From Roseitalea porphyridii (GTDB lineage Bacteria > Pseudomonadota > Alphaproteobacteria > Rhizobiales > Rhizobiaceae), in NCBI RefSeq assembly GCF_004331955.1, contig NZ_CP036532.1, positions 682,001-746,000 of the forward strand: DNA of 64,000 bases. The letters are read 5' to 3'. The notes under the pieces were generated by a model. The model was given only the letters and a program-made list of their open reading frames with translations. It was not told the origin of the DNA and made no database searches. The first letter of the stretch is position 1; the number at the start of each line of letters is the position of its first letter. This document shows positions 1 through 64,000 of this stretch, piece by piece. The position numbers and the translations under genes are program-made.

Positions 1-444
1 GCCATAGGTCAGCGTCAGCAGCGATCCGCCCGGGTTGAGCATGTCCGCGGCGTGCTGGGCGACCTCGGTGAACGAATAGGCCGAGATCACCATGGTCCGC
101 ACGAAATTCTCGCGCGTGGTCACGTCGACATAGCGGCCCTTGAGCTGCGAACGGTCGGTGAAGCCGATCGCATGGACCACGAAGTCCAGTGTGCCCCATT
201 CGTTCTTCAGCGTTTCGAACACTTCGGCGACGGTCTCCACCCGTTCGACGTCGCAGGGCATGACCAGCTTCGAGCCCGCCTCGGCCGCCAGCGGCTTGAC
301 GCGCTTGCCCAGCGCATCGCTCTGGTAGGTGAAGGCCAGTTCGGCGCCCTGTTCGGCCACCGCCCGCGCGATGCCCCAGGCGATCGAATGGTTGTTGGCG
401 ACCCCCATGATCAGGCCGCGTTTTCCGGCCATCAGTCCCGCCAT
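1..444 (-). CDS. fabI: enoyl-ACP reductase (NADH), C-terminus cut by window edge
   Basis: FabI reduces trans-2-enoyl-ACP with NADH in the last step of each type II fatty acid elongation round, in the cytosol. The visible 148 residues are the N-terminal half of a short-chain dehydrogenase-like fold. They start with KRGLIMGVANNHSIAWGIA, the atypical FabI nucleotide-binding loop with the glycine spacing of enoyl reductases, and continue to the VVHAIGF strand. The start at 444 gives MAGLMAGKRG. It lies 26 bp beyond the fabB stop, so fabA, fabB and fabI form one minus-strand operon. The catalytic Tyr/Lys region lies outside the window. Confidence 0.93.
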   Translation of the reverse strand, partial: MAGLMAGKRGLIMGVANNHSIAWGIARAVAEQGAELAFTYQSDALGKRVKPLAAEAGSKLVMPCDVERVETVAEVFETLKNEWGTLDFVVHAIGFTDRSQLKGRYVDVTTRENFVRTMVISAYSFTEVAQHAADMLNPGGSLLTLTYG

Positions 445-470
445 CGCTGTCTCCCGCTTCCGCTTTTTGG

Positions 471-1691
471 TTATTGGTCGTAGCGCTGGAAGGCCAGCGT
501 CGCGTTGGTGCCGCCAAATCCGAACGAATTGGAGATGGCGATGTCGAAGTCCACGTCGTCGAGCCGCGACCGGGCGATCGGAACGCCGTCGAACTTCTCA
601 TCGAGCTCGTCGATATGAGCGCTCTCGCAGATGAATTTGTTGTTCATCATCAACAGCGTGTAGATCGCCTCCTGAACGCCGGTCGCGCCGAGCGAATGGC
701 CGGTCAGGGACTTGGTCGAGGAGATGTGCGGCATCGTCTCGCCGAACACGGTGCGGATCGCGTCGATCTCGCGCTCGTCGCCGACCGGCGTCGAGGTCCC
801 GTGCGTGTTGATGTAGGTGACGGTCCCGTCGATGGTCGACAGCGCCATCTTCATGCAGCGCACCGCGCCCTCGCCCGAAGGGGCGACCATGTCGTAGCCG
901 TCCGAGGTGGCCCCGTAGCCGACGATCTCGCCGTAGATCTTCGCGCCGCGCGCCTTTGCGTGTTCGAGTTCCTCGAGCACGAGGACCCCGGCGCCGCCGG
1001 CGATGACGAAACCGTCGCGGCTGACGTCATAGGCGCGCGAGGCGGTTTCGGGCGTCCCATTGTGCTTGGTCGACATCGCACCCATCGCGTCGAAAAGGTT
1101 CGACATGGTCCAGTCGAGGTCCTCGCTGCCGCCGGCGAACACCATGTCCTGCTTGCCCATCTGGATCAGCTCGTAGGCGTTGCCGATGCAGTGGTTCGAG
1201 GTCGCGCACGCCGACGAGATCGAATAGTTGATGCCCTTGATCTTGAACGGCGTCGCCAGCGTCGCCGAAGCGGTGGAGCTCATCGCCTTGGGGACGGCGA
1301 ACGGGCCGATCCGCTTGGGCGAATTGTTCTTCTGGGTCAGAAGGGCCGCTTCGAAGATGGTCCGCGTGGACGGCCCGCCCGAACCCATGATGATGCCGGT
1401 GCGCTCGTTCGAAACGAGATCCTCGCCGAGCCCGGCATCCTCGATCGCCTGGCGCATGGCAAGAAAGTTCCAGGCCGAGCCCCGCGCAAGGAACCGCGCC
1501 TCGCGCCGGTCGAGCACCTCGAACGGATCGAGCGAGGGCGCGCCATGCACGTGGCACTTGAAGCCCAGTTCCTCATATTCCGGCGCGTGGCTGATGCCTG
1601 AGCGCGCCTCGCGCAGCGAGGCCAGAACCTCGTCCGTGTCGTTGCCGATGGACGAGATGATCCCCATGCCGGTGATGACGACGCGTTTCAT
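471..1691 (-). CDS. fabB: 3-oxoacyl-ACP synthase I (beta-ketoacyl-ACP synthase)
   Basis: FabB condenses malonyl-ACP with acyl-ACP and is needed to elongate the cis-unsaturated intermediate made by FabA. The protein has 406 residues, the normal length. The thiolase-fold catalytic triad is visible: Cys162 in SSACATS, His297 in INTHGTSTP and His332 in TGHSLGA. The start chosen at 1691 ([10 protein letters not shown]) matches the family N-terminus. The frame stays open to 1964, but the extra residues are not synthase-like and overlap fabA. It sits between fabA and fabI in the same direction. Confidence 0.97.
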
Positions 1692-1717
1692 GATGGTTTC
1701 CCGTTTCTGTGCCGGCG

Positions 1718-2224
1718 TCAGGCCTGGAACAGGCCGACGCGCAGGTCGCTGGCCTGGTAGATGGTCTCGCCGTCGGCCTTCATCCAGCCGTCGGCGATGC
1801 CGAGCACCAGCCGGCCCCGGCGCACCCGTTTCAGATCGACGCCGTACTCGACCAGCTTGTTGTCGGGCGTGACCATGCCGGTGAACTTGACCTCGCCCGT
1901 CGACAGGGCGCGCCCCTTGCCCGGCTCGCCGAGCCAGCCGAGGTAGAAGCCGGTCAGCTGCCAAAGCGCGTCAAGGCCGAGGCAGCCGGGCATCACCGGA
2001 TCGCCGATGAAATGGCAGTCGAAAAACCAAAGGTCCGGCGTGATGTCGAACTCGGCGCGGATCTGGCCCTTGTCGTGGGCGCCGCCCTCTTCGGAAACAT
2101 GCGTGATCCGGTTGAACATCAGCATGGGCGGGGCGGGAAGCTGCGCGTTGCCCGGTCCGAAGAGCTCGCCGCGCGCGCATTCGAGAATTTCCTCGTAGGT
2201 GTAGCTGGATTTCTGGTCGGCCAT
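1718..2224 (-). CDS. fabA: 3-hydroxydecanoyl-ACP dehydratase/isomerase
   Basis: FabA dehydrates 3-hydroxydecanoyl-ACP and isomerises the product to cis-3-decenoyl-ACP, the branch point to unsaturated fatty acids. The protein has 168 residues and one hot-dog domain, close to the E. coli length. Catalytic His71 ([10 protein letters not shown]) and Asp85 (GLDALWQ) are in the expected places. The start at 2224 ([10 protein letters not shown]) is preferred to upstream in-frame starts because it matches the family and the longer N-terminus is Arg/Pro-rich noise. It is the first gene of fabA-fabB-fabI and is transcribed divergently from irr. Confidence 0.96.
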
Positions 2225-2460
2225 GCCGCTGGGAGACCTCCGATCGATTGTTCTTTTCGGGCGAGCTCGGCAGCCGGTCCGGCCGGTTTGGTCGTGCGCC
2301 CTGTCCGCGCTCCCTACGCGTCGGGGCAACATGCCGCAAGGCCCGCTCCGATTGGCGCTATTGCGAATGCGCGCCATTGCGAATATATGAAAATGGTTCG
2401 TGGTGACAGGGGAAATCCCTGCCCGCAAAGCTGTTTTTGGGATCGAATCCGGGATCGACG
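2225..2460. promoter_or_regulatory. divergent fabA/irr promoter region
   Basis: This is a 236 bp spacer between two divergent starts, so it must hold both promoters. It contains the heptamer-like word ATTGCGAAT twice, at 2360-2368 and 2376-2384, 16 bp apart. It then runs into the most AT-rich part of the spacer (GAATATATGAAAATGG, 2381-2396). A regulator, possibly Irr itself, could bind here. The repeat is not a clear match to a named rhizobial iron box. Confidence 0.5.
2360..2384. repeat. direct repeat ATTGCGAAT x2 in the fabA-irr spacer
   Basis: Two perfect copies of ATTGCGAAT start 16 bp apart. The spacing puts the copies about one and a half helical turns apart. Their position in a divergent promoter suggests an operator, but no factor can be named from the sequence. 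Confidence 0.4.
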
Positions 2461-2904
2461 ATGACCCAGACCCGCGGCGCCGACATCGAAAGGCCCGATA
2501 CGCGAGACCTGCTCCAGGGCGTCGGTCTGCGGCCGACGCGTCAGCGCGTTGCGCTCGCGTCGATGCTGTTCGGCGAGCAGGACCGGCACATCGCGGCCGA
2601 GGATCTGCACCGGCAGGCGGTCGACAACGGCATACCGGTGTCGCTGGCGACGGTCTACAATACGCTGCACCAGTTCACCGAGGCCGGTCTTCTGCGCATT
2701 CTCGCGGTCGAGGGTCAGCGCACCTATTTCGACACCAACACCTCCGACCACCACCATTTCTTCTTCGAGGATACGGCCGAGGTGATGGACGTGCCCGATG
2801 GCGCGGTGACGGTCGACAACCTTCCCGCGCCGCCCGAGGGCATGGAAATCGCCAATGTCGATGTGGTGATCCGCCTGCGTCCGGCGCGCAAGACCCGGCG
2901 CTGA
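2461..2904 (+). CDS. irr: Fur-family iron response regulator Irr
   Basis: Irr is the Fur-superfamily regulator that represses haem synthesis and other genes under iron limitation in Rhizobiales and is controlled by haem. The 147-residue protein has the Fur winged helix at about residues 20-85 ([15 protein letters not shown], then [12 protein letters not shown]). The His-rich stretch HHHFFFED follows at 97-104, corresponding to the metal/haem-binding region of Irr. The ATG at 2461 was chosen; a TTG 24 bp upstream would add eight residues with no better ribosome site. Adjacency to fabA is common in Rhizobiales and supports Irr rather than Fur/Mur. Confidence 0.88.
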
Positions 2905-2959
2905 AGCGCGGTCTTTTCCTCTCCAGTATTGCCGCTGCGTCGGAACGAACGGTCCGTCC

Positions 2960-3505
2960 CTATTCGATGATCTCGTCGGGGTAGGCGCCCCACAGGTCCG
3001 CCTGCGCCGTGAAGCCGCGCAGCGTTCGGTCGCCGTGACGCACTTCCAGTTCGCACCAGGCGCCGTCGCAAGCCTCCACCCTGCCGACCACGCCCGGCTG
3101 CAGCATGGCGACGGCATCGGCGCCGCCGCGCGGCTCGCTGTAGAGCGTGATCACGCTGCGCGCGTCGCGCGCATTGCGCCATGGCGTCGCGATCACGGTC
3201 CGCGTGCCCGACAGCAGCGAGCCGTGGATCCAGCCCGTATCACCTTCGGAATCGCGGACGCGGCGCCAGTTGTCGTATTCCTGGATCACCTCGAGCGGCA
3301 GCCCCGATTTCATGTAGCGCCAGGCCACGGCATATTGCTTGCCCGGGCCGACGCGCATGTTCACCCGCTCGGCCTTCAGCGAGACGAAGCGCGGAAGCGG
3401 CAGGCCGCTCGGGCCGCGCGATACCGAACTTGTCGTCTGGGCGGCCGCGACATCGGCCAGGCCGCAGGGAATGAACGCCAGCGCGGCGATGAGAACCCAA
3501 CGCAT
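2960..3505 (-). CDS. exported SH3-domain protein
   Basis: The 181-residue protein begins with a signal peptide (MRWVLIAALAFIPCGLADVAAAQ, cut near residue 23). Two bacterial SH3-like repeats follow at about 40-105 and 115-175. The first contains the typical VNMRVGPGKQYAVAW run and WRRVRDSEGDTGWIHG. The second has LYSEPRGGADAVAML and a Cys pair (VEACDGAWCELE). Such periplasmic SH3 proteins usually bind peptidoglycan or act as cell-wall accessory proteins. No catalytic domain is present. The gene converges on irr and stands alone. Confidence 0.82.
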   Translation of the reverse strand: MRWVLIAALAFIPCGLADVAAAQTTSSVSRGPSGLPLPRFVSLKAERVNMRVGPGKQYAVAWRYMKSGLPLEVIQEYDNWRRVRDSEGDTGWIHGSLLSGTRTVIATPWRNARDARSVITLYSEPRGGADAVAMLQPGVVGRVEACDGAWCELEVRHGDRTLRGFTAQADLWGAYPDEIIE

Positions 3506-3737
3506 CGTGTCACCATCGGTTTCGGCGGGAACCGGCCGCCGTGTCGTCGCGGGGCGCGGCCCGGGACGGGCGCAGACCCCTTTGCACCGGCGGGCGCGCT
3601 TGCTAGACAGAGCGCGTCTGCCTGACCGGCGTCGACCGTCGCACGGGTTGGTTAACAAGCCATGAACCGGCGGCCCCGCCGGATGTCCCGATCCCGCGCT
3701 CGGCCGGCGGAACGGGGGCGAAGGAAAGGTCTCAATC

Positions 3738-4733
3738 TTGGACAAGAAGCCGTTCGTCGTCGTCACGCGCCGCCTGCCGGACCGGGTCGAAGCGCGCATG
3801 CGTGAACTGTTCGACGTGCGGCTGAACGGCGATGACCGCGCCTATGGTCGCGACGATCTGGCCCGCGCCATGGCCGAGGCGGACGTGCTGGTTCCCACGG
3901 TAACCGACCGCATCGACGCCGAACTGATCGAGGCGGCCGGGCCGCGCCTGAAGTTGATCGCCAATTTCGGCAATGGCGTCGACAATATCGACGTCGCCGC
4001 CGCCCACGCGCGCGGCATCTTCGTAACCAACACGCCCAACGTTCTCACCGAGGACACCGCCGACATGACGCTGGCGCTGATCCTCGCCGCGCCACGCCGC
4101 ATCGTCGAGGGCGCCGGCTACCTTCTGGGCGAGGATCGCTGGGCGGGCTGGTCGCCGACATGGATGCTCGGCCACCGCATCCACGGCAAGCGGCTTGGCA
4201 TCGTCGGCATGGGACGGATCGGCATCGCCGTCGCGCGGCGCGCGCGCGCCTTCGGGCTTGCGATCCACTATCACAACCGCAAGCGGGCCGCCCAGGCGAT
4301 CGAGGAAGAGCTCGGCGCCACCTATTGGGAAAGCCTCGACCAGATGCTGGCCCACATGGACATCGTCTCGGTCAACTGCCCCTATACGCCGGCGACGTTT
4401 CACCTTCTGTCGGCGCGCCGGCTCGAACTGCTGCGGCCGAGCGCGTTTCTGGTCAACACCGCGCGCGGCGAGATCATCGACGAGGACGCGATGATCCGTC
4501 TGCTCGAGGATGGCCGCCTTGCCGGTGCCGGTCTCGACGTTTTCGAGCACGAGCCGAAGGTCGACGAGCGGCTCTGCAAGCTGGCCGAGAAGGGCCGGGT
4601 CGTGCTGCTGCCGCACATGAGCTCGGCCACGATCGAAAGCCGCATCGAGATGGGTGAGAAGGTGATCATCAACATCCGCATGGTGGCCAGCGGCGACCGC
4701 CCGCCCGACCGGGTCCTGCCGTCGATGGTCTAG
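3738..4733 (+). CDS. D-isomer specific 2-hydroxyacid dehydrogenase (glyoxylate reductase-like)
   Basis: A 331-residue NAD(P)-dependent oxidoreductase that probably reduces glyoxylate, hydroxypyruvate or another 2-oxoacid. The nucleotide-binding loop GMGRIG is near residue 157. The catalytic Arg lies in NTARGEIID, the Glu in DVFEHEPKVDE and the His in LLPHMSSATIE. The start codon is TTG at 3738, preceded by AAGGAAAGG at a suitable distance; no better ATG gives the conserved KPFVVVTRRLP strand. The exact substrate cannot be read from sequence. The gene has no operon partner. Confidence 0.88.
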   Translation: MDKKPFVVVTRRLPDRVEARMRELFDVRLNGDDRAYGRDDLARAMAEADVLVPTVTDRIDAELIEAAGPRLKLIANFGNGVDNIDVAAAHARGIFVTNTPNVLTEDTADMTLALILAAPRRIVEGAGYLLGEDRWAGWSPTWMLGHRIHGKRLGIVGMGRIGIAVARRARAFGLAIHYHNRKRAAQAIEEELGATYWESLDQMLAHMDIVSVNCPYTPATFHLLSARRLELLRPSAFLVNTARGEIIDEDAMIRLLEDGRLAGAGLDVFEHEPKVDERLCKLAEKGRVVLLPHMSSATIESRIEMGEKVIINIRMVASGDRPPDRVLPSMV

Positions 4734-4840
4734 GCACGTCCTTGCCGAGTTCGGCAAGGCGACCGCGGCGTGTTCACCCCGATCCCCGGAACACTCGGAT
4801 GATTGAATGCTGGTTCGCCCGCGAGCGGGCGTAAAGGGCG

Positions 4841-4865
4841 GGGCCAGCCCATCAGGGGCCGGCCC
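4841..4865 (-). terminator. probable terminator of the Ala/Lys-rich protein gene
   Basis: GGGCCAGCCC and GGGCCGGCCC form a 10-bp stem with one mismatch around a 5-nt loop, just after the minus-strand stop at 4884. The following T-run is weak (GCCCTTTA). A second hairpin, CCTTGCCGA/TCGGCAAGG at 4740-4759, follows the plus-strand dehydrogenase and may serve that gene, although it too lacks a T-tract. Confidence 0.45.
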
Positions 4866-4883
4866 GTCGCCTTGCCTGCCGCC

Positions 4884-5786
4884 TCAGGCCTTCTTCTTGG
4901 CCTGGGCCTGCCAGTCGCGGATCTGCCGGTCGCTGAACGGCATGTAGTCGTCGATCCGCTGGATGTCGGCCGCGCTCAGCGCCGCGATCTGGGCGAACGT
5001 GGTGATGCCCTGTTCGTTGAGCTGGCGCTCGGCGACCGGGCCGATGCCCTTGATGTCGGTGAGCTTGTCCTTGGCGCCGGTCGGCGCCGTGAAAAGCGGT
5101 CCTTCCGGAGCGGGTTTGGTCGGCGGCGTGCCGGCGCTGGCGGCAGCAGCCTTGGCGGCGGGCTTGGCCTTGCCACCTGCCGCGGCGGAGCTGGTCGCCG
5201 CCTTTCCTTTGCTCTTTGCCGGCTTGGCGGCTGCGCTGGCCGAGGTCGTACCGGCCGTCGCCGCCTTGTTTTTGCCCTTGGCCGGCTTGGCGGCTGCGCC
5301 TGCTGCCGTGGCGCCCGTCCCCGCCTTGCCCTTCGTGCCGGCTGCCTTGCCCTTGGCGGCCGTACCGCCGGTCGCTGACGCCGCGCCGGCAGTCTTGGCC
5401 GTGGCGCCCGCGGACTTGGCTTTCCTGGCCGGCTTGGCCTTGCCGGCGTCGCCGGTGGTCGTCGTCCGGATCACGGCCGGTTCGGGGACCGCCGACGGCG
5501 CGGTCGAAACCGTCTCGGCCGGCATCGCCGAGCCTGCCGCCGGGGTGCCCGCGCGGCTCGGTGCGCCCGTCCTCGCCGTCACGCCGCCCGGGTCGGGCAG
5601 CGCATAGTCCTTGGCGCCGCTCGCGGCCGCCCGGCTCGTTCCCGGCATCCGCACCAGCGGCTTGCCCGCCTGTTCGTTGTCCGGTCGCAGGGAGCCGTCG
5701 AGCGCCTTGCGCGACAGCAGCAGATAGAGCCACGCCACGATCGCGATCGCGACGACGGCCAGGCAGATCATCAAGAACAAGAACAT
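4884..5786 (-). CDS. membrane-anchored Ala/Lys-rich protein with C-terminal helix-hairpin-helix
   Basis: A 300-residue protein in three parts. Residues 1-24 are one hydrophobic segment (MFLFLMICLAVVAIAIVAWLY). Residues about 95-225 are a low-complexity Ala/Lys/Gly/Pro stretch with many KGKA, KPAK and AAKPA units, like histone H1 or AlgP tails. Residues about 240-300 form a compact domain (LTDIKGIGPVAERQLNEQGI) resembling helix-hairpin-helix/DUF4332-type folds that bind nucleic acid or serve as fusion tails. No enzyme motif is present. It is a single minus-strand gene; function unknown. A role holding nucleic acid or an acidic partner at the membrane is only a guess. Confidence 0.75.
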   Translation of the reverse strand: MFLFLMICLAVVAIAIVAWLYLLLSRKALDGSLRPDNEQAGKPLVRMPGTSRAAASGAKDYALPDPGGVTARTGAPSRAGTPAAGSAMPAETVSTAPSAVPEPAVIRTTTTGDAGKAKPARKAKSAGATAKTAGAASATGGTAAKGKAAGTKGKAGTGATAAGAAAKPAKGKNKAATAGTTSASAAAKPAKSKGKAATSSAAAGGKAKPAAKAAAASAGTPPTKPAPEGPLFTAPTGAKDKLTDIKGIGPVAERQLNEQGITTFAQIAALSAADIQRIDDYMPFSDRQIRDWQAQAKKKA

Positions 5787-5869
5787 GGTCCGAACCCCTC
5801 GGCTTTGTCGGCGCCATGGTCAGCCAGTGGCGCCCCTCCGGCCCTTAATTGCGTGCGAGCCCATTGCCG

Positions 5870-6634
5870 TCAAGCGCGCCTTCCGTAACGCATCGTCTCG
5901 AACCGGCAAGACAGTGCGTCGTATAGCAGCAGCCGGCCGAACAGCGGCTCGCCGGCTCCGGTCAGCAGCTTGATTGCCTCGGCGGCCATCAGCGAACCGA
6001 TGACGCCGGCCAGCGCGCCAAGGACCCCCGCCTCGGCGCAGCTGGGCACCGTGCCCGGCCGCGGCGGTTCCGGAAACAGGTCGCGGTAGCGCGGCAGGGC
6101 GCGGCCGTCGCCGTCGGCGCGGTGCGGCGCCAGAACGGTCACCGATCCGTCGAAACGCTGGATGGCCCCGGCGACCAGCGGAATCGCAAGGCGTTCGGCG
6201 GCATCGGCCACGCAGTACCGCGTGTCGAAATTGTCGGATCCGTCGAGAACGACGTCATGGCCTTCGAGCAGCGCATCGGCATTGTCCGGCGCGATCCGGT
6301 TCCGCTTCGTGTCGACCCGTACGTGCGGATTGAGCGCGGCGATCTGCGCTGCGGCGCTGTCGACCTTGAAGGCGCCGATGTCGCCGGTCGCGTGCAGCGT
6401 CTGCCGCTGGAGGTTGGAGAGCGAGACCACATCGTCGTCGATGATCGTCAGATGCCCGACGCCGGCGGCAGCCAGATAGGTCAGGACCGGCGAGCCGAGC
6501 CCGCCCGCGCCGACCATCGCCACGCGCGCGCCGGCAAGCGCCTGCTGGCCGCGTCCGCCGATCTCGGGCAGCACGATATGGCGCGCATAGCGCTCGATCT
6601 CGTCGGGTCCGAGCGTACGCGGTCCGTCAGCCAT
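5870..6634 (-). CDS. ThiF/MoeB/HesA-family adenylyltransferase lacking the zinc cysteines
   Basis: Members of this family adenylate the C-terminal Gly-Gly of a ubiquitin-like sulfur carrier such as MoaD or ThiS. The 254-residue protein has the ATP loop GAGGLGSP near residue 38, NLQRQ near 80, DGSDNFDTR near 130 and the PSCAEAGVLG crossover segment. MoeB proteins normally end in two CxxC zinc motifs. Here only isolated cysteines occur and the chain ends at FETMRYGRRA without a CxxC. The start at 6634 overlaps the recF stop by 8 bp, so it is probably co-translated after recF. Carrier partner unknown. Confidence 0.85.
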   Translation of the reverse strand: MADGPRTLGPDEIERYARHIVLPEIGGRGQQALAGARVAMVGAGGLGSPVLTYLAAAGVGHLTIIDDDVVSLSNLQRQTLHATGDIGAFKVDSAAAQIAALNPHVRVDTKRNRIAPDNADALLEGHDVVLDGSDNFDTRYCVADAAERLAIPLVAGAIQRFDGSVTVLAPHRADGDGRALPRYRDLFPEPPRPGTVPSCAEAGVLGALAGVIGSLMAAEAIKLLTGAGEPLFGRLLLYDALSCRFETMRYGRRA

Positions 6635-7781
6635 CCTCGCTCACCGTTCCTTCAGTGACGCGGAAATACTGGGCGCGCGGACCGAGTGCGTCAAACAGCG
6701 ACCGGTCTGTGCCTGTCATGAAGGCCTGCCCGCCCAGATGATCGACCCGGTCGAACAGCGCCGCCCGACGCTCGGGGTCCAGATGGGCGGCGATCTCGTC
6801 GAGCAGCAGGATCGGCGTCATCCCGCTCACCCGCGCCGTCAGGCCGGCATGGGCGAGGACGAGACCGGTCAGCAGCGCCTTCTGCTCGCCGGTCGAGCAA
6901 AGGCCCGCCTCGATGCCCTTTTGCGCGTGAAGGACATGCAGGTCGGCCCGGTGCGGCCCGGCCAGCGTTCGCCCGGCCGCGCGATCGCGATGGCGCCCGG
7001 CGGCCAGGTCCCCGGCGAGCATGGTTTCGATCTCGCCGGCGCTCGCGCCGTGCGCGTGGGTTTGCTCGAGTTCGCCCGAAAGGACGATCGCCGCGCGCGC
7101 GAACGGGCCGTCATCGCCGCCGGCCGCGATCAGGTCCGAGAGCAGCGTCACCAGTTCCTGCCGGGCGGCGATCATCGCCGTTCCGAGCGCGGCGAGCTGC
7201 GCCTCGATTGCCGCGAACATCGCCTCGGTCTGCGCGCCGTGGCCCGATTCCAGCAGCCGGTTGCGCTGGCGCATGGCCTGCTCGTAGTCGCGCGCCCGCT
7301 TGCCATGGGCCGGATCGATGGCCAGCACCATGCGGTCGACGAACCGCCGACGATCTGCGGCCGGTCCCGTGAACAGCCCGTCCATCGCCGGCGTGAGCCA
7401 CAACACGCGTGCCAGCCCGAGCAGTTCGTCGACGGAGCGGGCCGTCGTTCCGTTGATGCGCACCCGCCGCAGTCGCGCACCGTCGTCCCCCGGTGTCCCG
7501 CCGGCCGTCCCGGTGCCGACCGCGAAACTGTCATCGTCGCGGTTCAGGCGCATGAACACCGAAAAGCCGTCCGGCGCGCCCTTGCGCGTCATGTCGGAAA
7601 GCTGTGCCCTGCGCAAGCCGCGCCCCGGCGACAGCAGCGAGATCGCTTCGATCAGGTTGGTCTTGCCGGCCCCGTTCGGCCCGGCCAGCACCACGTGCCG
7701 CCCGTCGAGCGTCGCCGAGGCCCGGCCGTAGTTGCGGAAATCGGTCAGCGTGACTTCGGCGAGACGGACCCTGACGCTCAT
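6627..7781 (-). CDS. recF: DNA replication/repair protein RecF
   Basis: RecF binds gapped DNA and helps RecOR load RecA. It is an SMC-like ATPase of 384 residues. The N-terminus LTDFRNYG and Walker A GPNGAGKT (34-41) are visible, and the Walker B/signature region LLLDEIAAHLD lies near the C-terminus. The start at 7781 (MSVRVRLAEV) is chosen over an in-frame upstream codon because the family begins just before the LTxFRNY strand. It follows dnaN on the minus strand with a 54 bp gap, giving the classical dnaA-dnaN-recF order. Confidence 0.95.
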   Translation of the reverse strand: MSVRVRLAEVTLTDFRNYGRASATLDGRHVVLAGPNGAGKTNLIEAISLLSPGRGLRRAQLSDMTRKGAPDGFSVFMRLNRDDDSFAVGTGTAGGTPGDDGARLRRVRINGTTARSVDELLGLARVLWLTPAMDGLFTGPAADRRRFVDRMVLAIDPAHGKRARDYEQAMRQRNRLLESGHGAQTEAMFAAIEAQLAALGTAMIAARQELVTLLSDLIAAGGDDGPFARAAIVLSGELEQTHAHGASAGEIETMLAGDLAAGRHRDRAAGRTLAGPHRADLHVLHAQKGIEAGLCSTGEQKALLTGLVLAHAGLTARVSGMTPILLLDEIAAHLDPERRAALFDRVDHLGGQAFMTGTDRSLFDALGPRAQYFRVTEGTVSEDG

Positions 7782-7835
7782 GACGGACCGTCTGCCCGGC
7801 GCGACCGCGTGATGCAAGCGCGCGCCCGGCGGCGA

Positions 7836-8954
7836 TCACACGCGCATCGGCATGAGCACATAAAGCGCGTTCTTGTCGTCGGGGTTCTCGATCAGCGTCG
7901 GTGAGCCGGCGTCGGCGAACGAGAACTTGACGTCGCTGCTCGAAAGCTGGCTGGCGATGTCGAGCAGGTAGCGCGCGTTGAAGCCGATCTCGAGCGGATC
8001 GGACTCGTAGCCGGCCGGCAGTTCCTCGGTCGCCGAGCCCGAATCGGGATTGTTGACGGCAAGCGTGAGCTGTCCTTCGGCGAGCGCCAGCTTGACCGCC
8101 CGCCCGCGCTCCGAGGAGACGGTGGAAACCCGGTCGACGGCCTCGGTGAACACCTTGCGGTCGATCACCATGTCCTTGTCGTTGCCGGTCGGGATGACCC
8201 GCTCATAGTCCGGGAAGGTGCCGTCGATCAGCTTGGAGGTGAGCACCACCGAGCCGATCGTCAGGCGGATCTTGCTCTCGGACAGTTCGACCTGCACCGA
8301 CACGTCCGGATCATCGACCAGCTTCTGCAGCTCGCCGACGGTCTTGCGCGGCACGATCACGCCCGGAATGCTCTCGGCTCCGTCGGGCGCCTTGGTCTCG
8401 GCGCGGGCCAGCCGGTGTCCGTCCGTCGCCACCGCGCGCAGGACGATGTCACCGTCGCGCTCGGCGGTGTGCAGATAGATGCCGTTCAGATAGTAGCGCG
8501 TCTCCTCGGTGGAGATGGCGAACTGCGTGGCCTCGATCAGCCGGCGCAGCGTCTCGCTGTCGAGCCGGAACGTGTGGGAGAATTCGCCGGCGGCCAGTTG
8601 CGGAAAATCGCTCTCGGGCAGGCATTGCAGCTTGAACTGCGACCGGCCGGTGATCACGGTCATCGTGGCGCCGTCCGGTTCGGTCGCCAGCATCACTTCC
8701 GATCCGTCCGGCAGCTTGCGGACGATGTCGTAGAGAAGGTGCGCCGGCACGGTCGTCGCGCCGCCCTGCTCGACATGGGCGGGCACCGCCTCGTTGATCT
8801 CCAGATCGAGGTCGGTGGCGGTCATCGCCAAGCTGCCGCCATCGGCCCTGAGCAGCACGTTGGACAGGATCGGGATCGTGTTGCGGCGCTCCACCACGCG
8901 ATGGACATGGTTGAGGGATTTCAGGAGGTTGGCTCGCTCGAGAGTAACGCGCAT
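7836..8954 (-). CDS. dnaN: DNA polymerase III sliding clamp (beta subunit)
   Basis: The beta clamp encircles DNA and tethers Pol III and other polymerases. The protein has 372 residues, the family length, with three similar domains. It starts MRVTLERANLLKSLNHVHRVV and ends YVLMPMRV, the conserved C-terminal tail that lines the ligand pocket. The start at 8954 is preferred over the longer open frame to 9128, which adds low-quality residues. It lies downstream of dnaA after a 225 bp spacer that contains a hairpin, so dnaN probably has its own promoter. Confidence 0.97.
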   Translation of the reverse strand: MRVTLERANLLKSLNHVHRVVERRNTIPILSNVLLRADGGSLAMTATDLDLEINEAVPAHVEQGGATTVPAHLLYDIVRKLPDGSEVMLATEPDGATMTVITGRSQFKLQCLPESDFPQLAAGEFSHTFRLDSETLRRLIEATQFAISTEETRYYLNGIYLHTAERDGDIVLRAVATDGHRLARAETKAPDGAESIPGVIVPRKTVGELQKLVDDPDVSVQVELSESKIRLTIGSVVLTSKLIDGTFPDYERVIPTGNDKDMVIDRKVFTEAVDRVSTVSSERGRAVKLALAEGQLTLAVNNPDSGSATEELPAGYESDPLEIGFNARYLLDIASQLSSSDVKFSFADAGSPTLIENPDDKNALYVLMPMRV

Positions 8955-9110
8955 TGTGTGACAGATCCGGATCCGGCATTCGAGGGCCCGCCGGCAGACG
9001 GCGAACCCGGCGGTGACGGGTTGAGGCGTTGCGCCGGCGTGATCGCCGCGCAAATCGCCCGCCCCCTCGGGATCGCGAATGTGGCGGCTTGCCCGCCGAA
9101 AAGCAAGCCG

Positions 9111-9138
9111 AACGGCCGGCGCTCGCACGCCGGCCGTT
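9111..9138 (-). terminator. hairpin after dnaA
   Basis: AACGGCCGGCG and CGCCGGCCGTT form an 11-bp perfect stem with a 6-nt loop, 42 bp past the dnaA stop. On the minus strand it is followed by CGGCTTGCTTTTCGG, so the T-run is displaced by about eight bases. It probably terminates or attenuates dnaA transcription before dnaN. Confidence 0.55.
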
Positions 9139-9179
9139 TCATTGATTGGGGAAAACGAAACCGTTGTCGGCGAAGCGCG

Positions 9180-10688
9180 CTATTCGCGGATCAGCCGGCG
9201 CAGCAGTTCGATCTCCTTGGCCAGTTTCGCATCGTCCTTGATGAGCTGTTCGACCTTGCGCACGGCGTGGAGCACTGTGGTGTGATCCTTGCCGCCGAAG
9301 CGTCGGCCGATCTCGGGCAGCGATCGGGGCGTCATGGTCTTGGACAGGAACATGGCGATCTGGCGCGGCCGCACGACCGAGCGCGTGCGACGGTTGGACA
9401 GAAGCTCCGACCGGGCGACGTTGTAATGGTTGGCGACCGCCTTCTGGATGTCCTCGATCCGGATCTTCTTTTCATCGTCCACCCGCACCAGATGGCCCAG
9501 AATGTCGTCGACCCGGTCGAGCGCGATGTTGGGCTCGAAGGAGTGGCGGAAGACGAGCTGGTTGAACGCGCCCTCGAGCTCGCGGAAGCTCGACGTGACG
9601 GTCCGCGCCACATGGGTCAGCACCTCGCTGGAGATGTCCAGCGACGTGTCGTCCTTGCGCGCGTCGGCAAGCCGGCGCTCCAGCATGGCGAGCCGCATGC
9701 CGAAGTCCGGCGACTGGATTTCCAGCGCCACGCCGCCCTGCAGCCGGGAGCGCACGCGCGGGTCGAGCGATTCAAGTTCCGAGGGCGGGCGGTCGCCGGC
9801 GACCACAACCTGTCGGGCGCTGTCGAGCAGCGTGTTGATCAGGTGGCAGAACTCGGACTGGATCTTCTCGCCCTGCAGGAACTGCATGTCGTCGATGATA
9901 AGAAGGTCGATCTCGTGCAGGGTCTCCTTCAGGCGCAGCGCGCTCTGGTCGCGGATCGCGCTCGCAAAACGCCACATGAAGTACTCGGCCGTCAGGTAGA
10001 CGACGCGCTTGGACGGATCCTTGGCCTTGGCGGCGTTGGCGATCGCCTGCAAGAGGTGGGTCTTGCCGAGCCCGACATTGGAATGAAAGAACAGCGGGTT
10101 GAAGCGGGCCGCGTTTGGCCCCTTCTCGACGGCCGCGCGCGCCGCCGCCAGGCACACCCGGTTCGACGGTCCCTCGACGAAGCTGTCGAACGTGTAGCGG
10201 CTGTCGACGGGCGAGCCGAGCATTTCGCCGTTCTTGCCGATCTCGGGCGTCGTGCGCCCCTGCGCCGGCGTCGCGGCGCGGTCGGTCTTGGCCAGCGCGT
10301 TCGCCTTGGCCCGCTCGGCGCTCGCCTTGGCGGCGTCGGCCGCCTGGCCGGCCCGCGCCGAAGCGCTCGCCGCCCCGCGCGCCGCGCTGCGCACCACGAT
10401 CTCGACCTTGAGCACGTCGCCGTCCTCGGCCTGCCAGAGCGCGACGATCGTGTCGAGATAGTGGTTGTTGATCCAGTTGCGCAGGAACGGGGTGGGGACC
10501 GACAGCTGGACCACGGGGCCGTCCGCATCTTCCAGTTTGAGCCGTTTGAACCAGCTCTGATAGACCTCTCCGCCGAGCTTGGCCCGCAATTGCTGGCAAA
10601 TCTTCTCGAACGTCCTGCTTCCCGCCGACGCCTTCCTGGCATCGCTGGGTGCGTCCTTGCCGTCTTCGTCCGGCTTCTTGTTGCTCAT
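9180..10688 (-). CDS. dnaA: chromosomal replication initiator DnaA
   Basis: DnaA is the AAA+ ATPase that opens the chromosomal origin. The protein has 502 residues. Domain I is at about 25-95 ([14 protein letters not shown] onward). An Ala/Lys-rich linker spans about 100-150. The AAA+ domain has Walker A NVGLGKTH near 204-211 and [10 protein letters not shown] as Walker B. The domain IV helix-turn-helix contains [20 protein letters not shown], the DnaA signature that reads DnaA boxes. The start at 10688 ([10 protein letters not shown]) was preferred to upstream in-frame codons, which lie inside the long leader. It is expressed from that leader, which has cell-cycle motifs. Confidence 0.97.
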
Positions 10689-11073
10689 CGTTCCACCCTC
10701 TCCGATCGCTGCCTTGCTTCGTTCGATTGTCTGGCGCGTCTCGGATATGGCCGCTCGCCCGGCCATGGGGGTGTGTGCTGGCGGATGCGTCATTGCGTGC
10801 GCAACCCTTTCGACTTCCCCTCGCATATTGTGTTCTCGCCTCCTGTCGTTGGCCGGCCGGGCCCCGCACATCCCGCGCCGTGCATATCATTGTCAGAGCG
10901 GATCCCGCTGGCCCTGTGCCCGACCGGCCGGCGCCAAACACAAACATGCGCCGGTGGTGATCCGCGATCGTTCTTCGATGTCGCCCCGTGGCCTTTCTGT
11001 CGCTTCCGGCTTTCCGGGACCGGCATGCTCCTCCTTCCTGCCCCGGGCGCAGGGCGATCGATCCCGTTTGCCG

Positions 11074-11478
11074 GAATCGCCCGATTCCGGCACGCATTCA
11101 GCTACCCGACTGTTGAAGTGGTCCTGCCCCAGGACCGCTGGACATACGCACGCCTCACCGCATGCAACCATGGGTCGCAGCCGCCAATTCGACTTGCTTC
11201 TGGTGTGGGAGCGTCCGCCCGTCTTGTGATCCTAAATTAGCCCCATCGCGGCCCGTCAGACAAGGCCCGCTAACGGTAAATTAACGCTTGTGCGGGCGCG
11301 AATCGGAGAACAAAAAGTGCCCGGTTTCGATCGCGAAAAGATAAGCTTTTGGGATTCCACAGCTTCTTTTCGGGCGTCGAAAAACGCACCCGCCGTGAAA
11401 AAAAATCGGAAAAAATCGGTTGACTCGGAGGCCCTTATGGACAGGCGGGAAAACCGCGCTCCGATCCGGGCGCGAGTC
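11074..11478. promoter_or_regulatory. cluster of six GANTC (CcrM) methylation sites upstream of dnaA
   Basis: GANTC occurs at 11074, 11083, 11300, 11353, 11422 and 11474, and nowhere else in the 975 bp leader. One site per 256 bp is expected by chance in random sequence. CcrM methylates this motif in alphaproteobacteria, and its methylation state modulates dnaA transcription in Caulobacter. A similar role here is inferred. Confidence 0.55.
11270..11285. promoter_or_regulatory. CtrA-like binding site CTAA-N7-TTAAC
   Basis: CTAA at 11270-11273, seven bases, then TTAAC at 11281-11285 matches the CtrA consensus TTAA-N7-TTAAC with one mismatch. TTAA is rare in this GC-rich sequence, so the match is more telling than it would be elsewhere. 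It lies about 580 bp from the dnaA start. Confidence 0.5.
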
Positions 11479-11610
11479 TCCTAAATATATGAAATATAAA
11501 GAAAAAGTCGGATCAAGGCGGGCGACCGCGGATGCAGGGGCGATCGGCGGGCTCAAGCGGGAGCGGCTAAATCTTTGTGCCTCAAGGCAAATTTTTCATT
11601 AGCCGCGCAA

Positions 11611-11635
11611 CAAAAAACCCGGCCGAGGCCGGGTT
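11611..11635 (-). terminator. rho-independent terminator of rpsT
   Basis: AACCCGGCC and GGCCGGGTT form a perfect 9-bp stem with a 2-nt loop. On the minus strand it is followed by six T (plus-strand A-run 11612-11617). It stands 29 bp after the rpsT stop and isolates rpsT from the dnaA promoter. Confidence 0.88.
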
Positions 11636-11663
11636 CCGGTCATTGATGAGCCGACGAAGGAAA

Positions 11664-11930
11664 TCAGGCGCCGATCGTCTTCACCCGATGGGCGAGCCGG
11701 GAGACCTTCCGCGCGGCGGTGTTCTTGTGCATCACGCCCTTGCTCGCTGCACGCATAAGTTCAGGCTGCGCGGCGCGCAGCGCGGCATCGGCCGCGCTCT
11801 TGTCGCCGGCGGCGATCGCCTCCTCGACCTTGCGGACGAACGTGCGCACGCGCGAACGGCGTGCGGTGTTGACCTGGGTGCGCGTTGCGATCTTGCGCGT
11901 TGCCTTCTTGGCCGACCTGGTATTGGCCAT
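11664..11930 (-). CDS. rpsT: 30S ribosomal protein S20
   Basis: S20 binds 16S rRNA in the body of the small subunit. The 88-residue basic protein begins [20 protein letters not shown] and ends [11 protein letters not shown], with the Lys/Arg/Ala composition and helical-bundle pattern of S20. The start at 11930 is set by the conserved MANT N-terminus. It is a single gene with its own terminator. Its position just upstream of dnaA on the same strand is the usual rhizobial arrangement. Confidence 0.96.
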
Positions 11931-12113
11931 GGGTGCCTCTCTCGATGTGATCCGGGAACCGGACAGGGGCCGTGCGGGGTCTGGTCGACCGGTCCACCGT
12001 GCCCATGAACAAGTGTGGCGGCCACACAGCCGCCAAGTTGGCGCCGCTATAAGCGCAAACGCCTTTCCAGTCAACGCCGACCCGGCAGAAAGCGACAGCC
12101 GGACGCCGCCGGC

Positions 12114-12887
12114 TCAGCGGTTGCGGAAGCTCGGCGTGCGTTTCTCGATAAACGCGGACATGCCCTCTTCCTGATCGTCCAGCGCGAAGGCGGAATGGAA
12201 CAGCCGCCGCTCGAAACGCAGCCCTTCGGAAAGACCGGTCTCGAAGGCGCGGTTGATCGCCTCCTTGGCCATCATCGCCGTCGGCAGCGAATAGCCGGCG
12301 ATCTTCTGCGCGGCGCTCAGCGCTTCCTCGATCAGTTCCGTGTCCGGGACGACGCGCGCCACCAGACCGCAGCGCTCGGCTTCCTCGGCGTCCATCTGCC
12401 GCCCGGTCAGGCACAGATCCATGGCCTTTGCCTTGCCGATCGAGCGGGCGAGCCTTTGCGTGCCGCCCATGCCGGGCAGGATGCCCAGCGAGATTTCGGG
12501 CTGGCCGAACTTGGCGCTTTCGGAGGCGATGATGAAGTCGCACATGCAGGCCAGTTCGCATCCGCCGCCCAGCGCGTAACCGCTGACCGCGGCGATCATC
12601 GGCTTGGGAAACGCGGCGATCCGCTCCCAGCCGCTCAGGGAATCGTGCATGTAGGCGCTGGCGAACTCGAACGCCTGCATCTCCTTGATGTCGGCGCCGG
12701 CCGCGAAGGCCTTCTGCGATCCGGTGATGACGACCGCGCCGATCTTGCCGTCCTCGCGCAGCGCGTCGAGCGCGGCGGTCAACTCGTCCAGCAGCTTTGC
12801 GTTGAGCGCGTTGAGCGCCTTGGGGCGGTTGAGCGTGACGAGCGCGACTTCGCCGCGTTTTTCGACATTGATCGTGTCGTAGGCCAT
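12114..12887 (-). CDS. enoyl-CoA hydratase/isomerase (crotonase family)
   Basis: Crotonase hydrates trans-2-enoyl-CoA in beta-oxidation. The 257-residue protein has the oxyanion-hole strand [10 protein letters not shown] near 60-70 and the second [12 protein letters not shown] near 100-112. The two catalytic glutamates lie in the GGGCELA helix and in [19 protein letters not shown]. This pattern is that of a genuine hydratase (EchA/FadB1-type). It is the last gene of a minus-strand run with mutM and deoB, 34 bp from the mutM stop, the same pairing as in many Rhizobiales. Confidence 0.92.
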
Positions 12888-12921
12888 GCGCTGAGTGCTC
12901 CGTGGCTTTCGGTTGAGGCGG

Positions 12922-13815
12922 CTATCTCTGGCACGCCGGACAATGGAAAGTCGACCGTCCGCTTTGCACGAAGCGGCGGATCGTTCCGCCGCACCCGTCG
13001 TGGCGGCACGGCTCGCCCTCGCGCCCGTAGACCGCGAAGCTGTGCTGGAAGTAGCCGAGCGAGCCGTCCGTGCGGGAGTAGTCGCGCAGCGACGAGCCGC
13101 CGGCCGCGATCGCTTCGGCGATGACGGCGCGGATCGCATCGGCAAGCGCGGTGCAGCGGGCCGTCGGTCGTCCCGCGCGGGTGACCAGGGTGCCCGCCCT
13201 GCGGCGCGGCGAGAGCCGGGCCCGCCACAGCGCCTCGCAGACATAGATGTTGCCGAGCCCGGCGATCAGGCGCTGGTCCAGAAGCGCGGCCTTGAGCGGC
13301 GCGGCCCTGCCGGCAAGCAGCAGCGCCAAATGATCGCCGTCGAGCGCGTTTCCGGTCGGCTCCAGCCCCAGTTCGCGCAGATACCGGTTGTCGGCCAGCG
13401 TCTCCACCCGGTCGAGATCGACGAAACCGAACCGTCTGGGATCGTTGTAGGTGATCGCGCGACGCGTCCCGTCCGGGCCGGTCAGATGGAACACCAGATG
13501 GTCGTGCGCTTCCGCTTTCGACCGCGCATGGCGGAACGCGCCGGGCAGGGCGTCGCCGTCCTCGTCGGCGATGCGATAGGAGCCCGACATGCCAAGATGG
13601 CTGATCAGAACCGCGCCATTGTCGAAATGCATCGTCAGGTACTTCGCCCGGCGGCCGATCGCCGTCACGGTGCGGCCCTCTATGGCGGTAGAAAGCCCGG
13701 CTGGAAGCGGAAATCTCAGGTCGGGCCGGCGCAGCTCGAGCCGGTCGAGACGCGCGCCCTCCATCGCCGGCGCCAGACCACGCCGCACCGTTTCGACCTC
13801 GGGAAGTTCAGGCAC
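12922..13815 (-). CDS. mutM: formamidopyrimidine-DNA glycosylase (Fpg/MutM)
   Basis: MutM excises 8-oxoguanine and nicks the site. The 297-residue protein starts [10 protein letters not shown], with catalytic Pro2 and Glu3 exposed after Met removal. The helix-two-turn-helix region contains [14 protein letters not shown] near 190. The C-terminal zinc finger has CRHDGCGG and FHCPACQR supplying four cysteines. The start is fixed by catalytic Pro2. It overlaps the upstream deoB stop by 8 bp, so translation is probably coupled. Confidence 0.97.
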
Positions 13816-15046
13816 CGGCCCTGATCTCGCCCAGAACCGAGGTGCCGTCGGCGCCGGCGGGCAGGCCGAGATGATCGGCGACCGTCTCGCCTATGTCCGC
13901 ATAGGTCTTGCGGATGCCGATGCCGGTGGCGGGCAGCCCAGGCCCCCAGGCCAGAAAGGGCACGCGCTCGCGGGTGTGGTCGGTCCCCGTCCAGGTCGGA
14001 TCGCAGCCATGATCGGCCGTCACGATCAGCAGGTCGCCCGGCTTCATCTTCGCCTGGATCTCCGGAAGGAAACGGTCGAACGCCTCAAGCGCGGCCGCGT
14101 AGCCGGCCACGTTCCGCCGATGTCCGTAGAGCATGTCGAAGTCGACGAAGTTGGCGAACACCAGATCGCCGTCCTCAGCATCGTCCATCGCCGCGAGCAT
14201 GGTCGCTCCGATCGCCGCGTTGCCCGAGGCCTTGCGCACCTCGCTGACGCCCTGATGGGCGAAGATGTCACCGATCTTGCCGACCGCGATCACCCGGCCG
14301 CCGGCCTCGACGGTGCGGTCGAGCAGGGTCGGCGCCGGCGGCAGGACCGAATAGTCGCGCCGGTTGCCGGTGCGCTCGAAACTCGCCCGGTCCTCGCCGA
14401 CGAAGGGCCGTGCGATGACGCGGCCGATGTTGAGCGGATCGACGAGGTCGCGCACCGTCTCGCACAGCGCATAGAGGCGGTCGAGGCCGAACCGGGTTTC
14501 GTGTGCGGCGATCTGGAAGACCGAATCGGCCGAGGTGTAGAAGATCGGCTGGCCCGTTCGCAGATGCTCCTCGCCCAGTTCGGCGATGATATCGGTGCCC
14601 GAAGCGTGCTTGTTGCCGAGCGAACCGTCGAGCCCGGCCTTCGCGTAGATGGCTTCCAGCAGGTCCTGCGGAAACGCGGGCACCTCGTGCGGAAAATAGC
14701 CCCAGTCGAAGAGCACCGGCACGCCCGCGATCTCCCAGTGGCCCGATGGCGTGTCCTTGCCGTGCGAAACCTCTTCGGCCGCACCCCAGATGCCCTGCGC
14801 ATCGTCGGGCTTCAGCGCGGCCGCTCCGGCATGGGCAGAGGCCAGGTCGACGGCGTGGAACAGGCCCAGCGCCGCCAGGTTCGGCAGTCGCAGCGGCCCT
14901 TTCCGATCGGCATTGTCGGCTTCGCCTGCGGCCGCCGCATCGATGATGTGGCCGACCGTGTTCGCGCCGGCGTCGCCGAAGGCCTCGGCGTCGGGCGCTC
15001 CGCCGATGCCGACCGAATCCAGCACGATGAGAAATGCGCGCGCCAT
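13808..15046 (-). CDS. deoB: phosphopentomutase
   Basis: DeoB interconverts (deoxy)ribose 1-phosphate and 5-phosphate in nucleoside salvage. The protein has 412 residues and belongs to the alkaline phosphatase superfamily. The N-terminal metal site [12 protein letters not shown], with the downstream DAGANTVGH, carries the usual Asp and Thr. The second metal site near the C-terminus has [18 protein letters not shown] with its Asp/His ligands. It leads the deoB-mutM-enoyl-CoA hydratase run and is divergent from the PhnD-like gene. Confidence 0.95.
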
Positions 15047-15196
15047 GACGTTCCTGCCTTCCCGGGCCGCCGTGGCGGGCCCGTACCCTGTTGCGGTGTT
15101 TTCGTTCGCGGCCGGATCGCCATATAAGCATGCGCGTGGTCAAGGTCCATCATGGTCGTCGGACCACCGAGGGCGACGCGACCGGGGAGGGCAATC

Positions 15197-16084
15197 ATGC
15201 GCAGGCCGATACTCGCACTGCTGGCGGCGATCATCGCGACCATGCCCGTGGCGGCCGACTGGCGCGCCGAAACCGGCGTGTTCCGGATCGGCGTCGTCGA
15301 TCCGGGCGGGGGAACGACGTCTCCGGCCCGTTACGAGCCGTTCCGCGAGGCGGTCAGTACAGCGATCGACATGCCCGTCGAGGTCCTGGTGCTGCGCGAC
15401 GCACCCAGCCTGATCGACGCGCAGACCAGCGGCCGCATCGAATATGCAATTCTGTCGGCGCTCGGCTACGCGGCCGCGCAGGAGATGTGCGCCTGTCTGG
15501 TGCCGCTGGTCGTGCCGCGAACGGCCGGCGGCGCCACCGGCGTGCGCTCGGTTCTGGTGGTCGATGCGGCCACAGGCGAAGAGGCGGTCGGCTCGGGACC
15601 GATCGGCTATGGCCCGGAAGGTTCGCTGACCGGCGCGCTCGCCCCGCAGGTCGCCTTCACCCATCAGGGACAGCCGCTCGGCGAGGCCGGGCTCGATCTT
15701 GTCGTTCAGCCGAGCTTCGAGGCCGCCCGTGACGCCTTCCTTGCCGGCGATCTCGCCGGCCTCTTTGCCTGGGACTATGCGGTGGCCGACCCGGACCGGG
15801 CGATCGGCGGCGGCCTGGGCGCGGCGCTGGTCGGCGACGCGGCGGTCGGCGCGTCGATCCTGTGGCGTTCCGAACATGTGCCGTTCGGCCCGCACGCGGT
15901 GCGCGATACCGTGCCGGCGGACGTCCGTACCGCGCTGCGCGAGGCGCTCGTCGCGCTCGAGGAGGCGGCGCCGGACGCCTATGACGTCATCTCGCCGACG
16001 CTCGGTGGCGGGTTCGTGCCGGTGGAAGCGGCCGACTACGCGTTCGCCGCGCGCATCGTGAAGGCGCTGGCGGAGACGCCCTGA
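15197..16084 (+). CDS. exported PhnD-like (phosphate/phosphonate-type) binding protein, orphan
   Basis: A 295-residue periplasmic binding-protein fold. The signal peptide MRRPILALLAAIIATMPVAA is followed by FRIGVVDPGGG, a first-lobe strand of the PhnD family. DAQTSGRIEYAILSALGYAA is the typical segment that reports a substrate-dependent state. The start at 15197 was chosen over an in-frame upstream codon because it begins the signal peptide and follows GGGAGGG. No permease or ATPase gene is adjacent, so uptake partners are unknown; it could act as a sensor or take part in a distant importer. Ligand unknown. Confidence 0.8.
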   Translation: MRRPILALLAAIIATMPVAADWRAETGVFRIGVVDPGGGTTSPARYEPFREAVSTAIDMPVEVLVLRDAPSLIDAQTSGRIEYAILSALGYAAAQEMCACLVPLVVPRTAGGATGVRSVLVVDAATGEEAVGSGPIGYGPEGSLTGALAPQVAFTHQGQPLGEAGLDLVVQPSFEAARDAFLAGDLAGLFAWDYAVADPDRAIGGGLGAALVGDAAVGASILWRSEHVPFGPHAVRDTVPADVRTALREALVALEEAAPDAYDVISPTLGGGFVPVEAADYAFAARIVKALAETP

Positions 16085-16090
16085 CGGACG

Positions 16091-16729
16091 TCAGCAGTTC
16101 GAGCAGGGGATGTGGTCGACGAGCCGGGGATGGAACCAGTAGGTTTCTTCCATGTCGATGCCGACAGCCGATCCGTCGGCGTTGCGCCCCGTCACCCAGG
16201 TGATGAGCGGCAGATACCGGATCTCGACCTGCACCATCACCACGAACGTCTCGTCGATCCGCAGCCGGTCGGGAACCCAGGTTTCGTCGCCGGCCGGCCA
16301 GCCGCCGTCAAACGAGCCGTCCTTGTTCATCCGGCGCGACCAGACGATCTGGCCGCCAAGCGCGTGGTCGTCATCGACATCGATGCCGACGATGGTGATG
16401 CGCGGCGTGTCCGCCTGATAGGGAAACAGGATTGATTCGCCGACCTTCATGATCGCTTCGAGCCGGTCCTTGTCGACCGCGCTCTGCTGCGTGACGAGGT
16501 CGGCCGTGGTCGATGCGACCCGCGCGACGCGCTTGTTCAGCGAGACACCGGACGAGATCTCCATCGTGCCCAGATAGAGCATCAGCAGCAGCGGAACGAT
16601 CAGCGCGAACTCGACCGCGGCGACGCCCCGCCGGTCCGCCCGGTAGCGGCGCCACAGTCCGAACACCCCGCCGTGGCGCGGCCGGTTCGCGGAGTTGCCT
16701 GTCCGTCCGACTGTGGGGGTGGTGACCAT
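16091..16729 (-). CDS. TadE-like pilus assembly protein (pseudopilin), gene 2
   Basis: A 212-residue protein with a basic N-terminus, then RRGVAAVEFALIVPLLLMLYLG at about 33-55. That is the TadE/TadF hydrophobic helix with the Glu at +5 after a likely prepilin cleavage site. The long C-terminal part ends in a CSNC motif that could form a disulfide. Its ATG overlaps the last base of the upstream stop (TGATG at 16729-16731), so the two TadE-like genes are translationally coupled. They are probably minor pseudopilins of the Tad pilus encoded alongside. Confidence 0.85.
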   Translation of the reverse strand: MVTTPTVGRTGNSANRPRHGGVFGLWRRYRADRRGVAAVEFALIVPLLLMLYLGTMEISSGVSLNKRVARVASTTADLVTQQSAVDKDRLEAIMKVGESILFPYQADTPRITIVGIDVDDDHALGGQIVWSRRMNKDGSFDGGWPAGDETWVPDRLRIDETFVVMVQVEIRYLPLITWVTGRNADGSAVGIDMEETYWFHPRLVDHIPCSNC

Positions 16730-17277
16730 CAGAAGGGCTCGTTCTGCCAGGTGGTGGTGGTGTAGAGCAGCACGCGGCCATCATCGAGGCCGGCGATGCG
16801 GGACTTCATCAGGTCCGTGTAGACCGGCCATTCGTAGATGATCCGCAGATTGTTGATCGATCCGGCGCCTCCGGGCGCGTACTTGAAGCCGCTGGTGTCG
16901 ATCTCGCCGGGGCCGGAGAACGGAATGGAGGTCGGCACGTCATCGAAGCTGGCATAGCTCTGCAGGTCGAAGTGCAGGTCCGGACAGCCCGCGGCGACGA
17001 ACACGTCGATGTCGTCGCAGATCATCTGCCGGAAGGCGGCCTGGTCCGTTACCGCCGGAACGATCTGGCCGGTCCGGATCTGGCGGGCGAGCCGATCCAT
17101 CGAATTGGCCATCACCTGTTCGGCCGTGAACGAAACGGTCGTTTCCAGAACCGCGAAGATCAGCAGGAAGAAGGGCAGCGCAAGGATGGCGAACTCGATC
17201 GCGGTCGCCCCGCGCCGGTCGCGCAGAAGGCCCCATCGCCGTCTGCGGCAAGCCCGTTTCCTTGTGCCGTGGGACAC
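16729..17277 (-). CDS. TadE-like pilus assembly protein (pseudopilin), gene 1
   Basis: A 182-residue protein with a basic head (RKRACRRRRWGLLRDRRG) followed by ATAIEFAILALPFFLLIFAV, the TadE-type cleavage site and hydrophobic helix with its conserved Glu. Three cysteines are present in the predicted periplasmic part. It is first of a two-gene minus-strand unit directly facing away from the pilin operon. In Tad systems such proteins are processed by the CpaA/TadV peptidase and prime or stabilise the pilus. Confidence 0.86.
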   Translation of the reverse strand: MSHGTRKRACRRRRWGLLRDRRGATAIEFAILALPFFLLIFAVLETTVSFTAEQVMANSMDRLARQIRTGQIVPAVTDQAAFRQMICDDIDVFVAAGCPDLHFDLQSYASFDDVPTSIPFSGPGEIDTSGFKYAPGGAGSINNLRIIYEWPVYTDLMKSRIAGLDDGRVLLYTTTTWQNEPF

Positions 17278-17424
17278 GCCTGAACTCCTGTCCGGAACTG
17301 AACCCGGTCAGAATAGGACACAGAAATTGACAATCGGTTTGCGCGATCGGTCGAACTTGCAACGCACCGGCGGCGCCGGCCGCGGCCGCGGTCAGAGGGC
17401 GATCAGGCCGTCCGGAGCGGGACC

Positions 17425-17895
17425 TCAGAACAGGTCGGCGTCGGCGTTCTCCTCGAACATCGCATTGACGCGGGCGCGTTCGCGGGTCGATTCGATCTCG
17501 GCGGGGGTCTGATAGGCCGATTCGCAGTACGGATCGCACGACAGCGTCTCGATGATCGAACGCCGGTAGATGCGCACGGTGGCGAGCTGGTCGCGGCTGA
17601 CCGAGATCTGTTCGTCGAAGATCGGCGCGCCGCCCTGGTCGAGGACGACGATGTTGGTCCGCCCGAAGGCCTGACCGGTGAGCACGATCGTGTTGGCATC
17701 GTGCACGGTGGCGTCGGCGACGGCGGGATTGCCGATGATCACCGTTGCCGCCGGCCGCGACATCTTCAGAATGCGGGCCTGGTTGAGGATGACCTCGATG
17801 CCGCCCTGCGCGGGCGGCTCTGCGTGTGCAGGCGCGGCGGTGAACGCAACGGCCATGAGCGGCAGGGCTGCAAGGAAGGCGGCGCGAAGGGCCAT
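17425..17895 (-). CDS. stand-alone secretin N-terminal-domain protein (T2SS/T3SS pil_N type)
   Basis: A 156-residue exported protein. The signal peptide is residues 1-25 (cut after APAHA). Residues about 30-105 resemble the N-terminal domain of the CpaC secretin: VILNQARILKMSRPAATVIIG, NPAVADATV and GRTNIVVLDQGG align with VIDLPADAHDILVANPEVADAV and GETNIFVFDRSG in CpaC of this window. There is no secretin barrel. The tail has a CDPYC pair. It may occupy or regulate the secretin N-ring, or chaperone it. It is transcribed divergently from the pilin gene. Confidence 0.8.
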   Translation of the reverse strand: MALRAAFLAALPLMAVAFTAAPAHAEPPAQGGIEVILNQARILKMSRPAATVIIGNPAVADATVHDANTIVLTGQAFGRTNIVVLDQGGAPIFDEQISVSRDQLATVRIYRRSIIETLSCDPYCESAYQTPAEIESTRERARVNAMFEENADADLF

Positions 17896-18156
17896 CGGCG
17901 GACTCCAGCGGTTCGGTGGTTACCGAACATTCAGCGAGATTGGTTGAGGAACGGTTAAGCGCGCTTGGCGGTACGGGATCGGCGCGCTGCGGGCACAACC
18001 GGCGATTAACCATCGCGCGTGGAAAGGGCCGTTAACGATCGGGCAACCACGCCCGTTAAGGGCCCCGCAATCGGCGCGGCGTATGGTGAGCCTACTGACC
18101 GCGACAGGACGACAGGCGGCAGGACTGCTGTTCGCCAACGAATAAGGAGCTCACCA
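17896..18156. promoter_or_regulatory. divergent promoter region of the pilin operon
   Basis: The 261 bp spacer separates the minus-strand secretin-domain gene from the pilin gene. It has four TTAA half-sites, at 17953, 18006, 18032 and 18056, most in GTTAAC or GTTAAG context. In Caulobacter pilA is activated by CtrA, which reads TTAAC half-sites. None of the pairs here has the canonical 7-bp spacing, so CtrA control is only suggested. A strong ribosome site, AAGGAG, precedes the pilin ATG. Confidence 0.45.
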
Positions 18157-18315
18157 ATGTTTGCACGTTTTCTGAAAGACGAGTCGGGCGCAACCGCCAT
18201 CGAGTATGGCCTGATCGCTGCGCTCATCGCCGTCGCCATCATCGCCGGCGCCACCACGCTGGGCGAAACGCTGAACACCCAGTTCCAGGAAATCTCTGAC
18301 GAGATCTCCGGCTAA
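18157..18315 (+). CDS. pilA: Flp-family type IVb pilin
   Basis: The major pilin subunit of the Tad pilus. The 52-residue prepilin has a short charged leader (MFARFLKDESG), cleaved before ATAIEYGLIAAL. The mature N-terminus has the conserved Glu5-Tyr6 of Flp pilins and a single hydrophobic helix to about residue 35. AAGGAG sits 7 bp upstream of the ATG. A strong terminator follows, so the pilin is made from its own short transcript, at a level separate from the cpa genes. CpaA, encoded next, is the expected processing peptidase. Confidence 0.94.
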   Translation: MFARFLKDESGATAIEYGLIAALIAVAIIAGATTLGETLNTQFQEISDEISG

Positions 18316-18340
18316 GGCGCCGTTCGCAACTAATCCGATC

Positions 18341-18373
18341 ACGGCCCGCCCGGCAACGGACGGGCCGTTTTCC
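18341..18373 (+). terminator. terminator of the pilin gene
   Basis: ACGGCCCG and CGGGCCGT form an 8-bp perfect stem with a 12-nt loop, followed by TTTTCCTT. It lies 25 bp after the pilin stop and probably limits read-through into cpaA. Confidence 0.8.
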
Positions 18374-18486
18374 TTGGCGCGATCGCGCGGCCTCGCCGCC
18401 AAGGGTGCTGGTGCCCGCTCAGGAAGTCTTAACAGGGCCGGGTTAGGCTCGGTTTCAAAGCATCGCAGCGAGATACGGACCAGATC

Positions 18487-18996
18487 ATGCTCTCAGCCAT
18501 CATCTTCGTCGTCTTTCCGTTCGCCATGATCTACGCGGCCGTCTCGGACATGTTCACGATGACGATCGCCAACCGGGTGTCGCTGCTGCTGATCGTCACC
18601 TTCTGCGCCATCGCCCCGTTCATCGGTCTGACTTGGATGCAGTTCGCCATGCATCTGGCCGCCTTCGCTCTCGTGCTGACGGTGACCTTCGGCCTGTTCG
18701 CGCTCGGCGTGATGGGCGGAGGCGACGCCAAGCTGATGGCATCGACGGCGCTGTGGTTCGGACTGGGGGCGGGGCTGATGAACTACCTGCTTCTGGCGAC
18801 GATGGCCGGGGGCGCGCTGACGCTCGCGCTGCTCATCTTCCGCAAATCGCCGCTCGCCACCGTCGCAGGCGAGGTGCGCGTCCTGCGCCGGATCATCGAC
18901 GAAAAGGACATACCGTATGGCATCGCGTTGGCGATCGGCGGGCTTGGCGCATTCCAGCACTCCCCCGCCATGATCTGGGCGCTCAGCCAGGCCTGA
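18487..18996 (+). CDS. cpaA: prepilin peptidase CpaA (TadV-type, A24 family)
   Basis: An aspartic peptidase of the inner membrane that trims Flp pilin and TadE/F pseudopilins. The protein has 169 residues with about five hydrophobic segments. The two catalytic aspartates are Asp21 (SDMFTMTIANR) and Asp78 in GGGDAKL, the GxGD signature. It lacks the methylase domain, as is normal for TadV/CpaA. It lies between pilin and cpaB. Confidence 0.93.
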   Translation: MLSAIIFVVFPFAMIYAAVSDMFTMTIANRVSLLLIVTFCAIAPFIGLTWMQFAMHLAAFALVLTVTFGLFALGVMGGGDAKLMASTALWFGLGAGLMNYLLLATMAGGALTLALLIFRKSPLATVAGEVRVLRRIIDEKDIPYGIALAIGGLGAFQHSPAMIWALSQA

Positions 18997-19123
18997 AGCG
19001 GCCGCGTCCGGCTTTACCGGCGGTTAAGCATACCGCTCCAGCCATCGTTAACCATAAGTACACCATTGCTCGCCGAATATGGGCCCTGTGGCGGAACAAT
19101 CCGCCGGCAGATCGGGTGTGCCC

Positions 19124-19918
19124 ATGTCGATGCGTATCGTAATCCTGGCTATAGCAATCGTGGCGGCTGGCGCCGCCGGCTACCTCGCCATGAACATGAT
19201 GGGGTCCAGCGGCCCGACCCAGCAGGTCACCGTCGCTCCGCCCCCGCCCTCCATCCAACTCGACGAGGTGCTGGTGGCGACAGAGACGCTGACCACCGGT
19301 GCCCGCGTCGAGAACCGCATGCGCTGGCAGAAATGGCCGACCGACGCGCTGTCGCCCGATTTCATCACCCGCGAAAGCCGCCCTGACGCGATGGTCGAAC
19401 TGTCCGAGTCGGTGGTCCGCGCGACGATCGCCCAGGGCGAGCCGATCCGTCCGATCAAGCTTCTGGGCGCCGACCAGAGCTTCATGTCCTCCATCCTGCC
19501 CGCCGGCAAGCGCGCCGTTGCGACCGAGATCGCAGCCGATACCTCGGCGGGCGGCTTCATCCTGCCCGATGACTATGTCGACGTGATCATGGTCTCGCGC
19601 GGCCAGGACGGCGGCTTCGAGACCGAGACCATCCTCAACAACATCCGCGTTCTGGCGATCGACCAGACGATCCGCGAGGACGAGGAGGGCCGGCTTGTCC
19701 AGGTCGGCCAGACCGCCACGCTCGAACTGACCCCGCGTCAGGCCGAGATCATCACCGTCGCCCGCCAGATGGCCGACCGGCTGACGCTGTCGCTGCGTTC
19801 GGTCAAGGACGTCAATCCCGATGACGCCTCCGACGCCGCCGAGCATCTGGTCGGCGCCGGCCCGGACGGCACGATCACCATCATCAAGGGCGGGCAGAGG
19901 AGCACGGCGGCGCAATGA
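19124..19918 (+). CDS. cpaB: Flp pilus assembly protein CpaB (RcpC)
   Basis: A periplasmic component that joins the secretin to the inner-membrane platform. The protein has 264 residues. It has an N-terminal membrane helix (MSMRIVILAIAIVAAGAAGYL), a Pro-rich linker (APPPPS) and an SAF domain at about 45-115 (VLVATETLTTGARVENRM). A second RcpC domain holds VDVIMVSRG and LTPRQAEIITVARQ. The start at 19124 is preferred to an in-frame ATG 45 bp upstream because it begins right before the membrane helix. Its stop overlaps the cpaC start as ATGA. Confidence 0.92.
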   Translation: MSMRIVILAIAIVAAGAAGYLAMNMMGSSGPTQQVTVAPPPPSIQLDEVLVATETLTTGARVENRMRWQKWPTDALSPDFITRESRPDAMVELSESVVRATIAQGEPIRPIKLLGADQSFMSSILPAGKRAVATEIAADTSAGGFILPDDYVDVIMVSRGQDGGFETETILNNIRVLAIDQTIREDEEGRLVQVGQTATLELTPRQAEIITVARQMADRLTLSLRSVKDVNPDDASDAAEHLVGAGPDGTITIIKGGQRSTAAQ

Positions 19919-21474
19919 CCAAAGCAACCGTCAAGGCCGGCCAGTTCCCGATGGGCGGCACAATCCAGACACGAACCCACGGGCATACCACCATGGTCGC
20001 CAAAACGTTCAAGACCCTGCTGGCGGCGGCCGCCGCCTTCGTCCTTCTCACGGCCGCTCCGTCCGGATCGCATCTGGCCGGCGTTTCCGACGCGCAGGCC
20101 CAGAGCATCGTCAAGGTCGGTCGCAAGGGCGCGGGCACCGAACGGATCGTCCTGGGCCTCGACAAGTCGCTCGTCATCGACCTGCCGGCCGACGCCCATG
20201 ACATCCTGGTCGCCAACCCGGAGGTCGCCGACGCCGTCAGCCGCACCTCGCGCCGCATCTACCTGTTCGGCAAGTCCGTCGGCGAAACGAACATCTTCGT
20301 GTTCGACCGCAGCGGCAACCAGCTCGTCAGCCTCGACCTTCAGGTCGAGCGCGACGTCGCCGGCCTCGACCGCTACCTGGCCCGCTTCATCGAAGGGTCC
20401 GAGATCATCAACGACAACATCGTGCTGACCGGCTCGGTCCTGACGCCGCAGGACGCCGCCAAGGCCGCCAAGCTGGCCGAGATCTTCGTCAAGGGCGGCG
20501 ACGCGACCACCCAGGAGACCGGCTTCTTCTTCGGCCGGATCGGCGACAGCCAGATCGTCAACCTTCTCGAGATCACCGGTGGCGATCAGGTCATGCTCAA
20601 GGTGACGGTCGCCGAGATCCAGCGCTCGGTGATGAAGCAGCTCGGCACCAGCCTGAACGTCAGCGGCAACGCCAATGGCGGCGACATCACCTTCGGCGTT
20701 GTCAACGAGGGCAGCTTCGGCGCCCTTGGCAAGCGCATCAACAGCGGCAATGGCCTGTCGCTCGGCGCCAACCTCGGCAGCGTGAACCTCTCCGCCCAGT
20801 TCCGCGCCATGGAAGAGGCGGGCGTCATGAAGACGCTGGCCGAGCCGACGCTGACCGCCGTCTCCGGCGAAAAGGCGATCTTCCGCGCCGGCGGCGAATA
20901 CAACATCGTCAACGGTTCCTCGGTCGACGACAACGGCCAGATCGTCGTCAACTACCGCGAAATCGAATACGGCGTCGGGCTGGAGTTCACGCCGGTCGTG
21001 CTGTCGCCGGGCCGGATCAGCCTGAAGGTGCGCACCTCGGTTTCCGAGCCAACGGCCGAAGGCGCGGTGCCCGGATTTGTCGGCAACGTCTCCGTGCTGT
21101 CGCTGCGCAAGCGCCTTGCCGACACCACCGTCGAACTGCCGTCGGGCGGCTCGATGATGATCGCCGGGCTGTTGCGCGACGACGTGCGCCAGGTGGTCTC
21201 GGGCTTCCCGGGCCTGTCCAAGGTGCCGGTTCTGGGCGCGCTGTTCCGCAGCCAGGATTATGTGCGCAACGAGACCGAGCTTGTGATCGTCGTAACGCCC
21301 TATCTGGCCCGTCCCGTCGCACCGGCCAAGCTCGCCAGGCCGACTGACAATTTCAATCCGCCCAGCGATGCGCAGGGTGCGCTGCTGAGCCGCGTCAACC
21401 GGATCTATGGCGGCCAGAGCGAGCAGCTCCCGCCCGGCCGGTACCACGGTGCAATCGGCTTCATCTACAAGTGA
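19915..21474 (+). CDS. cpaC: pilus secretin CpaC (RcpA)
   Basis: The outer-membrane channel of the Tad pilus. The protein has 519 residues. An extended N-terminal leader ends near residue 63 (SDAQAQ). The pil_N domain spans about 75-150 (NPEVADAVSRTSRR, SVGETNIFVFDRSG). A BON-like/N1 segment follows, then the secretin barrel at about 250-470 with KTLAEPTLTAVSGEKAIFRAGGE and the C-terminal LVIVVTPYLARPV. The ATGA overlap with cpaB fixes the start at 19915, though the signal peptide could also begin at the in-frame ATG at 19993. Confidence 0.94.
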   Translation: MTKATVKAGQFPMGGTIQTRTHGHTTMVAKTFKTLLAAAAAFVLLTAAPSGSHLAGVSDAQAQSIVKVGRKGAGTERIVLGLDKSLVIDLPADAHDILVANPEVADAVSRTSRRIYLFGKSVGETNIFVFDRSGNQLVSLDLQVERDVAGLDRYLARFIEGSEIINDNIVLTGSVLTPQDAAKAAKLAEIFVKGGDATTQETGFFFGRIGDSQIVNLLEITGGDQVMLKVTVAEIQRSVMKQLGTSLNVSGNANGGDITFGVVNEGSFGALGKRINSGNGLSLGANLGSVNLSAQFRAMEEAGVMKTLAEPTLTAVSGEKAIFRAGGEYNIVNGSSVDDNGQIVVNYREIEYGVGLEFTPVVLSPGRISLKVRTSVSEPTAEGAVPGFVGNVSVLSLRKRLADTTVELPSGGSMMIAGLLRDDVRQVVSGFPGLSKVPVLGALFRSQDYVRNETELVIVVTPYLARPVAPAKLARPTDNFNPPSDAQGALLSRVNRIYGGQSEQLPPGRYHGAIGFIYK

Positions 21475-21491
21475 CCGGAGTACAGCAAGCC

Positions 21492-22163
21492 ATGTCAGCC
21501 TCCAAGTTCAAGACGGTGACCGGCCTTGTGGTCGCGGGCGGCCTGCTGGCCGGCTGCGCGTCCACCGACAAGATCGCTGTCGGTTCGGTTTCCGACGACT
21601 ATCGGACCAACCATCCCATCATCGTCTCCGAGCAGGAACAGACGCTCGACGTACCGGTCGCCTCGGGCGCGCGCACGCTGAACGGGCCGACCCGCAGCAA
21701 CGTGACCGCCTTCGCCACCGCCTTCAGCGGATCGGGCACGAACGTGCTGCACATGCTGATGCCGGTCGGCTCGGCGAACGAACATGCCGCAAAGCGCGTT
21801 CGCGAGGACATCCTGGTCGCGATCGAGCGCGGTGGCGTCAGCCGCCACGACGTGTCGGTCCAGCACTACGATGCCACGGCCCATGACGCCGTCGCGCCGG
21901 TCAGGCTCTCCTATCGCGGCGTGACCGCCACGCTGCCGCATCCGTGCGGCCAGTGGACCGAGAACCTCGTCGACACGACCTCGAACAGGCATCACCGCGA
22001 CTATGGCTGTTCCACGCAAAACAATCTGGCCGCCCAGGTCGAGAACCCCGGCGACCTTCTGGGACCGCGCGCCATGTCCCCGATCGACGCGACCCAGCGC
22101 GGTGCCGTGATCGGCACCTACCAGCAGGGTCCGCAGCCCAAAGCCTCAGAGGTCAACTACTGA
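21492..22163 (+). CDS. cpaD: pilus assembly lipoprotein CpaD
   Basis: CpaD is an outer-membrane lipoprotein that supports the secretin. The protein has 223 residues. The signal has a lipobox LLAGC with lipidated Cys near residue 22. The family core covers about 45-200 (DDYRTNHPIIVSEQEQ, and GCSTQNNLAAQVENPGDLLGP near the end). A GTG at 21471 overlapping the cpaC stop is an alternative start, but the ATG at 21492 has GGAG upstream and gives a clean lipoprotein signal. It is part of cpaB-F. Confidence 0.92.
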   Translation: MSASKFKTVTGLVVAGGLLAGCASTDKIAVGSVSDDYRTNHPIIVSEQEQTLDVPVASGARTLNGPTRSNVTAFATAFSGSGTNVLHMLMPVGSANEHAAKRVREDILVAIERGGVSRHDVSVQHYDATAHDAVAPVRLSYRGVTATLPHPCGQWTENLVDTTSNRHHRDYGCSTQNNLAAQVENPGDLLGPRAMSPIDATQRGAVIGTYQQGPQPKASEVNY

Positions 22164-22214
22164 TCCGGCGGCCGCCGATGCGCTGGCCCCAAAACCGAAG
22201 CGGAAGCAAGTGAC

Positions 22215-23498
22215 ATGTCCGATACCGCTCTGAAGCACGAGTTCGATGACGGCCCCGCAGCGCCGACCGCCGACGAAGCGGCCGCGCTGCAGGAGGTTCG
22301 ACCCGTCCCGCGCATTTCCGTGCAGGCGTTCTGCGAGACACAGGCCGTCGCCTCGACCATCGAGCGCATGTCCGAGGACCGGCGGATGGCCAAGGCGCAG
22401 ACCCGCGTCTACATGGGCGGCATCGCCGCGGCCATCGAGTTCTACCAGACCGCGCCGACCCCCAACCTGATCTTCGTGGAGATCACCTGCGGGCCGGACG
22501 AGCTTCTCGCCCGCCTGAACGATCTCGCCGAGGTGTGCGACCCCTCCAGCCGGGTCGTGATCATCGGCCACCACAACGATATCGCCCTTTACCGCGAACT
22601 GATCCGCACCGGCATCTCCGAATACATGGTCGCGCCGGTCACCATCGCCGATCTGATGAACACCATCTCGGGCCTGTTCGTCGATCCGGAGGCCGAGCCG
22701 CTCGGCCGCTCGATCGCCTTCATCGGCGCCAAGGGTGGTGTGGGTGCCTCGACCATCGCGCACAACGTGTCCTGGGCGATCTCGACCCTGTTCCAGAACG
22801 AGGTCATGGTCGTCGACATGGACCTGCCGTTCGGCACGGCCAACATCAATTTCGACCAGGATCCCGCCCAGGGCATCGCCGAGGCGGTCTTCTCGCCCGA
22901 GCGTCTCGACGAGGTGTACCTCGACCGGCTGCTCGCCAACTGCGCCGACCATCTGGCGCTGCTTGCCGCGCCCTCGACGCTCGACCGCGCCTACGACTTC
23001 GACGCGTCCGCCTTTTCCAACCTGATCGACATCGCCCAGCGCACAGCGCCCGCCGTGATCCTCGATGTCCCGCACGTCTGGTCGGGATGGACCAAGGCCA
23101 CGCTGACCCAGGCCGACGAGGTCGTCATCGTCGCCGCGCCGGAGCTGGCCAACCTGCGCAACACCAAGAACCTGGTCGACACGCTGCGCTCCCTGCGGCC
23201 CAACGACGCGCCGCCGCGTCTGGTGGTCAACCAGGTCGGCGTTCCCAAGCGGCCCGAGATTTCGGTCGGCGATTTCGTCGACCCGCTCGAACTCCAACCC
23301 GCCGCCGTCATCCCGTTTGATCCGCAGCTGTTCGGCAATGCCGCCAATTCGGGCCGCATGCTGGCCGAGACGGATGCCGGCAGCCCGGTCGTCGCCACGC
23401 TCGGTGAACTGGCCCATCTGGTGACCGGCCGGACCACGGTCGCACCGAAACACAAGCCGGGACTGCAGGGCCTGCTGGCGCGGCTCAAGAAAAGCTAA
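22215..23498 (+). CDS. cpaE: pilus localisation ATPase CpaE (TadZ-like)
   Basis: A ParA/MinD-superfamily ATPase that places the Tad machine in the cell. The protein has 427 residues. An N-terminal receiver-like domain spans about 60-150 (TPNLIFVEITCG, SSRVVIIGHHND, ISEYMVAPVTIADL). It is followed by the P-loop domain with the deviant Walker A FIGAKGGVGAST and the MVVDMDLPFGTANI Walker A' segment. It lacks the receiver phosphorylation pocket. It precedes cpaF by 9 bp. Confidence 0.93.
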   Translation: MSDTALKHEFDDGPAAPTADEAAALQEVRPVPRISVQAFCETQAVASTIERMSEDRRMAKAQTRVYMGGIAAAIEFYQTAPTPNLIFVEITCGPDELLARLNDLAEVCDPSSRVVIIGHHNDIALYRELIRTGISEYMVAPVTIADLMNTISGLFVDPEAEPLGRSIAFIGAKGGVGASTIAHNVSWAISTLFQNEVMVVDMDLPFGTANINFDQDPAQGIAEAVFSPERLDEVYLDRLLANCADHLALLAAPSTLDRAYDFDASAFSNLIDIAQRTAPAVILDVPHVWSGWTKATLTQADEVVIVAAPELANLRNTKNLVDTLRSLRPNDAPPRLVVNQVGVPKRPEISVGDFVDPLELQPAAVIPFDPQLFGNAANSGRMLAETDAGSPVVATLGELAHLVTGRTTVAPKHKPGLQGLLARLKKS

Positions 23499-23507
23499 GG
23501 ACAGGAC

Positions 23508-25034
23508 ATGTTCGGCAAGAGAGGCACATCGGCAACGCCAGGCAATGCCGGGTCCGGCGGCGGCGAGAGCGCACCGGCGCCCGAGCCGGCCCAGTCCGCG
23601 CCGCCCGCGCCGACGGTAGAGCCGGCCGCTCCGAAGGCCGAGCCGGCGCCTGCGCCCGCGCCCGCCGCAAGTGCGCCCAAGCCGGCCGCCAAACCTGCTC
23701 CGATGCCTGCGCCGCAGCCGGCAGCGCCCACGCGGTCGATGTCGCAGCGCAACGAATCCTACTACGACACCAAGACGCAGGTCTTCTCGGCGCTGATCGA
23801 GACGATCGACCTGTCGCAGCTCGCCAAGCTCGACGCCGATTCGGCGCGCGAGGAAATCCGCGACATCGTCAACGACATCATCGCGATCAAGAACTATGCG
23901 ATGTCGATCGCCGAGCAGGAGGAACTGCTCGAGGACATCTGCAACGACGTGCTCGGCTACGGCCCGCTCGAGCCGCTGCTCGCCCGCGACGACATCGCCG
24001 ACATCATGATCAACGGCCCCGACAGCGCCTACATCGAAGTCGGCGGCAAGGTGCAGCCGGCCGACATCAAGTTCCGCGACGCCCAGCAGCTTCTGTCGGT
24101 GTGCCAGCGCATCGTCAGCCAGGTCGGCCGCCGCGTCGACGAATCGAGCCCGATCTGCGACGCCCGCCTCGCCGACGGGTCCCGCGTCAACGTGATCGCG
24201 CCGCCGCTCGCCATCGACGGCACCGCGCTGACCATTCGTAAGTTCAAGAAGGACAAGCTGACCCTCGATCAGCTCGTCAATTTCGGCTCGATCTCGCCGG
24301 AGGGCGCGACCCTTCTTCAGATCATCGGACGCGTGCGCTGCAACGTCGTCATCTCCGGTGGTACCGGCTCGGGCAAGACGACCCTGCTGAACTGCCTGAC
24401 GCGCTACATCGATGCCGACGAGCGCATCATCACCTGCGAGGACTCGGCCGAACTGCAGCTCCAGCAGCCGCACGTTGTCCGGCTTGAGACCCGGCCGCCG
24501 AACCTCGAGGGCGAGGGCCAGATCACCATGCGCGATCTGGTCAAGAACTGCCTGCGCATGCGGCCCGAACGGATCATCGTCGGCGAGGTGCGCGGCCCGG
24601 AGGTGTTCGACCTGCTGCAGGCGATGAACACCGGTCACGACGGTTCGATGGGCACCATCCACGCCAACTCGCCGCGCGAGTGCCTGTCGCGTATCGAATC
24701 GATGATCGCCATGGGCGGCTTCTCGCTGCCGCAACGGACGGTGCGCGAGATCATCGTCGGCTCGGTCGACGTGATCGTCCAGGCCGCCCGCCTGCGCGAC
24801 GGCTCGCGCCGCATCACCCACATCACCGAGGTGGTCGGCATGGAGGGCGATGTGATCATCACCCAGGACCTGATGGTCTATGACATGCAGGGCGAGGACG
24901 CCAACGGCAAGATCATCGGCAAACACCGCTCGACCGGCATCGGCCGGCCCGCAATGTGGGACCGGGCGCGCTACTACAACGAGGAGCAGCGCCTGGCGGC
25001 GGCCATGGACTCCATGGAAACGGTGCAGAACTGA
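23508..25034 (+). CDS. cpaF: secretion ATPase CpaF (TadA)
   Basis: A hexameric type II/IV secretion ATPase that powers pilus extension and possibly retraction. The protein has 508 residues. A low-complexity Pro/Ala-rich head of about 75 residues ([20 protein letters not shown]) precedes the N-terminal domain. The core has Walker [13 protein letters not shown] near 290, the Asp box [11 protein letters not shown], Walker [13 protein letters not shown] and the His box [11 protein letters not shown]. The Pro/Ala head is longer than usual and could be a flexible linker. Confidence 0.96.
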
Positions 25035-25067
25035 GATGGGCGCCATTGACCGAAACGGGGTCCGGCC

Positions 25068-26087
25068 ATGACGTTCCTGGGCATTCCGGTCATCGTCATC
25101 GCCATCTTCGCCCTCGCTGCGCTCGGCGTGGGCGGTGTGCTCTATGCGCTGTTCTTCAACCGCCTCGAACAGGAGGAAAAGGCCGGCAAGCGGCTCGCCG
25201 CGGTCAAGAGCGCCAGCACCGACGCCGGCAAGCGCAGCGCGGCCGCCGAGCGGCTCAGCGACAGCCAGAAACGGCGCAAGCAGGTCAGTGAATCGCTTGA
25301 GGACCTCGAGCAGCGCAACAAGGACCGCGAAAAGCACATCACCAAGCCGCCGCTGAAGATGCAGATCAAGCAGGCGGGGCTCACCCTGGACATGCGCACC
25401 TTCTACATGCTGTCGGCTGGCTCGGGCGTGGTGTTCGCACTGCTCGGCTTCATCGCCGGCATCGGCATGCTGGCGGTGCCGGCCCTGTTCTTCGCCGGCG
25501 CCTTCGGCGTGCCGCGCTGGGTGGTGTCGTTCCTGCGCAAGCGCCGCATGAAGCAGTTTCTCGACGAGTTCCCGAACGCGATCGACGTGATCGTGCGCGC
25601 CATCAAGTCCGGTCTGCCGCTCAATGACGGCATCCGCCTGATCGCCAACGAGGCCAAGGAGCCGGTGCGGACCGAGTTCCGCCGCATCGTCGAGGCCCAG
25701 CAGCTGGGCGTGCCGACGCCGGAGGCCTGCCTGCGCATGTACAATCACATGCCGATACCGGAGGCGAACTTCTTCGCCATCGTCATCCAGATCCAGCAGC
25801 AGGCCGGCGGCAACCTCTCGGAGGCGCTGGGCAACCTGTCCAAGGTGCTGCGCGCCCGCAAGCAGATGAAGAACAAGGTCGCCGCCATGTCGATGGAGGC
25901 CAAGGCGTCCGCGGCGATCATCGGCGCCTTGCCGCCGATCGTCACGTTGCTGGTCTACCTGACCAGTCCCGAATACATCATGCTGCTGTTCACCACCGAC
26001 ACCGGCCTGTTCATCATTGGCGTGTCGCTGGTCTGGATGTCGATCGGCATCTTCGTGATGCGCCAGATGATCAATTTCGATGTGTGA
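25068..26087 (+). CDS. tadB: inner-membrane platform protein TadB
   Basis: TadB with TadC forms the inner-membrane base for pilin assembly. The protein has 339 residues. There is one N-terminal membrane helix, a charged cytoplasmic stretch (about 30-95, rich in Lys/Glu/Arg), two helices near 105-155, the GspF-like domain (MKQFLDEFPNAIDVIVRAIKS) and two C-terminal helices ending MRQMINFDV. It lies between cpaF and tadC with short spacers. Confidence 0.93.
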   Translation: MTFLGIPVIVIAIFALAALGVGGVLYALFFNRLEQEEKAGKRLAAVKSASTDAGKRSAAAERLSDSQKRRKQVSESLEDLEQRNKDREKHITKPPLKMQIKQAGLTLDMRTFYMLSAGSGVVFALLGFIAGIGMLAVPALFFAGAFGVPRWVVSFLRKRRMKQFLDEFPNAIDVIVRAIKSGLPLNDGIRLIANEAKEPVRTEFRRIVEAQQLGVPTPEACLRMYNHMPIPEANFFAIVIQIQQQAGGNLSEALGNLSKVLRARKQMKNKVAAMSMEAKASAAIIGALPPIVTLLVYLTSPEYIMLLFTTDTGLFIIGVSLVWMSIGIFVMRQMINFDV

Positions 26088-26096
26088 GGTGGACCG

Positions 26097-27104
26097 ATGA
26101 TTGAAACGATCGTTCAGACGGCCACCTCGCCCGAATTCATCTTCGCCGCCCTGGTGTCCGTTGCCGTCTTCGCCACGTTCCTGACGCTGCTCACCTCGGT
26201 GCTGGGCGGCAGCCAGCTCAAGAACCGGATGCGGCTCGTCGCCACCGAACGCGACGAGATCAGGGCCCGCGAGCGCGCCCGCATCGCCAGCGAGAAACAG
26301 AGCGGACGCGCGTCGCTGCGTGTCGACGAGAGCAGATATTCCGGCATCAAGGGCATCGTCGACCGGCTCGACCTGCGCAAGGCGCTTGCGGACGACGACA
26401 CGGTCAAGAAACTGCGCATGGCCGGCTTCCGCGGCCAGCAGCCGCTGAACCTGTTCCTGTTCGCCCGGTTCGCGCTGCCGTTCGGCTTCTTCCTGGTCGC
26501 CGTGTTCTACGTCTTCGGGCTCGGCAACTTCACCGACCACTCGACCATGATGCGCTGGTTCATGTGCATCGGCGCCGCCTATGCGGGCTTTTATGCGCCC
26601 AACCTCTACATCCGCAACCTGGCCAGCAAGCGCGGCGATTCCATCCGCAGGGCCTGGCCGGACGCGCTCGACCTGATGCTGATCTGCGTGGAATCGGGCA
26701 TGTCGGTGGAAGCGGCGTTCCGGCGCGTTTCGGTGGAGATCGGCACGCAGTCGATCCCGCTCGCCGAGGAGCTCGTGCTGGTCGGCGCCGAACTGTCCTA
26801 TCTCAGCGAACGGCGCCAGGCCTACGAGAACCTCGCCGCGCGCACCGGGCTCGATTCGGTGCAGGCGGTTTCTCAGGCGCTGATCCAGGCCGAGCGCTAC
26901 GGCACGCCCGTGGGCGCCGCGCTGCGCGTGCTCGCCAACGAAAGCCGCGAGCAGCGCATGACCGAGGCCGAAAAGAAGGCCGCCGCGCTGCCGCCCAAGC
27001 TCACCGTGCCGATGATCGTGTTCTTCCTGCCTGTCCTGTTCGGCGTGATCCTGGGCCCCGCCGGCATCCAGATCTCGCAACAGGGCGGCATCTTCGGCGG
27101 CTGA
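26097..27104 (+). CDS. tadC: inner-membrane platform protein TadC
   Basis: The partner of TadB in the pilus base. The protein has 335 residues, with an N-terminal helix at about 15-40, a basic cytoplasmic region, two helices at about 120-175, the GspF domain with WPDALDLMLICVESGMSVEAAF, and a last hydrophobic segment (PMIVFFLPVLFGVILGPAGI). It starts 9 bp after tadB. A strong terminator ends the plus-strand cpa/tad operon after it. Confidence 0.93.
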   Translation: MIETIVQTATSPEFIFAALVSVAVFATFLTLLTSVLGGSQLKNRMRLVATERDEIRARERARIASEKQSGRASLRVDESRYSGIKGIVDRLDLRKALADDDTVKKLRMAGFRGQQPLNLFLFARFALPFGFFLVAVFYVFGLGNFTDHSTMMRWFMCIGAAYAGFYAPNLYIRNLASKRGDSIRRAWPDALDLMLICVESGMSVEAAFRRVSVEIGTQSIPLAEELVLVGAELSYLSERRQAYENLAARTGLDSVQAVSQALIQAERYGTPVGAALRVLANESREQRMTEAEKKAAALPPKLTVPMIVFFLPVLFGVILGPAGIQISQQGGIFGG

Positions 27105-27133
27105 CACCGCCGCCGGCCATCATCCCAACGAGA

Positions 27134-27161
27134 AAAGGCCCGGCCTTGGCACCGGGCCTTT
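27134..27161. terminator. bidirectional terminator between tadC and tadD
   Basis: AAAGGCCCGG and CCGGGCCTTT form a 10-bp perfect stem with an 8-nt loop. The stem ends are A-rich and T-rich, so it can end both the plus-strand tadC transcript and the minus-strand tadD transcript. Confidence 0.85.
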
Positions 27162-27192
27162 CATCGTGTGGAACGGTGCAGGATCGGCGCGG

Positions 27193-28005
27193 TCAGTTGG
27201 TCGCGCGCCGATCCTCTTCCTTGATCAGGTTCCAGGCGGCCTGCTGGGCCAGCATCTGTCGCAGATAGGCGATGTTGGTTTCGGCCTGCTGCGGCGACAG
27301 TTCGCGCCGGGCGATGTCTTCTGCTTCCTCGAAGCGGCCCTGAAGGCCGACGACCAGAGCCAGGTTCTGACGCACGCGGCTGTCCGCGCCGGGCTGCTGC
27401 ACGGCCTGGCGCAGATAGCTCTCGGCGGTCGAAAGGTCGCCCTGCAGCATGTGGCTCATCGCCAGGTTGGACAGGATCGACGGCTCGTTCGGCGCCAACT
27501 GGAGCGCCTTCTCGTAGCGCAGGCGCGCCTCCTCGGGGCGGCCCGTCTGGTCGTAGATCGCGCCCTCCGCCGACAGCAGTTCCCAGTCCGGCTGGGTCGG
27601 ATCCTGGGCGCGCTGGATCGCATCGAGGGCGGCGGGGAACTGTCCGGCGCCGGCCAGCGCCTTGCCGTAGGCGGCGAGCACCTGCTTGTCGCGCGAATGG
27701 GTGATGGCCGCCTTGCGCATCACCGCAAGGGCCTGATCGTTGTTGCCGTTCATCCGCAGGATCGAGGCGTAGCGGATGGCCACCGCCTTGTCGTCGGGAT
27801 TGCGTTCATAGCGCTGCCGGTAGCTTGCGAGCGCCCCCTGCAGTTCGCCGCCCGACATCTGCGCGATCGGCTTTGACGAGGAGGGGTTGACCGACCCCGT
27901 GGTCAGGCTGTTGTTGGCGCAGCCGGCCAGGAGCGCGGTTGCGACCAGCGCCGCCGCCATCGCGGCGGGCCGGCGCTGCCGAAGGGGGTGGGACAGGATG
28001 ACCAT
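27193..28005 (-). CDS. tadD: TPR lipoprotein TadD
   Basis: TadD is a tetratricopeptide lipoprotein that acts as a pilotin-like factor for the Tad secretin. The protein has 270 residues. The signal has lipobox LLAGC near residues 28-32, and four to five TPR units follow from about 60 to 240 (for example YRQRYERNPDDKAVAIRYAS and LRYEKALQLAPNEPSILSNL). The start at 28005 (MVILSHPLRQ) is chosen because it sits just before the signal helix; the open frame to 28149 is not supported. It converges on tadC. Confidence 0.9.
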   Translation of the reverse strand: MVILSHPLRQRRPAAMAAALVATALLAGCANNSLTTGSVNPSSSKPIAQMSGGELQGALASYRQRYERNPDDKAVAIRYASILRMNGNNDQALAVMRKAAITHSRDKQVLAAYGKALAGAGQFPAALDAIQRAQDPTQPDWELLSAEGAIYDQTGRPEEARLRYEKALQLAPNEPSILSNLAMSHMLQGDLSTAESYLRQAVQQPGADSRVRQNLALVVGLQGRFEEAEDIARRELSPQQAETNIAYLRQMLAQQAAWNLIKEEDRRATN

Positions 28006-28065
28006 AGCGACACTCCATGAATGGGGCGCCCGCGCGGATCGCGAAAATACCCCGCGTAACCCGAC

Positions 28066-28117
28066 GTTAACCTCTGTTAACCATGGATAATCTGTTAACC
28101 CTAACGGTTGGTTAACC
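28066..28117. promoter_or_regulatory. four GTTAACC heptamers with a CtrA-type site between tadD and the aminopeptidase gene
   Basis: GTTAACC occurs at 28066, 28076, 28094 and 28111, four copies in 52 bp. CTAA (28101-28104), 7 bp, then TTAACC (28112-28117) is a CtrA consensus site with one mismatch. The block lies 61 bp upstream of the tadD start and 20 bp upstream of the aminopeptidase start, so it can serve either promoter. Confidence 0.6.
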
Positions 28118-28136
28118 AGCCCGAACCGAGGACGAG

Positions 28137-29531
28137 ATGGCGGAGACAATTCAAGTGCTGGCGCCCGAAGAGGCGCGCGGGAAGGCGCGGCCCGTCTGGA
28201 TCGTCGGCCCGGAAGGCGACGCGGCGGACGGCGCCGGCGTGCCCGCGGAGGTCACCCGATGGCTCGAGGCGATCGGCTTCGAGCGCGAGCCGGGCGCCGT
28301 CGCGCTCGTGCCCGGCGCGGACGCATCCGGGCCGGCATCGGCGGCGATCGCGCTCGGAACGCCGGGCGATCCGCTGGCGGCCGGCGCCCTGGCCGGCCGG
28401 CTGCCGGAAGGCGACTGGTTCGTCGCCAATCCCGAGGCGACCGACATCGAACTGGCAACGCTCGGCTTCTGCATGGGCGCCTATCGGTTCGACCGCTACC
28501 GTGCGCGGCCGGAAAAGCCGGTGCGGCTGGTTCCCGACGCCTCGCTCGATCGCGAACGGCTCGCCGCGATGGCCGGCGCGGTCGCGCTGACCCGCGACCT
28601 CGTCAACACGCCGGCCAACGACATGGGTCCCGACGCCATCGAGACTGCCCTGCGCACGCTCGCCGGGCAGCACAAGGCGGCGGTCCGGGCGATCGCCGGC
28701 GATGCCCTGATCGCCAAGAAGTTGCCGATGATCCATGCGGTCGGCCGCGCCGCGGCGATCCCGCCGCGCCTGCTCGACATGTCGTGGGGACGCAAGGACG
28801 CGCCGAAGGTCACGCTGGTCGGCAAGGGCGTGTCGTTCGATTCCGGCGGGCTGGGCATCAAGCCGTCGGGTTCGATGCGCAACATGAAAAAAGACATGGG
28901 CGGCGCGGCGAACGTGATCGGTCTCGCCAGCCTGATCATGGAGCTGGGGCTCGACATCCGGCTGCGCGTTCTGATCCCGGCGGTCGAGAACGCCATCGCG
29001 GGCAATGCCTTCCGGCCCGGCGACGTCTATCCCACGCGCAAGGGGATCACCGTCGAGATCGGCCACACCGACGCCGAAGGGCGTCTCGTCTTGGCCGACG
29101 CACTGACCCTTGCCGACGAGGACGATCCCGACCTGATCGTCGACATGGCGACCCTTACGGGCGCCGCGCGCGTCGCGCTCGGACCGGACGTGGTGCCGTT
29201 CTTCACCGAGGACAACAAGCTGGCGACGGCCCTCGCGGCGGCGTCGGAGGCGGTGCGCGATCCGGTCTGGCGCATGCCGCTGTGGCAGCCCTATGCGCGC
29301 AATCTCGCCTCCACCGTCGCCGACTGCGCCAACGTGACGACCGACGGCTTTGCCGGGTCGGTCACGGCGGCGCTGTTCCTGCAGAAATTCGTCTCGGCCG
29401 ATCGGCGCTGGGCGCATTTCGACCTGTTCGCATGGAACCCCAAGCCGAAGCCGCACGCGCCGGTGGGTGGCGAGGCGCAGGCGATCCGGGCGATCTACGC
29501 GGTGCTCGAGGAGCGCTATGGCGGTTCCTGA
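28137..29531 (+). CDS. leucyl aminopeptidase family protein (M17)
   Basis: A cytosolic dizinc aminopeptidase that removes N-terminal residues from peptides. The protein has 464 residues. The N-terminal macro-like domain is about 150 residues. The catalytic domain has LVNTPANDMGP, the first metal segment GKGVSFDSGGLGIKPSG with Lys/Asp ligands, the DMGGAA turn and HTDAEGRLVLADAL, where the usual Asn before TDAEGR is His. It is the first gene of an operon with a MarR-like regulator and a C40 peptidase. Confidence 0.9.
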   Translation: MAETIQVLAPEEARGKARPVWIVGPEGDAADGAGVPAEVTRWLEAIGFEREPGAVALVPGADASGPASAAIALGTPGDPLAAGALAGRLPEGDWFVANPEATDIELATLGFCMGAYRFDRYRARPEKPVRLVPDASLDRERLAAMAGAVALTRDLVNTPANDMGPDAIETALRTLAGQHKAAVRAIAGDALIAKKLPMIHAVGRAAAIPPRLLDMSWGRKDAPKVTLVGKGVSFDSGGLGIKPSGSMRNMKKDMGGAANVIGLASLIMELGLDIRLRVLIPAVENAIAGNAFRPGDVYPTRKGITVEIGHTDAEGRLVLADALTLADEDDPDLIVDMATLTGAARVALGPDVVPFFTEDNKLATALAAASEAVRDPVWRMPLWQPYARNLASTVADCANVTTDGFAGSVTAALFLQKFVSADRRWAHFDLFAWNPKPKPHAPVGGEAQAIRAIYAVLEERYGGS

Positions 29532-29605
29532 GCCGGCTTGCGCGCGAAGCCGCACCGGGCCATATTGATACGGTTCCGAAACGTTCCCGCGCGGATCGCC
29601 GACTC

Positions 29606-29956
29606 ATGACCGTCAATCTCAGGCCGAGCCAGGCGCTGTCGCTGTGGCACAAGGTGTCGCTTTCCGAGGTTCGCGACAGCGCGCCGGATCTGACGATGCG
29701 TCAGGCCGCGATCCTGCTGACCATCTATCTCGACCCGCCGCCGCACACCGTTCGCGGCTTGGCGGCGCATCTGGGCGTGACCAAGCCGGTGATCACCCGC
29801 GCGCTCGACACGATGGGCACGATGAAGCTGGTCACGCGCCACCGCGACCCGCGCGACCGGCGCAACGTGGTCATCGCGCGGACCGTCGAGGGCGCGCTCT
29901 ATCTGGAGCGGTTGGCCGATGTGATCATCGCCCGGGCGCGGGAGCTGCCGACGTGA
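29606..29956 (+). CDS. MarR-like winged-helix regulator
   Basis: A 116-residue DNA-binding protein with the winged helix at about 25-90: MRQAAILLTIYL, VRGLAAHLGVTKPVITRAL as recognition helix, and VTRHRDPRDRRNVVIARTVEG as wing with the DxRDRR signature of MarR proteins. It ends with a short dimerisation helix. The stop overlaps the next gene's GTG start as GTGA (29953-29956), coupling the two. The regulated target and ligand are unknown; autoregulation of the operon is plausible. Confidence 0.85.
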   Translation: MTVNLRPSQALSLWHKVSLSEVRDSAPDLTMRQAAILLTIYLDPPPHTVRGLAAHLGVTKPVITRALDTMGTMKLVTRHRDPRDRRNVVIARTVEGALYLERLADVIIARARELPT

Positions 29957-30840
29957 GCGCCGAACCGCTCGACCGGCGGCTGCACGCCTGGCGGGACGAT
30001 CTCGCCGACGCGCGGCTGAAGGGCCGGGTTAAGGCCGCCGCCTTCGCCGAAGGCCGGCCGCACCGGATCGCCGTCCCCTTCTGCGATCTGCGGCGGACGC
30101 CCTCGGACGATGGCGGGGTCGACACGCAGCTTCTGATGGGCGAGGCGGTCCGCGTCTTCGACCGATCCGGCGGATGGGCCTGGGTTCAGGCGGCCTTCGA
30201 CGGTTATGTGGGCTACCTGCCGGAAAACGTCCTGACGCCTGACGACGGGGAAGGGGACGACCCGCCATTGCGGGTCGTCGCGCCGTGGGCGTCCCTGTTC
30301 TCGGGGCCGGACATCAAGCGTCCCGTTGTCGGCAGCCTGCCGATGGGCGCCCGGTTCCGGAGTGCCGAAACGGTCGAGCATGCCGGGCGCCGGTTCTTCG
30401 CCACCGGAACCGGCGGTCCGTTCGTGCTGGCTGCGTCGGTTGGAGGGGCGGATGCGCCGGCGACCGACTACGTCTCGATCGCCGAGACGATGCGCGGCAC
30501 CCCCTATCTTTGGGGCGGCCGGACACCCTTCGGGATCGACTGCTCGGGGATCGTCCAACTGGCGATGATGATGGCGGGCATGGACGCGCCCCGCGACAGC
30601 GACATGCAGGAAGCCGGCCTCGGCCGGCCGCTCGCGCCCGACGCCCCGCTGCGGCGCGGCGATCTGGTCTTCTGGAAAGGCCATGTCGGCATCATGCGCG
30701 ACGGCGAAACCCTGCTGCACGCCAACGCTCACACCATGGATGTCGCGAGCGAACCGCTCGCCCAGGCGGTCGACCGGATCGCGACGCTGTACGGCCAGCC
30801 GACCTCCCGCCGCCGGCCGGAGGGCGGGTCGCCTCAGTAG
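29953..30840 (+). CDS. NlpC/P60-family (C40) peptidoglycan hydrolase with SH3 repeats
   Basis: A 295-residue cysteine peptidase predicted to cut peptide bonds in peptidoglycan. Two SH3-like segments span about 40-95 and 105-165. The NlpC/P60 domain has Cys197 in FGIDCSGIVQ, His244 in KGHVGIM and a third polar residue His256 or His260 (LLHANAH). The start is GTG at 29953, overlapping the upstream stop. No signal peptide is visible, so it may act in the cytosol on recycled muropeptides, in keeping with the aminopeptidase gene upstream. Its 3' end overlaps the convergent reductase gene by 7 bp. Confidence 0.86.
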   Translation: MSAEPLDRRLHAWRDDLADARLKGRVKAAAFAEGRPHRIAVPFCDLRRTPSDDGGVDTQLLMGEAVRVFDRSGGWAWVQAAFDGYVGYLPENVLTPDDGEGDDPPLRVVAPWASLFSGPDIKRPVVGSLPMGARFRSAETVEHAGRRFFATGTGGPFVLAASVGGADAPATDYVSIAETMRGTPYLWGGRTPFGIDCSGIVQLAMMMAGMDAPRDSDMQEAGLGRPLAPDAPLRRGDLVFWKGHVGIMRDGETLLHANAHTMDVASEPLAQAVDRIATLYGQPTSRRRPEGGSPQ

Positions 30841-31790
30841 CCGGCCTGTCTGTCGACGAGGTTGGTCAGCGGTTCGCCGCGCTCGTAGGCTTCCATCTGC
30901 GCGATCATCGGCGGGATCAGCGCCGCCGGCACCGAGGTCGCGGCCGCGTGCGGAGTGATCGTCACGCGGGGATGGGTCCACAAGGGGCTCGTCTCGGCCA
31001 GCGGTTCGGTCTGGAACACATCGAGACTGGCGGCGCCGAGCCATCCGTTCTCGAGCGCGGCCAGAATGTCCGCCTCGTTCTGCAGGCCGCCGCGACCGGC
31101 ATTGATCAGCGTGGCCGGGCCGAGCGGGCCGCGCCGCTTCATGCGCGCGAAGAACGGCTTGGATAGAATGCCCTCGGTCGCCGGCGTCAGCGGCAGCAGG
31201 CAGACGACGATGTCGCTGACCGCCAGAAACCCGTCCAGCCCCGCCTCGCCGGCATGGGTGTCGACGCCTTCGACGGTCTTCTCGGTGCGGCTCCAGCCGG
31301 CCACGTTGAAGCCCAGAAGCCGAAGCTTGCGCGCCGCATCGAGGCCCAGAAGGCCAAGGCCCAGTATGCCGACGGTGACATCGCGCGCGGCCGGCTGCAT
31401 CCGGTCCTCGCTCCAGACCCGGTCGGCCTGCTGGCGGCGGTAGCGCGGCCCCTTGCGATGATGGTCGAGCACCTGCCAGACGATGTACTCGCTCATCCGC
31501 TCGGTCAGATCGTCGGCAACCGCGCGCACGATCGGCACGTCGGGCACTTCGGGGTCCTTGAAGATGTGGTCGACGCCCGCGCCGATCGAGAAGATGGCGG
31601 CAAGGTTCGGCAGCCGGTTCAGGATGCCCGGGCGCTGCTTCCACACCACGGCATAGCGGATCGACGGATCGCCGTCGCCGTCCGGTTCGGTGACGATCCG
31701 GCGGCCAGGCGCCTGGCGCTTGAGTTCTTCGAGCCATGCGGCGGGGTCGAAGCCCGTGACGGACAGGAGAATTGCGCCGGGTTCGGCCAT
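30834..31790 (-). CDS. glyoxylate/hydroxypyruvate reductase A-like dehydrogenase
   Basis: A 318-residue D-2-hydroxyacid dehydrogenase of the GhrA type. The dinucleotide loop ILGLGLLGLDAARKL is near 140-155. The catalytic Arg lies in NAGRGGLQNE, the Glu in VFQTEPLAE and the His in PHAAATS. The sequence SIGAGVDHIF near the N-terminus is characteristic of GhrA. It probably reduces glyoxylate or hydroxypyruvate with NADPH. It follows the yejF gene by 24 bp but belongs to no clear pathway with it. Confidence 0.88.
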   Translation of the reverse strand: MAEPGAILLSVTGFDPAAWLEELKRQAPGRRIVTEPDGDGDPSIRYAVVWKQRPGILNRLPNLAAIFSIGAGVDHIFKDPEVPDVPIVRAVADDLTERMSEYIVWQVLDHHRKGPRYRRQQADRVWSEDRMQPAARDVTVGILGLGLLGLDAARKLRLLGFNVAGWSRTEKTVEGVDTHAGEAGLDGFLAVSDIVVCLLPLTPATEGILSKPFFARMKRRGPLGPATLINAGRGGLQNEADILAALENGWLGAASLDVFQTEPLAETSPLWTHPRVTITPHAAATSVPAALIPPMIAQMEAYERGEPLTNLVDRQAGY

Positions 31791-31814
31791 CGTAGGTCCT
31801 CGCTTACCGATTGA

Positions 31815-33443
31815 TTACTGGCTGACCGCGCCGGGCTTGCTGGTCTTGATGTCGAAGGCGGCGGCCATGAGGGCCTTTGTGTAGTCGGTTTCGGGCGCTT
31901 CGAAAATGGCCTGGGCCGACCCCTGTTCCACAATCCGGCCATCGCGCATGACGATGACATGGTTGGCCAGCGCCCGCACGACCCGCAGATCGTGGCTGAT
32001 GAACAGGTAGGCGAGATCGTGCCGCTTCTGCAGGTCGCGCAAGAGGTCGACCACCTGCGCCTGCACGCTCATGTCGAGCGCCGAGGTGGGCTCGTCCAGC
32101 ATGATGAATTTCGGCTTGAGCACCATGGCGCGCGCGATCGCGATGCGCTGGCGCTGGCCGCCGGAGAATTCGTGTGGGTAACGGAAGCGGGTCGAGGAAT
32201 CGAGGCCGACCTCCTCGAGCGCGCCGACGACGCGTTCGTCGCGCTCGTCCGGCGACAGGTCCGGCTCATGGATCGCCAGCCCCTCGGCGATGATCTCGGC
32301 GACCGACATGCGCGGGCTGAGCGAGCCGTAGGGGTCCTGGAAAACGATCTGCAGATCCTTGCGCAGCGGCCGCATCTCCCGGAACGAACGCGTGTCGATT
32401 GCGTCGCCGCCGAACCTTATGTGCCCGTCCGAGGAGATCAGCCGGCTCAGCGCAAGCCCGAGCGTCGTCTTGCCCGAGCCGCTCTCGCCGACGACGCCGA
32501 CCGTCTGGCCGGCACGCACCCAAATATCGATGCCGTCGACGGCCTTCACATGGTCGACCGTGCGGCGCATGAAACCCTTCCGGATCGGGAACCAGACCTT
32601 GACGCCTTCGCCCTCCATGACGACGGGCGCGTCGTCGTTGGCGGCCGGCGGCTGGCCCTTCGGCTCGGCCGCGAGAAGGTGGCGCGTGTAGGCGTGCTGG
32701 GGATCGGAGAAGATCGCCTCGGTCGGCCCGGCCTCGACAATCTCGCCCTTGGTCATCACGCAGACGCGGTCGGCGATGCGCCGCACGATCCCGAGATCGT
32801 GCGTGATGAACAGCATCGACATGCTGCGCGCCCGCTTGAGCTCGTCGAGCAGTTCGAGGATCTGCGCCTGCACGGTAACGTCGAGCGCCGTCGTCGGCTC
32901 GTCCGCGATAAGGAGCTTTGGCTTGTTGGCGAGCGACATCGCGATCATCACGCGCTGGCGCTGGCCGCCCGAAAGCTGATGAGGATAGGCGCCGAGCCGT
33001 TTTTCGGCATCCTGGATACCGACCTGGTCGAGCAGTTCGAGCGTGCGCGCCCGCTGCGCGCTCTCGCCCATGCCCTGATGCAGCCTGAGCACCTCGCCGA
33101 TCTGCTTTTCGATCGGATGCAGCGGGTTCAGCGAGGTCATCGGCTCCTGGAAGATCATCGCGATCTGGTTGCCGCGCACCCGGCGCAGATCCGTCTCGCG
33201 CGCCGCGAGCAAATCCTTGCCGCCGAAGATGATCTCACCCGACGGGTGGGAGGCGGGCGGATATTGCAGCAGTTTGAGCACGGACAGCGCCGACACGGAC
33301 TTGCCCGATCCGCTCTCGCCGACCAGCGCCACGGTCTCGCGCTCGCCGATGTCGAACGAGATGTCGCGCACGGCATGCGTGGTCTCACCGCCCTGGGTGA
33401 AGTCGACCGAGAGGTTGCGCACGGAAAGCAGCGGTTCTGTCAC
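31815..33443 (-). CDS. yejF: peptide ABC importer, double ATPase subunit YejF
   Basis: The cytoplasmic ATPase that drives import of oligopeptides or microcin-like substrates with YejABE. The protein has 542 residues and two full ABC cassettes. The first has Walker A GESGSGKS (residues 39-46) and signature LSGGQRQR. The second has GESGSGKTTLG and FSGGQRQRIAIARAM, with LMLDEPT-type Walker B segments. The ATG at 33443 overlaps the vapC stop as ATGA, so translation is coupled to the toxin gene. In other Rhizobiales yejF follows yejE directly; here a toxin-antitoxin pair intervenes. Confidence 0.93.
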   Translation of the reverse strand: MTEPLLSVRNLSVDFTQGGETTHAVRDISFDIGERETVALVGESGSGKSVSALSVLKLLQYPPASHPSGEIIFGGKDLLAARETDLRRVRGNQIAMIFQEPMTSLNPLHPIEKQIGEVLRLHQGMGESAQRARTLELLDQVGIQDAEKRLGAYPHQLSGGQRQRVMIAMSLANKPKLLIADEPTTALDVTVQAQILELLDELKRARSMSMLFITHDLGIVRRIADRVCVMTKGEIVEAGPTEAIFSDPQHAYTRHLLAAEPKGQPPAANDDAPVVMEGEGVKVWFPIRKGFMRRTVDHVKAVDGIDIWVRAGQTVGVVGESGSGKTTLGLALSRLISSDGHIRFGGDAIDTRSFREMRPLRKDLQIVFQDPYGSLSPRMSVAEIIAEGLAIHEPDLSPDERDERVVGALEEVGLDSSTRFRYPHEFSGGQRQRIAIARAMVLKPKFIMLDEPTSALDMSVQAQVVDLLRDLQKRHDLAYLFISHDLRVVRALANHVIVMRDGRIVEQGSAQAIFEAPETDYTKALMAAAFDIKTSKPGAVSQ

Positions 33444-33835
33444 AGCGCGGCCCGGACATCGGTGTGTTGGAAGTCGTCCCCCTCGAAGAGCAGAGGCTCG
33501 TCTCGGGTCTTGGCAAGCGCGTAGGCGAAGCAGTCGCCGAGATTGAGCCTGGCCGGATGGCCGCGGCCCTTGCCGAAGCGACGGAAGGCTTCGATGGCGG
33601 CGTTGGTCTGGCTGCGATCGACCGGCGCGACGACGTAATCTGTTGCGGTCATGAAGATACGCAGCCCTTCGGTCAAGTTAGGCTCATCCTGCCAGATCAC
33701 CTTCGCGTGCACCTCCCACCAGTTGACGGCCGAGATTGTCAACGGGATGTCCTCGCTCAGCAGATACTCTTCGTAGATCAAGCCGTCCTCTTCCTTCATC
33801 AGATAGGCAAGAATGGCTGAAGCATCGACGATCAT
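33440..33835 (-). CDS. vapC: VapC-type PIN-domain toxin
   Basis: A 131-residue PIN-domain ribonuclease, the toxin of a type II pair. The acidic metal-binding residues are in place: Asp4 (MIVDASAIL), Glu41 (NWWEVHAK), Asp101 (LNLGDCFAYALAK) and Asp120/121 (FEGDD). Its start overlaps the antitoxin stop as ATGA (33832-33835), and its own stop overlaps the yejF start in the same way (33440-33443). The GC content is visibly lower than in neighbouring genes, consistent with acquisition. Its RNA target cannot be inferred. Confidence 0.9.
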   Translation of the reverse strand: MIVDASAILAYLMKEEDGLIYEEYLLSEDIPLTISAVNWWEVHAKVIWQDEPNLTEGLRIFMTATDYVVAPVDRSQTNAAIEAFRRFGKGRGHPARLNLGDCFAYALAKTRDEPLLFEGDDFQHTDVRAAL

Positions 33836-34095
33836 GCGGGAAAGCCGTCATCGTCGTAGAAGTCGCTGTGGTCGCTGCTCACGCCCGCCGGCAATTCGTC
33901 CATGGCCCTTATGTGGGCCATCAATTCTTGCTTTGCCTCGATACGCGCAAGCCTGGCTTCATCATCTCGATTGCGTTCGCGTTCCAGCTCGTTTTCGAGC
34001 GCCTTCTTGATAACGCTTGTCATCGATTCATTGCGTAGCGCGGCAAGTTCTCTCGCCAGTTCGTGGACGCGCTCGTTCTTGATGTTCAGGCCCAT
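33832..34095 (-). CDS. vapB: VapB-type antitoxin (PSK/Rv0623-like)
   Basis: An 87-residue antitoxin. The N-terminal part (MGLNIKNERVHELARELAAL) has the SIKN-type start and RELA helix of the PSK transcription-factor family, then MTSVIKKALENELERERNR. The acidic C-terminus (DHSDFYDDDGFPA) is suited to wrap the toxin. The start at 34095 has GGAGG five bases upstream; an in-frame ATG at 34107 would start inside the palindromic operator. The local GC content is near 50% over part of the gene. Confidence 0.87.
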   Translation of the reverse strand: MGLNIKNERVHELARELAALRNESMTSVIKKALENELERERNRDDEARLARIEAKQELMAHIRAMDELPAGVSSDHSDFYDDDGFPA

Positions 34096-34107
34096 CGCGG
34101 CCTCCAT

Positions 34108-34121
34108 GGTAGAATTCTACC
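34108..34121. promoter_or_regulatory. 14-bp palindrome GGTAGAATTCTACC, probable VapBC operator
   Basis: A perfect palindrome 13 bp upstream of the chosen vapB start. It overlaps the expected transcription start of the promoter at 34124-34152. Type II antitoxins usually bind palindromes at such sites to repress their own operon. Binding here is inferred. Confidence 0.65.
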
Positions 34122-34123
34122 CT

Positions 34124-34152
34124 CATATAGCATCGCGACAGCCCCTACCCAA
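34124..34152 (-). promoter_or_regulatory. candidate vapBC promoter overlapping the yejE stop
   Basis: On the minus strand TTGGGT (34152-34147) and TATATG (34129-34124) stand 17 bp apart, an acceptable sigma-70-type arrangement. The -35 element covers the last codons of yejE. Transcription would begin within or next to the palindrome and run through vapB, vapC and yejF. Confidence 0.45.
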
Positions 34153-35335
34153 ACGTCTTCCGTGGATCGAAGGCGTCGCGCGTCGCCTCGCCGATGAAGA
34201 TCAGCAGCGACAGCATGATCGAGATGACGATGAAGCCGGAGAAACCGAGCCACGGCGCCTGCAGATTGTTCTTGCCCTGCAGGATCAGTTCGCCAAGCGA
34301 CGCAGAGCCTGGCGGCAGGCCGAAGCCAAGGAAGTCGAGCGAGGTGAGCGTGGTGATCGACCCGTTCAGGATGAAGGGCAGGAAGGTCAGCGTCGCGACC
34401 ATCGCATTGGGCAGAAGATGGCGGAACATGATGGTCCGGTTGGGCACGCCGAGCGCGCGCGCCGCGTTGACATATTCGAAGTTGCGCGCGCGCAGGAACT
34501 CGGCCCGCACCACGCCGACGAAGCCGACCCAGGAGAAGATCAGCATGATCCCCAGCAGGATCCAGAATCCCGGCGGCAGCACGGCGGCCATGATCAGCAG
34601 CACGTAGAGCACCGGGATCGACGACCAGATCTCGATCACGCGCTGGAAGATCAGATCGGTCCAGCCGCCGAAATAGCCCTGGATCGCCCCGGCGGTGACG
34701 CCGATCACCGCCGAAGCGGCCGTCAGGATCAGCCCGAACAGAACCGAGATGCGGAACCCGTAGATGACGCGGGCGAGCACGTCGCGGGCCTGGTCGTCCG
34801 TGCCCAGCCAGTTGAAATTGCCCCAGTGGCAGTTGGGATCGTCGACACCGGCCGGATAGCGCGCGCACAGTTCCTCGCGGCTGTCGAACATGAAGGCGGG
34901 TTTGGAGGGCGCGGTGGTCGGCACCTCCTTGTTGACGGTCCGGTAGGAGTAGCGCACCGGCGGCCAGATCATCCACCCATTGGCGTTGATCTCGTCCTGG
35001 ATGAACGGGTCGGTATAGTCGGTGCGGGCCAGGAAGCCGCCGAACTTCTCCTCGGGATAGTTGACGAACACCGGTGTCAGGATCTCGCCCTTGTAGGAGA
35101 CCAGGATCGGCTTGTCGTTGGCGATGAACTCGGCGCAGAGCGACAGGCCGAACAGCACCAGAAAAATCCACAGCGACCAGTAGCCGCGCCGGTTCGCCTT
35201 GAAGTTCTGCCAGCGGCGCTGGTTGAGCGGCGACAGGGCGAAGCGCCGCCGCCGGCGCGGCAAGGCGCCGTCGCGGCCGAAGGTCGGGCTCTTGGCGCCG
35301 GTCTGCTGGAGCTGGTCCTGGACGCGCTGGTCCAT
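34145..35335 (-). CDS. yejE: peptide ABC importer, permease subunit YejE
   Basis: An inner-membrane permease of 396 residues. The N-terminus is a long basic cytoplasmic tail (RRRRRFALSPLNQRRWQNFKANR), then one helix and a large periplasmic loop of about 100 residues. The BPD_transp_1 domain follows with the EAA-like motif YVNAARALGVPNRTIMFRHLLPNA near 280-303. The start at 35335 lies one base after the yejB stop. Together with YejB it forms the translocation channel. Confidence 0.93.
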   Translation of the reverse strand: MDQRVQDQLQQTGAKSPTFGRDGALPRRRRRFALSPLNQRRWQNFKANRRGYWSLWIFLVLFGLSLCAEFIANDKPILVSYKGEILTPVFVNYPEEKFGGFLARTDYTDPFIQDEINANGWMIWPPVRYSYRTVNKEVPTTAPSKPAFMFDSREELCARYPAGVDDPNCHWGNFNWLGTDDQARDVLARVIYGFRISVLFGLILTAASAVIGVTAGAIQGYFGGWTDLIFQRVIEIWSSIPVLYVLLIMAAVLPPGFWILLGIMLIFSWVGFVGVVRAEFLRARNFEYVNAARALGVPNRTIMFRHLLPNAMVATLTFLPFILNGSITTLTSLDFLGFGLPPGSASLGELILQGKNNLQAPWLGFSGFIVISIMLSLLIFIGEATRDAFDPRKTFG

Positions 35336-35336
35336 C

Positions 35337-36449
35337 TCAGACCTCCCGGCTCTCGAAATCGATGCGCGGATCGATCCACGTGTACATCAGGTCCGAGAGC
35401 AGGCCGATCAGCAGGCCCATCAGCGAGAAGATGTAGAGCGTGGCGAAGACCACCGGATAATCGCGGTTGACCACCGAGGTGAAGCCCAGAAGGCCGAGCC
35501 CGTCGAGCGAGAAGATGGTCTCGATCAGAAGCGAGCCGGTGAAGAAGGCCGAGATGAACGCCGCCGGAAAGCCGGCGATGATGATCAGCATCGCGTTCCG
35601 GAAGACGTGGCCGTAAAGCACCTGCCGGTCGGTCAGGCCCTTGGCGCGGGCGGTGACGACATATTGCTTGCGGATTTCGTCGAGGAACGAGTTCTTGGTC
35701 AGAAGGGTGGTCGTCGCGAACGCCGACAGGACCATGGCCGTCAGCGGCAGCGCCAGATGCCAGAAATAGTCGAGGATGCGTTCGGGCCAGGACAGTTCCG
35801 ACCAGTTGTCCGAGACCAGCCCGCGCAAAGGGAACCAGTCGAAGAACGAGCCTCCGGCGAACAGGACGATCAGCAGGATCGCGAACAAAAAACCCGGGAT
35901 CGCATAGGCGACGATGATCACGCCCGACGTCCACACATCAAAGCGCGAGCCGTCGCTCACCGCCTTGCGGATCCCGAGCGGAATGGAGATCGCGTAGGAG
36001 ATCAAGGTGATCCACAGACCCAGCGACACCGACACCGGCATCTTCTCGAGGATCAGGTCGATCACGGTGATGTCGCGGAAGTAGCTCTCGCCGAAATCGA
36101 ACCGCAGATAGTCCCAGATCATGTTGGCGAAGCGCACATGCGCCGGCTTGTCGAAGCCGAACTGGCGCTCGAGGTCTGCGATGAATTCCGGATCGAGACC
36201 CTGCGCGCCGCGATAGCGCGAATTGGCGCCGCCGCCCTCCAGACTGTCGCCGAACTCGTCGCCGGTCCCAAGTTCGCTGCCGCCGCCGGTGAACCGGTCG
36301 GTGGCGTCGCCGCCCTGTCCGGTGAGTTGCGCAATGACCTGCTCGACCGGCCCGCCGGGCGCGAACTGCACCACGACGAACGAGATCAGCATGATCCCGA
36401 AGATGGTCGGGATCATCAGGATCAGCCGGCGTGCGATATAGGCGCCCAT
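35337..36449 (-). CDS. yejB: peptide ABC importer, permease subunit YejB
   Basis: An inner-membrane permease of 370 residues with six hydrophobic segments. The first, [20 protein letters not shown], is typical of DppB/OppB/YejB proteins. A glycine-rich periplasmic insertion ([17 protein letters not shown]) separates helices 1 and 2. The EAA-like loop is [21 protein letters not shown]. It follows the yejA gene by 49 bp and precedes yejE by one base. Confidence 0.93.
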
Positions 36450-36498
36450 CGTTCAGCGCCCCCGGCGCCGGAGCGGCGTGGCTCCCGTTATCGTCGCG

Positions 36499-38376
36499 TC
36501 ATGCCCTGCCAATCGCCTTTGCCCTGTCTTCGTCAAACCACCACAGCGCTTCGACCGGCCAGAAATAATCGGGTTTGGGATCGAAGCCGAACATGTCCCA
36601 GTGGGCGATGAACTGATTCGCCGAGCGCCAATTGGGTATCCAGTCCCGGCGCAAACGCAACACCCGGTCGAGCACGCGCATGGCGGTCTCGTGCCCGGCG
36701 CGGCTTTCAGCCGCGCCGACTTCGGCGATCAGCGCATCGATCAGCGGGTCGGCGACGCCCGGCCAGTTGCGAGACCCGGGCAGATCGGCGGCGGCGGAAC
36801 CGAACACGCCCTCGATGCTGCTTTCGGTCGGTGTCGGGGTCCAGCCGATGGCGAGCCCGGCCATGTCGAAATCGAACTCCGAGGTCCGCGCCTGGTACTG
36901 CGCCGGATCGACGAGCCGCAGGCCCGCATTGATGCCGACCATGCGCATCACCTCGACGAACGGACCGTAGATGCGTTCGAACACCGAAGAGCGGATCAGG
37001 AACTCGACATCGAGCGTCTCGCCCGCCGCATTGCGCAGCAGTCCCGCGCCATCGTCGGTCCAGCCCGCTTCGCCCAGAAGCCGGGTCGCCTCGCGCAGCC
37101 GGGCACGATCACGGCCCGAACCGTCCGAGGCCGGCTGCAGCCAGGCTTCCTCCATGATGCCCTCGGGCAGGTCGTGCTCTGCCCCCAGCCGTTCGATCAG
37201 CGCGGTCTCGGCCGCGTCGGGCGCGCCTTTGGCCTCGTACTGCGAGCCGGCGAAAAGCGAATGGCTGCGCTCGTAGAGCCCGTAGAAGAGGTTCTCGTTG
37301 GTCCACTCGAAATCGAAGCAGAGCCCGATCGCATCGCGCACCCGCCGGTCGCCGAACCGTTCGCGTCGCTGGTTCAGCGTCCAGGCCTGCATGCCCGGGC
37401 GCACATCCGCCGGAAACTCGCCCGTCAGGACCTGGTCCTGCTCGATGGCGGGGAAATTGTACTCGGTCGCCCAGGTCTTTGACGTGAATTCGCGCCGCCA
37501 GTGCACCTCGCCCTTCTTGAAAGCCTCGAACCCGGCCTGCCGTTCGGCATAGAACTCGATGCGGATGGCGCCGAAATGGTTCTGGCCGGCGCCGGTGCCG
37601 ATCGCGCGCGCCCAATAGTCCTCCACGCGCTGAAATTCGATGAAGCTGCCGGCGTTGAGGTCGCCCACGCGGTAGGGGCCCGAGCCGAGCGGCGCGTCGA
37701 GGGTGGATTCGTCAAAGGTCCGGTCGGCATAGTAGGCCGCCGAGAAGATCGGATAGTTGGCCGCCACCGACAGGATCGCCTGGGCCGACTGGGTGCCGTC
37801 GAAGACCAGCGTCACGGTCCGTTCGTCCTCCTCGATCACCTCGACCAGCGGGTCGAGCGGCAGTGACAACTGCGGATGGCCGTCCGCCTTCAGCGTGTCA
37901 TAGCTGAACCTGACGTCGGCGGCGGTGATCGGAGTTCCGTCATGAAAACGGGCGATGTCGCGCAGCCGGAACGTGAACCGGTCGCCATCGTCGGAGATGG
38001 TCACGGTCTCGGCGACATGGCCGTAGATCGCGTCCGGCTCGTCATGGGCGCTCACCATCAGCGTGTCGAAGCAAAGCTCCATGCGCGGTGGCGCGTCGCC
38101 CCGGCGCACGAAGGCGTTGAGCGTGTTGAAGGTCTGGGTGTTCTGGTTGAAGTACCAGTACCAGGGCTGGAAGTTGAACGTGCCGCCGACCGGTGCGTCG
38201 GGGTTGGCATAGTCGAAGGCGGCAAAGCCCTCGGGATACTTCAGATCGCCGAAGGCGGACAGGCCGTGCCGCGGCACGCCGGCCGGGTTGGCCGCCAGCG
38301 ACAGTTTGGGAAAGGCGGCCGAGGCGACGTAGCCGCCGGCGGCGACGGCGAGGAACCGGCGGCGGTCGATGATCAC
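36499..38376 (-). CDS. YejA-type periplasmic peptide-binding protein with twin-arginine-like signal
   Basis: A substrate-binding protein of 625 residues from the oligopeptide-binding (SBP_bac_5) family. The signal region DRRRFLAVAAGGYVA has an RR-x-F-L pattern and a mild hydrophobic core ending near PKLSLAAN, which suggests Tat export. The family core covers about 90-560 (YESL-like LCFDTLM, PITAADVRFSYDTL, PLGSGPYRV, RRVRDAIGLCFDFEW). The GTG at 38376 overlaps the upstream stop as GTGA; the longer frame to 38409 would bury the signal. It is the second of two tandem YejA-like genes. Confidence 0.88.
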   Translation of the reverse strand: MIIDRRRFLAVAAGGYVASAAFPKLSLAANPAGVPRHGLSAFGDLKYPEGFAAFDYANPDAPVGGTFNFQPWYWYFNQNTQTFNTLNAFVRRGDAPPRMELCFDTLMVSAHDEPDAIYGHVAETVTISDDGDRFTFRLRDIARFHDGTPITAADVRFSYDTLKADGHPQLSLPLDPLVEVIEEDERTVTLVFDGTQSAQAILSVAANYPIFSAAYYADRTFDESTLDAPLGSGPYRVGDLNAGSFIEFQRVEDYWARAIGTGAGQNHFGAIRIEFYAERQAGFEAFKKGEVHWRREFTSKTWATEYNFPAIEQDQVLTGEFPADVRPGMQAWTLNQRRERFGDRRVRDAIGLCFDFEWTNENLFYGLYERSHSLFAGSQYEAKGAPDAAETALIERLGAEHDLPEGIMEEAWLQPASDGSGRDRARLREATRLLGEAGWTDDGAGLLRNAAGETLDVEFLIRSSVFERIYGPFVEVMRMVGINAGLRLVDPAQYQARTSEFDFDMAGLAIGWTPTPTESSIEGVFGSAAADLPGSRNWPGVADPLIDALIAEVGAAESRAGHETAMRVLDRVLRLRRDWIPNWRSANQFIAHWDMFGFDPKPDYFWPVEALWWFDEDRAKAIGRA

Positions 38377-40229
38377 CGGATCGCCTCCGCCTTCTCGGCG
38401 TCGTACCACCAGATCGTCGGGAAGCCGATCGAGTAGGTCGGCAGCGGATCGGGATGGTCGAACCTGTTCCAGTAGGCGATGCGCGAGTTGCGCGCCGTGT
38501 AGGACGGGATCACGTACTGGTTGGCCATCAGCACGCGGTCGAGGGCGCGCGTGGCGTCGATCAGCCGGTCCCGGTCCTCGGCGAACACGACCTCCTCGAT
38601 CAGCGCGTCGACGGCCGGATCGGCGATGCCGCCGAAATTGCGCGAGGCCTCGCGGTCGGCGGCGCGCGAGCCGAAATAGTCGAACTGCTCGTTGCCCGGC
38701 GACAGCGACTGCGCCCAGCCCGAATAGATCATGTCGAAGTCGCGCGCCCTCAGCCGTGTGACGAACTGCGACGGCTCCACCGAGCGCACGTTCATCGTCA
38801 CGCCGATCTTGCGCAGATCCTCGGCATAGGGCAGGGCGACGCGCTCGATGATCGGCCCGTTCAGCAGCAGTTCGAACTCGAACGGCTCGCCGGTTTCCGC
38901 ATTGACCATCCGTCCATCGCGCAATTCGTACCCCGCTTCCCGGAACAGCCCCACCGCCTCGCGCAGATTGGCGCGCAGCGCCTGCTGGTCGCCGGCGACC
39001 GGGTTGACATATTCGCCCTCGAACACTTCGGGCGGCACCTGATCGCGCACCTGTTCGAGGATCTCCAGCTCGCGACCCTCGGGCGCGCCCTCATGGGCGA
39101 GCGGCGTGCCGTAGAAGAACGAGTCCACCCGTTCATACTGGTCAAAGAAGATCGTCTCGTTGAGCGTCTCGAAGTCGAACGCCATGTTCAGCGCCCGGCG
39201 CACGCGCCGGTCCTGGAACATCTCGCGCCTGAGGTTCGGAATGAAGCCGACGAGGATGCCACGCGTGCGATATTCGTTCTCGAGCACCTCGCGCTTGATC
39301 CTGCCTTCCTCCACCGCCGGGAAATCGTAGGCGGTCGCCCAGCGCTTGGCCTCGTTCTCGTTCCAGTAGTCGAATTCGCCCGCCTTGAACGCCTGGAACT
39401 CGACGTCGCGGTCGCGGAAATAGGTGTAGCTGATCTCGCCGAAGTTGAACTTGCCGACATTGACCGGAACCTCGGCCCCCCAATAGTCCTCGACCCGCGA
39501 GAAGGTCACGGTCGAGCCGGGGCTGACGTCGGTGATCCGGTAGGGCCCCGAGCCGAGCGGCGGCTCCAGCGTCGAAGAGGCGATGTCGCGCTGATTGCCC
39601 TGGGGGTCCGTGCCGGTCCACCAGTGCTCGGGCATCACCAGCACCTGGCCGACGATGTGCGGCAGTTCCTTGTTGTTGAGTTCGTCGAAGGTGAACCGCA
39701 CCGTACGCGCGTCGACCGCTTCGGCCTCGACCACGTGCTGGTAGTAGAAGCGCTGGGTCGGGTTGAGCTCGACGAGCCGGTTGAACGACCAGACCACATC
39801 GTCGGCCGTGACCGGTTCGTCATCGTGCCAACGGGCGCCCTCGCGCAGCCGATACTCGACCCAAGCATAATCGTCCGGATAGCGCAGTGCTTCGGCGAGC
39901 AGCCCATAGTCCGCCGAAATTTCGTCGAGCGACGATGTGGTCAGGCTCTCATAGACGAGGCCGAGGCCGGTCGCCGCCTCGCCCTTGGGCAGGATCGGGT
40001 TGAGCGTGTCGAACGAGCCGGTCTCGGACAGGCGCAGCGTGCCGCCCTTGGGCGCGTCGACATTGACATAGTCGAAATGGGCGAAATCGGGCGGGTATTG
40101 CGGCTCGCCGACCAGCGCCGAGGCGTGCTTCCATTCAGGCTCGGCCTGCGCGGCGGGCGCCCCCAGCGCCAGGGCGCCGCTTGCGAGCATGATGGCGAAG
40201 AAGGATCGGGCGAACCTCGTCGATGGCAA
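38373..40229 (-). CDS. YejA-type periplasmic peptide-binding protein with Sec signal
   Basis: A substrate-binding protein of 618 residues. The signal peptide runs from the start to APAAQA (about residue 29) and contains no RR-x-F-L. The SBP_bac_5 core includes YVNVDAPKGGTLRLSETGSF, PVTADDVVWSFNRL, PLGSGPYRITDV and RRVRRALNMAFDFE. The start is taken as TTG at 40229, which has GGAGG seven bases upstream. ATG or GTG codons at 40259-40262 are in frame but have only a weak site and push the signal inward. It is the first gene of the yej operon. The neighbouring paralogue shares the fold, not the signal type. Confidence 0.87.
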   Translation of the reverse strand: MPSTRFARSFFAIMLASGALALGAPAAQAEPEWKHASALVGEPQYPPDFAHFDYVNVDAPKGGTLRLSETGSFDTLNPILPKGEAATGLGLVYESLTTSSLDEISADYGLLAEALRYPDDYAWVEYRLREGARWHDDEPVTADDVVWSFNRLVELNPTQRFYYQHVVEAEAVDARTVRFTFDELNNKELPHIVGQVLVMPEHWWTGTDPQGNQRDIASSTLEPPLGSGPYRITDVSPGSTVTFSRVEDYWGAEVPVNVGKFNFGEISYTYFRDRDVEFQAFKAGEFDYWNENEAKRWATAYDFPAVEEGRIKREVLENEYRTRGILVGFIPNLRREMFQDRRVRRALNMAFDFETLNETIFFDQYERVDSFFYGTPLAHEGAPEGRELEILEQVRDQVPPEVFEGEYVNPVAGDQQALRANLREAVGLFREAGYELRDGRMVNAETGEPFEFELLLNGPIIERVALPYAEDLRKIGVTMNVRSVEPSQFVTRLRARDFDMIYSGWAQSLSPGNEQFDYFGSRAADREASRNFGGIADPAVDALIEEVVFAEDRDRLIDATRALDRVLMANQYVIPSYTARNSRIAYWNRFDHPDPLPTYSIGFPTIWWYDAEKAEAIR

Positions 40230-40299
40230 TTGAGCACCTCCACTTGATGGATATCCCATCACAGTAGGGGCCTTTGCGGCGATTCAAAGCCCTAAACGG

Positions 40300-40326
40300 C
40301 AAACGGCCCGGCGAGAACCGGGCCGC
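40300..40326 (-). terminator. terminator of the cytochrome c gene
   Basis: CGGCCCGG and CCGGGCCG form an 8-bp stem with a 6-nt loop 26 bp after the minus-strand cytochrome stop. It is followed on that strand by TTTGCCGTTT. It separates the cytochrome gene from the yej operon, which starts just beyond. Confidence 0.65.
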
Positions 40327-40351
40327 ATGCGTTCAAATCCGTGTCAGATCG

Positions 40352-41026
40352 CTATTCGGTGGTCGTTTCGGCCTCGTCTTCGGCCGGCTCGGAGCCATCC
40401 TCGGCGGTCTCGGCCGGCGCGTCGCCTTCGGCGCCCTCGTCCGCAGCGCCTTCGGCTGCCTCTTCGGTAGCGCCGTCCTCGGTCGCTTCGTCCGGCGAGG
40501 GCAGGGGCACCGGATTGTCGTTCTGGGTGGCGAGCCAGGCGATCAGGTCGGCGCGCTCACCGTCGCGGTTCAGCCCGGCAAAGCCCATCGACGTGCCGTC
40601 GATATAATCGCTCGGCGCGGCAAGGAACTTGTTCAGCGATTCAAAGTCCCACTCGGTGCCGCCCTCGGCATAGGCCTGCATCGCGGGCGAGTAGCGGAAG
40701 TCGTCGTAAAGCGCGACCTGCTTGCCGACGATGTTCCAGAGGTTCGGGCCGGTCTTGTGCGCAGCGCCTTCCTCGACATTGTGGCAGGACTGGCACTTGC
40801 GGAACACGCTCGGCCCGTTGCTCGGGTCGGCGCTCGCGAGCAGCACGGCGATCGGGGTTTCCGCCTCTTCCTCGGCGGGTGCAGCGCCCTCGTCCTCGGC
40901 TACGACGATGGCGAAACCGGGCTCCTCGGGCGTCTCGGTGTGGAAGATCGCGTCGCTTGCGATTCCCACCGTCATGACGACGAACACCGTCGCCAGGAAC
41001 GCGCCCGCATACATGGTGTAATTCAT
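40352..41026 (-). CDS. cycM: membrane-anchored cytochrome c with acidic C-terminal tail
   Basis: A CycM/c552-type cytochrome that passes electrons from the bc1 complex to the terminal oxidase. The protein has 224 residues. An uncleaved N-terminal helix at about 5-23 anchors it, then comes an acidic linker ([14 protein letters not shown]). The haem site is C78-Q-S-C81-H82 and the axial Met is near 147 ([10 protein letters not shown]). The family usually ends soon after the haem domain; here about 45 Glu/Asp/Ala-rich residues follow from about 179. It is divergent from kdsB. Confidence 0.85.
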
Positions 41027-41182
41027 GAAAGGCCTCTACACGATCGGATTGGTCCGGAACGCGGTCCCCCGGCCGCGCGAAGTGGCCGTTTCCTATGTCT
41101 TTTGCCCCTTGCTTGCAACAGATATAAGGTCGAAGCCCATGAGACGTTTTGCCACTTCAACAAGCGCCCCGCTCCTTCGCCC

Positions 41183-41908
41183 ATGAACCCCGTGATCATC
41201 GTTCCGGCCCGGATGGCGTCGACGCGTCTGCCGGGCAAGCCGCTCGCCGACATTGGCGGCAAGCCGATGATCGTCCACGTCGCCGACCGCGCGCGCCAGG
41301 CCTGTGTGGGCGCGGTGATCGTCGCCGCCGCCGAGCGCGAGATCGTCGACGCGGTGGAGGCGCACGGCCACCGGGCGGTGATGACTGATCCCGACCATCC
41401 GTCCGGCTCCGACCGGGTGTTCGAGGCGCTCGGCCTGGTCGATCCGAAGGACGGGTTCGACACGGTGGTGAACCTTCAGGGCGATCTGCCCGCCATCGAG
41501 CCGGCGATGATCGCCGCCGCGCTCGCCCCGCTCGCCGATCCGGCCTGCGACATCGCAACGCTCGGCAATCCGATCGAGGACGAGGCCGAGAAGACCGATC
41601 CGAACGTCGTCAAGATCGTCGGCTCGCCGGTCGGCGACGGCACGCTCAACGCGCTCTATTTCACGCGCGCCACGGCCCCATGGGGCGAGGGCCCGCTTCA
41701 TCATCACATCGGCATCTACGCCTGGCGGCGCGAGGCGCTGGCGCGCTTCGTCGCCCTGCCGCCGTCACCGCTCGAAAAGCGCGAGCGGCTCGAACAGTTG
41801 CGCGCTCTCGAGGCCGGCATGACCATCCATGCCCGCCTTGTTGACACGGTGCCCTTCGGGGTCGATACACCGCGCGATCTGGAGCGGGCGCGCGCGCTCC
41901 TTGCGTGA
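41183..41908 (+). CDS. kdsB: 3-deoxy-manno-octulosonate cytidylyltransferase
   Basis: KdsB activates Kdo with CTP to CMP-Kdo for lipid A-core synthesis. The 241-residue protein has the nucleotidyltransferase start [21 protein letters not shown] and [21 protein letters not shown] carries the Asp of the metal site, [12 protein letters not shown] the sugar-binding loop, and the tail ends [12 protein letters not shown]. The start at 41183 is fixed by the N-terminal nucleotide-binding strand. pheA follows 21 bp later. Confidence 0.95.
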
Positions 41909-41929
41909 GCGCCGAAGAAAGACCGTCCC

Positions 41930-42796
41930 ATGAACGATGACGCCAGAACGCTGATCGCCTTCCAGGGCGAGCCGGGGGCCAATTCCGACACGGCCTGCCG
42001 CAACATGTACCCGGCGATGACGCCGATGCCGTGCCCGACCTTCGAGGACGCGTTCACGGCCGTCGACAGGGGCGAGGCCTCGCTCGCCATGATCCCGATC
42101 GAGAACACGATCGCCGGCCGGGTGGCGGACATCCATCACCTGCTGCCGGAGTCCGACCTGCACATCGTCGGCGAGTATTTCCTGCCCATCCATTTCCACC
42201 TGATGGCGCTGCCGGGCACGGACCGCTCGGCGATCCGGACCGTCCACAGCCATATTCATGCGCTCGGACAATGCCGGAAATATCTAAGGGCCAACGGCTG
42301 GGAGGGCATCATTGCCGGAGACACGGCCGGCGCGGCCAAGAAGGTCGCCGAAGCGGCCGATCCGTCGATGGCGGCCCTGGCGCCGGAACTGGCCGCGCAG
42401 TTGTACGGGCTCGACATCGTCGAGCGCGACGTCGAGGACCAGTCCAACAACATCACCCGCTTCGTCGTTCTGTCGAAGGCCCCCTTCATTCCGGCGCGCC
42501 GTTCCGAGGACGAGCTGATCATCACGACCTTCGTCTTCCGGGTGCGCAACATTCCCGCCGCGCTCTACAAGGCGATGGGCGGGTTCGCGACCAACTCGGT
42601 CAACATGACCAAGCTCGAAAGCTACCAGATCGGCGGCCTGTTCGTGGCGACCCAGTTCTACGCCGACATCGAGGGACACCCGGACGACGCGAACGTCAAG
42701 CTCGCCTTTGAAGAGCTCAACTTCTTCTCCGACCATTTCCGTGTGGTGGGCGTCTATCGCGGTTCGGATGTCCGCAAAACGCACAGCGGGTCCTGA
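41930..42796 (+). CDS. pheA: prephenate dehydratase with ACT domain
   Basis: Converts prephenate to phenylpyruvate in phenylalanine synthesis. The 288-residue protein has the PDT domain with FQGEPGANSDTACRNMYP and IPIENTIAGRV, and the SNNITRFVVL motif containing the catalytic Thr (near residue 173). The C-terminal ACT domain (about 195-280) has the ESYQIGG segment that binds Phe for feedback inhibition. No chorismate mutase domain is fused. It lies directly after kdsB, a pairing common in Rhizobiales. Confidence 0.95.
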   Translation: MNDDARTLIAFQGEPGANSDTACRNMYPAMTPMPCPTFEDAFTAVDRGEASLAMIPIENTIAGRVADIHHLLPESDLHIVGEYFLPIHFHLMALPGTDRSAIRTVHSHIHALGQCRKYLRANGWEGIIAGDTAGAAKKVAEAADPSMAALAPELAAQLYGLDIVERDVEDQSNNITRFVVLSKAPFIPARRSEDELIITTFVFRVRNIPAALYKAMGGFATNSVNMTKLESYQIGGLFVATQFYADIEGHPDDANVKLAFEELNFFSDHFRVVGVYRGSDVRKTHSGS

Positions 42797-42798
42797 CG

Positions 42799-43743
42799 CT
42801 AGTCCGAGCGGGCCCAGTCGCGCACCAGCAACGATGCGATCGCGCCGCGCGGCGGCATGCGAAAGCCGGTCTCATCGCCGTTCAGAACGGACCGCACCTC
42901 GGCCCGCGGGAACCAGCGCGCATCTTCGAGCTCGTCGTCGATGGCGATGTCCTCGCTCAGCGCCTCGGCAAAGCAACCGATCATCAGCGTGTGCGGAAAC
43001 GGCCATGGCTGGCTGGCGTGATAGGCCACGCGCCCGATTGCGATGCCCGCTTCTTCTTCGGTCTCGCGGCGCACCGCGTTCTCGAGCGTTTCGCCCGGTT
43101 CGACGAAGCCGGCCAGGCACGAATACATGGACGGCGGAAAGTGGGGGCTGCGGCCGAGCAGGCAGCGCTGATTGTCGCTGCTCACCGCAAGCATGATGAC
43201 GACTGGATCGGTGCGCGGGAAATGCTGCGCGCCGCAGGCGCCGCACACGCGCTTGTAGCCGCCGTCGGCCATCGTGCTCGGCGCGCCGCAGCGCGAGCAG
43301 AACCGGTGCGTGCGGTGCCAGGCGATCAGGGCGGCGGCCTGCGCGAGCGCGCCGAGCGTGGGTTCGTCGAAGAGCCCCTGCACATAGATCGACCGGTAGT
43401 CGATCGCCTTCAGCTCGTCCGGAGCGTCGTCCGCGTCGACCGAAACGGGCGCGGCGAGGATCGGCGTGCCGTCCGCCTGATAGCCGAGCAGCACGCTATC
43501 GCCGGCGCGGGCGCCAAGTCCGGTCGCCTGGTCGATCGTGAACCACGGATCGGCCGTATCGCCGTTGGGGCGCAGCAGGGCCCGGCCCTCGCCGAGCAGC
43601 AAAAGCCGCGCGCGCGGATCGGCCAGCGCGTCGGGCACCGACGTCTCGCTGCGCTTTTCGGAAAGCCGCACCAGCCTGTTTCCGGCGAACCCGGTCAACG
43701 CCGAGGGTTCGGGGACGGTCCGGCTGGCGAATAGGTCGGACAT
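42799..43743 (-). CDS. nudC: NAD(+) diphosphatase / NADH pyrophosphatase (Nudix)
   Basis: NudC hydrolyses NAD(H) and can remove NAD caps from RNA. The protein has 314 residues. The zinc ribbon uses four cysteines (FCSRCGAPS and VCGACGAQH). The Nudix box is GFVEPGETLENAVRRETEEE, with the rest AGIAIG, giving GX5EX7REUXEEXGU. The SQPWPFP motif that marks the NADH-specific subfamily is present. It ends two bases past the pheA stop (convergent). Confidence 0.95.
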   Translation of the reverse strand: MSDLFASRTVPEPSALTGFAGNRLVRLSEKRSETSVPDALADPRARLLLLGEGRALLRPNGDTADPWFTIDQATGLGARAGDSVLLGYQADGTPILAAPVSVDADDAPDELKAIDYRSIYVQGLFDEPTLGALAQAAALIAWHRTHRFCSRCGAPSTMADGGYKRVCGACGAQHFPRTDPVVIMLAVSSDNQRCLLGRSPHFPPSMYSCLAGFVEPGETLENAVRRETEEEAGIAIGRVAYHASQPWPFPHTLMIGCFAEALSEDIAIDDELEDARWFPRAEVRSVLNGDETGFRMPPRGAIASLLVRDWARSD

Positions 43744-43781
43744 GAAGGCTCCGGCGTGTCGCTCGATGCTGTCCTACCCGG

Positions 43782-44186
43782 TCAGAAGGTGCTTGAGAAC
43801 CGCTCGATGAAAGCCTTCGCGCTGCCATTCTTGTAGGGCTCGGCGTCGCCCGCGCACCAGACCGGCCCCGGCCACGCCGGATCGGTCTTGAAGCGGGCGA
43901 TGACATGGACGTGCAACTGCGGAACCTGGTTGCCGAGCGCGGCGACGTTGATCTTGTCGGCGCCGGTGAAATCCTTGAGCGCTTCGGCGATCTGCGCGGT
44001 CTCGAAGGTCAGCATGGTCTGATCGAGCGGGGTAAGCTCGTGCACTTCGGTCACACCCGTCCGGCGCGGCACCAGGATCAGCCACGGAAAGCGCGAATCG
44101 TTCATCAGCCGCACTTCGGTCAGGCCGATTTCGGCCACCGGGAAGCTGTCGCGTTCAAGGGTCGGGTCGAGCTCGAAGTCTGTCAT
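43782..44186 (-). CDS. HIT-family hydrolase-like protein
   Basis: A 134-residue single HIT domain protein, likely a nucleoside phosphoramidase or dinucleoside polyphosphate hydrolase. The histidine triad region reads QVPQLHVHVIAR, so the first position is Gln where HxHxH is canonical; this variant is frequent in a bacterial HIT branch. The phosphate-binding area contains NVAALGNQVPQLHVH. The start at 44186 (MTDFELDP) is chosen; the longer frame to 44288 runs into the SRP RNA gene region. It is divergent from the SRP RNA. Confidence 0.87.
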   Translation of the reverse strand: MTDFELDPTLERDSFPVAEIGLTEVRLMNDSRFPWLILVPRRTGVTEVHELTPLDQTMLTFETAQIAEALKDFTGADKINVAALGNQVPQLHVHVIARFKTDPAWPGPVWCAGDAEPYKNGSAKAFIERFSSTF

Positions 44187-44256
44187 GCGGCGACGATAGC
44201 AGGTTCTCGGGCCAATGCGACTTGCAAAAAAGAGCCATAGGGCCGATATGGGGCTC

Positions 44257-44354
44257 GGGAGGTTGGTGGCGGACGCGCCACTCGCCAACCGGGTCAGGTC
44301 CGGAAGGAAGCAGCCCTAACGAGCAAAGGCACGGGTCGCCGTGCCAGCCTCCCA
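44257..44354 (+). ncRNA. ffs: signal recognition particle RNA (4.5S-type)
   Basis: The RNA that pairs with Ffh to target membrane proteins. The hallmark apical loop GGTCAGGTCCGGAAGGAAGC at 44292-44311, continuing CAGCCCTAAC, is present. The closing stem pairs GGGAGGTTGGTGGC (44257-44270) with GTGCCAGCCTCCC (44341-44353). The length near 98 nt fits the small bacterial type without an Alu domain. A position upstream of dnaX is the usual alphaproteobacterial place. The ends are set by the outer stem and may be off by a few bases. Confidence 0.95.
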
Positions 44355-44424
44355 CCCTTTTCCCTCCCCCGTTTTGCGAATGCGCTTCTGGTCAAGCGCT
44401 TCGCATCTGCGCTACACCCGTTCC

Positions 44425-46299
44425 ATGATCGACACCCCGTCCGGTTCGAACGACTATCGCGTGCTGGCGCGCAAATACCGGCCCGCCGACTTCACCGCGC
44501 TGATCGGCCAGGAGCCGATGGTGCGCACGCTGACCAACGCGTTCGCCACCGACCGCATCGCCCAGGCGTGGATGCTCACCGGCGTACGCGGCGTCGGCAA
44601 GACCACCACGGCCCGCATCCTTGCCCGCGCGCTCAATTACAGGACCGACACGGTCGACCGGCCGACCATCGATCTGTCGGTGCCGGGCGAGCATTGCCAG
44701 GCGATCATGGAAGGCCGGCACATCGACGTCGTCGAGATGGACGCGGCGTCCCACACCGGCATCGAGGACGTCAAGCAGATCATCGATTCGGTGCGCTACG
44801 CGCCGGTCTCGGCCCGTTACAAGGTCTACATCATCGACGAGATCCACATGCTGTCGGAGAAGGCGTTCAACGCGCTTCTGAAGACGCTGGAGGAGCCGCC
44901 CCCGCACGCCAAGTTCATCTTCGCGACCACAGAAATCCGCAAGGTGCCGATCACGGTGCTGTCGCGCTGCCAGCGCTTCGACCTGCGCCGCATCGAGATC
45001 GCCGAACTGACCGCGCACCTGCGCGCCATCGCCGGCAAGGAGGAGGTCGCCGTCGACGACCGGTCGCTGGCGATGATCGCGCGCGCCGCCGAAGGCTCGG
45101 TGCGCGATGCGCTGTCGATCCTCGACCAGGCGATCGCCCATGGCGGCGGCACGGTCGACGAGGAGGCGGTCCGCGCCATGCTCGGCCTTGCCGATCGCAC
45201 GCGCATCGTTGATCTGTTCGAGCACCTGATGGCCGGCCGGGTCACCGAGGCGCTGGACGGGTTCAAGGAACTGCACGATGTCGGCGCCGACCCGGTCGTC
45301 GTCCTCAACGATCTGGCCGCCTTCACCCATCTGGTGACCCGGCTGCGCTACGTGCCCGGCGCGGCGCACGACGACCCTTCCCTGTCGCCCGACGAGCGCG
45401 AGCGGGGCATCGCCTTTTCCGAGCAACTGCCCGTCACCGTTCTGGCCCGCGCCTGGCAGATGCTGCTCAGGGGCATCCCCGAATGTGAGACGGCCGCGCG
45501 CCCTTTCGCCGCCGCCGAGATGCTGCTGATCCGCCTCGCGCACGCCTCGACGCTGCCGACGCTCGACGAGGCGCTGAAGAAACTCGACACCGCGCCTTCG
45601 GGCCAGGCCATTGCCGGTGATTCGGCGGGAGGCCATCCGCAGGCCCCATCCGCGTCGGCGCCGTCGGCGCAATCACACGGCGCTCCGCAGCCTCACCCGC
45701 AACGTTCCGAGCCCGCTTCGCCGCAACCGGCAACGACCATGGCCGCGCCGCAGCCGGGCGGCGGCGCTTCGGCCATGCGCCTTGTTGCCGACAATGCCGA
45801 TCCCGAACCGGCGTCGGCACAAGCACCCCCTGCCGCCGCTCCGGCGCAGCCGGCCGTGTCGATTACCGGGCTTCAGGATTTGGCAGACCTCGCCGATCGC
45901 CACCGCGACCTGAAGATGAAGGTCGCGATCCGCAACTATGTGCGCCTCGTCTCCATCGAGCCGGGGCGGCTTTCGATCAACCTGACCGACGGCGCCACGC
46001 CCGAACTGGTCGGCGAACTGTCGAACCGGCTTGGCGAGTGGACCGGCACGCGCTGGATCGTCTCGGTCAGCCGCGACCCCGGCGGGCCGACGCTCGACGA
46101 GGAAGACCGCGATCGTCGCAACGCTCTGTTCGCCGACGCCTCGCGCGATCCGGACGTCAAGGCGATTCTCGACACCTTTCCCGGCGCCAAGGTGGTCGAC
46201 GTGCGGATCAACGAAATTGTGGACGAAGCCGGTCTCGATGCCGATATGAGCGGCGAGGAAGGCCTCGCCGATCCGGACGAGGCGACCGACACCGACTGA
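44425..46299 (+). CDS. dnaX: DNA polymerase III subunits tau/gamma
   Basis: The clamp-loader ATPase of 624 residues. Walker [13 protein letters not shown] is near residue 52 and the Walker B region [25 protein letters not shown] follows. The sensor 1 and SRC motif area reads [13 protein letters not shown]. The zinc module is reduced to a single HC, as in other Rhizobiales. A Pro/Ala/Gln-rich linker spans about 395-475, then comes the tau-specific C-terminus. No slippery A/AAA/AAG signal was seen, so a frameshifted gamma product is not predicted. ybaB and recR follow. Confidence 0.96.
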
Positions 46300-46313
46300 T
46301 TGGGAGACCCGCC

Positions 46314-46637
46314 ATGCGCGACATCATGGGCCTTATGAGCAAGGCCAAGGAAATGCAGGAAAAAATGCAGGCCATGCAGGCCGAGATCGAGACGATGACT
46401 GCCGATGGCACGGCCGGCGGCGGCATGGTCACGGTCACGCTCAACGGCAAGGGCCAGATGCAGGCGATCAAGATCGACCCGTCCGTCTTTTCCGAGGACG
46501 ATGTGGAGATCCTCGAGGATCTGGTGATCGCCGCCCATGGCGATGCCAAGACCAAGATCGAGCAGCTCGTGCAGGAAAAGACCCAGGAAGTCACCGCCGG
46601 CCTGCCGCTGCCGCCCGGCATGAAGCTGCCGTTCTAG
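46314..46637 (+). CDS. ybaB: YbaB/EbfC nucleoid-associated protein
   Basis: A 107-residue DNA-binding dimer. The helical N-terminus ([20 protein letters not shown]) leads to a strand-rich middle ([20 protein letters not shown]) and ends with [12 protein letters not shown]. It binds DNA without strong sequence preference. It sits between dnaX and recR on the same strand, the conserved order in most proteobacteria. Confidence 0.95.
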
Positions 46638-46699
46638 GCGGGCGGCACCAGCATTGCGGCCGGCTTTGAATGGCACGCCGATCCGGCTAGACCGCCATC

Positions 46700-47308
46700 A
46701 TGTCTGACAAGCGAATCGCAGGGCCGGAGATCGAGCGGCTGATCCAGCTTCTGGCCAAGGTGCCCGGGCTCGGCCCGCGCTCGGCCCGACGCGCCGCGCT
46801 CGCCATGATCAAGAAGCGCGAGCAGCTGCTCGAACCGCTTGCCGCCGCGATGAGCGAGGCGGCGGCCAAGGTCGTGGTCTGTTCCAATTGCGGCAATGTC
46901 GACACCGCCGACCCGTGCTCGATCTGCACCGATCCGCGCCGCGAGGACGCGACCATCATCGTTGTCGAGGATGTCGCCGACCTGTGGGCGCTCGAACGCG
47001 CCTCGGAGATGAGCGTGCGCTATCACGTGCTCGGCGGCACGCTGTCGCCGCTCGACGGCATCGGCCCCGACGACCTGACGATCAGGGCCCTGGTCGACCG
47101 TGTCTCGGCCGGCGCGGTGCGCGAACTGATCCTTGCGGTCAACGCCACCGTCGAGGGGCAGGCGACCGCCCACTACATCATGGGCCAACTCGACGGCACC
47201 GAGATCAGGATCACGCGGCTGGCGCACGGCGTGCCGGTCGGCGGGGAACTGGACTATCTCGACGAGGGAACGCTTTCGGCGGCGCTGCGCGCGCGCACGG
47301 GCTTCTGA
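46700..47308 (+). CDS. recR: recombination mediator RecR
   Basis: RecR joins RecO (and RecF) to load RecA at gaps. The 202-residue protein has a helix-hairpin-helix at about 10-40 ([20 protein letters not shown]). The zinc finger is [24 protein letters not shown] domain follows ([28 protein letters not shown]) and the tail ends LRARTGF. The start follows the ybaB stop by 62 bp. Confidence 0.96.
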
Positions 47309-47456
47309 GATGAAGCCCCGGCCACCACACCGTCGTAAGATGACGCGCCAGGCCCGAATGCGGCCAATGCCGGAAGCACGCGGTGCCCATGCCCACCCTG
47401 TTCCATCCCGGAACGGAGCGATAAGGTAGCCCCGAAGCACGCAGACGGAGAGCCCG

Positions 47457-48677
47457 ATGGTCCGCCTCGCCATAGTGATGATTGTCTTCATGTTCGGCGC
47501 CTCGGGGTCCGCCCATGCCGACCTTCAGGGCCAGTACGAGACGTTCCTCGAGAACACGATCTGGCCGAAGGCGCGGAGCGCGGGCGTATCTCGCGCCACC
47601 TTCGACCGCGCCATGGGCCAGAAGCGCCTGAACACCGACATCCCCGGCCTCGTCCGACCCGGCCAGTCGACGCCGCAGCGCATCCGCCAGGCCGAATTCT
47701 CCGCGCCCGCACGATATTTCAATGAGAACAATGTCGGCGCCATCGTCGCGCAGGGTCGCCGGCTCGCCGCCCAGCACGCCTCCATGCTCGCCGCGCTCGA
47801 ACGCCGCTACGGTGTGCCGGGCCGCATCATCCTCGCCATCTGGGGCCGCGAGAGCGCCTTCGGCCGCGTCGACATTCCGCATGACGCGTTCCAGGTGCTC
47901 GGCACCAAGGCTTTCATGTCGACCCGACCCGAACTCTTCCAGGGCGAACTCGTCGCCGCGCTTGCGATGGTCGAACGCGGCATGGCGACGCCGGACCAGA
48001 TGAAGTCGTCCTGGGCCGGCGCGCTCGGCCAGCCGCAGTTCCTGCCGACCTCCTATCTCGAACACGCCGTCGACGTGGACGGCGACCGCAGGCCGAACAT
48101 CTGGACCTCGGTGCCCGACACGCTCGGCTCGATCGCCGCCTACCTGAACCATTTCGGCTGGCAGCCCGGCCGCGACTGGGGCTACGAGGTGACCGTGCCC
48201 GCCGAAATCTCGTGCAGTTTCGAGGGACCGGACCAGGGCCTGAAGATTCGCGACTGGGAGGCGATGGGCATCGCCCGCATTTCCGGCCGACCCTTTCCCG
48301 ATGCCGAACGCGACCGGGAAGGCTACCTCCTGATGCCCGCCGGGCGCAGCGGGCCGGCCTTCATCGTCACGCCCAACTTCTACGTGCTCAAGCAGTACAA
48401 TGAGAGCGACCTTTACGCCCTGTTCGTCGGCCATGCCGCCGACCGCATCGAATGGGGGACGGGGCGGTTCAAGGCGTCGTGGGGCCGGGTCGACGCGCTC
48501 TACCGGTCCGAGATCGCGGCGATGCAGCGCGTGCTGGAAGGCAAGGGCTACGATGTCGGCGGCGCCGACGGACTGCCCGGCTTCAAGACGCGCCGCTCGA
48601 TCGGTGACTGGCAGAAGAGGAATGGCCAGGCGCCGACCTGCTTCCCCTCCAAGGCCCTTGTCGGCGCGATCCGCTGA
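47457..48677 (+). CDS. lytic murein transglycosylase (MltB type) with peptidoglycan-binding domain
   Basis: Cleaves glycan strands to 1,6-anhydromuropeptides in the periplasm. The protein has 406 residues. The signal peptide is MVRLAIVMIVFMFGASGSAHA. The SLT_2 domain spans about 25-320 with catalytic Glu132 in WGRESAFGRVD, WAGALGQPQFLPTSY and the AYLNHFGWQPGRDWG segment. The C-terminal peptidoglycan-binding domain reads IAAMQRVLEGKGYDVGGADG. No lipobox, so a soluble periplasmic enzyme. GGAG precedes the ATG. Confidence 0.93.
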   Translation: MVRLAIVMIVFMFGASGSAHADLQGQYETFLENTIWPKARSAGVSRATFDRAMGQKRLNTDIPGLVRPGQSTPQRIRQAEFSAPARYFNENNVGAIVAQGRRLAAQHASMLAALERRYGVPGRIILAIWGRESAFGRVDIPHDAFQVLGTKAFMSTRPELFQGELVAALAMVERGMATPDQMKSSWAGALGQPQFLPTSYLEHAVDVDGDRRPNIWTSVPDTLGSIAAYLNHFGWQPGRDWGYEVTVPAEISCSFEGPDQGLKIRDWEAMGIARISGRPFPDAERDREGYLLMPAGRSGPAFIVTPNFYVLKQYNESDLYALFVGHAADRIEWGTGRFKASWGRVDALYRSEIAAMQRVLEGKGYDVGGADGLPGFKTRRSIGDWQKRNGQAPTCFPSKALVGAIR

Positions 48678-48777
48678 CCGGCAAGACGCGCGTTCGTCGG
48701 CCATCGCGCCGCACAATCCATGTTGCGGCGTGCTTAGACCAAAGGCGACTACCGGCGCGACATTCTGTCAGGAAGAG

Positions 48778-48791
48778 TTGACGCTGATCAA
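48778..48791. promoter_or_regulatory. FNR/FixK-like box TTGAC-N4-ATCAA
   Basis: TTGAC (48778-48782), GCTG, ATCAA (48787-48791) fits the TTGAY-N4-RTCAA consensus of FNR/FixK/NnrR-type activators. Its centre lies 43 bp upstream of the ATG of the small Cys-rich protein, close to the -41.5 position of class II activation. Confidence 0.55.
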
Positions 48792-48827
48792 AGTGAACCC
48801 GGCCGGGCAGTCCCAGTCTGCATTCCC

Positions 48828-49100
48828 ATGTCCAATCGCCTCGTCCATGCCGACAACCAGATCTGTTACCGCGCGCTGTGCGGCATGGAGGCCGAGCGCT
48901 CCGGGTCCGCGGACCGCCGGGCCGGCATAATCGCGCTGGCGATGCGTGCGCTGCGCCGCGTTTCGCGCAAGAAGGGCTGCTGCATCGACTGTCCCTATAG
49001 CGGCCGGTGCGCCGAGCCCGATGCCGACCTCGTCGTCGATGCCGCGCTGGTCGACACGCATGTGACGCTCAACCCGGTTCGTCCCCGATCAGCCCACTGA
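48828..49100 (+). CDS. small Cys-rich protein of unknown function
   Basis: A 90-residue protein with no recognised domain. It has six cysteines: C13, C18, C51, C52, C55 and C61, the last four in KKGCCIDCPYSGRC, which looks like a metal or Fe-S binding knuckle. The middle is a short basic helix. No signal peptide. Third-position GC is high, so it reads as a real gene. There is no clear ribosome site before the ATG. An FNR-like box just upstream suggests oxygen-related control. Its 3' end overlaps the convergent XRE gene by 32 bp. Confidence 0.68.
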   Translation: MSNRLVHADNQICYRALCGMEAERSGSADRRAGIIALAMRALRRVSRKKGCCIDCPYSGRCAEPDADLVVDAALVDTHVTLNPVRPRSAH

Positions 49101-49941
49101 TCACCCGTCCCGCCTCGTGCGGCCGGACGGTCGCCGACCGGATGAGCTGGTCGAAATGCCGCGTCAGCGCGCCGATCGCCTCCTTGGCGTTCAGCACCAG
49201 GTACATGTCGCCCATATAGACCGCCGCGCGGGTCTGCCCGAACACGGTGTAGGGCGCAGAAAAGGTCTTGCGGCCGTCGAACAGGAAGATGCGCAGGCCC
49301 GGATAGAGGTCGTCCGCCAGCCTCGCCATCTGCGCGATCTGCGCGCGGCGCGCTTCGGCCTCGAGCGTCGCCCAGGGCCCCGAACCTTCCGCCAGCGCCT
49401 GCAGCGTCTGAAGCGGCATACACACTTCGGTGTCGTTTTCCGGCTTGCGGCTGTAGGCGAGCCGTTCGCGCGCATCGTCGATCTGGTATTCGACCGAAGG
49501 CTTTGTCGCGCGCGTCTCGAACGCGATCACCGCTTCGGTGCGCAGGAAGTCGGGGATCGTGGCGGGGACGTAGCGGATCTTCATGCCGGCCGCGTCCTGG
49601 TGCCATCGCCTGAGTGCGGCGTCGTTGCCCGCGTCCTGCGCTTCCTCCAGTTCGAGCGCCGGCTTGATCTCGGCCGACACGCCCTCGTCCTGGCTGATGC
49701 CGAGCAGCCAGTCCAGGCTCACCCCTTGCGTGGAGGCGATCCGGATCAGCGTGTCCGCACGCGGCAGGCGCGTCGTCTCGCCCGAGAGCAGTTGCGACAG
49801 CGCCGACCGGTCGAGCCCGACAGCGGCGGCAAAGCGCGAACGGTTCATGCCCGACCGGTCGAGCAGCCGCGCCAGACGCTCGCGGAACAGGCGGGACGCG
49901 TCACGCTTGTCGATCCGCTCCGTTGTTTCGTTGATGGTCAT
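49069..49941 (-). CDS. XRE-family transcriptional regulator
   Basis: A 290-residue protein. The N-terminal helix-turn-helix at about 20-85 reads LARLLDRSGMNRSRFAAAVG, LDRSALSQLLSG, LPRADTLIRIASTQGVSLDW. The long C-terminal part (about 95-290) has no obvious metal site and may sense a ligand. The start at 49941 (MTINETTERI) is preferred; a frame to 49977 exists. It is divergent from the fatty acid desaturase and probably controls it. Confidence 0.83.
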   Translation of the reverse strand: MTINETTERIDKRDASRLFRERLARLLDRSGMNRSRFAAAVGLDRSALSQLLSGETTRLPRADTLIRIASTQGVSLDWLLGISQDEGVSAEIKPALELEEAQDAGNDAALRRWHQDAAGMKIRYVPATIPDFLRTEAVIAFETRATKPSVEYQIDDARERLAYSRKPENDTEVCMPLQTLQALAEGSGPWATLEAEARRAQIAQMARLADDLYPGLRIFLFDGRKTFSAPYTVFGQTRAAVYMGDMYLVLNAKEAIGALTRHFDQLIRSATVRPHEAGRVISGLIGDEPG

Positions 49942-50076
49942 TTGCCGCAAATGCACCTGCGTGTTGATATTACACAACAGATGCGTGATTTGATGACCAA
50001 ACGCAATGTTCAGTGCGCATTCCCTCCTTCATCCCGCTGGCCCGCCCTGACATAACCCTGTCAGGGGGTAGGATTC
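49942..50076. promoter_or_regulatory. XRE-desaturase divergent spacer with repeats and an inverted repeat
   Basis: Between the two starts the word TGCGTG occurs twice (49969, overlapping the alternative XRE start region, and 49982), each followed by a TTGAT-like tract. TTGATATTACACAA resembles an FNR box with two mismatches in its second half. CCCTGACA (50045-50052) and TGTCAGGG (50059-50066) form an 8-bp inverted repeat with a 6-bp spacer right at the desaturase ribosome site. It could be an operator or an RNA hairpin. Confidence 0.45.
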
Positions 50077-51087
50077 GTGACGCAGATTCAGAAGGTTGAA
50101 TGGCCAACCCTTGCCATGTTGGCCGCTTGCTACGGCATCTGGCTGGGCGCCGGACTATGGCTCTATCCGGTTGCGCCCTGGGGCGCGCTGGCCGTCATGG
50201 CCGTCATGGCGGGCTTTCACACCTCGCTGCAGCACGAGGCGCTGCACGGCCACCCGACGCGCAATGCCAATCTCAACGAACTGCTCGTCGCGCTGCCGCT
50301 CGCGGTCGCCTATCCTTATCGCCGGTTCAAGGCGCTGCATCTGCGCCATCACCGCGACGAGAGCCTGACCGACCCCTATGACGATCCCGAAAGCTGGTAT
50401 GTCGCCGAGGGCGATCATGCCCGGCTCCCCGCGCCGATGCGCCGGCTGCTGGCGATCAACAACACCTTCCTCGGGCGGCTGGTGATCGGCCCGCCGCTCA
50501 TGGTGTTCGGCTTCCTGCGCGACGAGGTTCGCAATCTCATCGCCGGCAGTCGCGGCGTGCGGCGCGCCTGGGTCCATCACGGGCTGGGCCTCGGTGTCCT
50601 TTTCGCGATCGTCTGGGGCGTGATGGGCATCCACCCGCTCGTCTATGTCGGCGTGGTCGCCTGGGGCGGCATGTCGCTGATCGCGATCCGCACCTATTGC
50701 GAGCACCGCTGGGAGGAGACGCCGGACGGCCGCACCGTGATCGTCGAGGACAGCCGCATCCTGTCGTGGCTCTTCCTCAACAACAATCTGCATCTGGTCC
50801 ACCACCGGTTGCCGCGCGCGCCCTGGTACGCGCTGCCGCGCCTTTACCGCGAACGGCGTGCGCAATGGATCGCCGCCAACAGGGCCTATGTCTATCGCAG
50901 CTACTGGGACATCGTCCGCGCCCACGCGCTTTCGCCGAAGGATCCCGTCATCCACCCGGCGCTTCGCCGGGCCACCCGCGCGATCGACAGGCCTGCTTCG
51001 GTCGCGGGCGGGTTCCAGCCGTCAGGCCGCACGCCCAGTGCCGGCCCGGCCGAGGCCTTGCCGGTCGCCGCCAGACCCGAACACTGA
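50077..51087 (+). CDS. membrane fatty acid desaturase
   Basis: An oxygen-dependent diiron desaturase or hydroxylase of 336 residues. The His boxes are HEALHGH (53-59), LRHHRDES (89-96) and HLVHHRLPR near 245. Membrane segments lie at about 12-48, 70-85 and 170-215. The start codon is GTG at 50077 after GGGGGTAGGA. A C-terminal Pro/Ala/Arg-rich tail of about 40 residues is poorly conserved in appearance. It is followed 6 bp later by a PhnD-like gene. Substrate unknown. Confidence 0.88.
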   Translation: MTQIQKVEWPTLAMLAACYGIWLGAGLWLYPVAPWGALAVMAVMAGFHTSLQHEALHGHPTRNANLNELLVALPLAVAYPYRRFKALHLRHHRDESLTDPYDDPESWYVAEGDHARLPAPMRRLLAINNTFLGRLVIGPPLMVFGFLRDEVRNLIAGSRGVRRAWVHHGLGLGVLFAIVWGVMGIHPLVYVGVVAWGGMSLIAIRTYCEHRWEETPDGRTVIVEDSRILSWLFLNNNLHLVHHRLPRAPWYALPRLYRERRAQWIAANRAYVYRSYWDIVRAHALSPKDPVIHPALRRATRAIDRPASVAGGFQPSGRTPSAGPAEALPVAARPEH

Positions 51088-51093
51088 GCCCGC

Positions 51094-51810
51094 ATGATCG
51101 CCGGCCTGCCCATGTATGACTGGCCCGAGCGCCGGGCCGGGACCGATGCGCTCTGGGCGCGGCTGCGCGACGCGTTGCGTGCAGCCGGCTTCGATGCGCC
51201 CGATGCGCTGACCCGCACCAACGATCCGCGCAATCTGTGGCTGAGCGACGAACTTCTGCTCGGCGAGACCTGCTCCTATCCGCTGGAAACCATCCTTGCG
51301 GGAAAGGTCCGCTATGTGGCGACACCGGTCCACGACGCGGCCGGCTGCGGGCAGGGGACCTATCACTCCGTGCTGGTCGCGCCGGGCGACGGAGCCGACG
51401 CGCCGCCGCCACCGGACTCTGGCGCGAAGTTGCCGGACCGGCTTGGCGCCACGCTTGCCGCCAACGAGCCTGGCTCGATGTCCGGTTACATCGCCCTTGC
51501 CCGCGACTGCGAGCGTGCCGAACGCGATATGCCGGCGGACATCGTCTGGACCGGCTCTCACCGTGCCTCGATCCGCGCCGTCGCCGCCGGCAGGGCGGAC
51601 ATCGCCGCCATCGACTGCGTGACCTGGCGGATCGCCCGGACCCACGAGCCCGCCGCCGCCGAACTCCACGTCGTCGGCTGGACGGCCGAACGTCCCGGCC
51701 TGCCGCTGATCACCAACAACGCGATGACCGATACCGACATCGCACAGCTGCGCGAGGCCGTCGCCACGGTCATGCCGGTGGTGGTCCTCGATCCGCCAAC
51801 GGAGTGCTGA
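51094..51810 (+). CDS. cytosolic PhnD-like binding-protein-fold protein
   Basis: A 238-residue protein of the phosphate/phosphonate binding-protein type without a signal peptide. It has LWLSDELLLGETCSYPLETI near 48-68, GCGQGTYHSVLVA, the LAANEPGSMSGY turn and GRADIAAIDCVTWRIA, matching the PhnD-family core. It follows the desaturase by 6 bp on the same strand. No transporter genes are near. Its stop abuts the convergent rmuC stop with no spare base. It may bind a ligand inside the cell, or be exported by an unusual route. Confidence 0.78.
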   Translation: MIAGLPMYDWPERRAGTDALWARLRDALRAAGFDAPDALTRTNDPRNLWLSDELLLGETCSYPLETILAGKVRYVATPVHDAAGCGQGTYHSVLVAPGDGADAPPPPDSGAKLPDRLGATLAANEPGSMSGYIALARDCERAERDMPADIVWTGSHRASIRAVAAGRADIAAIDCVTWRIARTHEPAAAELHVVGWTAERPGLPLITNNAMTDTDIAQLREAVATVMPVVVLDPPTEC

Positions 51811-53049
51811 TCACTCCGGCTCGCCGTCGACCACGCGCAGCCGCAGCCGGCCGGTTTCGCTTTCGGCGCCCGTCTCCGGCGCATCCTTGTCCGGTGCCGC
51901 CTGAGGCTTCTCGTCGAACTCGAGCCCCTCGATCTTCTGGCTGCGCTTGGTCAGCTTGCCGGTGGTTATCAGGATGTCGTCGACATCCTTTGCCGTCTGG
52001 CCGAAATGGGTCTGCAATTTGCGCACCCGGTCGTCGAGCCTGCCCAGATCCTCCATCAGCCGCATCACCTCGCCCTGGATCAGGTGGGCCTGCTCGCGCA
52101 TGCGCGCGTCCTTCAGAAGCGCCTGGATGACCTGGATCGACAGCATCAGGAGCGACGGCGACACGATCACGACCCGCGCCCGGTGCGCCTTCTGGACGAT
52201 CTGCTCGTGATGTTCGTGAATGTCGGCAAAGATGCTCTCGGAAGGCACGAACAGGAAGGCGGTGTCCTGCGTCTCGCCGGCGATCAGATATTTCTCCGAG
52301 ATCGCCTTGATGTGCACATCCATGTCCGACCGGAACCGTTTGGCGGCGGCGGTCTCGGTCGCCTCGTCCTTGGCTTCGCGCACCGCGTTCCAGGCTTCGA
52401 GCGGGAACTTGGCGTCGATGACGAGGTCAGGCGCGCCGTTCGGCATGGCGATCACGCAGTCGGGCATCGAGCCGTTCGACAGCTTGGTCTGGAACCGGTA
52501 GCCGCCCATCGGCAGCCCGTCCTCGATGATCGCCTCCATCCGGCTCTGGCCGAAGGCGCCGCGGGTCTGCTTGTTGGACAAGATCGACTGCAGCTCCACC
52601 ACCTGGCCGGCGAGCTGCTGGATGTTGGTCTGCGCGGTGTCGATCACCGCCAGCCGTTCGTGCAGCTTGGACAGGTTGTCGTGCGCGTTCTTCTGCTGCT
52701 CGCTGATCGACTGGCCGATGCGCGAACTCATCGCGTCGAGCCGCTGCGACAGCGTCGTGCTCATTTCCGAGTGCCGGGCGCCGAACATGTCGGTCATCGC
52801 CGCCAACCGCCCCTGAAGGTCGGTCTGCGCCTTCAGAATATCCTCGACCCGCGCTTCGGCACGGACCGCGCGCTCGCGCGCCGCCGCCAGATCGCGCCGC
52901 TGGTGCGTCGCGCTGCGCCAGACGGCGATCAGCGTCAGCAGCACCAGAAGGGCCATCACAGCCCCGCCGATGAACAGCACATCGCCCAGAGCGAGGGTGC
53001 GTCCGCCGAGCGTCAGAACGGTCTGGTCGAGGTCAAAACCGGTTTCCAT
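51811..53049 (-). CDS. rmuC: RmuC-like DNA recombination protein
   Basis: RmuC limits inversions at short repeats in E. coli and is a membrane-anchored nuclease-fold protein. The protein has 412 residues: an N-terminal helix at about 22-43, a coiled coil over about 45-150 (ERAVRAEARVEDILKAQTDL), then the RmuC domain with LPDCVIAMPNG-like MPDCVIAMPNGAPDLVIDAK and FVPSESIFADIHEHH. A Glu/Asp-rich tail follows. The start at 53049 was chosen as the first Met giving the membrane helix; an upstream in-frame codon exists at 53073. Divergent from def. Confidence 0.93.
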   Translation of the reverse strand: METGFDLDQTVLTLGGRTLALGDVLFIGGAVMALLVLLTLIAVWRSATHQRRDLAAARERAVRAEARVEDILKAQTDLQGRLAAMTDMFGARHSEMSTTLSQRLDAMSSRIGQSISEQQKNAHDNLSKLHERLAVIDTAQTNIQQLAGQVVELQSILSNKQTRGAFGQSRMEAIIEDGLPMGGYRFQTKLSNGSMPDCVIAMPNGAPDLVIDAKFPLEAWNAVREAKDEATETAAAKRFRSDMDVHIKAISEKYLIAGETQDTAFLFVPSESIFADIHEHHEQIVQKAHRARVVIVSPSLLMLSIQVIQALLKDARMREQAHLIQGEVMRLMEDLGRLDDRVRKLQTHFGQTAKDVDDILITTGKLTKRSQKIEGLEFDEKPQAAPDKDAPETGAESETGRLRLRVVDGEPE

Positions 53050-53123
53050 GCCGCCAGCATAGGTGATTCGCACCCGTCCTGCCGATTGACGCGGCGGGCG
53101 CGACTGCTTAACTCCAGCCCGTC

Positions 53124-53654
53124 ATGGCAAAGCGGCCCATCATCGTCATTCCCGATCCGATCCTGCGCGAGACCTCCGCGCCGGTCGAGCGGGTCGACGA
53201 CCAGGTGCGCGCCTTCGCCGACGACATGCTCGAGACGATGTACGAGGCGCCGGGCATCGGCCTGGCCGCGATCCAGGTGGGCGAGCCGATCCGCATGCTG
53301 GTCGCCGACGTTTCCAAGGAAGACGAGGAGCGCGCGCCGCACGTGCTGATCAATCCCGAGATCGTCGCCCGTTCGGACGAGGCGAACGTCTACGAGGAAG
53401 GCTGCCTGTCTATCCCGGACTATTATGCCGACGTCGAACGGCCGGCCTCGGTCACCGTTTCCTACATCGACCGCGACGGCGAAAAGCGGACGCTCGACGC
53501 CGACGGCCTGCTCGCCACCTGCCTGCAGCACGAGATCGACCACCTCGACGGCATCCTGTTCGTCGACCACATCTCGCGGCTCAAGCGCGACATGGTCTTC
53601 AAGAAGTTCCGCAAGCTCGCCCGCCAGCGCGGCGACAGCCCCGTCGTCGCCTGA
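53124..53654 (+). CDS. def: peptide deformylase
   Basis: Removes the formyl group from nascent N-terminal Met. The 176-residue protein carries the three motifs: [10 protein letters not shown] near 44-53, EGCLSIP with Cys94, and QHEIDHLDG with His136, Glu137 and His140. The iron site and catalytic Glu are intact. It precedes fmt by 24 bp, the classic def-fmt pair. Confidence 0.97.
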
Positions 53655-53678
53655 CCGGCCTCAAGGCCCTCGTCCGCC

Positions 53679-54608
53679 ATGCGCATCATCTTCATGGGAA
53701 CGCCGGCCTTTTCCGTGCCGACACTGAAGGCGCTGCACGCGGCCGGCCACGAGATCGTTGCCTGTTACACGCAGCCGCCCCGCCCGGCCGGCCGGCGCGG
53801 CCTGACCCTCAGAAAATCGCCCGTGCACGAGACCGCCGAGGCGCTCGGCATTCCGGTTCGCACGCCCAAATCGCTCAAGGGTGCTGACGAACAGGCCGCC
53901 TTCGCAGCGCTCGACGCCGATGTGGCCGTGGTCGTCGCCTACGGCCTGCTGCTGCCCGGCCCGATCCTCGAGGGCACGCGGCTTGGCTGCTTCAACGGCC
54001 ACGCTTCGCTTCTGCCGCGCTGGCGCGGCGCCGCGCCGATCCATCGGGCGATCATGGCCGGCGACACCGAGACCGGCATGATGGTCATGAAAATGGACGA
54101 AGGGCTCGACACCGGCCCCGTGGCGATGACCGCGCGCGTGCCGATCGGCCCGGACATGACCACCGGCGAACTGCATGACCGTCTCGCCGAAACCGGCGCC
54201 GCCCTGATGGCCAAGGCGATGATCGCGCTCGAAGCGGGCACGCTCGAACTCGTGCCGCAGCCCGCCGAGGGCGTCACCTACGCGGCCAAGATCGACAAGG
54301 GCGAGACCCGCGTCGACTGGTCCGGGTCGGCGCGCGGGGTGCACAACCACATCCGTGGGCTTGCCCCGTTTCCGGGCGCCTGGTGCGAGATGCGCCTTGG
54401 CGGCGACTGGCAGCGCGTCAAGCTGCTCGGCTCCGCGCTGGAAGGTGGCGCGGGCCAGCCCGGCACCATCATTGACGGCCCGCCGATCACCGTCGCATGC
54501 GGTGACGGCGCGGTCCGCCTGACGCGCCTGCAAAAGGCCGGCGGCAAGGTGCTTGACGCCGAGGCCTTCCTGCGCGGCAATCCGCTCGGGCCCGACGACG
54601 TTCGCTGA
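53679..54608 (+). CDS. fmt: methionyl-tRNA formyltransferase
   Basis: Formylates initiator Met-tRNA using 10-formyl-THF. The 309-residue protein has the formyltransferase domain with [14 protein letters not shown], the catalytic [17 protein letters not shown] (Asn and His; the residue between is Gly where Val is usual), and [11 protein letters not shown]. The C-terminal OB-fold domain starts near 205 ([19 protein letters not shown]). In many Rhizobiales truA follows directly; here an opposite-strand glycosyltransferase separates them. Confidence 0.96.
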
Positions 54609-54613
54609 ACGGA

Positions 54614-56191
54614 TCAGCCGCCGAACAGCGGCCGCTCGGGACGTTCCATGCGGTAAAGGTCGACCGCGCCGGCCGGCACACCGTCCGCGCCCGGGCGGAT
54701 CAGGCGGGTGAACCATTGCGGTGCCGGCGTGATCCGGTCGAGCGTCGCCGGAGGGACCGGTTGCCGGTCCGGATCCGATGGCACGGCCACCAGGACCGGC
54801 CATTCCACCGCATCGTCCGAGGCGGGCAGGTCGACGAAGCCGTAGCGATGGAACTCGTCGAGCGGCAGCGCCCGATAGCCGTGCGCGCCGAACCGGCCAT
54901 AGGTCTCAAGGTAGCCGTAGAGGCCATAGTCGCGCACCAGGACCGTCTGCACGCCCGCGCGGCGCCGCTCGGCCTCCAGTTCGGTTGCGATCGCACGCCA
55001 GCCATGCATGCCGAGCGTGTGGTCGGAGACGGGCAGGCGCACCGGCTGCCAGAGCGCCTGGGCGAAGATGAGCGCCGCGAGCACGAGGCCGATCGGCACC
55101 TGCAGCTTGCGGGTCCAGCGCTGGAGCCAGCGCATCGGCGCCGAAGCGGGCTCCCATCGCAGCGCCGCCCAAGCGCCGAGGATCGCCCATTGCGGATAGA
55201 GCGGCCAGGTCCAGTTGCCCTGCGGCGCCGAATGCAGGCTGAACAGCAGGAAATAGGCGAGCGCCGGCACCGACGTCCAGACGAGCAGCCCGAACGCGGC
55301 ATCGGAACGATAGGCCCGCTTGGCGAAGAACAGGGCCAGAGCCGCCGTGGCGAGCACGAAAAGGCCCGGCAGCAGCAATGCCATCTGGCTGGCCAGGAAC
55401 TCGGGCAGATGCCGCGTGTCGGTCCACTCGAACCATTGCAGCCCGCGCGTCGACCGGCCCATCTGGAAGCTGAACGAGGACAGATCGTTGCCCAGGTTCC
55501 ATGCGATCACCGGCGCGAAGATGGCAAGCGCCAGCATCCCGCCCGCATAGAGCCAGACCGAGGCGAACCAGCGCCGGTTGGCCCGATGCGCGATCAGCCA
55601 CAGCACGATCCCCGCGCCGAGGAACAGGCCCGTATATTTCGCAGAAAGGCCAAGGCCTGCGAACAGGCCGAAGGCGAGCCACCAGCGCCCGTCGCCCGAT
55701 CGCATCAGTTCGGCCGCCGCCCAGATCGACAGCGCCCAGAACAGCATCGACGGCGCGTCCGGCGTGATCACCACAAGCCCGACCATCGCGCCGGGGGTCG
55801 AGGCGAAGAAATAGACCGATAGCGCGGCGATCCGCCGGTCACCGAAAGCGATCGACGCGGTGCGGTGTATCGCAAGGCAGACCGGGATCGTCGCAAGCAC
55901 GGCGAGCAGCCGGGCGGCGAGTTCGCTCTGGCCCGCAATGGCGTAGCCGGCCGCGATGAACCAGGCGACCGCCGGCGGATGGTCGAAATAGCCCGCCGCC
56001 AGCGGATGCAGCGCCCACAGCGAGTAATAGGCCTCGTCGCGGATGAACGCGGTCGAGCCCGCAACGGCCAGCTTGACGATCACGAGCGCGGCGACGAACG
56101 CGGCGACCGCCAGCGGCCGGGCCCACGCCGGATCGGCCGCCGGCGAGACGACGGTTGCGCGATCTGCGGCCGGGGCGGCACGTTCGTTCAT
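54614..56191 (-). CDS. GT39-family membrane glycosyltransferase (ArnT/PMT-like)
   Basis: A polyprenyl-phosphate sugar-dependent glycosyltransferase of 525 residues, likely adding a sugar to a lipid, protein or envelope glycan. An N-terminal hydrophobic helix is followed by the Asp-Glu motif [20 protein letters not shown] and DHPP, the hallmark of GT39 acceptor loops. There are about 11 hydrophobic segments, then a soluble C-terminal part (about 385-525). The donor and acceptor are unknown. It lies antisense between fmt and truA, 5 bp from the fmt stop. Confidence 0.87.
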
Positions 56192-56298
56192 GGCCGGGGC
56201 TCTTCGGCGATTTCGGCCGGCCCGTCAATTGCGGCGAAGGGGCCGCGTCTGGACATGGCCGATGCCTGTGCATAGAGCGGGCGCGCCACGAGGAGCCC

Positions 56299-57069
56299 AT
56301 GCCCCGCTATCGCCTGACGATCGAATATGACGGAACGCCCTATGTCGGCTGGCAGCGCCAGAAGAACGGCCATGCCGTGCAGGAGGCGGTCGAGAAGGCC
56401 GTCTTCGAATTCTCCAAGCAGACCGTCACCTTGCAGGTCGCCGGCCGGACCGACACCGGCGTGCACGCTATCGCCCAGACCGCCCATGTCGACCTTGACC
56501 GCGACTGGGACCCGGTGCGCGTGCGCGAGGCGATCAATGCCTATCTGGTGCTCGATGAGGAGCGCATCGCGGTGGTGGCTACCGACAAGGTCGGCGAGGA
56601 TTTCCATGCCCGCTTTTCCGCGCAGGCCCGGCATTACCTCTATCGCATCCACAACAGGCCGGCGCCGTTGACGCTCGACCACCGCCGCGCCTGGTGGTGC
56701 AAGCGTCACCTCGACATCGATGCCATGAACGACGCCGCGCGCGTGCTCATCGGCACGCACGATTTCACGACGTTCCGCGCCGCGCAGTGCCAGTCGAAAT
56801 CGCCCGTCAAGACGCTCGACGCGATCACGTTCAGCCGCGACGGGGAGTTCGTCACCGCGCACGTGTCGGCGCGCTCGTTCCTGCACAACCAGGTGCGCTC
56901 GCTGGTGGGAACGCTCAAGCTGGTCGGGGAGGGGCGCTGGACCAGGGACGACGTCCGCCGCGTGCTCGAGGCGCGCGACCATCAGAAGTGCGGCGCGCTC
57001 GCCCCGCCGCACGGGCTCTATCTCTTGCGCGTCGACTATCCGGAGCCGCCGACCCCCGGAGCGACATAG
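56299..57069 (+). CDS. truA: tRNA pseudouridine(38-40) synthase TruA
   Basis: Makes pseudouridine at tRNA positions 38-40. The 256-residue protein has [15 protein letters not shown] at the start, the catalytic Asp in [14 protein letters not shown] near residue 53, and [17 protein letters not shown]. The start at 56299 ([11 protein letters not shown]) follows AGGAG; upstream in-frame residues to 56155 are not family-like. Its 3' end overlaps the convergent membrane protein gene by 34 bp. Confidence 0.96.
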
Positions 57070-57623
57070 AGGGCAAGGCCGACGCTGATGATCAGTTCGG
57101 CCGCCACGAAGGCGATCGCGGTCGGCGGCGAACAGTCGAGCGCGGCCCGCATCAGCCGCACGGCGGCGACGAGCACCGCCACCAGCAACACGATGCCCAG
57201 AAGTCCGAGGATCGCATGGCCCTGGGGCAGGACCAGGTAAGGCACGAACAACGCCGCCATCACGTAGCTGAAGAAGGCGTTCGCCCAGTTGCGCACGATG
57301 ATCAGGTGGGCGAAGCGATGGCCGAGGCCCAGCGGCTTGAGGATGACCGCGAACACCGCGACCGGCAGGAGCCAGCCGACCAGCGCGAGGATCGCTTCGG
57401 TCGCCACCAGAGCGGCGAGGCTCGACCCAGGCGCCGCCGCGACGTTGGTGGTCGCCGTGATCACCCAGATGAAGAACAGCGCGGGCAGCGCCACGACGAT
57501 CGCCGAGAACGAACGCCAGAACCCCTCCGCCGAGATGTCCATCCGGTCGAGCGCGCCCGGTCGCCCCACGATGATGCCGAAGACGCTCTCGAGGTGATGG
57601 AAGGCGTAGTCCAGACTGATCAT
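57036..57623 (-). CDS. five-helix membrane protein (Yip1-like)
   Basis: A 195-residue inner-membrane protein with about five hydrophobic segments (for example [20 protein letters not shown] and [20 protein letters not shown]). The layout and the [20 protein letters not shown] start are of the Yip1-like type found next to dapE in Rhizobiales. The ATG overlaps the dapE stop as ATGA, so translation is coupled to dapE. No catalytic residues are seen; function unknown. Confidence 0.78.
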
Positions 57624-58825
57624 TCGGCGCCTTGTCCGGCGAACCAGCGGGTGATGAAATCGGCGTAGATGGCGGTCAGGGTCTCCAGATCGTCGAGCGC
57701 GACATGCTCGTCGATCATGTGCATCGTCCTGCCGACCAGGCCGAATTCGACCACGGGGCAGTAATCCTTGATGTAGCGCGCATCGGACGTTCCGCCCGAA
57801 GTCGACAGTGCCGGCGTCCGGCCGGTGACCGCCGTCACGCTCTGTGCCAGCGCCTCGGTGAGCGCGGCATTGCGGGTCAGGAAAACCGGGCTCACCGGCG
57901 CCATCCAGTCGAGCCTGAATTGCACGGGGCCGGCCTTGCCGGGACGCAACGCGCTGTCCTCTGCGGCGCGCGCGAGCCGGCCCTCGATCTCGGACTTCAG
58001 CGTCTGCTCGGTCCACCGGTCGTTGAACCGGATATTGAAGGTCAGCGTGGCCGTCGCCGGAATGACGTTGGTCGCCCGGTTGCCGGTGTCGATTGTCGTG
58101 ATCTCGAGGTTCGAGGGCTGGAATTCGGCGCTGCCATCGTCGAGCGGCGGTGCGACCAGCGCGGCCCCGAGCGCCAGGGCCCCGCGCAGCGGATTGTCCG
58201 CGCGATGCGGATAGGCGACATGGCCCTGCGTTCCGCTGACCGTGATCGTACCGGTCAGCGAGCCGCGCCGGCCGATCTTGATCATGTCGCCCATCGCGTC
58301 CGGGTTGGTCGGCTCGCCCAGAAGACAGGCGTCCCATGCTTCGCCGCGCTCGGCCGCCCATCGCAGCAGCTTGGCGGTTCCGTTGATCGCCGGGCCTTCC
58401 TCGTCGCCGGTGATCAGCAGCGACACCGCGCCGGCGGGCGCCTCGCCACGTTCGACCAGCCTAGCGAGGGCCGCGACGAAACAGGCGATGCCGCCCTTCA
58501 TGTCCACCGCGCCGCGCCCGAACATGGCGCCATCGGCGATCGCCGCGCTGAACGGATCATGGCTCCATCCCGACACATCGCCCGGCGGCACCACGTCGGT
58601 GTGCCCGGCGAACATCAGGTGCGGTCCGTCGCCGCGACGGCGCGAATAGAGGTTTTCGATGTCGGCGGTGCCTTCCTCGGCGAAGACCGGCCGCTCGCTG
58701 ACGAAGCCGAGCGGCGCGATCATCCGTTCGAGCGTTCCGAGCGCGCCGGCATCGTCCGGCGTGACGGACGGGCATCGGATCAGGGCGGCAAGGTTTTCGG
58801 CGGGCTCGGTCGGCAGCTTGGTCAT
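57620..58825 (-). CDS. dapE: succinyl-diaminopimelate desuccinylase
   Basis: Removes succinate from N-succinyl-L,L-DAP in lysine and peptidoglycan synthesis. The 401-residue M20 peptidase-fold protein has [11 protein letters not shown] with its His and Asp, [14 protein letters not shown] with the bridging Asp, [13 protein letters not shown] with the catalytic Glu pair, [13 protein letters not shown] and [14 protein letters not shown]. The start at 58825 (MTKLPTEP) was chosen over a GTG nine bases upstream. dapD, its pathway predecessor, lies 3 kb upstream on the same strand beyond the accessory stretch. Confidence 0.94.
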
Positions 58826-59284
58826 GGGGCGCACTTAGCCAAAGGCAACGTTCCTGTCACGCGCGATGGCCGGCCTCAAGACGGCCGGTCCGATCACATC
58901 GCTCACGAAACGCGTGAGAACGCCCTTCTTCATCCCGCTGGCCGCGCTTCATGGCGGTCCAGTCTTGCGCCTCGGGGGTAACGACAAACCGGTTTGCGTT
59001 CACACATCGCTGAACGCAATGGCTCCGGTACGTGAACGACGCGGCGCGGGTCACGTGACACGTGATTGTCCCATTTCATTCAAGTCATTGGTATTAAAAA
59101 GGAAAATTGTGTCGTAAGGCGCACCCCGCAGCAGGTCAAGAACACAGAGGCGTGAGCCGGCTTACGATTTCGTCATTGGCAGTTTGCCGACCCGCCGCCC
59201 CATCTTCCGGTCAGCCAAGGCGAACAGACGAAACGTCGCCGAAGCGCCCCGAACGGGGATGAAACCAACCGAATGGAGATGAAC
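58826..59284. other. 459 bp gene-free spacer upstream of the tandem secreted-protein genes
   Basis: No credible frame is present on either strand. The stretch contains the dapE promoter side, an inverted repeat GGCCGGC/GCCGGCC-like pair near 58868-58888, the double CACGTG element at 59050-59064 and an AT-rich run (GGTATTAAAAAGGAAAATTG at 59090-59109). These probably include the promoter for the first tandem gene. Nothing resembling a transposon end or attachment site was seen. Confidence 0.5.
59050..59064. promoter_or_regulatory. overlapping CACGTG palindromes
   Basis: The perfect 10-bp palindrome GTCACGTGAC at 59050-59059 is followed by a second CACGTG at 59059-59064, with centres 7 bp apart. 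It lies about 220 bp upstream of the first tandem gene and about 225 bp from the dapE start. It is a good candidate operator, but no regulator can be named. Confidence 0.45.
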
Positions 59285-59587
59285 ATGAAAACCATCCTGA
59301 TCGCAGCCGCCGTTGCTCTGACCGCCACCACCGGCGCCTTCGCCCAGTCCACGGCTCTGGACGTGTACATGCCCGCACCGAGCCAGTCCGGCGTCGACTT
59401 CTCGGCAACCGCCTCGATCGGCGAAACGATGGACTATGTCGAGCGTGGCCGCCTCGGCGATGGCTCGCCGGTCTACATCAACCGCGACCGCGGCATCGAC
59501 TTCACGCCGACCGCATCGATCGGTGGCGGCAATGCCGACGAGCCGTTCCGCGCACGCCTTGGCGACGGTTCGCCCGTCTACAACTGA
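59285..59587 (+). CDS. secreted two-repeat small protein, copy 1
   Basis: A 100-residue protein that I do not recognise. A signal peptide of 20 residues ends GAFA. The mature part has a short head (QSTALDVYMPAPSQS) and two copies of one motif: residues 36-66 (G-V-D-F-S-A-TASIG ... RGRLGDGSPVYIN) and 70-100 (G-I-D-F-T-P-TASIG ... RARLGDGSPVYN). No cysteines, no membrane segment after the signal. The start at 59285 has GGAGA seven bases upstream; an ATG 12 bp earlier is less likely. It is the first of two nearly identical tandem genes. Confidence 0.82.
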   Translation: MKTILIAAAVALTATTGAFAQSTALDVYMPAPSQSGVDFSATASIGETMDYVERGRLGDGSPVYINRDRGIDFTPTASIGGGNADEPFRARLGDGSPVYN

Positions 59588-59636
59588 ACCAGGCACCTGA
59601 GCGTGCTTCGGACATCGACCCAACAGGAGAAATGAC

Positions 59637-59939
59637 ATGAAAACGATCCTTCTCGCGGCAGCCTTTGCTGTCACTGCCACCACCGGCGCCTTCGCCCAGT
59701 CCACGGCTCTGGACGTGTACACGCCCGCACCGAGCCAGTCCGGCATCGACTTCTCGGCAACCGCCTCGATCGGCGGAACGATGGACTATGTCGAGCGTGG
59801 CCGCCTCGGCGATGGCTCGCCGGTCTACATCAACCGCGACCGCGGCATCGACTTCACGCCGACCGCATCGATCGGTGGCGGCAATGCCGACGAGCCGTTC
59901 CGCGCACGCCTCGGCGACGGTTCGCCCGTCTACAACTGA
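59637..59939 (+). CDS. secreted two-repeat small protein, copy 2
   Basis: A 100-residue paralogue of the gene 352 bp upstream. From codon 14 to the stop (264 nt) the two differ at only four bases, giving M29T, V37I, E47G and one silent change. The first 13 codons differ at nine bases. The signal peptide cleaves after GAFA, as in copy 1, and the same two internal repeats follow. AGGAG stands seven bases before the ATG. The 49 bp between the two genes holds no hairpin, so they are probably co-transcribed. Likely periplasmic or surface-exposed; function unknown. Confidence 0.83.
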   Translation: MKTILLAAAFAVTATTGAFAQSTALDVYTPAPSQSGIDFSATASIGGTMDYVERGRLGDGSPVYINRDRGIDFTPTASIGGGNADEPFRARLGDGSPVYN

Positions 59940-59966
59940 CGGTCCGCCCGGTGGGCCTTACAAGAC

Positions 59967-59999
59967 GGGACCGCACGCCCTACGCCGGCGCGCGGTCCC
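59967..59999 (+). terminator. probable terminator of the tandem secreted-protein genes
   Basis: GGGACCGC (59967-59974) and GCGGTCCC (59992-59999) form an 8-bp stem around a GC-rich loop 28 bp after the second stop. A T-rich stretch (CTGATTTTGATT) follows about 9 bases later. Confidence 0.5.
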
Positions 60000-60112
60000 G
60001 CAGTAAACTGATTTTGATTGGCTCCCGATGCATCCCCGTCTCAAGGTGGACTACAGTTGGATGAGGACCACGACGCCCACACCGGGCGTCAGGTCATGGT
60101 GGGGTTGGGGCC

Positions 60113-60697
60113 ATGTTGGTAAGGACCGGACTGTCGATCGCACTGTTCCTGTCGCCCTTGGCTCTGTCGTCCGCGCTTGCCTCCTCCTGGCTGACCACCG
60201 GCCGCAGCGCCTCGGTCCCCTACGGACACATGGAATACTGTCAGCGCCACCGCTACGATTGCGGCCGCCATGGCGGCGTCGGCGCACTGGCGGATGCGCG
60301 TCTTGCCACGCTCAACCAGGTCAATCTGGCCGTGAACCGCTCCATCGAGCCGATGTCCGATCAGAAGGCGCACGGGACGCGCGAGATCTGGCTCGCGAGC
60401 ACAAGCGCCGGAGATTGCGAGGATTATGTCCTTGCCAAGCGCAACAAGCTTCTGCGTCGCGGCTTCAAGCCCGGCCATCTTCGCATCGCGGTTGGCCGCA
60501 GTCGCGGCGAGGTGCATGCGGTGCTTGTCGTCAGGACGACGCAGGGTGATCTGGTGCTGGACAACAACACCGACGAGGTGCTTCCGGTAAACCGATCGCG
60601 CATGCGTTTCGCCAAGCTTCAGTCGGCGACCGACGCAGCGAAATGGGTGCGGGTGACGGGCCGCACGGGCGACCCCGATCGCGTCACGCTGCGCTGA
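60113..60697 (+). CDS. bacterial transglutaminase-like cysteine peptidase (BTLCP family)
   Basis: A 194-residue exported cysteine peptidase-fold protein. The signal peptide ends near ALAS (residue 24). The catalytic triad is visible: Cys102 in AGDCEDYVLAKR, His135 in GEVHAVLVV and Asp150 in LVLDNN. Cys43 and Cys50 in YCQRHRYDCG may form a disulfide, as in other members. Some relatives (LapG) cleave surface adhesins when c-di-GMP falls, but no LapD-like partner is here. It follows the tandem secreted-protein genes on the same strand; a functional link is only suggested. Confidence 0.86.
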   Translation: MLVRTGLSIALFLSPLALSSALASSWLTTGRSASVPYGHMEYCQRHRYDCGRHGGVGALADARLATLNQVNLAVNRSIEPMSDQKAHGTREIWLASTSAGDCEDYVLAKRNKLLRRGFKPGHLRIAVGRSRGEVHAVLVVRTTQGDLVLDNNTDEVLPVNRSRMRFAKLQSATDAAKWVRVTGRTGDPDRVTLR

Positions 60698-60713
60698 CGA
60701 CGCATGAACGCGT

Positions 60714-61430
60714 TCAGGCGGCCACTGCCGTCTCGTCGCGGCTGATCAGCATGATCTTCTGCCAGATCTTGCGCGACAGGTTGGTTGCCAGCGCCTCGAT
60801 GTCGTTGACCGCCTCCACGACGACGCTGTCGTTGAGCGCCTGTGCGTAGAGCGCGGCCAGCTTGCCCGCGATCGACAGCATTTCCGAGCAATAGTCGAGA
60901 TAGCGTTCGAGTTCGCCTGGCGTCAGCACGCGTTTGGGAGAACTGGCCGTAGGCATGATACCGGGCCTGGACGCCGCCGGATCCTTCGTCAGCTGGTGCA
61001 TGTCGATGATGTGGATGACCGAACGCAGCGCGTGCAGGCTCTTGAGCGCCCGGCGCCGTTTCAACCGCTCCTCGAGCGAGATCAGCGTCCACAGCCCGAT
61101 GCCGGCGAACACGGCCGTGTTGATCGCCGCCTCGAGCCCCTGCACGAAGTCGAACGCTTCACCGGGCGCGAGCAGGCGGTCGAACGAAAGAAACGTGCCG
61201 ACGAAGGCGAACATCACCGCCGCGAGCGCGACGAAGACGGCCACGATGAGCCGGAGCCACACGAGAGGCTGTCCCAGCGTCTGCGCGTCCTCGCCCAGGT
61301 CCTCTGAGAGAGAGACCAGTTCCTCGGCCACCTCGCGCAGGCTGGAGCGCGGAAAACGCTCGGCGATGCGGCGCTCGAGCCGTTCGGCGGTCCTGGAGAT
61401 CTTGGCCCGGTCGAGCGTGCGGTAAGGCAT
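60714..61430 (-). CDS. two-helix membrane protein of unknown function
   Basis: A 238-residue protein with a basic N-terminus (AKISRTAERLERRIAERF). Hydrophobic helices lie at about 60-82 (VWLRLIVAVFVALAAVMFAF) and 100-118 (AAINTAVFAGIGLWTLISLE). A long helical C-terminus follows (SLHALRSVIHIIDMHQLTKD, and LDYCSEMLSIAGKLAALYAQ). No known domain is obvious. The start at 61430 was chosen at MPYRTLDRAK. It converges on the BTLCP gene (16 bp gap) and follows the DUF805 gene by 33 bp. Confidence 0.75.
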   Translation of the reverse strand: MPYRTLDRAKISRTAERLERRIAERFPRSSLREVAEELVSLSEDLGEDAQTLGQPLVWLRLIVAVFVALAAVMFAFVGTFLSFDRLLAPGEAFDFVQGLEAAINTAVFAGIGLWTLISLEERLKRRRALKSLHALRSVIHIIDMHQLTKDPAASRPGIMPTASSPKRVLTPGELERYLDYCSEMLSIAGKLAALYAQALNDSVVVEAVNDIEALATNLSRKIWQKIMLISRDETAVAA

Positions 61431-61463
61431 CGCCCATCCTCGCACGCCGAGCTTAATCGCCGC

Positions 61464-61850
61464 TTACTGGGCGCGCGGGAAGGGCGGCGGGCCGTGCTCG
61501 TTGGTTTCCTGCGTCGACGGCCAGAATGCCAGCACGAGAAAGGCGATGTAAGAGACCGGCTGGATCAGCAGCACGATCGCGAGGATCGCCGGCAGGCCGA
61601 TATCGTGCAGCCGCTTGACGGCGAGCGCGACCAGCACCCAGGCCGAGGCGATCCACACCGCCAGCAGCACCAGACCCCACAGCGCCTGCCGGCCGCTGTC
61701 CTCGGGCGCGCCGAGGATCTGCGCGATCACCGCGCCCTGAAGGAGCAGCATGCCCAGCGCGCCGAGCCAGAACGACTTGCGCCCGATCCGGCCCCGGAAA
61801 CCGAACAGGACCCAGGGAACCGTGACGGGATGGTCGGGCGCGCCGCTCAC
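61464..61850 (-). CDS. DUF805 family membrane protein
   Basis: A 128-residue inner-membrane protein with four hydrophobic segments. The DUF805 signature is clear: FGFRGRIGRKSFWLG near residue 14, then VLVALAVKRLHDIGLPAI. The start is taken as GTG at 61850, 5 bp past the dapD stop, with AGGGA upstream inside dapD. Function unknown. Its place between dapD and dapE is typical of Rhizobiales; here further genes have entered after it. Confidence 0.86.
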   Translation of the reverse strand: MSGAPDHPVTVPWVLFGFRGRIGRKSFWLGALGMLLLQGAVIAQILGAPEDSGRQALWGLVLLAVWIASAWVLVALAVKRLHDIGLPAILAIVLLIQPVSYIAFLVLAFWPSTQETNEHGPPPFPRAQ

Positions 61851-61855
61851 GCCGG

Positions 61856-62719
61856 TCAGTCCCTGAGCAGTTCGTTGATGCCGGTCTTGGCGCGGGTGCG
61901 CTCGTCGACCTGCTTGACGATCACCGCGCAGTAGAGGTTCGGGCCCGGCTCGCCGTTCGGGAACGGCTTGCCCAGCATCGAGCCGGCGACGACGACCGAA
62001 TAGGGCGGCACCTCGCCATAGGAGATTTCGCCGGTGGCGCGGTTGACGATCTTGGTCGACTTGCCGATGAACACGCCCATGCCGAGCACCGAGCCCTCGC
62101 GCACGATGCAGCCCTCGACCACTTCCGAGCGCGCGCCGATGAAGCAATTGTCCTCGATGATGGTCGGGCCGGCCTGCATCGGTTCGAGCACGCCGCCGAT
62201 GCCGACGCCGCCGGACAGGTGCACGTTCTTGCCGATCTGCGCGCACGAGCCGACCGTCGCCCATGTGTCGACCATCGTGCCCTCGTCGACATAGGCGCCA
62301 AGATTGACGAAGCACGGCATCAGCACCGCGCCCCTGGCGACGAAGGCCGACCGGCGCACCGTGCAGTTGGGCACCGCGCGGAACCCGGCGCGCTCGAACT
62401 CGGCCGCCGACCAGCCGTCGAACTTGGAGGGCACCTTGTCCCACCAGGTCGCTTCGCCGGGCCCGCCCTTGATGATCTCCATCGGGTTGAGCCGGAACGA
62501 CAGCAGGACCGCCTTCTTCAGCCATTGATGGACGGTCCAGTTTCCGTCGGCCTCGCGCGAGGCGACGCGCGCCTTGCCCGAATCGAGCAGGTTCAGCGCG
62601 GCCTCGACCGCCTCGCGCACTTCGCCGCGCGTTTCGGTGGTCACGCCCTCGCGTTCGTCGAAAGCGGTCTCGATGGTCTTTTCGAGGCTTGCATGGTCGT
62701 GGCTGGCGGCAGCGGACAT
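61856..62719 (-). CDS. dapD: 2,3,4,5-tetrahydropyridine-2,6-dicarboxylate N-succinyltransferase
   Basis: DapD makes N-succinyl-2-amino-6-ketopimelate in the lysine/DAP pathway. The 287-residue protein has an N-terminal helical domain and a left-handed beta helix of hexapeptide repeats ([56 protein letters not shown]). The start at 62719 has AAAGGA seven bases upstream; the ATG at 62725 is a poorer choice. dapE acts after DapC and is encoded downstream on the same strand. Confidence 0.96.
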
Positions 62720-62859
62720 GAACACATCCTTTGATTGTGGGAGGCCGTGCGCGGTGCTAACAGCTGCGCCCGGCGGCGGGCATGTCCTAGGCGAGGGCGG
62801 CCCGCAAGGTCAATCGAAAGCGGCGGGGTGCGCCGCGCCACGGTCAGGGAGGCACGCCG

Positions 62860-63705
62860 ATGAGCGCTTACCGACGCGACGAGGTCTGGGATCCGCTGGT
62901 CCCCTCGCACCGCGACAAGGATCGCGCCCGCAAGGTGCCCGACACGCCGCAGACGCGCGCGCCGGCCTACCGGCTCGCCTTCGACGACACCGATTTCCTG
63001 TGCCGAGAGGAATTGCGGCCCGTGCGGCTGCAGCTCGAACTGCTCAAGCCCGAACTGCTGCTGGCCGAGCGCGGCATCCGCTCGACCGTAGTCATGTTCG
63101 GCGGCGCCCGCATTCCCGAACCGGGCGGAGAGGCCTGGGCGGCCAAGAACGAAACGCAGAAGAAGAACCTCGAGGCGAACGCGGTCTATTATGACGAGGC
63201 GCGCGAGTTCGCCCGCCTCTGCTCGCGCCATGCCGCCGCGACGCTCTACAAGGAGTTCGTCATCGTCACCGGCGGCGGGCCTGGCGTGATGGAAGCGGGC
63301 AATCGCGGCGCCGACGATGTCGGCGCGCCTTCGATCGGCCTGAACATCGTGCTGCCGCACGAGCAGGCGCCGAACGCCTACGTGACGCCCGAACTGTGCT
63401 TCAACTTCCACTATTTCGCGATCCGCAAGATGCACTTCCTCTTGCGCGCCAAGGCGATCGCGGTGTTCCCCGGCGGCTTCGGCACGATGGACGAACTGTT
63501 CGAATCGCTGACGCTGATCCAGACCGGCCGCATGGAGCGGGTCCCGTTCCTTCTGTTCGGCAAGGCGTTCTGGCAAGGCGCGATCAACCTCGATTTCCTC
63601 GCCGAACAGGGCACGATCTCGCCGGCCGATGTCGAGCTGATCTCGTTTGTCGACACCGCCGCCGAGGCCTGGAACGTGATCGCGGACTTCTACGCGCTGA
63701 CCTAG
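62860..63705 (+). CDS. LOG family protein (cytokinin riboside phosphohydrolase-like)
   Basis: A 281-residue protein with the Rossmann-type LOG fold. The family motif PGGFGTMDELFE (PGGxGTxxE) is near residue 207, with FVIVTGGGPGVMEAGNRGA near 135. An N-terminal extension of about 65 residues precedes the fold. LOG proteins hydrolyse nucleotide 5'-monophosphates at the N-glycosidic bond; the true substrate here is uncertain. It is divergent from dapD, as in many Rhizobiales. Confidence 0.9.
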   Translation: MSAYRRDEVWDPLVPSHRDKDRARKVPDTPQTRAPAYRLAFDDTDFLCREELRPVRLQLELLKPELLLAERGIRSTVVMFGGARIPEPGGEAWAAKNETQKKNLEANAVYYDEAREFARLCSRHAAATLYKEFVIVTGGGPGVMEAGNRGADDVGAPSIGLNIVLPHEQAPNAYVTPELCFNFHYFAIRKMHFLLRAKAIAVFPGGFGTMDELFESLTLIQTGRMERVPFLLFGKAFWQGAINLDFLAEQGTISPADVELISFVDTAAEAWNVIADFYALT

Positions 63706-63730
63706 ACGGCGCGGCGGGGGTGGCCGCTCG

Positions 63731-64000
63731 TCAGCTGCCCTGTCTGATCTCCTCCTGCAGGATCTCCGAGAAGTTCTGGGCGATCCTGCTCAGGGGCGTC
63801 TCGCGTGAATGGACCAGATACGCCACGACCGGAACGACAGGCTCGAAGGGCCGCTTCTCCAGGTGCGCGAACTCGGTGGCGCGCGCAATGAACTCGTCGA
63901 CCAGGGCGACACCGATGCCCATGCCAGCCATGCAGCACGCCGTATAGCCATACCGGGTCTCCACCGAGCACTTGTAGTCCACTTCGGAAGCCTTGAACGC
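63731..64000 (-). CDS. LysR-type regulator, C-terminal part (cut by window edge)
   Basis: The last 89 residues of a LysR substrate-binding domain. The segment YGYTACCMAGMGIGVALVDEF is the typical end of the effector-binding domain (VAAGLGIAxxP-type turn), followed by PVVAYLVHSRETPLSRIAQNF. The helix-turn-helix lies outside the window. The neighbouring Cys-Cys pair (ACCMAG) is unusual for this position. Its inducer and target are unknown. Confidence 0.78.
   Translation of the reverse strand, partial: AFKASEVDYKCSVETRYGYTACCMAGMGIGVALVDEFIARATEFAHLEKRPFEPVVPVVAYLVHSRETPLSRIAQNFSEILQEEIRQGS

Follow-up and report, generated by a model that had tools for sequence, protein, structure and literature searches.

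The cluster ligands of E. coli FNR are spaced as C-x2-C-x5-C, and a -10 hexamer lying 21-22 bp past an FNR-type box is the arrangement expected when a class II site is centred at -41.5. In Alphaproteobacteria, cco, haem genes, and peroxidase are named as FnrN/FixK targets in excerpts of PMC4999443, and according to excerpts of PMC4634722, repression accompanies an FnrL site that lies 42 bp upstream of the start codon of flbT in Rhodobacter capsulatus. For leaderless transcription, excerpts of PMC3616915 give 171 leaderless mRNAs in Sinorhizobium meliloti. Within open-licence PMC text, no match linked FnrL with leaderless mRNA, and the term "FNR box" is absent among the matches listed from the literature on leaderless mRNAs and transcription start sites.

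The locus described here would tie an oxygen-sensing activator to leaderless translation by spacing, the box-hexamer distance of the regulon putting the predicted start on the AUG. It lies in a window of 64,000 nucleotides, the whole stretch of DNA that was analyzed, taken from the genome of a marine bacterium, 3.54 Mb in one contig (G000), which we compared to four other genomes of the genus (G001-G004). An FNR/FnrL-type box, TTGACGCTGATCAA (48778..48791, + strand), is an exact match to TTGAYN4RTCAA. Its centre is 43.5 bp before the ATG of an ORF encoding a small Cys-rich protein of 90 aa (48828..49100 including the stop codon, + strand), which agrees closely with the 43 bp of the original prediction. 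The gene, the box, the regulon, and the class II geometry are supported by computation; activation, a leaderless start, metal binding, and a role are inferred. When oxygen falls, an FnrL-like protein would occupy TTGACGCTGATCAA, around -41.5, and recruit RNA polymerase to a weak -10 hexamer, CAGTCT, in the manner of a class II activator. The transcript would begin at the AUG or within 2 nt of it, and would be translated without a Shine-Dalgarno sequence (SD). The five invariant cysteines of the product would most likely bind metal, probably as an oxygen-labile Fe-S cluster but possibly zinc, and the protein would serve the low-oxygen state in an accessory or regulatory capacity. FnrL class II activation of a leaderless mRNA for a metal-binding low-oxygen factor is the best explanation as a whole, and we hold it with somewhat better than even confidence.

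Gene and protein family

That the ORF is a real gene is practically certain. It has an orthologue in all five genus genomes searched, with 49-57% identity to the window protein, and dN/dS of 0.20-0.52 in all 10 pairs indicates purifying selection. The block consisting of the ORF, a helix-turn-helix (HTH) regulator gene, a desaturase gene, and a PhnD-like gene is kept in all four relatives, and a scan of named genomes found the four genus loci in Oceaniradius stylonematis, two Roseitalea sp., and a Phyllobacteriaceae MAG, which places the genus as Roseitalea/Oceaniradius. The open frame, whose conservation in relatives had been set as a test at the outset, is thus kept in five of five genomes, within the genus. 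The start is also well defined: no in-frame ATG, GTG, or TTG occurs upstream of the ATG at 48828 before the preceding stop, making it the first possible start codon. In G000, G001, and G002, M1 is the sole in-frame start before M20, and residues 6-13 are almost all invariant.

Upstream, the neighbor of the ORF is a gene for an MltB-type lytic transglycosylase (mltB, 47457-48677, + strand). Downstream lies a convergent HTH_3 regulator gene (49069..49977, - strand), outside the claimed promoter unit, and the ORF is the only downstream gene that TTGACGCTGATCAA can serve. The 3' ends of the ORF and the HTH gene overlap tail to tail (49069-49100 in the window), by 32 bp in G000 and G003 and by 26 bp in G001, G002, and G004. 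Judging from this arrangement, the overlap may permit antisense interference.

Homologue searches first scored 13 to 21 candidates per genome, a limit at which very divergent short relatives may be missed. When the single protein was searched against 101 relatives, the five genus members were found together with a match in G059 (E 3.6e-4), rejected as a relative because its translation lacks the Cys motif. The genus profile A1 matched 17 of 394 family genomes at E ≤0.01 (the five genus members and 12 weak matches), and in 240 class genomes it found the own genome and, in G821, a match with two in-frame stops. Profile A3, applied to 397 order genomes, found the own genome and G497. Of 14 weak matches that were translated, L021, in G053, was the only one to resemble a possible relative. 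L024 was left out of this judgment, as a contig end truncates it and puts its translation there out of register. Another, L022, was set aside because its frame holds a stop and its other strand reads, by eye, like an AraC-type gene. The G497 match, likewise not retained, is by eye rich in Cys and carries a hydrophobic segment, and it lies just past the apparent end of feoB. At L063:1300-1680, we observed a Cys-rich frame with a hydrophobic segment and C-x2-C-x5-C directly after an apparent feoB end.

The G053 candidate has 84 aa and C-x2-C-x5-C, and its profile E of 4.1e-4 per genome amounts to ~0.16 expected by chance in 394 genomes; on this sequence evidence, it is doubtful as a relative outside the genus. 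An exact box at its locus was rejected as support for FNR control of the ORF homologue, as it fits a divergent bchE-like gene. TAGGAT is found at 22 bp on the bchE-like side and no such hexamer on the ORF side, the bchE-like ATG is 61.5 bp away (L037:2301-2369), and the G053 ORF has a strong SD. This geometry and the strong SD mean that the G053 box is not evidence for FNR control of the ORF. A search of 121 genomes with the G053 protein gave 14 other rows, seven of which were read and not accepted (L075 being near a contig end) and seven of which have in-frame stops. No convincing relative outside the genus was therefore found in the family, order, and class searches, bar the doubtful G053 protein: the homologue search proposed with the original prediction succeeded in all five genus genomes and elsewhere produced just this match.

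Profile searches of Pfam, NCBIfam, PHROGs, and PDB found no family above cut-off. The best Pfam score, for one of the five members, was 14 bits to FeoB_associated (PF12669), against a cut-off of 27. NCBIfam gave a single match (E 0.15), far under its cut-off, PHROGs matched one of five members to one nameless family (E 0.0019), and PDB gave a single match (E 1.3). By the measure of these searches, the protein is a genus-specific orphan matching no known family.

Cysteines and metal binding

Among the residues invariant in the five orthologues are C13 (codon 48864-48866, + strand), C18 (48879-48881, + strand), C52, C55, C61, D76, and H78. The codons of the C52-x2-C55-x5-C61 triad occupy 48981..49010 (+ strand). 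The CCxxC-x5-C motif of the original prediction is present as C51-C52-x2-C55-x5-C61. Because C51 varies among the orthologues, the conserved motif reduces to C-x2-C-x5-C, joined by C13 and C18, two residues that the prediction omitted. With C13 and C18 besides the triad, there are ligands enough for one cluster or zinc site. An AlphaFold2 model, from one run on the five sequences, shows helices at 2-26 and 29-49 and a loose Cys-bearing tail, and its pLDDT of 55 is too poor for a fold search or for placing the cysteines. The small protein is probably helical and cytoplasmic. The pattern of cysteines makes binding of a metal or cluster moderately probable, and, should metal be bound, we lean slightly toward Fe-S rather than zinc. 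In the low-oxygen state, the protein may have an accessory or regulatory function that involves binding metal.

Alternatively, the protein might bind zinc or nothing and be a structural adaptor or regulator, e.g., via the convergent HTH gene, not an Fe-S protein, with the overlap perhaps giving antisense interference. C-x2-C pairs fit zinc too, H78 and D76 would be consistent with it, and the 26- or 32-bp overlap occurs in all five genomes. On the other hand, low-oxygen control and the E. coli FNR-like spacing would tend to favor an oxygen-labile cluster. We consider this alternative conceivable but unlikely, and retain a metal-binding, tentatively Fe-S, protein as the preferred reading.

FnrL regulon and promoter geometry

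The exact motif TTGAYN4RTCAA occurs at 25 sites in the 3.54-Mb genome, compared to three for the reversed pattern. This genome encodes an FNR-type protein (L080) with C-x2-C-x7-C; among NCBIfam models, it scores closest to FnrL, with 213.7 bits, short of the cut-off of 300 for that model. A regulator of FnrL type, with its own cysteines, is more likely on this basis than a cysteine-less FixK. Of the FNR/FixK-type box first proposed, the FNR part is strengthened by the genome-wide count, and FnrL is a likelier regulator than FixK. Other boxes of G000 precede ccoN, bchE, and genes for a HemG-like flavodoxin, a CCP/MauG-type peroxidase, HSP20, a PPDK-like protein, DUF465, and DUF6455. At bchE (L112), the box (G000:C1:3410663) is 62.5 bp before the ATG, with a hexamer at 21 or 22 bp. 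A gene for a TsoY-family (seleno)protein (L105:2071-3285) has a box (G000:C1:2658057) 63.5 bp before its ATG. We consider it very likely that the ORF is FnrL-controlled in this species.

When.A...T hexamers were counted past the 25 boxes in both directions (50 stretches), nine were found at offset 21 and 12 at offset 22, compared to zero to five at any other offset between 8 and 45. In front of the ORF, CAGTCT (48814..48819, + strand) starts 22 bp past the box, i.e., on this regulon-wide peak, and stops 8 bp short of the ATG. It is a weak -10. Class II spacing (-41.5) and the hexamer together predict a transcription start at 48826..48828 (+ strand), 0-2 nt before the A of the ATG; provided that this hexamer is used, the 8-bp gap means that the transcript starts at or beside the AUG.

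We tabulated hexamer-to-start distances for 20 gene rows representing 19 of the 25 sites, and examined the remaining six sites with all possible starts. A hexamer is present at 21 or 22 bp in 14 of the 20 rows, the PPDK-like row having none. Gaps from hexamer to chosen start in the other 13 rows are 23, 25, 27, 28, 28, 28, 28/29, 30, 33, 35, 43, 45, and 74 bp, a comparison that hinges on start choice because three more sites have alternative starts ≤10 bp from the hexamer: 1735016 (ATG, gap 6), 1740961 (GTG, gap 9), and 3080325 (ATG, gap 4).

A similarly short gap is found at a gene for an ABC-transporter ATPase of 242 aa (PF00005, 127 bits; G000:C1:2353247-2353972, L102:1242-1967, - strand), which has an exact box at 2354006, TAGGGT at 21 bp, and a gap of 6 to the ATG. 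Its orthologues (L133 and L134) have an exact box with TAGCGT at 21 bp and a gap of 6 in G003, and an exact box with TACCTT at 22 bp and a gap of 6 in G002, gaps that were computed from start offsets of -18 and -21. This arrangement is not kept in the 62%-identical G001 match, and G004 has no match at E 1e-80. The ATPase gene is a second candidate for an FnrL-driven leaderless gene. Since it shares the short gap, the ORF is one of at least two FnrL-box genes with leaderless geometry, and not unique.

Leaderless start and conservation of the promoter

No SD is visible before the ORF in G000, as was originally noted, and no GGAGG-like core was seen by eye before the ATG in the five genus genomes. 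For the 19 nt upstream of the ORF that end 3 nt short of the ATG, the anti-SD duplex energy is -2.1 kcal/mol, compared to -5.1 to -10.3 kcal/mol for 10 other box targets of the genome. This measure separates SD-led from SD-less starts only roughly, because random 19-mers at 66% GC span a broad range (median -3.8, 80% within -8.5 to -0.8). Among the orthologues, G003 has -1.5, while the values for G002 (-5.9), G004 (-6.1), and G001 (-7.9) fall inside the range of both SD-led targets and random sequence.

The box is exact in three of the five genus genomes (G000, G002, and G004). Both G002 and G004 have CAGACT at 22 bp, with gaps of 7 and 6, respectively. G003 has CCGACGGTTATCAA, with two mismatches, and CATAAT at 22 bp with a gap of 9, and G001 has TTGACACTTCTCGA, also with two mismatches, and no such hexamer. 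These two degenerate boxes, and the missing hexamer of G001, count against the best explanation. Nevertheless, an exact box is kept before DUF6455 in G001 and G003 (L041 and L040), which indicates that an FnrL-type regulon is present in both. Upstream of the box, G000 and G003 have mltB, whereas G001, G002, and G004 have a gene for a 138-aa protein that reads like an XRE regulator. As G002 and G004 have a different upstream gene and yet an exact box, the box goes with the ORF and not with the upstream neighbor.

Regulon, hexamer spacing, and sister-species geometry have together strengthened the reading of FNR-type control and a leaderless mRNA. The class II part of the original prediction, with its near-ATG start, is supported by a hexamer at the right spacing that is kept in sister species, but is tempered by a box that is exact in only three of five genomes. 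The geometry predicts a 5' end at the AUG, so that an FnrL-dependent leaderless mRNA is well supported as a prediction. We judge a leaderless mRNA, or a leader of ≤3 nt, to be likely, and the more so because the ABC ATPase gene repeats the geometry in G000, G002, and G003.

A functional box might also act otherwise: FnrL might repress, or the promoter might start upstream of or overlap the box, giving an mRNA with a leader but no strong SD. The flbT site of R. capsulatus, 42 bp before the start codon and linked to repression in excerpts of PMC4634722, means that the sign of the FnrL effect on the ORF could go either way, CAGTCT is weak, and the anti-SD energies in G002, G004, and G001 are middling. 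Against this, CAGTCT sits exactly at the regulon-wide peak spacing, and G002 and G004 share the box, the spacing, and the short gap. This leaves the alternative rather improbable and class II activation of a leaderless mRNA the preferred reading.

Counted over the window by itself, the motif does not significantly exceed chance: five matches with ≤1 mismatch were found, where shuffled sequences average 2.37 and 13 of 100 shuffles reach five; TTGACGCTGATCAA is the sole exact match. At three chance sites per 3.54 Mb, any particular 100 bp would contain an exact site by chance ~1 time in 10,000. That the box arose by chance, with the ORF encoding a genus-specific small protein of unrelated expression outside FnrL control, would be in line with this window result, with the degenerate boxes of G001 and G003, and with the three reversed-pattern sites as the genome-wide chance level, but is very improbable given the 1-in-10,000 figure and a box kept in G002 and G004 with a different upstream gene and a matching hexamer.

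The DUF6455 parallel

In G000, the start of the DUF6455 gene (L039, C1:1548846-1549076, - strand) is preceded by an exact box at a distance of 58.5 bp. A search of 61 genomes found 24 DUF6455 matches in 20 of them, of which 22 were examined, two being too near contig ends. In the best 14 of these 22 loci (E ≤7.6e-16; L039-L052, five from the genus), the box is exact in 12 and has one mismatch in two, and it lies 58-91 bp ahead of the chosen start. The other eight comprise five without a box and three with a box 173-265 bp away. Among 289 class genomes, 14 have matches, and 16 of the 17 new loci were examined: in three (L114-L116), an exact box lies 59-80 bp ahead of the match, seven have a box 159-320 bp away (one with a mismatch and one being the box of a tandem neighbor), and six have none. 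The background rate across these class-level loci amounts to 0.006 exact sites per 100 bp. To judge from their upstream sequences, DUF6455 genes with high scores seem to belong to FNR-type regulons, whereas most low-scoring ones do not. One alphaproteobacterium has three tandem DUF6455 genes behind a single FNR box (L114, L130, and L127; G792:C1:890952-891741).

Membership of the 90-aa protein in DUF6455 was considered and rejected: none of the five orthologues matches the Pfam model at E ≤10 (HMMER filters on), and profile comparison gives a probability of 4.6%, over just 23 columns around the cysteines. Homology between the two is not supported. What the two share is a wider pattern, that of small C-x2-C-x5-C proteins of unknown function (the orphan and DUF6455) in alphaproteobacterial FNR-type regulons, of which we found no description in open-licence PMC text. 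Going much further, we speculate, as a long shot, that a new small Fe-S family made from leaderless mRNAs while FnrL is active could be a second oxygen sensor, losing its C-x2-C-x5-C cluster, spaced like the E. coli FNR triad, as oxygen returns and so resetting or tuning FnrL or the HTH regulator. FnrL-driven leaderless starts, whose geometry is found here at the ORF and the ABC ATPase gene, could then constitute a translational class of their own within the low-oxygen regulon.

Comparison with known systems

With the FnrL/FnrN class II promoters of Alphaproteobacteria, the ORF shares the TTGAYN4RTCAA palindrome and a hexamer at 21-22 bp. It differs in its 8 bp from hexamer to ATG, against ≥23 bp in most other G000 targets at their chosen starts, a short distance that it has in common with the ABC ATPase gene. 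Like the leaderless mRNAs of Hyphomicrobiales, it has an AUG at the predicted 5' end and no visible SD, but its start is predicted by an FnrL class II site, whereas an FNR/FixK link for known leaderless starts was not found in the excerpts consulted. On the side of the protein, the Cys-rich membrane protein FeoB_associated (PF12669) resembles the ORF product weakly around the Cys motif, but the neighbors of the ORF are not feo genes. The C-x2-C-x5-C spacing is common to the product and E. coli FNR, and differs from the C-x2-C-x7-C of the local FnrL-like protein, but the product is a 90-residue orphan without a CRP fold or HTH. DUF6455 (PF20056) is likewise small, has C-x2-C-x5-C, and has an FNR box upstream of its high-scoring members, but it has a fourth Cys ~17 residues downstream of the triad where the ORF product instead has two Cys upstream. 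We regard the ORF as a lineage-specific addition to a regulon of known type; its tight promoter-AUG arrangement is seen again at least once within the genus.

Follow-up and report, generated by a model that had tools for sequence, protein, structure and literature searches.

Tandem genes for small, apparently exported repeat proteins recur beside one branch of BTLCP proteases in Rhizobiaceae

Two tandem genes for small, apparently Sec-exported repeat proteins lie in the window, a 64,000-nucleotide stretch of the Roseitalea porphyridii genome (NZ_CP036532.1, positions 682,001 to 746,000), which is assembled as one 3.54-Mb contig. The array is set between dapE (57620-58834, minus strand, encoding an M20 peptidase) and the gene for a BTLCP cysteine protease. 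The features of the locus, in window coordinates, are as follows.

59161..59206, plus strand: conserved promoter-like block (EM motif), in which a TTACG-ATT-TCGTCA dyad overlapping TTGGCA is followed by a spacer of 17-18 nt and CCCATCTT
59285..59587, plus strand: copy A, a 100-aa, apparently exported two-repeat protein (open reading frame, leader MKTILIAAAVALTATTGAFA, match to the family profile)
59393..59419, plus strand: core 1 of copy A, VDFSATASI (a core shared by 60 of the 62 family proteins)
59495..59521, plus strand: core 2 of copy A, IDFTPTASI (core survey)
59637..59939, plus strand: copy B, a 100-aa, apparently exported two-repeat protein (open reading frame, leader MKTILLAAAFAVTATTGAFA, match to the family profile)
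59745..59771, plus strand: core 1 of copy B, IDFSATASI (core survey)
59847..59873, plus strand: core 2 of copy B, IDFTPTASI (core survey)
59966..60000, plus strand: very stable hairpin, CGGGACCGCACGC..GGCGCGCGGTCCCG, in the interval between the array and the protease gene, with no T-run; the same stem is found in sister genomes G004 and G001
60113..60697, plus strand: secreted BTLCP cysteine protease (Peptidase_C93) with catalytic C102, H135 and D150 (PF06035, 162.2 bits against a cut-off of 27)

Both copies have a predicted signal peptide, which by inspection ends in ...GAFA before QS, and a mature part of about 80 aa. Each protein contains two repeats of the form [VI]DF-x2-TASIG ... R-x-RLGDGSPVY, at approximately residues 37-64 and 71-99, and cysteine is absent from both. 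The copies differ at 13 nucleotides, 9 of them in the 39 nt of the first 13 codons and 4 in the remaining 264 nt (Fisher p = 2e-6 for the contrast between leader and mature part). Three of the four changes in the mature part alter a residue (M29T, V37I and E47G) and that at L92 is silent; six of the nine leader changes are synonymous. An earlier description based on the letters of the window (the sequence-only reading) had reported the same counts, which are exact on recount, and its three residue-altering changes, two motif copies per protein and lack of cysteine are likewise confirmed.

That reading did not recognise the protein family, and our searches bear this out. Neither copy scores above the cut-off of any Pfam or NCBIfam family, the window copies have no match in PHROGs and no significant match in the PDB, and our literature searches recovered no description of the family. 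Searches of Rfam returned only sub-threshold matches, all on the opposite strand. DUF680 (PF05079), which likewise comprises small proteins whose function is yet unnamed, matches two family members weakly (best E 0.005), and was rejected: the best score listed for a relative is 15.9 bits against a 24-bit cut-off, and the window copies do not match. DUF4148 (PF13663) was also rejected, copy A scoring 11.1 bits against a cut-off of 27, mostly from its leader. Since lysine is absent from mature copy B, self-cross-linking of the repeat protein by a transglutaminase was discounted. AlphaFold2 returned a pLDDT of 41 for the repeat protein from a 10-sequence input, which we do not take as disorder, because the BTLCP, whose fold is known, also gave only 42 from a shallow alignment.

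A profile search, as the sequence-only reading had proposed, showed relatives to be essentially restricted to several genera of Rhizobiaceae. Within the GTDB family Rhizobiaceae, sampled at one genome per species, 30 of 398 genomes have matches at E <= 1e-3, and in the weakest of these the matches are mostly to the leader. Outside Rhizobiaceae, searches of the order and the class recovered no convincing members, the matches there being weak or limited to the leader. Clear carriers mostly have tandem arrays; relatives keep arrays of 2 to 4 copies, with up to 12 copies per genome. On this ground the dosage need suggested by the sequence-only reading stands as plausible rather than established. 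The Hoeflea-like genome G074 has 12 copies among the matches listed, in four arrays, one of them on a 123-kb contig. Two of its loci (L050 and L051, contig C1, at 2.04 and 3.58 Mb) are near-identical segmental arrays in opposite orientation and with unequal copy numbers. The window genome itself has a third, single-repeat paralogue (L003, 1495-1698; C1:3349021-3349212, minus strand) that adjoins a transposase fragment, IS110-like by inspection, and could be a fragment moved by an IS110-like element.

The core, a hydrophobic residue followed by D-[YF]-T-A-[TP]-A-[SA]-[IV], occurs 73 times, in 60 of the 62 family proteins. Where the window copies read TASIG, repeat 1 of G004 reads TAAIG. Distant three-repeat relatives with NDRYGDAAP ... 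DYSGTAAIGA are present in G131 (L065, 3429-3740) and G202 (L066, 3615-3926), two genomes without the BTLCP branch described below. In a BTLCP-adjacent relative from G237 (L143, 3369-3620), the core alone is doubled head to tail, IDHTATAAIDHTATAAID.

The interval between dapE and the BTLCP gene holds an array in sister species as well. The copies counted, three or more in G004 and two or more each in G001 and G002, are lower bounds, as draft contigs or gaps break inside the array. Within a genome the mature parts differ by 0-4% (4/240 in the window, up to 10/234 in G004 and 0/78 in G001), whereas at the same locus the window and G004 are about 30% apart (63-73 of 195-234 positions). This supports the suggestion of the sequence-only reading that recombination has homogenised the mature part. 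Synonymous divergence, which the same reading had proposed to compare between leader and mature part, points the same way: A and B have a dS of 0.47 in the leader and 0.02 in the mature part, and for B compared with G004 the values are 0.48 and 0.70. Since the leaders of A and B are as far apart at silent sites as those of different species, and the mature parts are nearly identical, the two copies look old, with mature parts that were recently homogenised and the first 13 codons of copy A left out. Gene conversion or unequal crossing-over would keep the copies alike. Relaxed constraint on the first codons, which the sequence-only reading had offered as an alternative, fits poorly with the mostly silent leader changes, the dN/dS of 0.16 in the copy A leader and the identity of the G004 and G001 leaders (0/36 nt differ), which leaves copy A as the lone outlier and the contrast specific to it.

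A recent simple duplication, in place of an old pair that conversion has made alike, would also yield mature parts that differ by only 4 nt. We regard it as quite improbable, however, given that the leader dS of A and B equals the interspecies value and that the arrays of G001, G002 and G004 occupy the same site and are homogeneous within each genome where readable. Homogenisation is not universal: genus g14 has kept its two copies distinct, and they group by position. As a bacterial example of concerted evolution among genes for tiny secreted proteins the array is clear-cut, and such arrays of tiny genes tend to break in draft assemblies.

The promoter-like block upstream of copy A is conserved in G001, G002 and G004. 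Across 26 upstream regions from several genera, the EM motif combines TTGGCA or TTTGAAA, overlapped by a TCACA-N4-TGTG dyad, with CCCATYT 16-18 nt further on; the second half-pattern followed by a TCATCG-like sequence occurs in 13 of the 26, against 0.135 in shuffles. Because the block is common to arrays at different loci, it seems to travel with the gene. Comparison with published RpoH (CTTGAA-N15-16-CCTATAT), ChvI and CenR motifs gave no fit good enough to name a regulator, and neither a sigma-70 promoter scan nor a T-tailed terminator scan gave a match. In Hoeflea-type intergenic regions (L049, L051, L056, L008, L009 and L053), a conserved CCTCCCAAGACA-like element lies shortly before the ribosome-binding site of the second and later copies.

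The BTLCP gene downstream encodes a protein of 194 aa with a signal peptide. Its C102/H135/D150 triad and its GDCED motif, with the calcium-site Asp/Glu adjacent, are conserved by alignment. Most sampled Rhizobiaceae genomes have one to five BTLCP proteases. Fourteen genomes of five genera have a same-strand BTLCP gene 175-444 bp downstream of an array, where 0.001-0.004 such adjacencies per genome are expected by chance. The settings include dapE/dapD (g1 and g83), an ABC transporter gene that we read as urtE-like (g14), an ABC-2 transporter with an EptA-like gene (g71) and FAD-oxidase/purD (g25). When the window BTLCP was searched against 151 genomes, 10 of the 13 best loci retrieved had adjacent arrays and none of the next 17 did. 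Included here are three further genera, g75, g17 and g120, in which the BTLCP is flanked by relatives that match the repeat protein weakly (E about 1e-2 to 1e-6), with the core DYTAPASI and then RFGDASP. The order BTLCP-array is seen as well as array-BTLCP.

Of the 76 BTLCPs placed in a tree, the 19 with an array neighbour all fall in one branch of 26, and none of the other 50 has such a neighbour. Among the seven unpartnered members of that branch, six are second paralogues of Hoeflea type whose genomes have the repeat protein at another place; loci L139, L141, L142, L145, L146 and L147 each hold such a second BTLCP without an adjoining array. The partnered branch has the full triad and GDCED, but a glycine that other BTLCPs keep ahead of the catalytic histidine is missing from it. 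Partner labels require 3 changes on the tree, against 17.3 in shuffles, a test that counts related genomes as separate and uses a set chosen in part through the repeat protein, so that the independent settings are the stronger argument. Nor are the carrier genomes independent, because several genera share one ancestral dapE/dapD site. Adjacency is common rather than obligatory, because arrays without a BTLCP neighbour exist at the edd locus of Hoeflea-like genomes and in G230 and G368. Sister genome G003 showed no repeat protein and no BTLCP from the partnered branch.

Given these patterns, the downstream BTLCP is unlikely to be a chance neighbour of the array, and a functional link of some kind between the two is, in our judgement, highly likely. 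The shared dapE/dapD site does mean that part of the count traces to a single ancestral event, as it would if history alone had placed an array of unrelated role beside the protease; at least four different settings, both gene orders, the joint absence in G003 and the negligible chance expectation make such hitch-hiking very improbable. It is rather probable that a distinct alphaproteobacterial BTLCP branch has a dedicated partner in a tandem, fast-evolving exported repeat protein, which the protease would cleave or which would control the protease. The array genes belong to an undescribed Rhizobiaceae family, and we propose as its partner a single branch of BTLCPs (LapG superfamily). As to the role of the repeat protein, we lean, with reserve, towards that of a BTLCP substrate, since its core is rich in alanine and the exported protein that carries it is encoded next to the protease, as some LapG substrates are. 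The two proteins would meet in the periplasm, where the BTLCP would recognise the near-universal core and may cut the repeat protein there. With one or two sites in each molecule, the array would provide these at high dose, and the outcome could be the release of a product or a protease kept occupied by the repeat protein. Points against a substrate are that the core TA[SA]IG differs from the LapG consensus [T/A/P]AAG, that some arrays have no BTLCP neighbour, and that the distant relatives in G131 and G202 are found in genomes lacking this branch.

Adjacency and branch specificity would fit equally well if the repeat protein were not cut at all and acted as an inhibitor that restrains the protease in the periplasm, or as an activator or chaperone. 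High copy number suits a stoichiometric regulator, and the partnered branch is altered at the residue before the catalytic histidine. We nevertheless consider a regulator unlikely and rank it after a substrate, as the mature parts change rapidly from species to species (dN 0.27) while the core is kept, a pattern closer to that of a recognition site embedded in a carrier that varies, and a structured inhibitor domain is not recognisable in the repeat protein. Ranked after it, and to our minds also doubtful, is the possibility that both genes act in a common process of the envelope or surface, for example a stress response or the control of surface polysaccharide, and are co-inherited without direct contact. 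The Caulobacter BTLCP HvyA controls capsulation (PMC4241560), arrays at different loci have a promoter-like block in common, and some arrays stand away from any BTLCP. That a single BTLCP branch is partnered, and that the pair recurs side by side across settings, favours direct cooperation.

The repeat protein as a BTLCP substrate therefore remains our preferred reading. Our literature searches found no named direct target of alphaproteobacterial BTLCPs, and a small co-encoded protein with one or two near-universal motifs is a concrete candidate for a substrate or regulator. The relation between array and protease goes beyond the sequence-only reading, which missed the meaning of the adjacent protease gene, the single-repeat paralogue and the promoter-like block. 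The short binding or self-assembling module that it envisaged is not borne out; the evidence favours a partner protein, in the form of the adjacent BTLCP.

LapG-type BTLCPs cut between the two alanines of [T/A/P]AAG and need calcium, and their described targets are large adhesins, often encoded nearby (PMC13090378, PMC6890996). LapG-LapA and its kin in Pseudomonas, Vibrio and Desulfovibrio thus resemble the present pair in having a secreted C-H-D BTLCP beside an exported partner with an Ala-rich motif. For the LapD_MoxY_N receptor (PF16448) of the Lap system, no match came from 12 genomes, and none from any control genome either. The pairs also differ. The window BTLCP scores 31.9 bits, far short of the cut-off of 320 for the LapG equivalog NF045674. 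Where LapA-type substrates are giant type 1-secreted adhesins with a retention module and the [T/A/P]AAG scissile motif, the partner here is a tandemly encoded protein of 100 aa with a signal peptide, about 80 aa when mature, apparently Sec-exported and carrying TASIG in the window copies. HvyA is likewise an alphaproteobacterial secreted BTLCP with the same triad, and it restricts capsulation via its catalytic residues; its gene sits in a capsule export locus, and the accessible part of that account names no direct target and mentions no small repeat-protein partner there (PMC4241560). If our reading is correct, the array and its BTLCP would form a protease-partner system of another kind than LapG-LapA, where large adhesins are the known targets.
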